IMG/VR virus record: IMGVR_UViG_3300005288_000105
Coordinates: 1-26,650 of that record
DNA: 26,650 bases
From: a virus
Direction: 5' to 3' (one strand)
Part shown: positions 1-26,650 of the stretch, one piece after another
Position numbering within the stretch: position 1 is the first letter of the stretch
Layout of the letters: each line of letters starts with the position of its first letter
Translations under genes and position numbers: made by a program
The notes under the pieces: model-generated
The model's input: only the letters and a program-made list of their open reading frames with translations
Database searches by the model: none
What the model was told of the DNA's origin: nothing

Positions 1-1463
1 AGGAATGGAGCAGCCAGAGTTCCAGCTTGTTTTCCGTTCAGATCGGGAACACGGAATGTTGTTGTTCCGTTACCATCAGAGTAGCTACCACGACTTGTAG
101 AAGTTGCAAGCCATGTAGCATCAGTGACTTTAGGAACATCGCTGGTGTTTATACGTGCCCATGCAGCGCTGTAGCTTGTACGTGTCAGAAGTTGCCCATC
201 CGCAGGAACGTATCCGGCGGGGATTGCTGTACGAGAGGGCCACCACAGAGTTGTGAACAATGGAGTACCACCGCCAATACCACCCCAAGAACCGTTGATG
301 TATCCTTCGAATTCATTGTTGTCGCTGTTGTAACGTAGCTGACCATTTACTGGAGAAGCTGTACGTTGAGCAGTTGTACCCGCTGGAAGTGTTGCACTAC
401 CAACCGCAGAGTCTTTATCGACTACAGACAGTGTGATGTTTGCAGTACCGTTGAACGATACACCTTGGATTGTACGAGCTGTTTGAAGTGCTGTAGCTGT
501 CGCAGCGTTTTTACCAGTCAAGTCTGCTGGCAGACGAGCCAGAGGCAAAGTACCAGTTGTCAGGTTAGAAGCATCATCAGCACCAATTGTTCCACGAACT
601 GTCACAGCATCGTTATCGTCCAAAATAGAACGGGCGAAGGCTGTCAGAGTTGTTTGAGCGAAAGTGTCAGTACCTGTAGAGTAAGCAAGTTGGTTTGCGC
701 CAGTTGCCAAGCCAGCCAGAGCTGTTAGTGTTGCATCAAGGTCTTGTTTTGTAGCCAGTCCAGCACTGAGGCTAGAGGAAAGGTTAGCAGCAACAGTTGC
801 AGCACTATCAACTTCAAGAGTTGCACGTGCTGCAACGACATCAACGTCATCCAGCAAGCTACGTGCAAATGCAGTAAGCGGAGTTACAATCATTGTGTTC
901 GAAGAGTTAAAGTATGGCAGTGTGTTGGTTGCAGTACCAGTAGCGCTAGAGAGTGCAGTCAGGTTAGGGTGTGTAGCCTGAGCCCCAAGAGTAGCACGCA
1001 TTGTTGTTACGTTCGGATCGTCCAGAAGGGTGCGAGCGAAAGCTGTAACAGTCATAAGGGCAGCAGAGTTGGCTCCAGTGTAGTATGGAGTTTGGTCAAC
1101 GGCAGGCGTCAGTGTACGAATAGCCTCAAGGCTATCGGAAGACTCTGGAAATGCCTTCGTCCAGTACAAAGGGGCAGTAGAAGGGTCTTGACCAGAGTTG
1201 GTCTGAATGCACTTGTAGACAACGTTGTTGCGTTGGATGTACGACTTGTTAGTCAGATATTCAGATACGATATCCCACTCTGGAATACCCTTTTGAAGCA
1301 TGTAAGCGATGTTCACGTCTTGGCGGTTTTCAAACCAGTTCCACCATTGGCGAGGAACGGCTTCAACGATCCAGCCAGTTGCAATCTTAGAAGGATCGGG
1401 AGCGGTTTTGTCACCACTGGAAGCCCAGATGTCCGTCATATCTTGCTTGATAATATCAACCAT
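1..1463 (-). CDS. Tail fibre protein, N-terminal 487 residues (runs off the left edge)
   Basis: The frame is open from an ATG at 1463 to the window edge, so the C-terminal receptor-binding part is missing. The start follows an AGAGGAA-like ribosome site. The N-terminus (MVDIIKQDM, then tryptophan-rich around residues 15-50) should attach to the baseplate. Three copies of a module centred on AFAR-LLDD with R-x-T-[LI]-x follow, with the AFAR codons at 1032-1043, 861-872 and 630-641. Such modules are common in the shafts of trimeric phage fibres. Further on (about 140-290) the translation resembles a tail-collar domain: IPAGYVPADGQLL, then GNGTTTFRVPDLNG. It follows the baseplate DUF2612 gene with a 17-base gap, which is the usual fibre position. 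The function is to recognise the host surface; the receptor cannot be inferred. Confidence 0.85.
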   Translation of the reverse strand, partial: MVDIIKQDMTDIWASSGDKTAPDPSKIATGWIVEAVPRQWWNWFENRQDVNIAYMLQKGIPEWDIVSEYLTNKSYIQRNNVVYKCIQTNSGQDPSTAPLYWTKAFPESSDSLEAIRTLTPAVDQTPYYTGANSAALMTVTAFARTLLDDPNVTTMRATLGAQATHPNLTALSSATGTATNTLPYFNSSNTMIVTPLTAFARSLLDDVDVVAARATLEVDSAATVAANLSSSLSAGLATKQDLDATLTALAGLATGANQLAYSTGTDTFAQTTLTAFARSILDDNDAVTVRGTIGADDASNLTTGTLPLARLPADLTGKNAATATALQTARTIQGVSFNGTANITLSVVDKDSAVGSATLPAGTTAQRTASPVNGQLRYNSDNNEFEGYINGSWGGIGGGTPLFTTLWWPSRTAIPAGYVPADGQLLTRTSYSAAWARINTSDVPKVTDATWLATSTSRGSYSDGNGTTTFRVPDLNGKQAGTLAAPF

Positions 1464-1480
1464 GTAAAATTCCTCTTAAA

Positions 1481-2212
1481 TTAGGTGATGATGTTGGAGA
1501 GAATGCCACCAGAAGTGGGATCGTTTAGATCGCCGGGACCGACAGCGCCGGGGAACCCTTCTGTTGCAAATACACGTCCAGCTTGAAATTCAGAGTAGGT
1601 GTAATTAACGCCTACAGTTTTTGGTAGCAATGTGCCTGCTCCACCTAAGTCGAACAACAATCCGCGTTCAACGTTAGTCAGAATCTTACCGATACCGATA
1701 CGTACTTTGGCAGGTTCATATTCATCGATAGTTACAGCACCAGCAGTGAACAAGAACTTATAAGCAGCCACAACATCTTCTGGTCTAGCCATCGTTCTGT
1801 TCTTAATGATTTTTGCTTTCAGGATCAATCGGTATTCTTCATCAGAAGGTTCACGAGAAATTCCTGTTGGAGCATTCAAAGAGTAGTAAGGACTACCGAC
1901 AGTCTTGTCAGTCGTGGAAGCGTAGCTCCCGGCTAGGGGAGCCCCTTCAAATCCGAAGTAGTAGAACAGCTCGGCTGTTACAAGACCACGAGGACGCCCA
2001 ACAATCTCGCCAATCACATCTAACTGGGCACCAACTGCTGTGTCAATGGAGCGGAGCTGTTGCAAGTCTTGTAGAACAACTTGCATTTCATCCCACTCGC
2101 CAATGAGCAATCGGATATACTTATCGATGATTGGTTTTTCTTTAAATTGCTCAGTGATACGACTGCGAGCTTCATCCACAAAGGGAACTAGCTCAAACTC
2201 ATTGACGGCCAT
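1481..2212 (-). CDS. Baseplate protein, DUF2612 family
   Basis: A 243-residue protein whose N-terminal helical part (IDKYIRLLIGEWDEMQVVLQ, then LRSIDTAVGAQLDVIGEIVG) matches the signature of DUF2612 proteins. These are peripheral baseplate components of contractile tails that sit between the gpJ-like wedge protein and the tail fibre (Mu gp48/P2 gpI position). The segment SDEEYRLILKAKIIKNRTMARPEDVVAAYKFLF is also typical of the family. It lies 9 bases after the gpJ-like gene and just before the fibre gene. The start at 2212 has a good Shine-Dalgarno (GGAGGC). Its probable role is to link fibre to wedge; this comes from family and position. Confidence 0.8.
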   Translation of the reverse strand: MAVNEFELVPFVDEARSRITEQFKEKPIIDKYIRLLIGEWDEMQVVLQDLQQLRSIDTAVGAQLDVIGEIVGRPRGLVTAELFYYFGFEGAPLAGSYASTTDKTVGSPYYSLNAPTGISREPSDEEYRLILKAKIIKNRTMARPEDVVAAYKFLFTAGAVTIDEYEPAKVRIGIGKILTNVERGLLFDLGGAGTLLPKTVGVNYTYSEFQAGRVFATEGFPGAVGPGDLNDPTSGGILSNIIT

Positions 2213-2221
2213 GAAGCCTCC

Positions 2222-3676
2222 TTATACTAGAGTGACGTTGATGTTAGCTGGGTTGAATGTCGCAACAGCATCAAAGGCAATGGAAATGTTTGCAGTACCA
2301 GAAGGACTAGGCGAGGTGCCAATGTGCAAGCTGTTTACTTGATGTCCCGGTACAGCGTTAATTGGGGTGTAGAAGCGAGAGTAGATTACATCGTCGCCAA
2401 TGAAGTAGTTAGACTCTCCATAGTTTTCAATGTTCTGTCTGATCTGTGCTTCAGCATCACCAGCGATACCACCAGCATCAGAAATGCTTACTGTGATATA
2501 GATTGGAATCTCTGTTGGGCGTTTGTACGAGATACTATGCAAGAAGCCTTGGCTGTCTGCAACTTGGATCGTCGTATCCCCAACAGAAGGAATACCGGTG
2601 GGTTTGTTTTCCCAGATGGTGTCTCCAATGTCGCTAGGAAGTCCACCAAGAACAATTGGCAAGAAGCTGTGAGCTGGGACACCGTTAATATCAACACCGT
2701 CTGTGTCGTTCTCATAGACAACAACGTCAGTCACACCGTCAACGTTTTTTAGTCCGTCAATCAAGGCTTCAAGGATGTTCTGGGATTGGAAGAATTTGGA
2801 GTTACGGAAACGTTCACGAAGCTCTTCGTCAGTCTCTACCAGACGGCCTGTGGTGGCGCTGATAGGGTTTAGGATGCTATCCCACCCAGAGATAGGGACA
2901 GAGATTGTGTCGATGCTCATAGCTTGCTGTGGGTACGCTCCAACGATGTCGTCAACAGCGATGCCAAGCTTACGAACCTTTTCGATACGCAGGTTGATCG
3001 AGACAGCGAAGTCTGCAACCTGAAACGGATCAGTACGAGTTATAAACAGTCTACCATCTTGATAGTAAGTTGTAAAGACCCCACCCAAAATTAAATCGAT
3101 TTGAGTCTTCAATCCAGCAAGAATCTCTGCGGATGTAGCACTCGCATCAGATGTGTAGGTGGTATCAATATAATTTACACCATCGACAGAATAGCTAAAT
3201 GTGTAAGCTGTGCTGTTCAAGATTGCAGATGGAACAATACCAATACCCGAAGCCTTCATCGGGCTCATGATAACTGGGTTCAGGATCGAGAACACACGTT
3301 GTGTTGTAGAGCTGTACGCCTTACCAAGTGGAGAGCTGATGCTGATGTTCGTAGAGCCTTCCAGAATCACTTGTGCCCGAGTTGGCTGAGCAACTAGACG
3401 TGCGATACCAGAGAGAGCAACGATGTTGTCCAGAGAGATACCAATGGCAGTCGCTGGGTTGAAGCTGTTGTAAACTTGTTGAATGGCCTCCCACATGCTT
3501 GCTTCTGCTGGAGAAACAACACCGATGAGACGGCCAAGAGTAGAGTTATCAGATACGTCAACAACGTCACCCGCTGGAACTTGGTCAGCGAACAAGTTGG
3601 CAGCACGGATTCGGTTGTCATTCAATACTTCGTCTTGAGTTTTAATTTCAAGACCTTCACGCGATAGGCCAGCCAT
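2222..3676 (-). CDS. Baseplate wedge protein, gpJ/gp47-like
   Basis: A 484-residue protein. The N-terminus (LEIKTQDEVLNDN, then ADQVPAGDVVDVSDNSTLGR) and the central GRLVETDEELRERFRNS motif are characteristic of the Baseplate_J superfamily (P2 gpJ, Mu gp47, T4 gp6). These proteins form the wedge ring around the central hub and transmit the contraction signal. The later part contains the ...VYENDTDGVDINGVP and HSFLPIVLGG segments, also typical of the family. The ATG overlaps the gp25-like stop by one base (TAATG), indicating translational coupling. Length is normal for the longer members. Confidence 0.9.
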   Translation of the reverse strand: MAGLSREGLEIKTQDEVLNDNRIRAANLFADQVPAGDVVDVSDNSTLGRLIGVVSPAEASMWEAIQQVYNSFNPATAIGISLDNIVALSGIARLVAQPTRAQVILEGSTNISISSPLGKAYSSTTQRVFSILNPVIMSPMKASGIGIVPSAILNSTAYTFSYSVDGVNYIDTTYTSDASATSAEILAGLKTQIDLILGGVFTTYYQDGRLFITRTDPFQVADFAVSINLRIEKVRKLGIAVDDIVGAYPQQAMSIDTISVPISGWDSILNPISATTGRLVETDEELRERFRNSKFFQSQNILEALIDGLKNVDGVTDVVVYENDTDGVDINGVPAHSFLPIVLGGLPSDIGDTIWENKPTGIPSVGDTTIQVADSQGFLHSISYKRPTEIPIYITVSISDAGGIAGDAEAQIRQNIENYGESNYFIGDDVIYSRFYTPINAVPGHQVNSLHIGTSPSPSGTANISIAFDAVATFNPANINVTLV

Positions 3677-4050
3677 TAGATAACGTCTCCTAGATCGATT
3701 GTAATTGGAAGTGATGCAGTGTTATCACTTACACGCACTTGGAATGTCATACTGTATCCACGGGCTCCACGATCAAGTTCGGAAGTAAACGTTAGGATTT
3801 CGATCACGTCAGGATCATCAGTAATGATTTGTTGGAAGATGAGGTCAACACCCGACTTAGTGCGGAGCTTTCCGAAGATTTGTTGGAAGTAGGGGACTCC
3901 GACAGAGGTATCAAGGAACCACTCACCAAGGAATGTGTAAAGGGTAATTCTTAGACGCTGTGCAACAATATCAGCCGTGAGTTGGGTGACTGGACAGCCA
4001 CCGTTCACGTAGACCATATCGCCAGTGTCTGTATTAAGTAGCAAGTCCAT
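3676..4050 (-). CDS. Baseplate wedge protein, gp25-like
   Basis: A 124-residue protein matching the size and pattern of the gp25/GPW family: a C-terminal region with GVPYFQQIFGK, then DPDVIEI and a final beta strand. These proteins sit in the inner wedge and contact the sheath. The N-terminus (LLLNTDTGDMVYVNGGCPVT) resembles the DUF2634 type. It sits between the spike and gpJ-like genes, the conserved order in contractile tails. The start at 4050 follows a GGAG site. Which sub-family it belongs to is less sure than the general role. Confidence 0.75.
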   Translation of the reverse strand: MDLLLNTDTGDMVYVNGGCPVTQLTADIVAQRLRITLYTFLGEWFLDTSVGVPYFQQIFGKLRTKSGVDLIFQQIITDDPDVIEILTFTSELDRGARGYSMTFQVRVSDNTASLPITIDLGDVI

Positions 4051-4059
4051 ATCGACTCC

Positions 4060-4839
4060 TTATGCTGTAGCGATACCAGAAGTACCAGACCCCGGTGTAA
4101 CGCCCAAGTGTTTGTGAGTAGCGAAGTTGATACCGTTGAAGGTTGCAACGCCAGTCATTGTGTAATTGCCTGTCTGGTTGTAATTTCCGCTTTGGATAAT
4201 ATCACCAACCCAGTTTGTGGTATCAGCGTTGATGTTCATTGTCGGTGTGTTAATTGTATAAGACTCTGTAGCATTCAACTCTCCAGTTTTGCAGTTAACT
4301 GTCACAGCCTGTTCTGTGTTGACAATCAAATCACCTGTCTGTTTGAAGTGCAGCATGACTTCAGTCCCACTCGCGATGTTATGAGCAACAACCAAGTCAG
4401 TCTTTGGATTATGTGGGTACTTACGGATGGCTGGTCTATTTGTACTCTTCGAGAAAGTAAACAAACCGGGAATGGCAATAGCATCTTCGGCTTGGAATTT
4501 ACGTGCATCATTTGGTTGAGTGGGTTGTCCATTACCAATCTTGAAGTTGTCCATAGATCGTTGTGAGAACACAAGGAGTACAGTGTCACCCGCGTTGATT
4601 GGGAAGCTCACCAGTGTAGTAGAGCTACCCGGCATGATCACTGGAACACTCAGGATGTCCAAGTGTTCTTCTGTACTACCATCAGCATACAACTCATTAA
4701 TGGCAGGCTTTACGTTAACTCGTAAGTCAGATAAGTCACCAGAAACACTAGTGACAATACCCGGACAGGAGAACCACATTTCAGCCATCGAGTATTCAAA
4801 TTCAGTTTTGAGGTATTCACTTAGAAGACCGGGAATCAT
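4060..4839 (-). CDS. Baseplate central spike, gp138 N-terminal-like
   Basis: The ATG at 4839 (MIPGLLSEYLKTEF) is preferred over an upstream alternative because it has a GGAGGA site about 7 bases upstream and overlaps the hub stop as ATGA. That gives 259 residues. Residues about 15-130 (MAEMWFSCPGIVTSVS, then VPVIMPGS and INAGDTVLLVFSQRSMDNF) match the OB-fold-like Gp138 N-terminal domain of membrane-piercing spikes. The C-terminal part is rich in T, N and short repeats (GNYNQTGNYTMTG), suggesting a trimeric beta-helix. It ends in THKHLG, a His-x-His motif like those that bind a metal at the tip of P2 gpV and related spikes. Confidence 0.85.
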   Translation of the reverse strand: MIPGLLSEYLKTEFEYSMAEMWFSCPGIVTSVSGDLSDLRVNVKPAINELYADGSTEEHLDILSVPVIMPGSSTTLVSFPINAGDTVLLVFSQRSMDNFKIGNGQPTQPNDARKFQAEDAIAIPGLFTFSKSTNRPAIRKYPHNPKTDLVVAHNIASGTEVMLHFKQTGDLIVNTEQAVTVNCKTGELNATESYTINTPTMNINADTTNWVGDIIQSGNYNQTGNYTMTGVATFNGINFATHKHLGVTPGSGTSGIATA

Positions 4840-5756
4840 GTTAGTTCCTCCGCTGCAATTTCCGAACACAACACTTCTGCGTACCAAGGATTACCACGGA
4901 AGTCTCCGTTGAATCGTGTAGCATTGATACGGTAGAAACCATTGATCACAGTGTCTTCGAGTTTAACGATGTGACCCGGAATCAACTCTGTGTTCAGAAG
5001 ACATACAAATTGGACACCACGACGACGACGTTTATCTTTTGGATGCTTACGCCCGTCTTCTGATGTATAAAAGGGTTCGTCGATTAGTCCAGTTTGAGGA
5101 CTAATAACCGGGGCAGAGTCTACGTCTTTAGTCAACAATCCGTTGACCTCAGAGACGTTCAGGACACCACCAGAGACGTTATATTCTAGATCGTAGGCAT
5201 CACACACCTTCTTCAACATTTCACGTGGTGTGCCTGTCAGGCGCCACCCATGAACGATTGGATTGTTTAGGTTGGTCCCTACGATGGAGCCACGGGCAAC
5301 ACCCGGCATTTGTGCGGCAATCTCATCAATAACATCTTGCACGGTCTTACCGGGAGACACCATATGTTTTAGTCTTTTGTGGTTAAGCTCTGTATAACCT
5401 TCCCCCATTTTGATCTGTGTGATGCGGTCGTCACCAGACCTACGTGTTGAAACATCAGTAACGTTTCCAGTTACGACAACGCGTGGTCCTTGTTCTTCGT
5501 ATCCAACCATCAGAGTGCATTCAAGGTACTCACCTTCGAGTAGAGCGGCTTGGCTCCGAGAGAGGTTATAGATTTCAATCGATGCACTGTTGCCTTTGGT
5601 CTTCTTGTTATCAGCCATTTTGGAAATGTCGAATGTGAGCTGAAGCCCTGCATTCATGAACCCTTGTTCATCTGGGATACCAGCGGTGATACGCAGGCCA
5701 TTACCATTGCTGTAGTCACCGATTCTTAGATCATAAACCCGTTCTCTCTGGAACAT
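4836..5756 (-). CDS. Baseplate hub protein
   Basis: A 306-residue protein placed directly before the spike gene, with a 4-base ATGA overlap. The N-terminal beta-rich half (LQLTFDISKMADNKK, then IEIYNLSR and LMVGYEEQ) and the middle segment VSPGKTVQDVIDEIAAQMPG, then REMLKKVCDAYDLEYNV, fit the T4 gp27/P2 gpD/Mu gp44 hub superfamily. These hubs form the trimeric ring that carries the spike and adapts the tube symmetry. The basic stretch KHPKDKRRRRGVQ is a loop before the final domain. Function is inferred from fold-like pattern and gene order. Confidence 0.8.
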   Translation of the reverse strand: MFQRERVYDLRIGDYSNGNGLRITAGIPDEQGFMNAGLQLTFDISKMADNKKTKGNSASIEIYNLSRSQAALLEGEYLECTLMVGYEEQGPRVVVTGNVTDVSTRRSGDDRITQIKMGEGYTELNHKRLKHMVSPGKTVQDVIDEIAAQMPGVARGSIVGTNLNNPIVHGWRLTGTPREMLKKVCDAYDLEYNVSGGVLNVSEVNGLLTKDVDSAPVISPQTGLIDEPFYTSEDGRKHPKDKRRRRGVQFVCLLNTELIPGHIVKLEDTVINGFYRINATRFNGDFRGNPWYAEVLCSEIAAEELT

Positions 5757-5757
5757 A

Positions 5758-6099
5758 TTAAGCCTCCGTTTCGTACATGTAGTAAAGTTTGAAAAATTCC
5801 GGCATAACCGAAGAGTCTTGTGATAGGGATGTTGCTACTGCAATATTTACAGGCATTAGTACAAAGCGACCTGTTAGGCCATATAGTTCGAGTGGGACAT
5901 CTTCAAGAATTGGGAACTGTGGGACTAGGGCGTACCCTAGAACCACTGGGGTCTGGTCTTCTTGACGGAGGTCCATGTGCCACTGTTTTGCACGCTTTAC
6001 CCAGTAAAACTTCAACTGCCAAGAGTTACCTTCAAGGGGTATACTGTAGCGGTATACGAGTTCATCAGATAGCGGCATTTCAATAAAATTGGTTGTCAT
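5758..6099 (-). CDS. Baseplate plug protein, cyanophage Pam3 gp18-like
   Basis: A 113-residue beta-rich protein (IEMPLSDELVYRYSIPLEGNS, then LKFYWVKRAKQWHMDL). This matches the small plug-domain family described from the cyanophage Pam3 baseplate, which seals the tube below the hub. It overlaps the Dit-like gene by 4 bases and ends one base before the hub start, as in other phages with this baseplate type. No signal peptide or membrane segment is seen. The call rests on memory of the family pattern and on synteny. Confidence 0.65.
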   Translation of the reverse strand: MTTNFIEMPLSDELVYRYSIPLEGNSWQLKFYWVKRAKQWHMDLRQEDQTPVVLGYALVPQFPILEDVPLELYGLTGRFVLMPVNIAVATSLSQDSSVMPEFFKLYYMYETEA

Positions 6100-6887
6100 G
6101 GTGCGTCTCCAAATTGTGGTTTAGGCTTTGCAACTCCAGTCCCTTGAACCAACTGAGAGGAAGTCTTCTTAGACCAACCCGTGGAGTCATTTTTAGCATT
6201 GTCACCCCCTTCCTCTGGTCTGTTGGAAGCCTTACCTTGCTGTCGCCCTTTGTTAATTGGCTTCAGTTTGATGCGGATGTTCTCTACAGTTGTGAAAGTC
6301 ACTTGCTCAATTTCCATCACCGGGAACAAAGCCTGTGCGTCACCTCCTTCTGGAGTTTCAGAGAAGGATAGATTTGTGAGTACACAAGTTGGCCAACTAC
6401 GACGGATCAAGTTATCTTCAAAGTCAACAAGGGTGAAGATTTCCTTCATATCCCTCATACGCACCAAGTCCATACGAACAGCAGATGCAGACTTGACTTT
6501 TGGTTGCTCAGTTACAACAACTTGTGGGATGCTAGTAGTGGTGAATTGGGAAATGGATTCAGGAAGGAAACTCTTGAATACGTTTACGTTAGAGTTAATA
6601 CTCACTGGACTGTTGACTGGTGTGTTGTTTACATACTGCTTCTTCACGCTCACAGACTGCCAACCTTCATAATCATCCCCAAGTTGAGGACGGTTATAGT
6701 TGAAGTCAGCGTCAGAGAGGATACCCTTCAATGTAAATCGTGGGTTATCCTTTGTCACGTGGTCAGCAACGAACCCGCCAGTCGCAACAGGATGTTTGGT
6801 AACAGTGGAGCTAAGGACTTCATCGAAGCCCTCAACTGCGTCGAACCAAAGGATGTCACCGTTCTCACGGCGAATTGCGATTGTCAT
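6096..6887 (-). CDS. Dit-like baseplate/tail protein
   Basis: A 263-residue protein. The N-terminal half (GDILWFDAVEGFDEVLSSTV, then HPVATGGFVADHVTKDNPRFTLKGIL) matches the Dit-like tail protein N-terminal domain found next to the tape measure in many myoviruses. The middle section VLTNLSFSETPEGGDAQALFPVMEIEQV is also typical. The C-terminal 45 residues are charged and low-complexity (KGRQQGKASNRPEEGGDN), probably disordered. It overlaps the tape-measure stop by 4 bases. Such proteins are thought to join the tube end to the hub. Confidence 0.8.
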   Translation of the reverse strand: MTIAIRRENGDILWFDAVEGFDEVLSSTVTKHPVATGGFVADHVTKDNPRFTLKGILSDADFNYNRPQLGDDYEGWQSVSVKKQYVNNTPVNSPVSINSNVNVFKSFLPESISQFTTTSIPQVVVTEQPKVKSASAVRMDLVRMRDMKEIFTLVDFEDNLIRRSWPTCVLTNLSFSETPEGGDAQALFPVMEIEQVTFTTVENIRIKLKPINKGRQQGKASNRPEEGGDNAKNDSTGWSKKTSSQLVQGTGVAKPKPQFGDAP

Positions 6888-9223
6888 TGTCTCACCTGCG
6901 ATTGTGTGTTACGTTCATTGTTAACTACCTCACCAAAAGCTTTGATAGCGATCTGTTTCATTGGTTCATTCAAAGCTGTCATCAAGTCTCCAGCGGATAC
7001 AACGCCACCTTTAACATCGACGTTAATGTTTGCTTCGAAATAATCTCTACGTTGTTGTCCTTCAGCACCTTGAACGCTAATAGCACGAGCAACAGCTTCA
7101 GCGATCTGATCAGCAGTTAGGGACTGTCCACCCGGAATCTCAGCTCCAACACCTTGGTTAGCAAAATCACCAGCAACCTTGTCAGACATTTGCTGGCGAG
7201 CCCATTCAGGTCCGTTCGCCATTGCTCGCATGTTAGCCAAGTTAGCAGCAATACCGCCTTCTGGTGCCATCATCTGTGCGTATTGTCCAGCCGCAACCAT
7301 GTAGTCAACTGTATCGTTGAACAACTTAAGAATGGTTTGTAGTTCACGCATTGTGTTGATGAACATTTCAGGGAACGAAAGACCTTTCATTGCTCCTGCA
7401 AGGTCAAGACCGTTGGTTACTGCAAGTTGTAGGTACTCACCAAATTGTTTAGCCTCTTTGGAGAAACCATCTAGAGCAGCTTGTGCTTCAGGAGAGGATT
7501 CAAGGAAGCGACCAAACAAACTATCACCACCTTCCATATAGACCATCAAGTCTTCTACGGCGAGAGCAGCAAGTGCAACAGCTTCGGCAAACAATCCAAA
7601 TGGAAGTACAGCGACAGCAGCAGCTCCACCGAAGACTGCAAGTTGCTTCCCAGACAACCCGAAAACATCTGCCATCTTAGTCCAGTTGGCTCCGATAGTT
7701 GCAACGATACCGATGAGAGCATTGATTGGACGCATCAGTACATCGAATGCTCCACCAAGTGCTGTAACCAGCGGTGCAGACTTCTGCATACCGTCTGCCA
7801 TAGTGGTGAAGAAGCCACGAATGCCTTTATCGAACCCACCGGCTGCGAAGATTTTAACAGACCGTTCAAACTGACGATTCATACGTCCTTGGGCAACTCG
7901 CGTAGACTCTAGAGACTTCGCATATGCTCCATTGTTCTCAGCAAGTTTCTCCATGATCCGTGCCATTTCAGGCAATACTTTCTTAGGATCAAGGGCACCT
8001 TTCTGCATCTGTTCACGAAGACCCTTTACATCAGTGCCGTTCGCTTCAGCCAAGAGTTGCATAGCCGCTGGCAATCTTTCAGCCAACTGACCTTGTGCTT
8101 CTTCAGCTTGGATTTTGTCTTTGGAGAACATCTGACTGATAGCACGCATAGAACCCTTCATCGACTCTTGGTCGAGGCCCATTACAGTGCCGTACTTCGT
8201 CAGACCACGGAACAAATCTTGAACACCCTCATTACCAATACTCGCCTTTGCAGATGCGAGAACAGAAGTAAACTGAGGACCAACGTCTCTCATGTTACGA
8301 CCTTGCTCTTGAGTGAGGTCTTCAAGGAACTTCAGGTTACTTGCGTACCCTTCTGCACTCCCGCTGACGGCCTCCAAGGCTGTGTTAGTCGCTACAAGTT
8401 GTTGGTTGATCTGGTTGACTGCCCCGATAGCGAACGCGGCTCCTAGACCCGGTAGAGCGCCTCTGGCGAAGCCCATACCAGCTCCCATCAAGCCACCACC
8501 GAATGCATGACCTCTTGCTCCACGATCAGTAACACGTTCACGCCTTTGTGGAGACTCGTCCCGCAAGTTGACACGAATAGTTGTCTCACGACGGATGTGA
8601 GAAAGTACGTCCCGAATCTCTTGCTTCAAATGTTCACGGTCAATGTTTAGTTTGATGTTCGGTGTTTCAATTTTAATTGGACCCAGTTTCAAAGAAGCAC
8701 TAGCCAAGCTTTTACGAACATTACTCAAGAACTTATGTTGGCTGATGTCAGCGTCGATCTTCAGTTTGAATTTGGATTCAGTTTCTTTCTTCCAAGCACG
8801 AAGCATCTTATCAGCAGCGGATGTTTGGAACTGGAGAGGAATACTGATTTGCATCTGACCAAGCAGTGTGCGAACCAACTTCTTGGTTTCGATCAAGGAG
8901 GCGATATCTACACGGATTTTGTTCAGAGTGATTGGCGTACTGTCGAGTTTGTCAGTAATACGCTTTGCAGCTAGGGCCAGAGCTTCATGAGAGACGTTAA
9001 CGTCCTTCAATGTAATCTTGGCGGTAGCTGCCTTTGCCAGTTGCTCACGGAGTGTACGGGAGTCGAGCTGGACTTTGATATTGAACTTCTTGTTCGCTAG
9101 CTTCTCAAGGTCACCCAGCATATTGATAACACCGGCTAGGCGCTTCTCAAATGCCATCAGAGGGCGATTGTCAACTTGGAAGACTAGCTTACCAGTAAGC
9201 CGTGCGATTTCTTCCTGAATCAT
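6884..9223 (-). CDS. Tail tape measure protein
   Basis: A 779-residue protein, the longest gene here, placed after the chaperone pair and before the Dit-like gene. Residues about 30-230 form recurring units of alternating hydrophobic strand plus amphipathic helix (KFNIKVQLD, KFKLKIDAD, IKLNIDREH). A Gly-rich segment at about 236-270 follows. About 250-440 is a conserved tape-measure N-terminal domain (LEDLTQEQGRNMRDV, then QAEEAQGQLAERLPAAMQLL). Hydrophobic stretches at about 482-512 and 528-565 could interact with the host membrane. With the commonly used 0.15 nm per residue, this implies a tail of about 115-120 nm. Confidence 0.95.
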   Translation of the reverse strand: MIQEEIARLTGKLVFQVDNRPLMAFEKRLAGVINMLGDLEKLANKKFNIKVQLDSRTLREQLAKAATAKITLKDVNVSHEALALAAKRITDKLDSTPITLNKIRVDIASLIETKKLVRTLLGQMQISIPLQFQTSAADKMLRAWKKETESKFKLKIDADISQHKFLSNVRKSLASASLKLGPIKIETPNIKLNIDREHLKQEIRDVLSHIRRETTIRVNLRDESPQRRERVTDRGARGHAFGGGLMGAGMGFARGALPGLGAAFAIGAVNQINQQLVATNTALEAVSGSAEGYASNLKFLEDLTQEQGRNMRDVGPQFTSVLASAKASIGNEGVQDLFRGLTKYGTVMGLDQESMKGSMRAISQMFSKDKIQAEEAQGQLAERLPAAMQLLAEANGTDVKGLREQMQKGALDPKKVLPEMARIMEKLAENNGAYAKSLESTRVAQGRMNRQFERSVKIFAAGGFDKGIRGFFTTMADGMQKSAPLVTALGGAFDVLMRPINALIGIVATIGANWTKMADVFGLSGKQLAVFGGAAAVAVLPFGLFAEAVALAALAVEDLMVYMEGGDSLFGRFLESSPEAQAALDGFSKEAKQFGEYLQLAVTNGLDLAGAMKGLSFPEMFINTMRELQTILKLFNDTVDYMVAAGQYAQMMAPEGGIAANLANMRAMANGPEWARQQMSDKVAGDFANQGVGAEIPGGQSLTADQIAEAVARAISVQGAEGQQRRDYFEANINVDVKGGVVSAGDLMTALNEPMKQIAIKAFGEVVNNERNTQSQVRQ

Positions 9224-9480
9224 TATTTATTACCTTCTGTGAGTTTGGCTTGAATGTGAGCGACAGTCTCCATTTCTTTATGGACTTGGACTATCTCAAA
9301 CATCTTGTACAAGTCTTCGGTATTACACACCGTATCCAACTCGACATATGTTGCAAGACCTAGTGGGCTGGTAAGGACATTGTACACTTCCCAGTCTTGG
9401 CTAAATTGATCTTGTATACGTTGCAGTCTCGGATGGACAGGCACTGGTTCAAGGGTCGTCCCGTCCATGCCAATTTGCAT
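9223..9480 (-). CDS. Tail assembly chaperone, downstream part (probably made as a -1 frameshift fusion)
   Basis: From the first ATG this is 85 residues, ending just before the tape measure. That ATG has no convincing ribosome site. The frame is open well upstream, from 9579, so it overlaps the end of the preceding chaperone ORF in the -1 frame. A shift at GGTTTTT (9519-9525) would join 119 residues of the upstream ORF to 98 residues here, a 217-residue product. This is the layout of the lambda G/GT and P2 E/E' cassettes, in which both the short and the fused protein help the tape measure assemble. Separate translation from 9480 is less likely but cannot be excluded. Confidence 0.75.
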   Translation of the reverse strand: MQIGMDGTTLEPVPVHPRLQRIQDQFSQDWEVYNVLTSPLGLATYVELDTVCNTEDLYKMFEIVQVHKEMETVAHIQAKLTEGNK

Positions 9481-9494
9481 GTCCGGGGCTTGTG

Positions 9495-9875
9495 TTACTC
9501 CCGAGAACCGAACAGAGTAAAAACCGATCCGAAGTTGAATTCGGCAACCTCCTTCAGCACGAGGAACAACTTGTCGTACTCACCAGCAAATTCCATGTCG
9601 AAGGAAATGGCAGAGCCATTTGGTTTGGCAACAGTGTTAGCCAGTTCCATAATCATACCTTCGATGTTGGCATTGTCCAAGTTCTCAAACAGAATACCCA
9701 GTGCATCCCCGATAGTTCCAGATTGGCCCTCACCGTCTTTCTTCTGCATGGAGGCAAAAGCAGGTCCAACGAGCTTGGTGATTTCTTTCAATACACGAGT
9801 ACCTTTCAGGGCACCCAGTTGAGTGATCAAGTATTCGCTACCGTTCACTTCGATTGTTTTTTGCTTAATAGCCAT
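9495..9875 (-). CDS. Tail assembly chaperone, upstream (short) product
   Basis: A 126-residue protein (MAIKQKTIEVNGSEYLITQL, then GTRVLKEITKLVGPAFASMQ). Size, start of the fold and position between a tube-like gene and the tape measure fit phage tail assembly chaperones, which coat the tape measure before the tube forms and are absent from the virion. The last residues (FNFGSVFTLFGSRE) contain the presumed frameshift site. The start at 9875 has an AAGGAG site. Sequence families of these chaperones are diverse, so the assignment is mainly positional. Confidence 0.75.
   Translation of the reverse strand: MAIKQKTIEVNGSEYLITQLGALKGTRVLKEITKLVGPAFASMQKKDGEGQSGTIGDALGILFENLDNANIEGMIMELANTVAKPNGSAISFDMEFAGEYDKLFLVLKEVAEFNFGSVFTLFGSRE
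9519..9525 (-). promoter_or_regulatory. Candidate -1 ribosomal frameshift site in the tail chaperone pair
   Basis: On the minus strand the heptamer is GGTTTTT, read as G GTT TTT in the upstream frame. A five-base spacer follows, then GTTCGG, which can pair with CCGGAC about 21 bases later, forming a possible stimulatory stem. The site lies where both frames are open. The P-site codon would re-pair imperfectly (GTT to GGT) while the A-site TTT re-pairs fully, so it is not a classic heptamer. Confidence 0.45.
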
Positions 9876-9886
9876 TTGTATTCTCC

Positions 9887-10411
9887 TTAACTAAATAGGT
9901 TAGATGCAGAGTCAGAGATATTCTGAGCCCCTTCAGTAATGTAATCCGCTGCTCCATTGAAAGAGTCCAGCAGGTCAAAGCCTTGTCTTGCGTTACCACC
10001 GATCTTACCACTAATGAACGATAGAATTTCAATGTCCCATTTACGTGTTTCAATACCTCCGCTGAAACCAGCGTCAGGCCAAGCACGTAGGAAGCATTGA
10101 GTTGTTGCCCATTGAGTTGTACCAGACGCATCTTTCACAGAGAACTCAAGACGGCCCGAGTAATTACGGGTATCTTGTTCTAGGATTTCGGAAAGGATAT
10201 CGTTGGTGATAGATGTTTGAAGCACTTCAATGCAGCAGGTAGACTGCCGATCTTTGGTGCCGATACGTGTGTGTTGTCCACGAATGCCCTTCTTGACTGT
10301 GAAGGGGCTGGAATTCCACTTGAGGTTAACGCTAACAACACCTGTTAGAACATAACCGCAGAGTACCAGTGTAACAGTAGAAGGTGCATACGTCAAGATG
10401 TCTCCGGCCAT
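9887..10411 (-). CDS. Tail tube-like protein, third DUF3277-type paralogue
   Basis: A 174-residue protein related to the two tube-like proteins upstream. Shared elements are the TSITNDILSEI block (compare SASNDILSLL and STSNNILTGI), a following SVKDASGTTQW strand, and FSGGIETRKWDIE near the C-terminal third (compare FSNQLETRTWTF). It differs at the C-terminus (NGAADYITEGAQNISDSASN) and is the most divergent copy. It follows the homing endonuclease by 9 bases and lies just before the chaperones. It could be a tube terminator or initiator variant rather than the main tube; this is inference. Confidence 0.65.
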   Translation of the reverse strand: MAGDILTYAPSTVTLVLCGYVLTGVVSVNLKWNSSPFTVKKGIRGQHTRIGTKDRQSTCCIEVLQTSITNDILSEILEQDTRNYSGRLEFSVKDASGTTQWATTQCFLRAWPDAGFSGGIETRKWDIEILSFISGKIGGNARQGFDLLDSFNGAADYITEGAQNISDSASNLFS

Positions 10412-10420
10412 ATAACCCCC

Positions 10421-10924
10421 TTAGAGTACGCAATTGTTAAAGTGATATCTGCGAATGTTTGGAGCAAAGCCCTCAAACCCACAGCTTGGGCAAGTCAGTG
10501 CAACTCTGCACACAACCTTTGCAGACTGGGAGATTTTACTCTTCGTCTCTTGTGTCATATTTCTTTTAATCTCAGCCATAGCCATTTTCTGCTCCTTAGT
10601 CTTCTTCACACCCTGACGTTTCTTGTAGGGTTTTCTTTGGTTTAAGTGTTCTCCACCTCTACCTCCGATGATTAGGTTATAGCAGAGTGGGTGATTGATT
10701 ATATCTTCTGTAATGATAAAGGCTTCGAGGTCGTAAGCTTCGTCTGCATCACTACAAAGGATTCTAGACTCTACATAGAAGTTCTCGATGCCGTATTTAC
10801 CTATAGCTCGCTTCAGGAGCCGACCAGAGCCAAGATAGCCATCCTCCAACGTCCCACCATGAACTCCAACATAAAATTGGTTGGTGAGTTTGTTGACAGT
10901 CTTGTATACGAAGTAAGTCTTCAT
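10421..10924 (-). CDS. GIY-YIG homing endonuclease
   Basis: The ATG at 10924 overlaps the preceding stop as TGATG; a GTG three bases upstream is the alternative. The 167-residue product begins with a GIY-YIG-type nuclease domain: YFVYKTVNKLTNQFYVGVHG, then LGSGRLLKRAIGKYGIENF with the conserved arginine, and LEAFIITEDII with the catalytic glutamate. After it come a Lys-rich linker, a NUMOD-like helix (MTQETKSKISQSAK) and a C-terminal zinc-finger-like motif, CPSCGFEGF ending HFNNC. It is a free-standing Seg-like gene inserted between two tube paralogues. These enzymes cut phages lacking the insertion and spread themselves. Nothing suggests it is inactive. Confidence 0.9.
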   Translation of the reverse strand: MKTYFVYKTVNKLTNQFYVGVHGGTLEDGYLGSGRLLKRAIGKYGIENFYVESRILCSDADEAYDLEAFIITEDIINHPLCYNLIIGGRGGEHLNQRKPYKKRQGVKKTKEQKMAMAEIKRNMTQETKSKISQSAKVVCRVALTCPSCGFEGFAPNIRRYHFNNCVL

Positions 10925-11427
10925 CACAAGACTCCGAACTGTTTAAGAACAGACAGTCCAGCAGAACCCAAAAGCAAAGAGTCTTCGAGCAGGCTTGTGT
11001 CATTGTTACCACCAATTGTGATGGCGGCACCAGAGCATCCGAAAGTCCATGTACGAGTCTCCAATTGGTTGGAGAACGTCACTTCAGGAATCATTTCAAT
11101 CCATGCTGTGGCAGCGAAGAAGTTTGTTTGTCCTTTCGTATCACGAATGAACATTGGGAATTTACCCATGTGGGTTGCTGTATCCACGTTGTAGATACCA
11201 GTAAGGATATTGTTGCTTGTAGACGATTGAGCGATAGTAACCTCAACTCTGAAGCCTTCGTCTTCGCAGTACATACGGGCCATTTCTCCATCCATTGCAC
11301 GCACTTTGAGAAATGGTTTCATGTCCTTTGTGATACGAACGAATGTGCCATCGGCATATCCAGAAATTGTGTGCATGCCAGCAAGACTGATGATAACGTC
11401 TTTTGGCGAGTATAGAGCTACAGCCAT
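10924..11427 (-). CDS. Tail tube-like protein, second DUF3277-type paralogue
   Basis: A 167-residue protein that shares with the preceding gene the N-terminal YSPKDVIISLAG / SGYADGTFV layout, the SSTSNNILTGIYNVD block and FSNQLETRTWTF. It is separated from the first copy by a terminator, so it may be expressed at a different level. An AGGAGAAT-like site precedes the ATG. Proteins of this type form or cap the inner tail tube. It may be a minor tube or tail-tip variant. Confidence 0.7.
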   Translation of the reverse strand: MAVALYSPKDVIISLAGMHTISGYADGTFVRITKDMKPFLKVRAMDGEMARMYCEDEGFRVEVTIAQSSTSNNILTGIYNVDTATHMGKFPMFIRDTKGQTNFFAATAWIEMIPEVTFSNQLETRTWTFGCSGAAITIGGNNDTSLLEDSLLLGSAGLSVLKQFGVL

Positions 11428-11445
11428 ATTATTCTCCTATAGAAA

Positions 11446-11479
11446 CGAAAAAGGGCTCCCACCGTTAGATGGAAGCCCC
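11446..11479 (-). terminator. Rho-independent terminator after the main tail tube gene
   Basis: On the minus strand GGGCTTCC pairs with GGGAGCCC (8 bp with one G-U pair) around a 10-base loop, followed directly by TTTTT. It lies between the first and second tube paralogues, which would make the sheath and first tube genes a high-copy transcript. Confidence 0.8.
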
Positions 11480-11490
11480 GTCGATGTAGA

Positions 11491-12015
11491 TTACAGCCAG
11501 CGAGCGTCGAGAGTTCCACCCAGAGTCTGGATAGTATCTTGATCCGCAGGAACCAATTTGGCGTTACCACCAATGTAGGTTTGCAGGTCAGCGGCATGGA
11601 TTACCCAATCACGGGTGTTCATACTGTTGCTGAAGGCAGAGTTAGGAACAACTCCGACATAAGCATTATCGCTGAAGTAGTTGGAGCGTCCGCTGTTGTC
11701 CTTAACTTGAATCGAGAACATTGTGTCGGAAGTCAAGCTCGCCGCGTCGTTCTGGTAAAGCAGGGACAGGATGTCGTTAGACGCAGAGGTTTGTTGTAGA
11801 CTCAATGTAATCGTTGCAGACGTGTTAGCGTTGTAGATACGAGTCATTGTGTTGTCAGCACCAGTGTACATCGCGAAGGTTTCAGCAGAACGTTCGATAG
11901 AAACGATGCTGTCTTCAGAGTACCCAGAAATGATGTGAGCGATACCACTTGTGTCTTGTGTGATAACAACACATACTTGGTTTGGTGCGTATGTAGAAGC
12001 GCGTTGAGTAGCCAT
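11491..12015 (-). CDS. Tail tube protein, DUF3277-type, first paralogue
   Basis: A 174-residue protein directly after the sheath gene, the usual place of the main tail tube protein. Pattern: APNQVCVVITQDTSG, SGYSEDSIVSIER, SASNDILSLLYQND, MFSIQVKDNSGRSNYF, FSNSMNTRDWVIHA. This matches the DUF3277 family of phage structural proteins. It is followed by a strong terminator, and of the three paralogues it is the best candidate for the abundant tube subunit. A GGAGA site precedes the ATG. Confidence 0.8.
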   Translation of the reverse strand: MATQRASTYAPNQVCVVITQDTSGIAHIISGYSEDSIVSIERSAETFAMYTGADNTMTRIYNANTSATITLSLQQTSASNDILSLLYQNDAASLTSDTMFSIQVKDNSGRSNYFSDNAYVGVVPNSAFSNSMNTRDWVIHAADLQTYIGGNAKLVPADQDTIQTLGGTLDARWL

Positions 12016-12046
12016 TTAAGTCTCCTTGTAGGGGACGTAACTGTCC

Positions 12047-13333
12047 TTAGACAGTTACAGTTCCACGGATTTTAACGAAGTGGATGGCACCAGCTAGGCG
12101 AGCTTCGAATTCAATACCTTCGAAGATACGCTGGGCACGCAGGTTCGGAGCAACAGACAGAACATCTGGAACGCGAACTACTGGGCTTGGATTGTCTGCC
12201 AGTCCACCAACACGGATACCGTCATTCAGTTGAGCCCGGATTTCAGATTCAATGATTGTGGCACCTGCTGCGGTGTAAGGGATTTTCTTGCTGTTAGCCA
12301 TACGGAACCACAGGCGTTCAGTCATACGTGCTTCCAGCCAGTCAACAAAAACCATGATGTCGATGAATTCACCACCAAACATTTTACCACCAACAGTAAC
12401 GGATTGTCCGCCTACAGACTCGTAGGTGTTTCCGTTTTTAGCTTTGATGTTTGTGGCTTCAGTGTCAGATAGCTTGGATACAGTAACACCTGCCAGAGCT
12501 TTGTAAGCCCAAGTGTTAGAGCCCGGTTGTTCTTGAAGTTGGAAACCAATCCAAGCACATTCTGGGAACTGTGTATCGGCTGTAGCAGAGTACATGCCGA
12601 AAGTACGTTGGTAACCAAGGTCTTGCAATTGAGAGAACACATCAGTTGTACCGGTTGTCTTGATGTCTGTGTCACTAGAAGATGTTCCGAAGACTTTCTT
12701 CTTAGCTTCGATCACACCAGCAACTTCAAGTACATCAAGTTCGTTGTGGGATTCGATAGTCAGAGCATACCAAGTGTCGTTCTCGTTCTGTACTGCGTTA
12801 ACAGATGTAGACCAAGATTCAACTGCTGGAGCGTTAGACTTGCTCAGGTTGATGCTCACTTTAAGCGACCAATCAACTGTAGAAGCGATTGTCAGAGTAC
12901 CGTCAAGGTTATCTGTTACAGTAACTCCAGTAACGGGTGTTACGTCGTAGGCTGTCTTCAAACCTGTGGCAATCAGGATGGCTGTGTCGAGAGCTTGAGA
13001 TACGTAAGTGATCGTCTGTCCGCTAACAGTCAAAGTGTAAGTTGTGGCAGCAGCAACAGTAACAACGTTCACTGTAGCACCCGGAATCTGACGACGCCCG
13101 ATAACAATGTTGGCTGGCTTGATTGCTTGACCGAAGAATTTCTGAGCTGCAATATATGCAGTATCAGTAGAAGCAAAGTCATCCCCAACTGCCAACAGAG
13201 AAGAGTACACGCGAGCGCGTTCTACGAAGTTGGTGTGAGCGGAGATAAAGGCTGGTACGTTGAAGTTCGTTTGAGCAACCGCAGAAGTTTCACGGCTGAT
13301 CTGAATTTCGATGATGTCGGTTAGACGTGTCAT
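12047..13333 (-). CDS. Tail sheath protein, DUF3383 family
   Basis: A 428-residue protein (MTRLTDIIEIQISRETSAVA, then FNVPAFISAHT and FFGQAIKPANIVIGRR) typical of DUF3383 contractile sheath subunits. The middle holds a variable beta domain (about 70-170, rich in T and V), and the C-terminal part (FMVFVDWLEARMTERLWFRM, then IESEIRAQLNDG) is the conserved core that joins the rings. Its presence is the strongest sign that this is a myovirus. An AGAGGAA site precedes the start. Confidence 0.92.
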   Translation of the reverse strand: MTRLTDIIEIQISRETSAVAQTNFNVPAFISAHTNFVERARVYSSLLAVGDDFASTDTAYIAAQKFFGQAIKPANIVIGRRQIPGATVNVVTVAAATTYTLTVSGQTITYVSQALDTAILIATGLKTAYDVTPVTGVTVTDNLDGTLTIASTVDWSLKVSINLSKSNAPAVESWSTSVNAVQNENDTWYALTIESHNELDVLEVAGVIEAKKKVFGTSSSDTDIKTTGTTDVFSQLQDLGYQRTFGMYSATADTQFPECAWIGFQLQEQPGSNTWAYKALAGVTVSKLSDTEATNIKAKNGNTYESVGGQSVTVGGKMFGGEFIDIMVFVDWLEARMTERLWFRMANSKKIPYTAAGATIIESEIRAQLNDGIRVGGLADNPSPVVRVPDVLSVAPNLRAQRIFEGIEFEARLAGAIHFVKIRGTVTV

Positions 13334-13344
13334 TTCAGTTCCTC

Positions 13345-13911
13345 TTATGGAGTTGGATTAATGTCAACATGAGTGGTGAGTGTATAATCAGGAGGACGGT
13401 TAGCATCATGATAGATGCCAGTGAAGTCTGTAGTGAGAATATAATCTTGCTCATCTTGAGAGATTGCTGTGTATGCGAAGTTTGCATCCACTTGGTAAAG
13501 CATGTACATGTCCGTGTCCTTGCGATAAGGCATACGACGTGTTGTGATCTGTCCATGACGGGCCAGATTGTTTCTTGCCTGACTCTCATACCCACGGGCA
13601 GTTCGTAGAGCAAATTGGATGTTCTGAGCAAGCTCAGCAGCTTCTGTGTCGTTGTCCATTAAGCCAACCACCTCGAACCTTACCTTCGCCATCATATCGA
13701 TCTGCGTAGTGGTTGTAGGTGTTGTCTCGAAGCTTTCAACGAAGGTAGAGTTATACTCACTACCCAGTTGATCAAGACGCTTCACATCAATAACCAAGTA
13801 TGGAGTTTGAGGCTCCGGTAGGTTGTTGTATGCGAAGATGATTCTGGTTGCAGGGAACAACTCTTCAATTACATTGTAGAGGCTGTCTTCAAGGTCTTTA
13901 TAAATATTCAT
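13345..13911 (-). CDS. Neck/tail terminator protein, LIC_12616-like
   Basis: A 188-residue protein (MNIYKDLEDSLYNVIEELFP, then TPYLVIDVKRLDQLGSEYN and MMAKVRFEVVG), patterns of the LIC_12616-like neck proteins that terminate the tail and join it to the head. It sits directly before the sheath and overlaps the head-closure gene by 4 bases (ATGA). The sub-family is a recalled resemblance; the role as tail terminator comes mostly from position. Confidence 0.65.
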   Translation of the reverse strand: MNIYKDLEDSLYNVIEELFPATRIIFAYNNLPEPQTPYLVIDVKRLDQLGSEYNSTFVESFETTPTTTTQIDMMAKVRFEVVGLMDNDTEAAELAQNIQFALRTARGYESQARNNLARHGQITTRRMPYRKDTDMYMLYQVDANFAYTAISQDEQDYILTTDFTGIYHDANRPPDYTLTTHVDINPTP

Positions 13912-14282
13912 GGTCTTGTCAACTCCACACGCATGCAGATTGCTTTGTAGTGGTTCAACACACCCATTCTGTAATTAATAACCTTCATGACTTCGTATAG
14001 ATCACCTTCCCATGTAAATCGATCTGCTGCCCAACCCGGTCCAGCTTCTTTCAAAGCTTTCATTTCACTACCTTTGGTATACACCTTAAGGGTAGCTTTG
14101 GAACGGTCAGCTTCAGGGAGCATAATAGTGTCGGATGATTTCAACACTGGTTGTACATTGCATACAACTTGTACAGTAGACTCAGCACCGGGAACCGGAC
14201 GGCCTCTGTCAATGGTAGGTGCCTCACGACGTGTAACGTCTAGGATGACTTGACCAGTTGATAGGAGTGGTGGATAGAGCAT
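13908..14282 (-). CDS. Head closure/neck protein
   Basis: The preferred start is the ATG at 14282, which overlaps the previous stop as TGATG; a GTG at 14285 adds one residue. The 124-residue product has LSTGQVILDVTRREAPTIDR near its start and DRFTWEGDLYEVMKVINYRM later. This pattern, and its place between the gp10-like protein and the tail terminator, fit head-closure proteins that seal the portal channel. I do not recognise a single named family, so the role is inferred from order. Confidence 0.55.
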   Translation of the reverse strand: MLYPPLLSTGQVILDVTRREAPTIDRGRPVPGAESTVQVVCNVQPVLKSSDTIMLPEADRSKATLKVYTKGSEMKALKEAGPGWAADRFTWEGDLYEVMKVINYRMGVLNHYKAICMRVELTRP

Positions 14283-14755
14283 CACATGTCTCCTTTGTGG
14301 ATGATGAACCTGACAGATTCGAGCATCTTGCCAGTGTCAATAAGTGGACTGTCTCGACCTTTCTTCTCAATGGTCTTCTGGCTGTTGCCACCGTTAGCTG
14401 CGTACTCAAGGATGGTAAGTTGCATCATACCTTTGATTCGCTCTCCAAGCTCACGTAGGAGCCTCTGAGTGCTACGTCCATTAGTTAGAACGGAGATAAA
14501 GACGTTCTTAACTCCACGGGCCATGTATGCTTGATACATGATGTCCTCGAACGTATCGTCCATGAACGGCCTTGTGGGGTTGAATGAAGTACCGAAGTTG
14601 TTGTAAGCGGCGACCTGTGCTACAGGAAGATTATCGTTCTCAGGACCGTACCTGTCATCCCAGAAGCCGACTTCAATTTCAGTGTTGTTGATAGCGTCAA
14701 CTCGCTTGATAAGGGACTGAAGTTTCTTCGTCTCTATTTTAAGGGAAAACCCCAT
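14282..14755 (-). CDS. Neck/tail completion protein, HK97 gp10/Mu gpG-like
   Basis: The true start is the ATG at 14755 (MGFSLKIETKKLQSLIKRVD): the longer open frame upstream overlaps most of the adaptor gene and reads as random hydrophobic sequence. The 157-residue product has the IEVGFWDDRYGPENDNLPVA / VAAYNNFGTSFNPTRPFMDD block and the C-terminal SPLIDTGKMLESVRF, both hallmarks of virion morphogenesis proteins of the Mu gpG / HK97 gp10 type. Starts inside the last codons of the adaptor gene (17-base overlap). Acts at the head-tail joint. Confidence 0.75.
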   Translation of the reverse strand: MGFSLKIETKKLQSLIKRVDAINNTEIEVGFWDDRYGPENDNLPVAQVAAYNNFGTSFNPTRPFMDDTFEDIMYQAYMARGVKNVFISVLTNGRSTQRLLRELGERIKGMMQLTILEYAANGGNSQKTIEKKGRDSPLIDTGKMLESVRFIIHKGDM

Positions 14756-15212
14756 AGCAATCTCCACCGTTGTGTGGACCGCTACTTGGATATGTGTTGT
14801 CGTATAGACGACGGGACTGAGAATATCCGATGTTAATCTCACGGACAACATTGTCACCGTTAGTATCGTTAGCAAACATATCCGATTTGGAAATACCACC
14901 AGCGTATGGAACAGCAAGGCTGATCGCAGCATTGGGGTCTTTCAGAATTAGTAGAAGTGCATCTTTGTAGTTCTTGAACCAATCACCACCGTACACTTCA
15001 ATGTCACCTGTGCGTTCACGCGTCATGCGTGTCAGTCTAAACAGAATGGCTCTTGCAGCATCTAGTGTAGCTCGATTCTCGTTCCCGTCATTACGATCTA
15101 GGAAGTATTGATAGTCAGCATCCGTAAGCATTTCCATATCGTCCCAGATGTCACCAACTGCTAGACGAACACGATCAATTGCATTATTGGATGGATCACC
15201 TGTGTATGGCAT
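14739..15212 (-). CDS. Head-tail adaptor protein
   Basis: A 157-residue, mainly helical protein (IDRVRLAVGDIWDDMEMLTD, then LDAARAILFRLTRMTRERTG) immediately after the major capsid gene. Helical pattern and position match head-tail adaptors that bind under the portal. The C-terminus is Gly/Ser/Tyr-rich and probably extended. The GGAGG site upstream of the ATG lies just beyond the capsid terminator, so some read-through or an unseen promoter is needed for expression. Confidence 0.65.
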   Translation of the reverse strand: MPYTGDPSNNAIDRVRLAVGDIWDDMEMLTDADYQYFLDRNDGNENRATLDAARAILFRLTRMTRERTGDIEVYGGDWFKNYKDALLLILKDPNAAISLAVPYAGGISKSDMFANDTNGDNVVREINIGYSQSRRLYDNTYPSSGPHNGGDCYGVFP

Positions 15213-15230
15213 ATTTACCTCCGGTTAAAA

Positions 15231-15260
15231 CAAAGAAAGGGAGCCACTTTCGTGGCCCCC
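15231..15260 (-). terminator. Rho-independent terminator after the major capsid gene
   Basis: On the minus strand GGGGGCCAC pairs with GTGGCTCCC (one G-U) around a GAAA tetraloop, followed by TTTCTTTG. It ends the head operon and should limit transcription into the neck genes. A GNRA tetraloop on a GC-rich stem makes it strong, though the U-tract is broken by C and G. Confidence 0.75.
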
Positions 15261-15266
15261 AGTCAA

Positions 15267-16319
15267 TTAGGCACCTACAGTACCGCGAACGATCAACTGT
15301 GGACGACGCAGAACGTCGATGAAGTTGGATTCGGTTTGGATTTCGATCATCTGACCACGGTTGTCGCCGTATTCAAACGCGTACATTTCTTGACCTTGAG
15401 TGTTAACAAAGTCGAAGTGATCCGCTGGACCGTAGTAGGTAGTGAAGTTGTCACCCATGTCCGAAGGCATGAAGTAAGCGTCACCTGCTGGGATGTAACG
15501 AACACCATCTGGACCCACACCACGGTATTCCACGTAGGTGATGTTACCGATTGTGAATTCACGGTAACGAGCGTCGTATCCACGAGCCTGCAAACGATCA
15601 CGCAGGATTTGTGGGGATTGCTGGTAAGCCAGCCACAGAGCTTTCATTGTTGGGTGACCAATCAACTTGTTGAAGAACTCAGGGGAAGCGATAGCGAAGA
15701 TTTCGCCACGAACAGAACCGTCTACAGCTTGATCTTGAATGTGAGCGAAAACTTCTTCGGTCTTTTGGATCAGGTCAGTAGTAGATACGTTCAGTTGGAA
15801 GTCAACCACTTTACGTGTTGCACCAAAAACGCTGTACCAGTCGTAAGACACGGTGGCGTTTGGAGCGTAAGCCAAACCAGTTGTGATTGTGTACCAGTGG
15901 GCTTTTTCCATTGTAGCAGCCCAAGACTGACGAATTACTTCCAGTTTGCGAGCGCGTACAGCGGCAACAGTTTCCAGAGCGTCAACACCTACAGCACGCT
16001 TGCCTTGGATATCACGAGGTGTGATAGCATCGTCAAGGGTGAAGTGTGGCATTGCGAATGCGTGCATGCGACGGGTAGCGTCGATGCTTACTGTGTGGCG
16101 AGCGCCACGGTGAACGTCTGCAACCAGACCGAAACCTTGTTTGATTTCTTCGATTGTCAGAGTTTCTTGGTTAGTGGTTTCTTTTCCGAACAGACCGATT
16201 TGCTCAGCCAGCGACCATACGTTAGGGATGATCAACAGGTTTTGCGTAAGATCGGTGTACTCGTAGTTGTTGCCAGCAAAGCTGCGTACTGCGGCCTTGG
16301 CGATTTGTACTTGAGACAT
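15267..16319 (-). CDS. Major capsid protein, lambda gpE-like
   Basis: A 350-residue protein with the signature of the Phage_cap_E family: ITPRDIQGKRAVGVDALETV, then VRARKLEVIRQSWAATMEKA, HWYTITTG. The N-terminus LLIIPNVWSLAEQIGLF and C-terminal IEIQTESNFIDVLRRPQLIV are also typical. It has the HK97 fold and builds the icosahedral shell, here with a gpD-like decoration protein encoded just upstream, as in lambda. An AGGAGT site lies 7 bases before the ATG. A terminator follows. Confidence 0.93.
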   Translation of the reverse strand: MSQVQIAKAAVRSFAGNNYEYTDLTQNLLIIPNVWSLAEQIGLFGKETTNQETLTIEEIKQGFGLVADVHRGARHTVSIDATRRMHAFAMPHFTLDDAITPRDIQGKRAVGVDALETVAAVRARKLEVIRQSWAATMEKAHWYTITTGLAYAPNATVSYDWYSVFGATRKVVDFQLNVSTTDLIQKTEEVFAHIQDQAVDGSVRGEIFAIASPEFFNKLIGHPTMKALWLAYQQSPQILRDRLQARGYDARYREFTIGNITYVEYRGVGPDGVRYIPAGDAYFMPSDMGDNFTTYYGPADHFDFVNTQGQEMYAFEYGDNRGQMIEIQTESNFIDVLRRPQLIVRGTVGA

Positions 16320-16349
16320 TGTTAGACTCCTGTGTTAAGTGGAAGAGAA

Positions 16350-16733
16350 TTAGGCGTAAGGGGCCAGTTGTTCTACTGTGAAGATATTCTTCAGAGCAAG
16401 TTTATCTGTCGCAGTTTTACGCTGGTTGTCGGTTGTTACGTCAGCTCCGAAGATCAGGGCTTTAGCACCAACTTTTGCATGACCACGGGCCAGTACCAAC
16501 ACTTTCGTGTATTCGGCAGCAGCAGGACGAGTCAAGTCGTCAATCAGAATGTAAGTAGCGTCAGCAAGAGTTGCAGCAACTACCAGAGCGCCAGTGCTGT
16601 CAAGGACAGAACCAGTTTTGGTGGCGTTAACAGCAGACTTCAACAGAACTTCACGGGTTACACCAGAGCCAGCTTCTTCTTCATATTTCAGCCAGTTGCT
16701 CAGACGTTGTACATCAGAGGCGTAAGTTGTCAT
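16350..16733 (-). CDS. Head decoration protein, lambda gpD-like
   Basis: A 127-residue protein whose C-terminal two thirds fit the lambda gpD family: LLKSAVNATKTGSVLDSTGA, then YILIDDLTRPAAAEYTKVLV and ARGHAKVGAKALIFGADV. These trimeric proteins lock onto the expanded capsid. Its location immediately before the gpE-like capsid gene repeats the lambda D-E order. An AGGAGAA site precedes the ATG. Confidence 0.8.
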   Translation of the reverse strand: MTTYASDVQRLSNWLKYEEEAGSGVTREVLLKSAVNATKTGSVLDSTGALVVAATLADATYILIDDLTRPAAAEYTKVLVLARGHAKVGAKALIFGADVTTDNQRKTATDKLALKNIFTVEQLAPYA

Positions 16734-16763
16734 TGGGTATTTCTCCTAATAAAATGGGGTAGA

Positions 16764-17201
16764 TTACTTAGCAGCTTTAGGGGCGTACTTAGCTTTAAGG
16801 ATTTCAGCAGTACGGTCGATTTCTGGAGCATCGGCAGTACCAGTTCCAGCAACGCCTGTTTCACTCATTAGATCAGAGTTATCAACGGCAGCCTTTTGTA
16901 CAGCGTATCCGGCAACGACAGCAGCGAATGCTTCTTCAGCAACAGCTTCTAGAGCCTTGAGGACACTTTCAACTTGAGCTTCCGGCAATACAGCAGCCAA
17001 TGCAGATTTGCGAACTTCTTGAACACGAGCAGCTTCAGCAGCTTTGAAGGTTGCTACCTCAGCTTGAACAGCTTTCAGTACTTCTTCTTGAGCAACTAGA
17101 GCTTTTTGGACTTCAGCGACAGCGGCAACAGCAGCAGCCTTTTCAACTGCAACAGCAGCGAGAACGGCTTCTTCGTGAGCAGCCTTCAGAATTGTTTCCA
17201 T
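16764..17201 (-). CDS. Probable nested scaffold protein from an internal start
   Basis: An in-frame ATG at codon 160 of the scaffold gene (METILKAAHEEAVLAAVAVE) is preceded by GAGG with 8 bases to the ATG. Translation from it gives 145 residues made almost only of the coiled-coil region. The lambda C/Nu3 pair uses the same nested design. The ribosome site and the sharp composition change just before the ATG are visible; use of the start is inferred. Confidence 0.5.
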   Translation of the reverse strand: METILKAAHEEAVLAAVAVEKAAAVAAVAEVQKALVAQEEVLKAVQAEVATFKAAEAARVQEVRKSALAAVLPEAQVESVLKALEAVAEEAFAAVVAGYAVQKAAVDNSDLMSETGVAGTGTADAPEIDRTAEILKAKYAPKAAK

Positions 17202-17678
17202 TTGAGTTTCCTCTTGTTTGATAGGTTGTTCTGGAAGAGCAGCAAAAGCTTTCTCCAGCATTTCTTGATCAGCCATAAGGGCTAGATGTTGGTCTGGAGT
17301 TAGAGCTGCGAGAGCCTTCTCCACGTCTTGGGCTTTGTACACAGACTTCATGATATCGATGGATTCAACTCTGGAGTCGATGTAATCTTTCTCAGTCGAG
17401 TCAGGATACTCTGTACGGCCATAGCCCATAACAGCAGAAAGAACTTCTGCATCGTCCCAGTACATTCCGAAGAACTTACGAAGGAACTCAGGGAATTGCA
17501 TTGTCACACTAACAGTCGAGGCTTTCTCAATTTGTTCTTGTGTAATACTGTTTGTTGCTTTGGTGATCAAAGTGGTAATCCCATTAGCTGGGCCACCTTG
17601 ATGCTTACCAACAAGGGCAACGTGTGCCCCGTCATGTTCAAACTTGATATCAGTCAAGCGACGTTTTGCGATTGTCAT
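16764..17678 (-). CDS. Capsid assembly scaffold (protease-scaffold C-terminal partner)
   Basis: A 304-residue protein. The N-terminal half (LTDIKFEHDGAHVALVGKHQ, then QFPEFLRKFFGMYWDDAEVL) resembles the part that follows the protease domain in larger XkdF-like proteins. Residues about 160-270 are a long Ala/Glu/Val/Lys coiled coil, typical of scaffolds. The last 30 residues are loose and end in a basic KAKYAPKAAK. It overlaps the protease gene by 4 bases (ATGA). An internal in-frame start at 17201 probably makes a short scaffold too. The role is to shape the procapsid and then be removed. Confidence 0.7.
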   Translation of the reverse strand: MTIAKRRLTDIKFEHDGAHVALVGKHQGGPANGITTLITKATNSITQEQIEKASTVSVTMQFPEFLRKFFGMYWDDAEVLSAVMGYGRTEYPDSTEKDYIDSRVESIDIMKSVYKAQDVEKALAALTPDQHLALMADQEMLEKAFAALPEQPIKQEETQMETILKAAHEEAVLAAVAVEKAAAVAAVAEVQKALVAQEEVLKAVQAEVATFKAAEAARVQEVRKSALAAVLPEAQVESVLKALEAVAEEAFAAVVAGYAVQKAAVDNSDLMSETGVAGTGTADAPEIDRTAEILKAKYAPKAAK

Positions 17679-18127
17679 TCTAGTTCCTCGACATTTGCCA
17701 TAGCACCAATAGAGACACCGTTGATGTCGCCAGATTTAACACCTTGCCAAAGAGCCTCACCAACTTCCGTTTCAGGGAACTTCCACCACTGTAGCCATGT
17801 GCCTTTAGTGATTGCAACACCGTTGTCCAGTGTGAAGTCAGATGGGGCAATGAAAGACTGGATAGCTTTAGCTTCTTCAGTCTCTACTTGGTGGAATAGA
17901 TAAGCTACGTTGCAATGTGCGTTGTAGTTGTCACAAGCTTTCTCGACTTCAACTGCTGTGTATGTGTCGCCATGAAGGTCAACTACATCAGGGGCGAGTA
18001 CAACGAAGAGAGCCTTGCGGTCCTCTTCATCAAGAGCTTTTGTCACTTCAACTGGTGTCTTAACTTCTTGAGAAGAGCCCCCGAAGTGTTTTTCGATTAG
18101 TTCAGCAAGTGCTTCAACGAATTTCAT
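17675..18127 (-). CDS. Prohead protease, XkdF-like (Peptidase_S78_2 type)
   Basis: A 150-residue protein matching XkdF-like phage proteases: LFVVLAPDVVDLHGDTYTAV, then VAYLFHQVETEEAKAIQSF, the IAPSDFTLDNGVAITKGTWL block and a final VKSGDINGVSIGAMANVEE. The histidine in YLFHQ and the serine in GVSIG are plausible catalytic residues of the herpesvirus-protease-like fold. Many XkdF proteins are longer; here the rest is encoded by the next, overlapping gene. It would mature the procapsid by cleaving scaffold and capsid proteins. Confidence 0.8.
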   Translation of the reverse strand: MKFVEALAELIEKHFGGSSQEVKTPVEVTKALDEEDRKALFVVLAPDVVDLHGDTYTAVEVEKACDNYNAHCNVAYLFHQVETEEAKAIQSFIAPSDFTLDNGVAITKGTWLQWWKFPETEVGEALWQGVKSGDINGVSIGAMANVEELE

Positions 18128-18136
18128 TGTGGCTCC

Positions 18137-19588
18137 TTATGCATTGTTTGCGGCAGAGTTATCTTTCCCAGATGCTTTCTTAGAAGCTCCATTTCCAACC
18201 CCAGCCAACCCGGCTTGGGAATCCCCACCCATGATCTCTTCTTTATCGATTGGAGCATCATCAGGTTTGACAGGAACTTTAAGAGCGGCACGAATCTTGT
18301 TCGCCATAGGACGGTCAAGTTCAAGAGCCCCAACAGAACCCATACGTTGGATTGCTTTGGAGAATTCATCAAGGTCAACTTCATCAAGATCACCGTAAAC
18401 CAGCTTAGGTAGTTTAGCGTCAGAGGCTTCACCGTTCAGTGCAAACAGTTGAGGGATCAAGTCTTTGTTGATAACGTCAGCGATTTCTTGAAGACGTGCT
18501 TCAATCGCCATTGCCATAATGTTTGTTTTTGCACCAGCAAGCGAGAAGCTACCAACACTATCTTGTCCGAGTTTCAGTACGTCAGCGAACAATGCTGTCA
18601 GGATTTTGTTGTCCCAACGTTTGATGATTGCGTCTGTGTCATACATCTTGGCACCCTGTGTCGAAGTCAGTTCAAACTTGAACAATGGCTGTCGGCTTTC
18701 AGGGTCGAATTGTTGTGGCAGGATCAAACCAGCTTGTTCATTCATCTGAATGTTTCGGATGACGTTCTGGTAGTATTGATAAATCTTTGCTTCAGCAGGG
18801 CTTGCGTCAGCAGACATATAACGTGGAGGCAAGTACAGAGTTGGCATACCAACCATGTCTCGGCTAACACCAATCGACTCTTGTTCTTCGATTAGGCAGC
18901 GATACTTCCAAGCATAGTACGCAGCACGTAGTGGCGAGTTACCTTCCGGGTTATCACGTTCTGCGTCCACACGGATCAGCAAGAACTTCTTACGGGGAAT
19001 GTCAATCATGCCAGTGCTGTTGATAGCATTGAGATTCAGGTAGCGTTCAGCTCCTTGAATCGCTGTGAGGCTTTGCTGGACGCCTAGAAGGTTACGTCCG
19101 TCTTCACTGTACAGCCACTTGTAGATCGTGTCCTGTGAGCGAATAGGGAGCTTCTTGATGCCAATCTTACCATCACTATATTTAGAGCCTGTCGAAGCGT
19201 CACGACGGCGGTAGACTTTCTCGTGAACCGAGAAGCCATAAGTTAGTGCAGATGTAGACTCTTGAATGAAGCTACGCCAAGTGTGTTCCATATCATCCAG
19301 ACATTCCTCTAGGAATTGACCACGACTTTTCATCGCAGCATCTGGAGCAGGCCCAAGGTCGGTTGTCCATTCAACGCGGCTGATCATCATCTTGAATAGA
19401 GAAAGAGCAGCAGCAATTGTTACATCCGAAGCCATCGTTCGGAAAGTCTTGCAAGCTTCAGGGAACCGTAGTTCTCTTCGAGCTTCTTCGTTAATGCGAC
19501 CACCAGCCATTTTCAGACCGGTAGTTCCCATTTCACTAAGACGCAAACGAGGCAAAGGAGTTTCTGCTTTTTCAATTAGTTCAGTCAT
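18137..19588 (-). CDS. Portal protein, Mu gp29-like (DUF935)
   Basis: A 483-residue protein following the terminase by 9 bases. Portal features are FRTMASDVTIAAALSLFKMM (helical wing), TSALTYGFSVHEKVYRRRD, the FLLIRVDAERDNPEGNSPLR crown-side motif and YYAWKYRCLIEEQES; LTSTQGAKMYD and LAGAKTNIMAM follow. This is the DUF935/Mu gp29 portal pattern. Twelve copies form the packaging ring and bind the terminase. The last 45 residues are Gly/Ala/Lys-rich and probably disordered. Length is normal. Confidence 0.88.
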   Translation of the reverse strand: MTELIEKAETPLPRLRLSEMGTTGLKMAGGRINEEARRELRFPEACKTFRTMASDVTIAAALSLFKMMISRVEWTTDLGPAPDAAMKSRGQFLEECLDDMEHTWRSFIQESTSALTYGFSVHEKVYRRRDASTGSKYSDGKIGIKKLPIRSQDTIYKWLYSEDGRNLLGVQQSLTAIQGAERYLNLNAINSTGMIDIPRKKFLLIRVDAERDNPEGNSPLRAAYYAWKYRCLIEEQESIGVSRDMVGMPTLYLPPRYMSADASPAEAKIYQYYQNVIRNIQMNEQAGLILPQQFDPESRQPLFKFELTSTQGAKMYDTDAIIKRWDNKILTALFADVLKLGQDSVGSFSLAGAKTNIMAMAIEARLQEIADVINKDLIPQLFALNGEASDAKLPKLVYGDLDEVDLDEFSKAIQRMGSVGALELDRPMANKIRAALKVPVKPDDAPIDKEEIMGGDSQAGLAGVGNGASKKASGKDNSAANNA

Positions 19589-19597
19589 AACCTCGCC

Positions 19598-21082
19598 TTA
19601 TGTGTGGTAGACCCTGAAAGGATTCACTTGCAACATTTCTGGAACAGTGAAGTCAGGGATATGAAGTTCTGTGGAAAGAGCATGGAAGGCATCAGACGTG
19701 GCGTCAACCATGTCGTCCTTAATGTTCCTGCTACCATCGAAACGTACAAGTTCCGAGAAGTAGTCAGCATTCCACTCAGCAGTTACAACTTCGACACTGC
19801 CAGATTCTGCAACAGCAGCAAATGGGGCGAATCGAGTAACTTTGGATTTGTTTGTTTGTTTCATCTTTGCGTAGAAGCCATGTTCAGCTAGGTCACGGAT
19901 CATCTGGGCAGCATAAGCTTTACCAGCAGCACCGGGGTCGCACGGGATAATGATTTGAACATCATCCCCATCTGCAATAGCTGTTTCAAGGATCATGTCG
20001 AATACACCACCATGTCTGCGTCTGTCACGAACTACGTGTTCAATTGTGTAAGTGCCTGCAAGGGTCTTACTCATCAACACACCGGCTGTCCAGTCGGGGT
20101 TCTTGTTCGTCTCAGATTCTACAGTACCGGAGATATCCCATGCTCGCACTCTCTTAATTGCTTTAAGAGCTGGATAGGGAGTCATTTGGACCCACTCTTC
20201 TTTGAAGTAACCAGAGCCTTCTTCTCGTGCAAGCCAACTACCGTGAAGTAGTCGAGCTTTCTCAACACGGCCAAGACCTTTCAAGAAGGCAACATAACCG
20301 GGATCGATCTTACACAGGACAGGGTTGTCAAATACGTTTGCAGAAATGAAGCAGAAGCTTAGAGGTTGAATCTGATTTGGGTCATCTTCAGGAAGATCGG
20401 GAATAGAATACTTTTCCCAAAGTTCTGCGTGTGAATCACCCCAGATCATTTTATTATTGTCACGGATGAACCATCGTTTGATGCCATCACGTTCAGGAAT
20501 CGGAATACCTGTCTCTGGATCAAGCCACCAATCCAACCAATGACGCAAGAAGGCATCATAGTCGGGGTTGCAAGTGATCTTCATGTGTGGTTTTACTTCG
20601 GGACATTCAGGGTTACGCATACGAGACATCAGGTAAACTACCATCGACTCATCAAATTGCTGTCCTTCGTCCACGAGGAATTTGTTCAATTCCCAACCTT
20701 GGAAGTTCTCTTGGTCTTTTGGGTTCTCAAAGTGACGAAGATAGATACGGGCACCAGACGAGAATACGAAGTGGTGATCCTTATCACGCCATCTAACTTT
20801 TGGGTCAATCAGACGGAATAGCTTCTCAGCTTTCTCGTGAAGACCACCCGGACCTTTAAGTTGTGGTGTAGTTCTACGAACCATACAACCACGGAAGGTT
20901 GGAATATTGATATACCGCAGGAAGTCCATTACACCAAGATACGACTTACCAGCACCAGCAGCACCACCGAATACGGTAATGTTTGCATCAGAGTGCATGA
21001 AGTCGTATTGCTTAGGGGATTTAGGACCGATGATGTTCGTGTCCAGATTGAACTCTGGATAAACTTTCGGCTTAAGAACCAT
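19598..21082 (-). CDS. Terminase large subunit
   Basis: A 494-residue packaging motor. Walker A is GGAAGAGKS at residues 39-47; an arginine-rich segment (MVRRTTPQLKGPGG) follows; Walker B is FLVDEG at 135-140. The C-terminal RNase H-like nuclease begins at RVRAWDISGT with its first metal aspartate and has later acidic residues around IIIPCDPGAAGKAY and DMVDATSDAFHAL. It cuts and pumps DNA through the portal encoded next. An AGGAGG site lies about 6 bases before the ATG. The promoter at 21169-21196 is the nearest upstream. The gene before it is not a terminase small subunit. Confidence 0.97.
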   Translation of the reverse strand: MVLKPKVYPEFNLDTNIIGPKSPKQYDFMHSDANITVFGGAAGAGKSYLGVMDFLRYINIPTFRGCMVRRTTPQLKGPGGLHEKAEKLFRLIDPKVRWRDKDHHFVFSSGARIYLRHFENPKDQENFQGWELNKFLVDEGQQFDESMVVYLMSRMRNPECPEVKPHMKITCNPDYDAFLRHWLDWWLDPETGIPIPERDGIKRWFIRDNNKMIWGDSHAELWEKYSIPDLPEDDPNQIQPLSFCFISANVFDNPVLCKIDPGYVAFLKGLGRVEKARLLHGSWLAREEGSGYFKEEWVQMTPYPALKAIKRVRAWDISGTVESETNKNPDWTAGVLMSKTLAGTYTIEHVVRDRRRHGGVFDMILETAIADGDDVQIIIPCDPGAAGKAYAAQMIRDLAEHGFYAKMKQTNKSKVTRFAPFAAVAESGSVEVVTAEWNADYFSELVRFDGSRNIKDDMVDATSDAFHALSTELHIPDFTVPEMLQVNPFRVYHT

Positions 21083-21168
21083 CGATGCCTCCTGTGGTTT
21101 AGGCCGTTGCAGCCTTATAGGATGAGGTGTGCGAGGGATAACTATTAATTATCTCTCTGTATATGCCC

Positions 21169-21196
21169 ATTCTACATTGGAATTTGTAGTTGTCAA
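21169..21196 (-). promoter_or_regulatory. Sigma70-type promoter for the head operon
   Basis: On the minus strand TTGACA (21191-21196), a 16-base spacer and TAGAAT (21169-21174), with the start of transcription expected near 21162, about 80 bases before the terminase ATG. Downstream of the -10 box is GGGCATATACAG, close to GACCATATACAA after the promoter at 26401. The -35 box overlaps one arm of an inverted repeat. Confidence 0.85.
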
Positions 21197-21242
21197 CCCC
21201 TTAGACATAAAACATTCAAGTATTTCACATTTAAGGGGTTGA
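21193..21242. repeat. 11-bp inverted repeat beside the terminase promoter
   Basis: TCAACCCCTTA (21193-21203) and TAAGGGGTTGA (21232-21242) are perfect inverted copies with a 28-base AT-rich spacer. The terminase-proximal arm shares bases with the -35 box. The loop is too long and no T-run follows in either direction, so an operator is more likely than a terminator. Confidence 0.7.
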
Positions 21243-21253
21243 GTCAACAAGTT

Positions 21254-21499
21254 TTACGCTTTCAATGCTGCGATGATTGCGTTGATCTTAGCTTTATTGA
21301 TGTTAGCTAGTGCCATTGTTGTAGCAGGGTCAGTAGCGTCTGCTGTTGCAATGGCAGAAAGTGCCGCAACCTCGGTCTTCGTTTTGATGGCTGTAGCACC
21401 ATCCTTCAGCATGTTGTCAAAGCTTCCAGTTACAGCGGCCTCATAGAAGCCAAGCTGGGAGATTACTGCAATCAATTGATCACGGGTAAGAGTAGCCAT
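21254..21499 (-). CDS. Small protein of unknown function (81 residues)
   Basis: MATLTRDQLIAVISQLGFYE, then an Ala/Thr-rich helical region (ALSAIATADATDPATTMALA) and a basic end (INKAKINAIIAALKA). No signal peptide, membrane segment or cysteine is seen. An AAGGAAAA site precedes the ATG. It follows the esterase gene by 16 bases, so the two are probably co-transcribed. I do not recognise a family; a small virion protein is possible. Confidence 0.75.
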   Translation of the reverse strand: MATLTRDQLIAVISQLGFYEAAVTGSFDNMLKDGATAIKTKTEVAALSAIATADATDPATTMALANINKAKINAIIAALKA

Positions 21500-21515
21500 T
21501 TGTATTTTCCTTTTG

Positions 21516-22793
21516 TTATGCAGCTTTTGCTGCTAGTTGACTGATTTTAATAGTCCCAGACATTGGGATATTTTGACTTGCATATACAGACACACGCACT
21601 TTAACTTCAGTGGCGGTTCCTGTGATTACAGCAGTAGGTGTTTCTTGAACACCATCTACTTTAACGTTGCTCATTGGGAAGCCGTCTTGGTAACGGTCAC
21701 AGCACTTAACGTTGAACGTTGCACCATCGACTACACGAAGATCGAGACTTACACCTAGACATCCAACCATTTCAAACTCAATGTTAGCCACAGCTTTAAT
21801 GTTTGCAGCAGTCTTGGCATCAGCTAGAGTCACCACTTGTTCAAAGGTGAAGAGAGCGCCAGAGGTTGTTGGAGTACCAGAAAACTTGAATACTTGCTTC
21901 TCACCGACTGTTGTGACTTCCTTAGAAGCTACAACACTCATTCCAGTCCAAGAGCTACCAGCTACTGTATAACCTGTTGCTACGTCACCAGTGGTGTTAG
22001 CAGAACCAGACTTAGTACCTGTAGTACCAGTCAGCAATGCATTGGTGTTGAGTTGCCCGAATGGGTTTGTAGCAGCGACATAGGTGCTAGAGTATTTAGG
22101 CAAGATTACAGGAGTGTTAAACAAATCCTGAATCTCAGTAGCAATAGCTTGTCCCATGATGCGAGCGCCGTATGGGGAAGGGTGGAGGCCATCGACTGTT
22201 GTGTTGGCTGTGTCTAGCATCTTATCGTAGAGGTCTACAACGCGGACTCCAAGGCTTGGAAGGTAAGACTTCATCCATGCACGGGTTTGGTCATGAATCG
22301 CCTGACGTGGTGCTGTGAGGACGTTAGCGCCACCACGTGGAGTCTCAGCAATGAAGATGACGATCTTACCAGCTTCTTTAAGCTTGGCAATGACGTGTTC
22401 GATGTTCTGTTGAGTCTGAGCAAGTGTAAAGTCGGCTGTACGGTCGTTAGTCGAGATAAGACAGATAACAACGTCAGCGGCAGATGCAGTTACTGTTGCG
22501 ACACGTGCGGCCCACTGAGCAGAAGTATCGCCCCCAACTCCGAAGTTAAATGCGGGATCAAAGCAAATACGTCCACTGGTATATTGACCTAGCCAAGAAG
22601 CATAGCCATAGTTCTCTGTGAATTTGTTTGGAGCTGTACCGCTGGAACAGTTGGCTGTACGGCTATCGCCATAGATAGCAATGTTACGGCGAAGGGGCTT
22701 AACACTTGCACTGGACAGAAGTCCATCCTTGATGATGCCATCAAGCCCGATGGATGCTAGGGCAGCCAGCATGGCGTTTGGTGTAAGGTTCAT
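21516..22793 (-). CDS. SGNH/GDSL-type esterase, probably virion-associated
   Basis: A 425-residue protein. Block I is IAIYGDSRTANC, with the nucleophile serine at about residue 44; block II is FGVGGDT; block III is LISTNDR; block V is DGLHPSPYGARIM with the Asp-x-x-His pair. This is an SGNH hydrolase, residues about 37-205. The C-terminal half (about 215-425) is beta-rich, Thr/Val/Gly-heavy and probably a carbohydrate-binding or oligomerisation domain. The first 35 residues are a helical leader, not a clear signal peptide. It probably removes acyl groups from host surface polysaccharide at adsorption; the substrate cannot be read. It lies apart from the tail-fibre gene. Confidence 0.85.
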   Translation of the reverse strand: MNLTPNAMLAALASIGLDGIIKDGLLSSASVKPLRRNIAIYGDSRTANCSSGTAPNKFTENYGYASWLGQYTSGRICFDPAFNFGVGGDTSAQWAARVATVTASAADVVICLISTNDRTADFTLAQTQQNIEHVIAKLKEAGKIVIFIAETPRGGANVLTAPRQAIHDQTRAWMKSYLPSLGVRVVDLYDKMLDTANTTVDGLHPSPYGARIMGQAIATEIQDLFNTPVILPKYSSTYVAATNPFGQLNTNALLTGTTGTKSGSANTTGDVATGYTVAGSSWTGMSVVASKEVTTVGEKQVFKFSGTPTTSGALFTFEQVVTLADAKTAANIKAVANIEFEMVGCLGVSLDLRVVDGATFNVKCCDRYQDGFPMSNVKVDGVQETPTAVITGTATEVKVRVSVYASQNIPMSGTIKISQLAAKAA

Positions 22794-22830
22794 ATATGTT
22801 CCTCGGTAATTAATTAGGCCAGAACGGCAA

Positions 22831-22858
22831 AAGCCCCAACACGTGAATGTCGGGGCTT
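22831..22858 (-). terminator. Rho-independent terminator between tRNA island and esterase gene
   Basis: On the minus strand AAGCCCCGACA pairs with TGTTGGGGCTT (11 bp with one G-U) around a TTCACG loop, followed by TTGCC so that the RNA has CUUUU at the stem end. It would end the tRNA transcript about 90 bases after tRNA-Phe. Confidence 0.75.
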
Positions 22859-22949
22859 GCTTTCAGGATTATTCATCCTTAATAATGGCAGACAGACTTA
22901 GATTGATTGCACGAAGCAATGTCCGAGTGGATAAGTCGTCTGCGTCATT

Positions 22950-23025
22950 TGGTGCATACTCTTGGAATCGAACCAAGTCATCTGGGGTTTCAAGCCAGCG
23001 CTTCTACCAAGTTAGCTTAGAATGC
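22950..23025 (-). tRNA. tRNA-Phe(GAA)
   Basis: A 76-base cloverleaf with encoded CCA. The anticodon loop is TTGAAAC on a CTGGC/CCCAG stem with a C-C mismatch at the top. The T-arm is CTTGG-TTCGATT-CCAAG; the acceptor has one T-T mismatch. Last gene of the island. Confidence 0.88.
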
Positions 23026-23029
23026 AATT

Positions 23030-23103
23030 TGGTGCTTCTTGATGGAATCGAACCACCGTAGCCACCGTGTAAGGATGGCGTTCTACCATTAAACTAAAGA
23101 AGC
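23030..23103 (-). tRNA. tRNA-Val(TAC)
   Basis: A 74-base gene with CCA encoded. Acceptor GCTTCTT/AAGAAGC is perfect; the anticodon loop is CTTACAC on CCATC/GGTGG. Four bases separate it from tRNA-Phe, a gap typical of a shared precursor. Confidence 0.9.
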
Positions 23104-23107
23104 AAAT

Positions 23108-23183
23108 TGGTGCGGGATTAGGGAGTCGAACCCTAGTTCCTCGGGTGGAAGCCGAGAGTATTAGACCTCTATACGAATCACGC
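23108..23183 (-). tRNA. tRNA-Gly(TCC)
   Basis: A 76-base gene with CCA. The anticodon stem CTCGG/CCGAG carries the loop CTTCCAC. The acceptor GCGTGAT/ATCCCGC has one T-C mismatch. D and T arms are normal. Confidence 0.88.
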
Positions 23184-23188
23184 ATGTT

Positions 23189-23264
23189 TGGAGCCATCTA
23201 TGGGAGTCGAACCCATCTATTACTGGTTTGCAATCAGCACCCTAACCGCTCAGGCAAGAAGGAC
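23189..23264 (-). tRNA. tRNA-Cys(GCA), with a weak acceptor stem
   Basis: A 76-base gene: anticodon loop TTGCAAA, T73 as expected for cysteine, encoded CCA. The acceptor (GTCCTTC against AGATGGC) has only three Watson-Crick pairs plus two G-U pairs and two mismatches, and the anticodon stem has an A-C mismatch. It may be decayed or need host editing. Confidence 0.7.
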
Positions 23265-23271
23265 ATAAATT

Positions 23272-23345
23272 TGGTGGACCGTCAGGGAGTCAAACCCTGC
23301 CTTCCGCAGTGCAAGTGCGGCGAACTATCGAAATTCTTACAGCCC
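23272..23345 (-). tRNA. tRNA-Ala(TGC)
   Basis: A 74-base gene with CCA. Anticodon stem CCGCA/TGCGG, loop CTTGCAC. The acceptor GGGCTGT/ACGGTCC is complete but uses G-U pairs. The T-loop is TTTGACT, with T in place of the nearly invariant C56. Confidence 0.85.
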
Positions 23346-23349
23346 AAAT

Positions 23350-23424
23350 TGGTGTGAGGTGGAGATTCGAACTCCAACAACCGTTTCACAGACGGAAGTG
23401 CCAGCCAGTGGCAACGGCCTCACC
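23350..23424 (-). tRNA. tRNA-His(GTG), one acceptor pair short
   Basis: The anticodon loop CTGTGAA on a TCCGT/ACGGT stem gives His. The acceptor is GTGAGG/CCTCAC, six pairs instead of seven, the position before CCA is A instead of the histidine-specific C73, and the D-loop is very short. A G at 23424 could serve as the extra 5' G. Possibly functional, possibly decaying. Confidence 0.62.
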
Positions 23425-23562
23425 ATTGAATCTTGCCTTGCGGCTACATCGCGTTTGCTGCCAGTGGCTCTACTTAGCAAGTTCTTCACGAGGTTCGTAG
23501 CTGGTACGATGTTTCCAATCACTGCACGAATGCTTTCATGTATAACACCTTTTCAACAAAAT
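23425..23562. other. Spacer in the tRNA island, no gene seen
   Basis: 138 bases between tRNA-His and tRNA-Pro. The longest open frame on the minus strand would start at a GTG without a ribosome site and run through tRNA-His, so it is not supported. No complete tRNA fold was found. Confidence 0.5.
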
Positions 23563-23637
23563 TGGTCACGGGGGAGAATTTCGAAATCTCGACCTCTAGG
23601 TTCCAAACCCAGCTCTCTGCCTCTGAGATACCCCGAG
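23563..23637 (-). tRNA. tRNA-Pro(TGG)
   Basis: A 75-base gene with CCA, starting with C like bacterial proline tRNAs. The anticodon loop is TTTGGAA on CTGGG/CCTAG. The acceptor CTCGGGG/CCCCGTG has one T-T mismatch and the top T-stem pair is T-T. Confidence 0.85.
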
Positions 23638-23720
23638 TTGTATATTTGAACAACTGACTTCGCTCTGCATGCAGACTGTCGTCATCAACCACTAGCATAA
23701 CGTGCAGTGTTGTTCATAAT

Positions 23721-23805
23721 TGGTGGTTCATCTAGGACTCGAACCTAGGATGTATCGTTGTGCCGGGTTACAGCCGGTAGTCTTCGCCGCTCGACTCAAT
23801 GAACC
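23721..23805 (-). tRNA. tRNA-Tyr(GTA)
   Basis: An 85-base class II gene with a long variable arm, as usual for bacterial tyrosine tRNA. The acceptor GGTTCAT/ATGAACC is perfect, the anticodon loop is CTGTAAC and CCA is encoded. Confidence 0.92.
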
Positions 23806-23811
23806 ATTGTT

Positions 23812-23888
23812 TGGCTGGCACTATAGGACTCGAACCTATCATCTGCTGGTTAACAGCCAGCGACCCACGCCCGGTGAGATCAATGCCA
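23812..23888 (-). tRNA. tRNA-Asn(GTT)
   Basis: A 77-base gene with CCA and G73. Anticodon stem GCTGG/CCAGC, loop CTGTTAA; acceptor TGGCATT/AGTGCCA with one G-U pair. Confidence 0.92.
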
Positions 23889-23914
23889 ATGTAATTAGTC
23901 CATGGATTCATTAA

Positions 23915-23932
23915 AGTGAGCATGGCCTCACT
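23915..23932. other. Spacer hairpin (AGTGAG/CTCACT)
   Basis: A perfect 6-bp stem with a six-base loop in the 70-base spacer between tRNA-Asn and tRNA-Met. No U-run follows, so it is more likely a processing or stabilising hairpin than a terminator. Confidence 0.4.
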
Positions 23933-23958
23933 ACAACATGGGGAGCAACCCAGTGTTT

Positions 23959-24035
23959 TGGTTGCGGGTACAGGATTTGAACCTGTGGCATGAGGCTTAT
24001 GAAGCCCCTGTTCTACCAGACTGAACTAACCCGCA
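23959..24035 (-). tRNA. tRNA with CAT anticodon (Met, or Ile2 if modified)
   Basis: A 77-base gene with CCA. Acceptor TGCGGGT/ACCCGCA is perfect; the loop is TTCATAA on GGGGC/GCCTC. It lacks the initiator features (mismatched first pair, GGG/CCC stem), so it is an elongator Met or an Ile tRNA requiring lysidine at C34. Confidence 0.88.
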
Positions 24036-24041
24036 ATAATT

Positions 24042-24116
24042 TGGTTCCCGATGATTGATTCGAACAATCGACCTACCGCTTATCAAGCAGTTGCTCTACC
24101 GCTGAGCTAATCGGGA
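24042..24116 (-). tRNA. tRNA-Ile(GAT)
   Basis: A 75-base gene with CCA. Acceptor TCCCGAT/ATCGGGA is perfect, the D-arm is the standard AGCTCAGCGGTAGAGC and the anticodon loop is TTGATAA. Confidence 0.93.
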
Positions 24117-24121
24117 ATTAG

Positions 24122-24132
24122 GAGCTATAACG
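24122..24132 (-). repeat. Leftover tRNA 5' fragment in a spacer
   Basis: The 11 bases CGTTATAGCTC (minus strand) match the acceptor/D-arm junction of tRNA-Thr, which ends at 24274. No complete tRNA follows. It fits a relic of tRNA recombination or duplication. Confidence 0.45.
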
Positions 24133-24198
24133 TGCCCGAGACGAGAAACAGTTGTCAGATATCTGTGATCAACAGCCCACCAACAACATTCTATAATT

Positions 24199-24274
24199 TG
24201 GTGCCGTCACGAGGGATCGAACCCCGGACCTTCTGCTTACAAGGCAGTTGCTCTACCGACTGAGCTATAACGGC
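24199..24274 (-). tRNA. tRNA-Thr(TGT)
   Basis: A 76-base gene with CCA. Acceptor GCCGTTA/TGACGGC with one G-U, standard D-arm, anticodon loop CTTGTAA on an ACTGC/GCAGA stem with an A-A outer pair. Confidence 0.9.
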
Positions 24275-24434
24275 ATATGGCCCCTTACGGGTGGCCAGTC
24301 GGGCGATTTTACCTGCTGCTTGTAGCTTACCACAGCTACACGATTCTCGTACAGGCTTGAGCGCTTTCCCTTACCGAACTAGGAGGCGATTACTATTCAA
24401 TACCTTTCGGCGTTAGAATTCTCGGGTAACAATT
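24275..24434. other. Long spacer in the tRNA island, hairpins but no gene
   Basis: 160 bases between tRNA-Thr and tRNA-Asp. It contains a GTAA-tetraloop hairpin at about 24279-24296 on the minus strand (CCC/GGG core within GGCC arms) and a perfect 6-bp hairpin at 24322-24339 (GTAGCT/AGCTAC). No open frame with a ribosome site and no tRNA fold was found. Confidence 0.5.
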
Positions 24435-24510
24435 TGGCGACCATAATGGGATTCGAACCCACAGCGAACACATAGACAGTGTGCCTTCCTTCCCAGAGGA
24501 ATCTACAGCC
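24435..24510 (-). tRNA. tRNA-Asp(GTC)
   Basis: A 76-base gene with CCA and the expected G73. Loop CTGTCTA on GCACA/TGTGT. The acceptor GGCTGTA/TATGGTC has three G-U pairs, weaker than usual, but no mismatch. Confidence 0.87.
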
Positions 24511-24517
24511 ATTTGTT

Positions 24518-24594
24518 TGGTACTCTGCCGGGGACTCGAACCCCGTTCATGAGGGTGAAAACCTCATATCCTAAACCTCGTAGACGAGCAGAGC
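24518..24594 (-). tRNA. tRNA-Glu(TTC)
   Basis: A 77-base gene with CCA. Anticodon stem TGAGG/CCTCA, loop TTTTCAC; T-arm ACGGGG-type with TTCGAGT loop; acceptor GCTCTGC/GCAGAGT with one G-U. Confidence 0.9.
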
Positions 24595-24603
24595 ATTTGT
24601 TCT

Positions 24604-24726
24604 TTAGCGAACCACGCTTGGTGGCTTGCCAGCTTTGTTCTTGTTTGGGTGACGACCTTTGCTGTCTTTCAAGCGTGTCTTGTCCACCGGAGCATGTTCT
24701 TTGGTTGCATCGTAATACTTTGCCAT
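24604..24726 (-). CDS. Small basic protein inside the tRNA island (40 residues)
   Basis: An ORF of 40 codons: MAKYYDATKEHAPVDKTRLK, then a Lys/Asn/Gly/Pro-rich tail ending PPSVVR. An AAGGAG site lies 8 bases before the ATG, the clearest ribosome site in the island. The product is strongly basic with no cysteine or membrane segment, which suggests nucleic-acid binding or disorder. It sits between tRNA-Glu and tRNA-Arg(ACG), downstream of the internal promoter at 24849. I do not recognise a family. Confidence 0.7.
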   Translation of the reverse strand: MAKYYDATKEHAPVDKTRLKDSKGRHPNKNKAGKPPSVVR

Positions 24727-24753
24727 TTCATCTTCTCCTTTTTGTATAAAATT

Positions 24754-24828
24754 TGGTAGTGGGTGTAGGGATCGAACCTACCTAGCGGGCTTCGTAGACC
24801 CGAGCCTAATCCAATCGGCCAACTCACT
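24754..24828 (-). tRNA. tRNA-Arg(ACG)
   Basis: A 75-base gene with CCA. Anticodon stem CGGGT/GCCCG, loop CTACGAA; A34 is normally converted to inosine by host TadA. The acceptor AGTGAGT/ACCCACT has one A-C mismatch. It is the first tRNA after the internal promoter. Confidence 0.88.
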
Positions 24829-24848
24829 ATTGTCTTGCTTATGTCCCC

Positions 24849-24876
24849 ATTGTAAACGACAATCAGAAATTGTCAA
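24849..24876 (-). promoter_or_regulatory. Internal sigma70-type promoter in the tRNA island
   Basis: On the minus strand TTGACA (24871-24876), a 16-base spacer, TACAAT (24849-24854), then GGGGACATAAGC. The surrounding sequence is AT-rich. Transcription would begin about 15 bases before tRNA-Arg(ACG), so the left half of the island and the small ORF can be made independently. Confidence 0.82.
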
Positions 24877-24907
24877 GCACATTTTGAAAACATTTTAAAC
24901 TTTCTTC

Positions 24908-24986
24908 TGGTAGATGTGACAGGACTTGAACCTGCATTGCCTCCAGTTACGCTCTACCGCTTAGAAGGCGGCTACGGTACACATCT
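24908..24986 (-). tRNA. tRNA-like gene with Arg(TCT) anticodon, D-arm apparently lost
   Basis: A 79-base unit with a perfect acceptor (AGATGTG/CACATCT), good T-arm (GCAGG-TTCAAGT-CCTGT) and CCA. The only convincing anticodon arm is GCCGC-CTTCTAA-GCGGT. That leaves just seven bases for the D region and about 20 for the variable region, so it is not a normal cloverleaf. It may be rearranged, decayed or a truly D-armless tRNA. Confidence 0.6.
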
Positions 24987-24992
24987 ATAAAT

Positions 24993-25070
24993 TGGCGGGC
25001 CAGCTAGGAATCGAACCCAGTCCGCAAGGATTTGGAATCCCGCATGCATTTGCCATAACAACCCAGACCC
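24993..25070 (-). tRNA. tRNA-Trp(CCA)
   Basis: A 78-base gene with encoded CCA and G73, the tryptophan discriminator. Anticodon loop TTCCAAA. The acceptor GGGTCTG/CTGGCCC has one T-T mismatch and the anticodon stem is weak at its outer end. Confidence 0.83.
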
Positions 25071-25110
25071 TTAATTAGCGATGAAGTTTAATGTCGATCA
25101 TCACGACAGA

Positions 25111-25131
25111 CTCTAGAGTTGGTTTCTAGAG
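25111..25131. other. Spacer hairpin (CTCTAGA/TCTAGAG)
   Basis: A perfect 7-bp stem with a seven-base loop in the spacer between tRNA-Gln and tRNA-Trp. No U-run follows. Size resembles a tRNA anticodon arm, but no cloverleaf surrounds it. Confidence 0.4.
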
Positions 25132-25153
25132 AACCCCAAGGCGCGAGGTATTC

Positions 25154-25229
25154 TGGAAGAGGGAGTGAGACTCGAACTCACAAATGCTGGATTCAAAGTC
25201 CAGTGCGTCTACCATTCCGCCACCCCTCA
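25154..25229 (-). tRNA. tRNA-Gln(TTG)
   Basis: A 76-base gene with CCA. Anticodon stem CTGGA/TCCAG, loop CTTTGAA. The first acceptor pair is T-T, in line with the weak first pair of Gln tRNAs. The D-arm (GGCGGAATGGTAGACGC) resembles leucine tRNAs, but the variable loop is short. Confidence 0.85.
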
Positions 25230-25319
25230 ATTATTAGTACCGGAAGATGTCCAACTGACTAGTATCGTCTTCGTCTTCCTGTTGAGCTTACCTTGCTTGC
25301 CCATGTGCTACCCGCATTC

Positions 25320-25355
25320 GCAGATATGGGGAATCGAACCCCCACAAGTTATCTC
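25320..25355 (-). pseudogene. tRNA remnant: acceptor-like stem plus T-arm only
   Basis: A T-arm-like hairpin with TTCGATT loop on GGGG/CCCC (25327-25344) is flanked by AGATA/TATCT, an acceptor-like stem, with no D or anticodon arm between and no CCA. It looks like a tRNA from which the middle was deleted. Confidence 0.5.
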
Positions 25356-25360
25356 ACATT

Positions 25361-25437
25361 TGGTGCCCCCACTGAGATTCGAACTCAGACTGAACGGTTT
25401 CTAAAACCGCTTCCTCTGCCAGTTGGGATACAGGGGC
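25361..25437 (-). tRNA. tRNA-Leu(TAG) with a short variable loop
   Basis: A 77-base gene with CCA and A73. Acceptor GCCCCTG/TGGGGGC; anticodon stem GCGGT/ACCGT, loop TTTAGAA. The anticodon reads CUA. The variable loop has about five bases, whereas bacterial leucine tRNAs are class II. The amino acid could be questioned for this reason. Confidence 0.82.
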
Positions 25438-25444
25438 TTTTGTA

Positions 25445-25521
25445 TGGTGGCTTATCAGGGATTCGAACCCCGAACATCTTGTGTTTGAAACAAGCACGAC
25501 TGCCAGTTGCGTCAATAAGCC
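25445..25521 (-). tRNA. tRNA-Leu(CAA) with a short variable loop
   Basis: A 77-base gene with CCA and A73. Acceptor GGCTTAT/ATAAGCC and anticodon stem CTTGT/ACAAG are perfect; loop TTCAAAC. Like its neighbour it is class I in shape, with the same AACTGGCA D-loop, so the pair may share an origin. Confidence 0.85.
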
Positions 25522-25528
25522 ATTTGTT

Positions 25529-25620
25529 TGGAGGCGAGTGTGGGATTCGAACCCACGGGGCCATTGCTGACCCGTCTGCTTTCTAGGCAGATGTAATAAG
25601 CCGGACTCTACCAACTCGCC
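25529..25620 (-). tRNA. tRNA-Ser(AGA)
   Basis: A 92-base class II gene with a long variable arm. Acceptor GGCGAGT/ACTCGCC is perfect; anticodon stem TCTGC/GCAGA, loop CTAGAAA. A34 is rare outside Arg(ACG) in bacteria, and T73 replaces the usual serine G73. Confidence 0.85.
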
Positions 25621-25743
25621 ATAATTCTTAAGGTTCAACTTGGGACTTATACCCCTGCCGGACTAACGCAACATTCCGAGTGCAACCCAGCCGCGAACCC
25701 TCACGCTGATGCAGTTTTCTTCCTGTGAGCGACACAGGCATTC
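25621..25743. other. Spacer in the tRNA island, no gene seen
   Basis: 123 bases between the two serine tRNAs. It holds GCCGGACT, also found in the D-arm of tRNA-Ser(AGA), and a loose CTCAC/GTGAG pair. It might contain a decayed tRNA, but no fold is convincing. Confidence 0.4.
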
Positions 25744-25833
25744 TGGCAGTGGATGAAGGATTCGAACCTTCGGGACTGTTACATCCTACAGGTTAGCAAC
25801 CTGCTGCAATCGGCCTGACTCTGCCAATCCACT
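25744..25833 (-). tRNA. tRNA-Ser(GCT)
   Basis: A 90-base class II gene with G73 and CCA. Acceptor AGTGGAT/ATCCACT is perfect; anticodon loop TTGCTAA on GCAGG/CCTGT; long variable arm. Confidence 0.92.
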
Positions 25834-25838
25834 ATGTT

Positions 25839-25915
25839 TGGTGAAACGCCTTGGAATCGAACCAAGTTAATACAGGTTAAAAGCCTGTTGCCTAGCGCCG
25901 GTCGGCCAACGTCTC
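25839..25915 (-). tRNA. tRNA-Lys(TTT)
   Basis: A 77-base gene with CCA. Anticodon stem ACAGG/CCTGT, loop CTTTTAA; acceptor GAGACGT/GCGTTTC with two G-U pairs. It is the first gene of the island and begins only a few bases after the expected transcription start. Confidence 0.92.
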
Positions 25916-25928
25916 AATTTGTTTGGTC

Positions 25929-25956
25929 ATTCTACACGTTTTTGAATTCGTGTCAA
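25929..25956 (-). promoter_or_regulatory. Sigma70-type promoter for the tRNA island
   Basis: On the minus strand TTGACA (25951-25956), a 16-base spacer, TAGAAT (25929-25934), then GACCAAAC. The -35 box overlaps the stop codon of the preceding gene, and transcription should start about seven bases before tRNA-Lys. It shares the -10 box and following GACCA with the promoter at 26401. Confidence 0.87.
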
Positions 25957-26294
25957 CCATTATTTGTGAACAAATCGAAGACTACTCCATTACCTTTCGG
26001 CTTATCATCGTCATCGCCTGTTCCTACGTCATCACCACGTGCTGTGGCTTGCTTCAGTGCCATATCGGCTTTGAGCATTGCCATGAACATGTTGATCAAA
26101 TCTTGATTCATTTTGAATTGCTTGTCAACAGGCAGTTTAGGATCGGAGGCTAGCTCTACAATCTTCTCTGCGGCTTTACCGAAGTATTTCTTCAGTGTCT
26201 TCAAGCCAACATCGAGGTCGGTCTTCACCATACCGCGAGCAGCAAGCTCAGCGTTTGTAGGACGACCACCTTTATTTTTTGCTGGAGCTGTCAT
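25953..26294 (-). CDS. Possible terminase small subunit
   Basis: A 113-residue protein: N-terminal basic KNKGGRPTNAELAARGMVKT, a helical middle (LKTLKKYFGKAAEKIVELAS, then DLINMFMAMLKADMALKQ) and an acidic, disordered end (DDVGTGDDDDKPKG). The GRPTNAE element resembles the DNA-binding start of some small terminase and packaging proteins. It lies upstream of the terminase large subunit in the transcription direction, but the tRNA island, esterase and another gene intervene. Another DNA-binding role is possible. Confidence 0.5.
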   Translation of the reverse strand: MTAPAKNKGGRPTNAELAARGMVKTDLDVGLKTLKKYFGKAAEKIVELASDPKLPVDKQFKMNQDLINMFMAMLKADMALKQATARGDDVGTGDDDDKPKGNGVVFDLFTNNG

Positions 26295-26400
26295 GCACGT
26301 ACCTCTGAATTAGGTTGAAGACGGTAGACTCACACGTCGAAAGGAGGATAACAACGATGCTCCGTCTTCAAGTTTGGGAATTCTTTGTTTGTATATGGTC

Positions 26401-26429
26401 ATTCTACTACGTGAACTCCACTGTGTCAA
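26401..26429 (-). promoter_or_regulatory. Sigma70-type promoter upstream of the putative small terminase gene
   Basis: On the minus strand TTGACA (26424-26429), a 17-base spacer, TAGAAT (26401-26406), then GACCATATACAA. All six -35 bases and five of six -10 bases match consensus. It lies just after the zinc-ribbon gene. The leader before the ATG at 26294 is about 100 bases. Confidence 0.87.
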
Positions 26430-26443
26430 GCTATTTCGCACGG

Positions 26444-26629
26444 TCAATCAGAAGATTGTTTTGGTTGTGTCACACCCTCAAGCGGGTAAGGTCCACACAC
26501 ATACTCTCGCTCAGTGGTTGCCCAGAATGCGAGATATCTACAATGCCCACAAAGATCGTCTTCAAATCCTGTAGCTTTTGATTGTGTATTTCTATAAGTC
26601 ATGATATTATCACAGCATTTACACCTCAT
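26444..26629 (-). CDS. Small zinc-ribbon-like protein (61 residues)
   Basis: MRCKCCDNIMTYRNTQ then EDDLCGHCRYLAF: Cys3, Cys5/Cys6 and Cys27-x-x-Cys30 make a probable zinc ribbon of a kind common among small phage proteins. The ATG has an AAGGA site about nine bases upstream. The last 15 residues look disordered. Function unknown; binding to nucleic acid or to a host protein would be guesses. Confidence 0.75.
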   Translation of the reverse strand: MRCKCCDNIMTYRNTQSKATGFEDDLCGHCRYLAFWATTEREYVCGPYPLEGVTQPKQSSD

Positions 26630-26650
26630 AGATATATCCTTTATAATAGT

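Follow-up and report, generated by a model that had tools for sequence, protein, structure and literature searches.

The window, by which we mean the whole stretch of 26,650 nucleotides taken from virus record IMGVR_UViG_3300005288_000105, carries a run of tRNA-like genes on its minus strand between positions 22950 and 25915. The locus raises the question of whether these are working genes that together give a phage a decoding set of its own, and with it the long-standing one of why phages carry tRNAs at all.

The window is part of the genome of an Otagovirus-like phage. A sequence search matched 187 Pseudomonas phage records, the best at ~73-75% identity, and PHROG matches identify genes for terminase, portal, capsid, sheath, tape measure and lipase. 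The structural module is accompanied by a tRNA array that adjoins the terminase and lipase, as in Otagovirus genomes, and the phage was also placed by a tree of four core proteins.

Gene content of the array

The island comprises 23 tRNA genes covering 20 amino acids. Leu, Ser and Arg are represented by two genes apiece and the remaining amino acids by one, and every gene has an encoded CCA at its 3' end when the sequence is read directly. The earlier note had given the same extent, strand and list, with coverage of all 20 amino acids, and ARAGORN, Rfam and models built from relatives only agree with it on each point, the CAT gene being taken as Met. Nineteen of the genes are called by ARAGORN at default settings, and 21 exceed the gathering score of Rfam model RF00005 (29 bits). 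Those found by both are, from the array's first gene onwards, Lys(TTT) (25839-25915, 46.0 bits), Ser(GCT) (25744-25833, 51.6 bits), Ser(AGA) (25529-25620, 51.2 bits), Leu(CAA) (25445-25521, 51.8 bits), Leu(TAG) (25361-25437, 48.6 bits), Gln(TTG) (25154-25229, 57.0 bits), Arg(ACG) (24754-24828, 44.4 bits), Glu(TTC) (24518-24594, 46.1 bits), Thr(TGT) (24199-24274, 68.0 bits), Ile(GAT) (24042-24116, 66.5 bits), Met(CAT) (23959-24035, 67.4 bits), Asn(GTT) (23812-23888, 36.9 bits), Tyr(GTA) (23721-23805, 45.0 bits), Pro(TGG) (23563-23637, 44.7 bits), Ala(TGC) (23272-23345, 41.6 bits), Cys(GCA) (23189-23263, 31.2 bits), Gly(TCC) (23108-23183, 52.0 bits), Val(TAC) (23030-23103, 65.7 bits) and Phe(GAA) (22950-23025, 47.4 bits).

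Default ARAGORN misses Asp, His, Trp and Arg-TCT. Relaxed settings (-ps85) recover the first three, including Asp(GTC) at 24435-24510 (Rfam 37.3 bits), and label the fourth 'Arg gcg'; on the same strand of a dinucleotide-shuffled array the default and relaxed searches made 0.0 and 0.14 calls, respectively. Covariance models, which the earlier note had proposed as the test for Cys, His and Trp, rejected none of the three. Cys lies just over the Rfam cut-off and shares its slot and anticodon with relatives. His(GTG), which has a 6-bp acceptor stem (23351-23424), and Trp(CCA) (24993-25070; 23.2 bits and below threshold in Rfam) are the two weakest of the 23; default tools miss them, and they were confirmed by models from which the window was left out: His scored 89.6 bits (E 2.5e-21) against model R1, made from 11 relatives, and Trp 88.0 bits (E 5.3e-20) against model R2, made from 13. 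RNAfold on single sequences recovered cloverleaves unreliably even for good tRNAs, and was excluded as evidence. The probability of reaching 20 amino acids by chance in 23 draws is ~7.5e-6 under a uniform model and ~3.6e-5 if distinct anticodons are drawn from an E. coli-like pool. From these comparisons we conclude that all 23 are real genes.

The count of 20 out of 20 depends on the CAT gene being Met, and the earlier note had left that gene as Met or Ile2. Elongator Met is most likely, because phages that have just one CAT gene almost never use AUA; Ile2 has become the weaker half of that pair. Both tRNA-Leu genes have a short variable arm, and the short class-I type to which Leu(TAG) belongs recurs in other phages and in Actinomycetota. 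An origin of this type as a phage invention was ruled out, as chromosomal tRNA-Leu(UAA) across Actinomycetota is of the same type.

A small ORF (MAKYYDATKEHAPVDKTRLKDSKGRHPNKNKAGKPPSVVR) lies within the array on the same strand at 24604-24726, the position, between Glu and Arg, where relatives annotate a CDS of 126-138 bp; the match is one of position. A consensus scan also predicts two sigma70-like promoters on the minus strand, each with 11 of 12 matches: TTGACA-16-TAGAAT directly upstream of the array (25929-25956) and TTGACA-16-TACAAT upstream of Arg(ACG) (24849-24876).

Completeness across the lineage

The Otagovirus phages phiPsa374, psageK4, VCM and UNO-G1W1 carry their arrays at the same locus, between lipase/terminase and a small hypothetical gene, on the same strand and mostly in the same gene order as the window. 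phiPsa374 was published with 11 tRNAs, and Otagovirus arrays have been described as gaining and losing tRNAs (PMC9796965). Among 25 related arrays default ARAGORN finds all 20 amino acids in none, whereas relaxed ARAGORN finds them in 17, with gene order mostly conserved, a result that rests on the relaxed threshold and its 0.14 false calls per shuffled array. The full tRNA set is a lineage trait hidden by annotation. Arrays to which publications or annotations assign about 11-23 tRNAs mostly prove on re-scanning to have all 20 isotypes, and much of the apparent turnover is therefore an effect of the gene finder. A full set had been thought uncommon in the earlier note; it is less unusual than that, being the rule in this phage's own group and having a published precedent in XacN1. 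Since standard gene finders conceal complete sets, phage tRNA counts and statements about gain and loss need re-examination.

Codon use and the function of the set

The group offers a natural experiment, in that close relatives differ by one anticodon or tRNA (Ser-TGA in place of AGA, Leu-TAA in place of CAA) and codon use changes accordingly. In structural genes UCA makes up a median of 20.6% of UCN codons in phages with Ser-TGA and 2.3% in those without (PGLS p 7.5e-5), UUA 41% of UUR with Leu-TAA and 1.9% without (p 4e-6), and AUA stands at 18% with a second CAT gene and 0.7% without (p 0.026), the three tests drawing on few independent switches (about 4, 3 and 2). Five further families of A-ending codons gave no significant PGLS effect. 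There is one exception, IMG34127, which carries Ser-TGA but has only 4.9% UCA. Phages with a second CAT gene also show higher AGR use, and no new Arg tRNA was seen in them. The codon use of structural (late) genes follows each phage's own anticodons; phages without the matching tRNA avoid UCA, UUA and AUA, and their hosts possess tRNAs for all three.

We consider it likely that the island is a single transcription unit forming the phage's near-complete decoding set, a working non-cloverleaf tRNA-Arg(UCU) included. Late in infection phage genes would be decoded mainly by the island's tRNAs, which would explain why the group keeps every isotype and why codon use follows the anticodons carried. 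We infer both their use on the ribosome and a shortfall of host tRNAs, together with its cause. The proposal in the earlier note that the phage can largely replace host tRNAs is supported in part and indirectly, by the near absence of redundancy in the array (roughly one tRNA for each codon box), by conservation across the lineage and by the tracking of codon use. As a cause the earlier note offered the cutting of host tRNAs as a defence; degradation of host machinery, or codon compensation for some genes, fits the same data.

Codon compensation alone, the most widely accepted hypothesis (PMC10264068), would have the tRNAs top up host-rare codons while the host pool is used throughout, and the complete set would be a pile-up of individually useful genes. 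The rise of the host-rare UCA, UUA and AUA when a phage has the matching tRNA is what it predicts. It does not sit well, however, with the group-wide presence of tRNAs for codons well served by a Pseudomonas host (Phe, Asp, Asn, Tyr, His, Cys, Met, Trp and Ile-GAT), nor with the near lack of redundancy throughout the group, and we regard it as an unlikely account of the island.

Structure of the tRNA-Arg(UCU)

The Arg(UCU) gene (24908-24986, minus strand) passes RF00005 with 38.3 bits at 24911-24986, and is the only one of the 23 that is not a cloverleaf. Its parts are, in order, a 7-bp acceptor, a 7-nt connector, an anticodon arm, a linker, UAACUGGA, a T arm and CCA. The connector is 7-8 nt long throughout the family, which makes a D hairpin impossible; a D-loop-like UAAYUGGA instead sits 3' of the anticodon arm, immediately preceded by a covarying 3-bp helix. 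This is the gene listed as 'Arg(TCT)-like' in the earlier note, an entry that needs correction in that the gene does not form a cloverleaf. The anticodon loop (CUUCUAA), 7-bp acceptor and T arm are those of canonical bacterial and phage tRNA-Arg(UCU), as are the A after GG and the slot in the array. The family departs from the canonical form in its spacing: no more than 7-8 nt separate the acceptor from the anticodon arm, and 19-23 nt lie between the anticodon and T arms.

In an alignment of 37 family sequences (A3), 98.1% of cells are paired, and covariation is 0.804 compared with no more than 0.152 when the alignment is slid. Pairing in the connector helix reaches 96.4%, and each of its three pairs shows double changes; the stems of the family are conserved under compensatory change. 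A fourth pair in this helix (columns 15:40) was unsupported, 31 of the 37 being unpaired there. General patterns were used to gather the family because exact-pattern scans of IMG/VR for the window's gene found none; two of these patterns demanded CTTCTAA and GGA together with part of the T arm. Conservation at those positions thus owes something to the selection of sequences; the stems are unselected. The window's gene scores 82.3 bits against model R3, in whose training set it is included, and a family member from outside that set scores 61.3 bits compared with at most 40 for canonical tRNAs.

The determinants of E. coli ArgRS are A20, C35, U/C36 and A/G73 (PMC9976931). Arg(UCU) has C35 and U36, position 73 in the family is mostly A or G, and the GG of the relocated loop is followed, in BLAST-found members also, by an A that may be equivalent to A20. 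In the reading that we prefer, Arg(UCU) would be a working tRNA in which a D-loop-like strand, with its GG and A20 equivalent, lies between the anticodon and T arms and a 3-bp extension runs below the anticodon arm; its charging by host ArgRS would go through A20 and C35/U36.

The core of Arg(UCU) is strongly altered and its anticodon loop is standard. One possibility is that the whole set answers the cutting or disabling of tRNAs by hosts and that altered members resist the enzymes involved, candidates being the D-armless Arg, the short-armed Leu and the His with a 6-bp acceptor. Precedents exist in anticodon-loop changes of phage tRNAs (PMC10264068) and in phage tRNAs that evade retrons (PMC11555353), but the structural changes here lie in the core, outside the anticodon loop, and as the reason for the set we find counter-defence doubtful.

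Distribution and meaning of the Arg(UCU) family

By BLAST the same architecture occurs in about 290 phage records, among them 121Q, Felixounavirus, Justusliebigvirus and PA11, whereas 5,426 E. coli genomes, searched with two queries, and 72,556 plasmids yielded no match. Against those E. coli genomes and plasmids the family is apparently phage-specific, and it is unannotated. In phiPsa397 a D-armless Arg(UCU) occupies the slot of the canonical Arg-UCU of psageK4, a phage of the same species. An HNH gene adjoins the Arg gene in phiPsa397 and PAK_P2 and is near it in Bitten, and some records name HNH under the Arg gene match. A general role of HNH genes in carrying the Arg gene was rejected, since none resembling those three HNH proteins lies beside the IMG/VR members.

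It might be supposed that decay or recombination has left the window's gene a pseudo-tRNA, the true set being one Arg smaller, for it is the only non-cloverleaf of the 23 and relaxed ARAGORN misreads its anticodon. A one-off wreck is ruled out by the recurring family with covarying stems, and with some 290 records sharing the architecture, and with the gene filling the canonical Arg-UCU slot, decay is highly improbable. The family could also be a tRNA mimic, acting as an anticodon-nuclease decoy or a regulator and not as a decoder. Its non-cloverleaf core would suit such a role, as would the solitary members, far from other tRNAs, and the absence of an encoded CCA in about half of the family. 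All the same, the family retains the acceptor, the T arm and the anticodon loop and, as it seems, the determinants for ArgRS, and in Y1-MI and Kassivere, where AGR accounts for 47-51% of Arg codons, the D-armless gene is the only Arg-UCU detected; a mimic seems to us quite improbable.

We lean, on balance, towards a hidden phage class of functional, re-ordered tRNA-Arg(UCU), charged by host ArgRS and used on the ribosome, which in the present phage would complete the private set. The phages of this class have Pseudomonas, enterobacteria and Streptomyces as hosts and include jumbo phages. If the D-armless Arg(UCU) is charged and used, it would represent a tRNA topology of which no description was found in the literature, present in isolates in which it can be tested (among them 121Q and Felixounavirus phages).

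Comparison with known systems

The D-armless tRNAs of mitochondria, such as metazoan tRNA-Ser (PMC4013460, PMC9427863), have likewise lost the D hairpin and kept the acceptor, the anticodon and other elements of the core. Unlike them, Arg(UCU) is encoded by phages and not by a mitochondrial genome, and would act in bacterial cytoplasm; moreover, it retains a D-loop-like strand, which lies relocated on the 3' side of the anticodon arm and follows a covarying helix. As regards the set as a whole, XacN1 has 56 tRNAs for all 20 amino acids (PMC5852040) and Sf14 has 26 for 19 (PMC12482277), and vibriophage 2.275.O (Yang et al. 2021) is credited with a large set in the account given in PMC12482277. 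These near-complete sets are alike in their presumed role, which is to keep translation going once host tRNAs give out. The window's set, by contrast, is a small one with hardly any redundancy, in a group with genomes of ~92-102 kb, and this group, unlike those phages, allows codon use to be compared across switches of anticodon.

The tRNA array and its completeness

The window, a 26,650-base IMG/VR record, encodes the module of a contractile-tail phage (terminase, portal, capsid, sheath, tape measure, baseplate and lipase). At the DNA level it shares about 73-75% identity with Otagovirus-type Pseudomonas phages. The earlier note had described a minus-strand island of 23 tRNA-like genes with encoded CCA at 22950-25915. 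The CCA is present in the sequence of all 23, and the genes were borne out by ARAGORN, Rfam and covariance models built from relatives only. ARAGORN found 19 tRNAs by default and gained His, Asp and Trp at a relaxed threshold; Rfam placed 21 above its cut-off, with Trp just under it. The single-copy His and Trp genes, chosen as the two weakest, were accepted by models made from same-slot alignments of relatives with the window left out (E 2.5e-21 and 5.3e-20, respectively). A sigma70-like promoter is predicted directly upstream of the first array gene (11 of 12 consensus matches), and the consensus scan placed another upstream of Arg(ACG). Past the last tRNA gene is a terminator-like hairpin, AGCCCCGACA...TGTTGGGGCTTTT (22825-22870), with fewer Ts than the scan required. 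Two array spacers of 120-160 nt (25621-25743 and 24275-24434) contain T-arm-like stretches resembling tRNA fragments.

The comparison took in 25 arrays, the window and 24 relatives. Default ARAGORN gave 12-19 amino acids per array and 20 in none, but at the relaxed threshold 17 of the 25 covered all 20 and another six covered 19; the dinucleotide-shuffled window array yielded 0.14 relaxed-threshold calls. Some of the leftover gaps are also gaps of detection: when T arm plus CCA was scanned for independently, His was regained in Bitten, Trp in 254 and Ser-TGA in Boevelstad. Gene order is mostly conserved across the related arrays. For phiPsa374, 11 tRNAs have been published, with gain and loss described (PMC9796965), and detection explains much of that gain and loss. 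With the relaxed threshold, 18 amino acids were covered in Pakpunavirus PaP1, which is more distant.

Decoding capacity and codon use

The window has approximately one anticodon per codon box, with two each for Leu, Ser and Arg. Under ordinary wobble rules UUA, AUA, UCA and CGG are poorly read by such a set. UUA accounts for 8 of the 562 Leu codons in the window's genes, AUA for 9 of the 458 Ile codons and UCA for 11 of the 428 Ser codons, and other A-ending codons are common. Relatives vary in exactly the anticodons for these weakly covered codons, and codon use could therefore be compared over about 20 kb of structural genes in the 24 relatives. UCA formed 0.8-5.6% of UCN in Ser-AGA phages versus 16-35% in Ser-TGA phages, with the exception of IMG34127, the window's sister and closest full-length relative (MCP 93% identical), which has Ser-TGA yet only 4.9% UCA; its anticodon switch is perhaps recent, with codon use still lagging. 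UUA formed 33-45% of UUR in the four Leu-TAA phages versus 0-10% in the others, and AUA reached 16-19% where a second CAT gene is present (three phages) against 0-5% in the rest. On the four-core-protein tree these changes in Ser-TGA, Leu-TAA and second CAT read as about four, three and two independent origins, and the phylogenetically corrected p values were 7.5e-5 (UCA), 4e-6 (UUA) and 0.026 (AUA); none of five control A-ending codons was significant after correction. The AUA result implies Met for a lone CAT gene and Ile2 for the second. Caution over codon tracking is needed, as AGR codons are also raised in the second-CAT phages with no new Arg tRNA.

A block Ser(TGA)-CAT-Leu(TAA) is present in 16Q, Y1-MI and PHB09 (relatives' sequences L018 4003-4260, L020 4258-4961 and L029 about 5300-5410), and phages with it use UCA, UUA, AUA and AGR more. 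The window Ser gene at 25529-25620 has the anticodon AGA, which is TGA in some relatives. In AGA phages UCU predominates and UCA is avoided; perhaps A34 is not read as inosine.

Codon compensation alone accounts for the rare-codon members of the set, but leaves unexplained the retention of tRNAs for codons that the host reads well. It is most likely that host tRNAs fall short during infection and that the island would supply the late translation pool, in keeping with the earlier note's proposal that the set could largely replace host tRNAs. The sequence does not distinguish between causes of such a shortfall.

A non-cloverleaf tRNA-Arg(UCU) family

The Arg(UCU) gene (24908-24986) has good acceptor, anticodon and T arms, but only 7-8 nt separate the acceptor from the anticodon arm, and about 20 nt separate the anticodon arm from the T arm. 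The gene is present, unannotated, in ventosus, UAVern, Bitten, Y1-MI, phiPsa397, Kassivere and four more P. putida phages, PAK_P2 and JG003, with more distant relatives in Justusliebigvirus, Streptomyces phages and Bas94. Two general patterns, leaving acceptor stem, anticodon stem and connector unconstrained, matched 37 IMG/VR contigs, nearly all with full acceptor pairing; default ARAGORN overlapped one of the 37. In their alignment 98.1% of cells are paired and covariation is 0.804, versus at most 0.152 when slid. The 5' connector forms a 3-bp helix with the bases immediately preceding UAAYUGGA, a D-loop-like motif that is nevertheless located 3' of the anticodon arm. This helix is 96.4% paired, with double changes at all three pairs (CUC/GAG, CUU/AAG, CGG/CCG, CGC/GCG, CCC/GGG and others). 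A held-out member scored 61.3 bits against the family covariance model, canonical tRNAs at most 40.

Arginine identity in E. coli is set by A20, C35, U/C36 and A/G73 (PMC9976931). The family retains C35, U36 and mostly A/G73, plus an A directly 3' of GG. In phiPsa397 the gene fills the slot of the canonical Arg-UCU of psageK4, the same species per GenBank, and AGR use is equal in the two (22-23%); in Y1-MI and Kassivere, with 47-51% AGR, it is the sole Arg-UCU detected. On these grounds the gene likely works as a tRNA.

BLAST with one Arg(UCU) query matched 268 phage records, among them 121Q, Felixounavirus and Klebsiella phages; in most of the records the match is without annotation or labelled tRNA-OTHER, tRNA-Leu or HNH. 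Further matches comprised 9 PA11-like and 14 Pseudomonas records. No match was found in 5,426 E. coli genomes or in plasmids. HNH genes abut the gene in phiPsa397 and PAK_P2, and may help it to move. HNH endonuclease genes lie beside or near it at L299 2603-3060, L026 3672-4131 and L011 3690-4350 of the compared phage sequences, and some Felixounavirus and PA11-like records name the match region itself HNH. In the literature covered, itself incomplete, work on D-armless or otherwise unusual phage tRNAs deals mostly with mitochondrial or engineered examples. This family is described in none of it, and priority is not certain.

Comparison with known tRNAs

The tRNA-His genes of the window (23351-23424) and 11 relatives have a 6-bp acceptor stem and either G-1 with A73 or C73 without G-1, unlike the usual bacterial G-1:C73. 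Phage sets for 19-20 amino acids are already known (PMC5852040, PMC12482277), and the main hypotheses on phage tRNAs have been published (PMC10264068, PMC11555353). Both window tRNA-Leu genes (25361-25521) are class I, of about 77 nt and lacking a long variable arm, whereas other Otagoviruses such as VCM have Leu tRNAs of 85-87 nt. Similar class I tRNA-Leu genes occur in Felixounavirus, mycobacteriophages, and Lactobacillus and Enterococcus phages, and the chromosomal tRNA-Leu(UAA) of Actinomycetota is of the same type.
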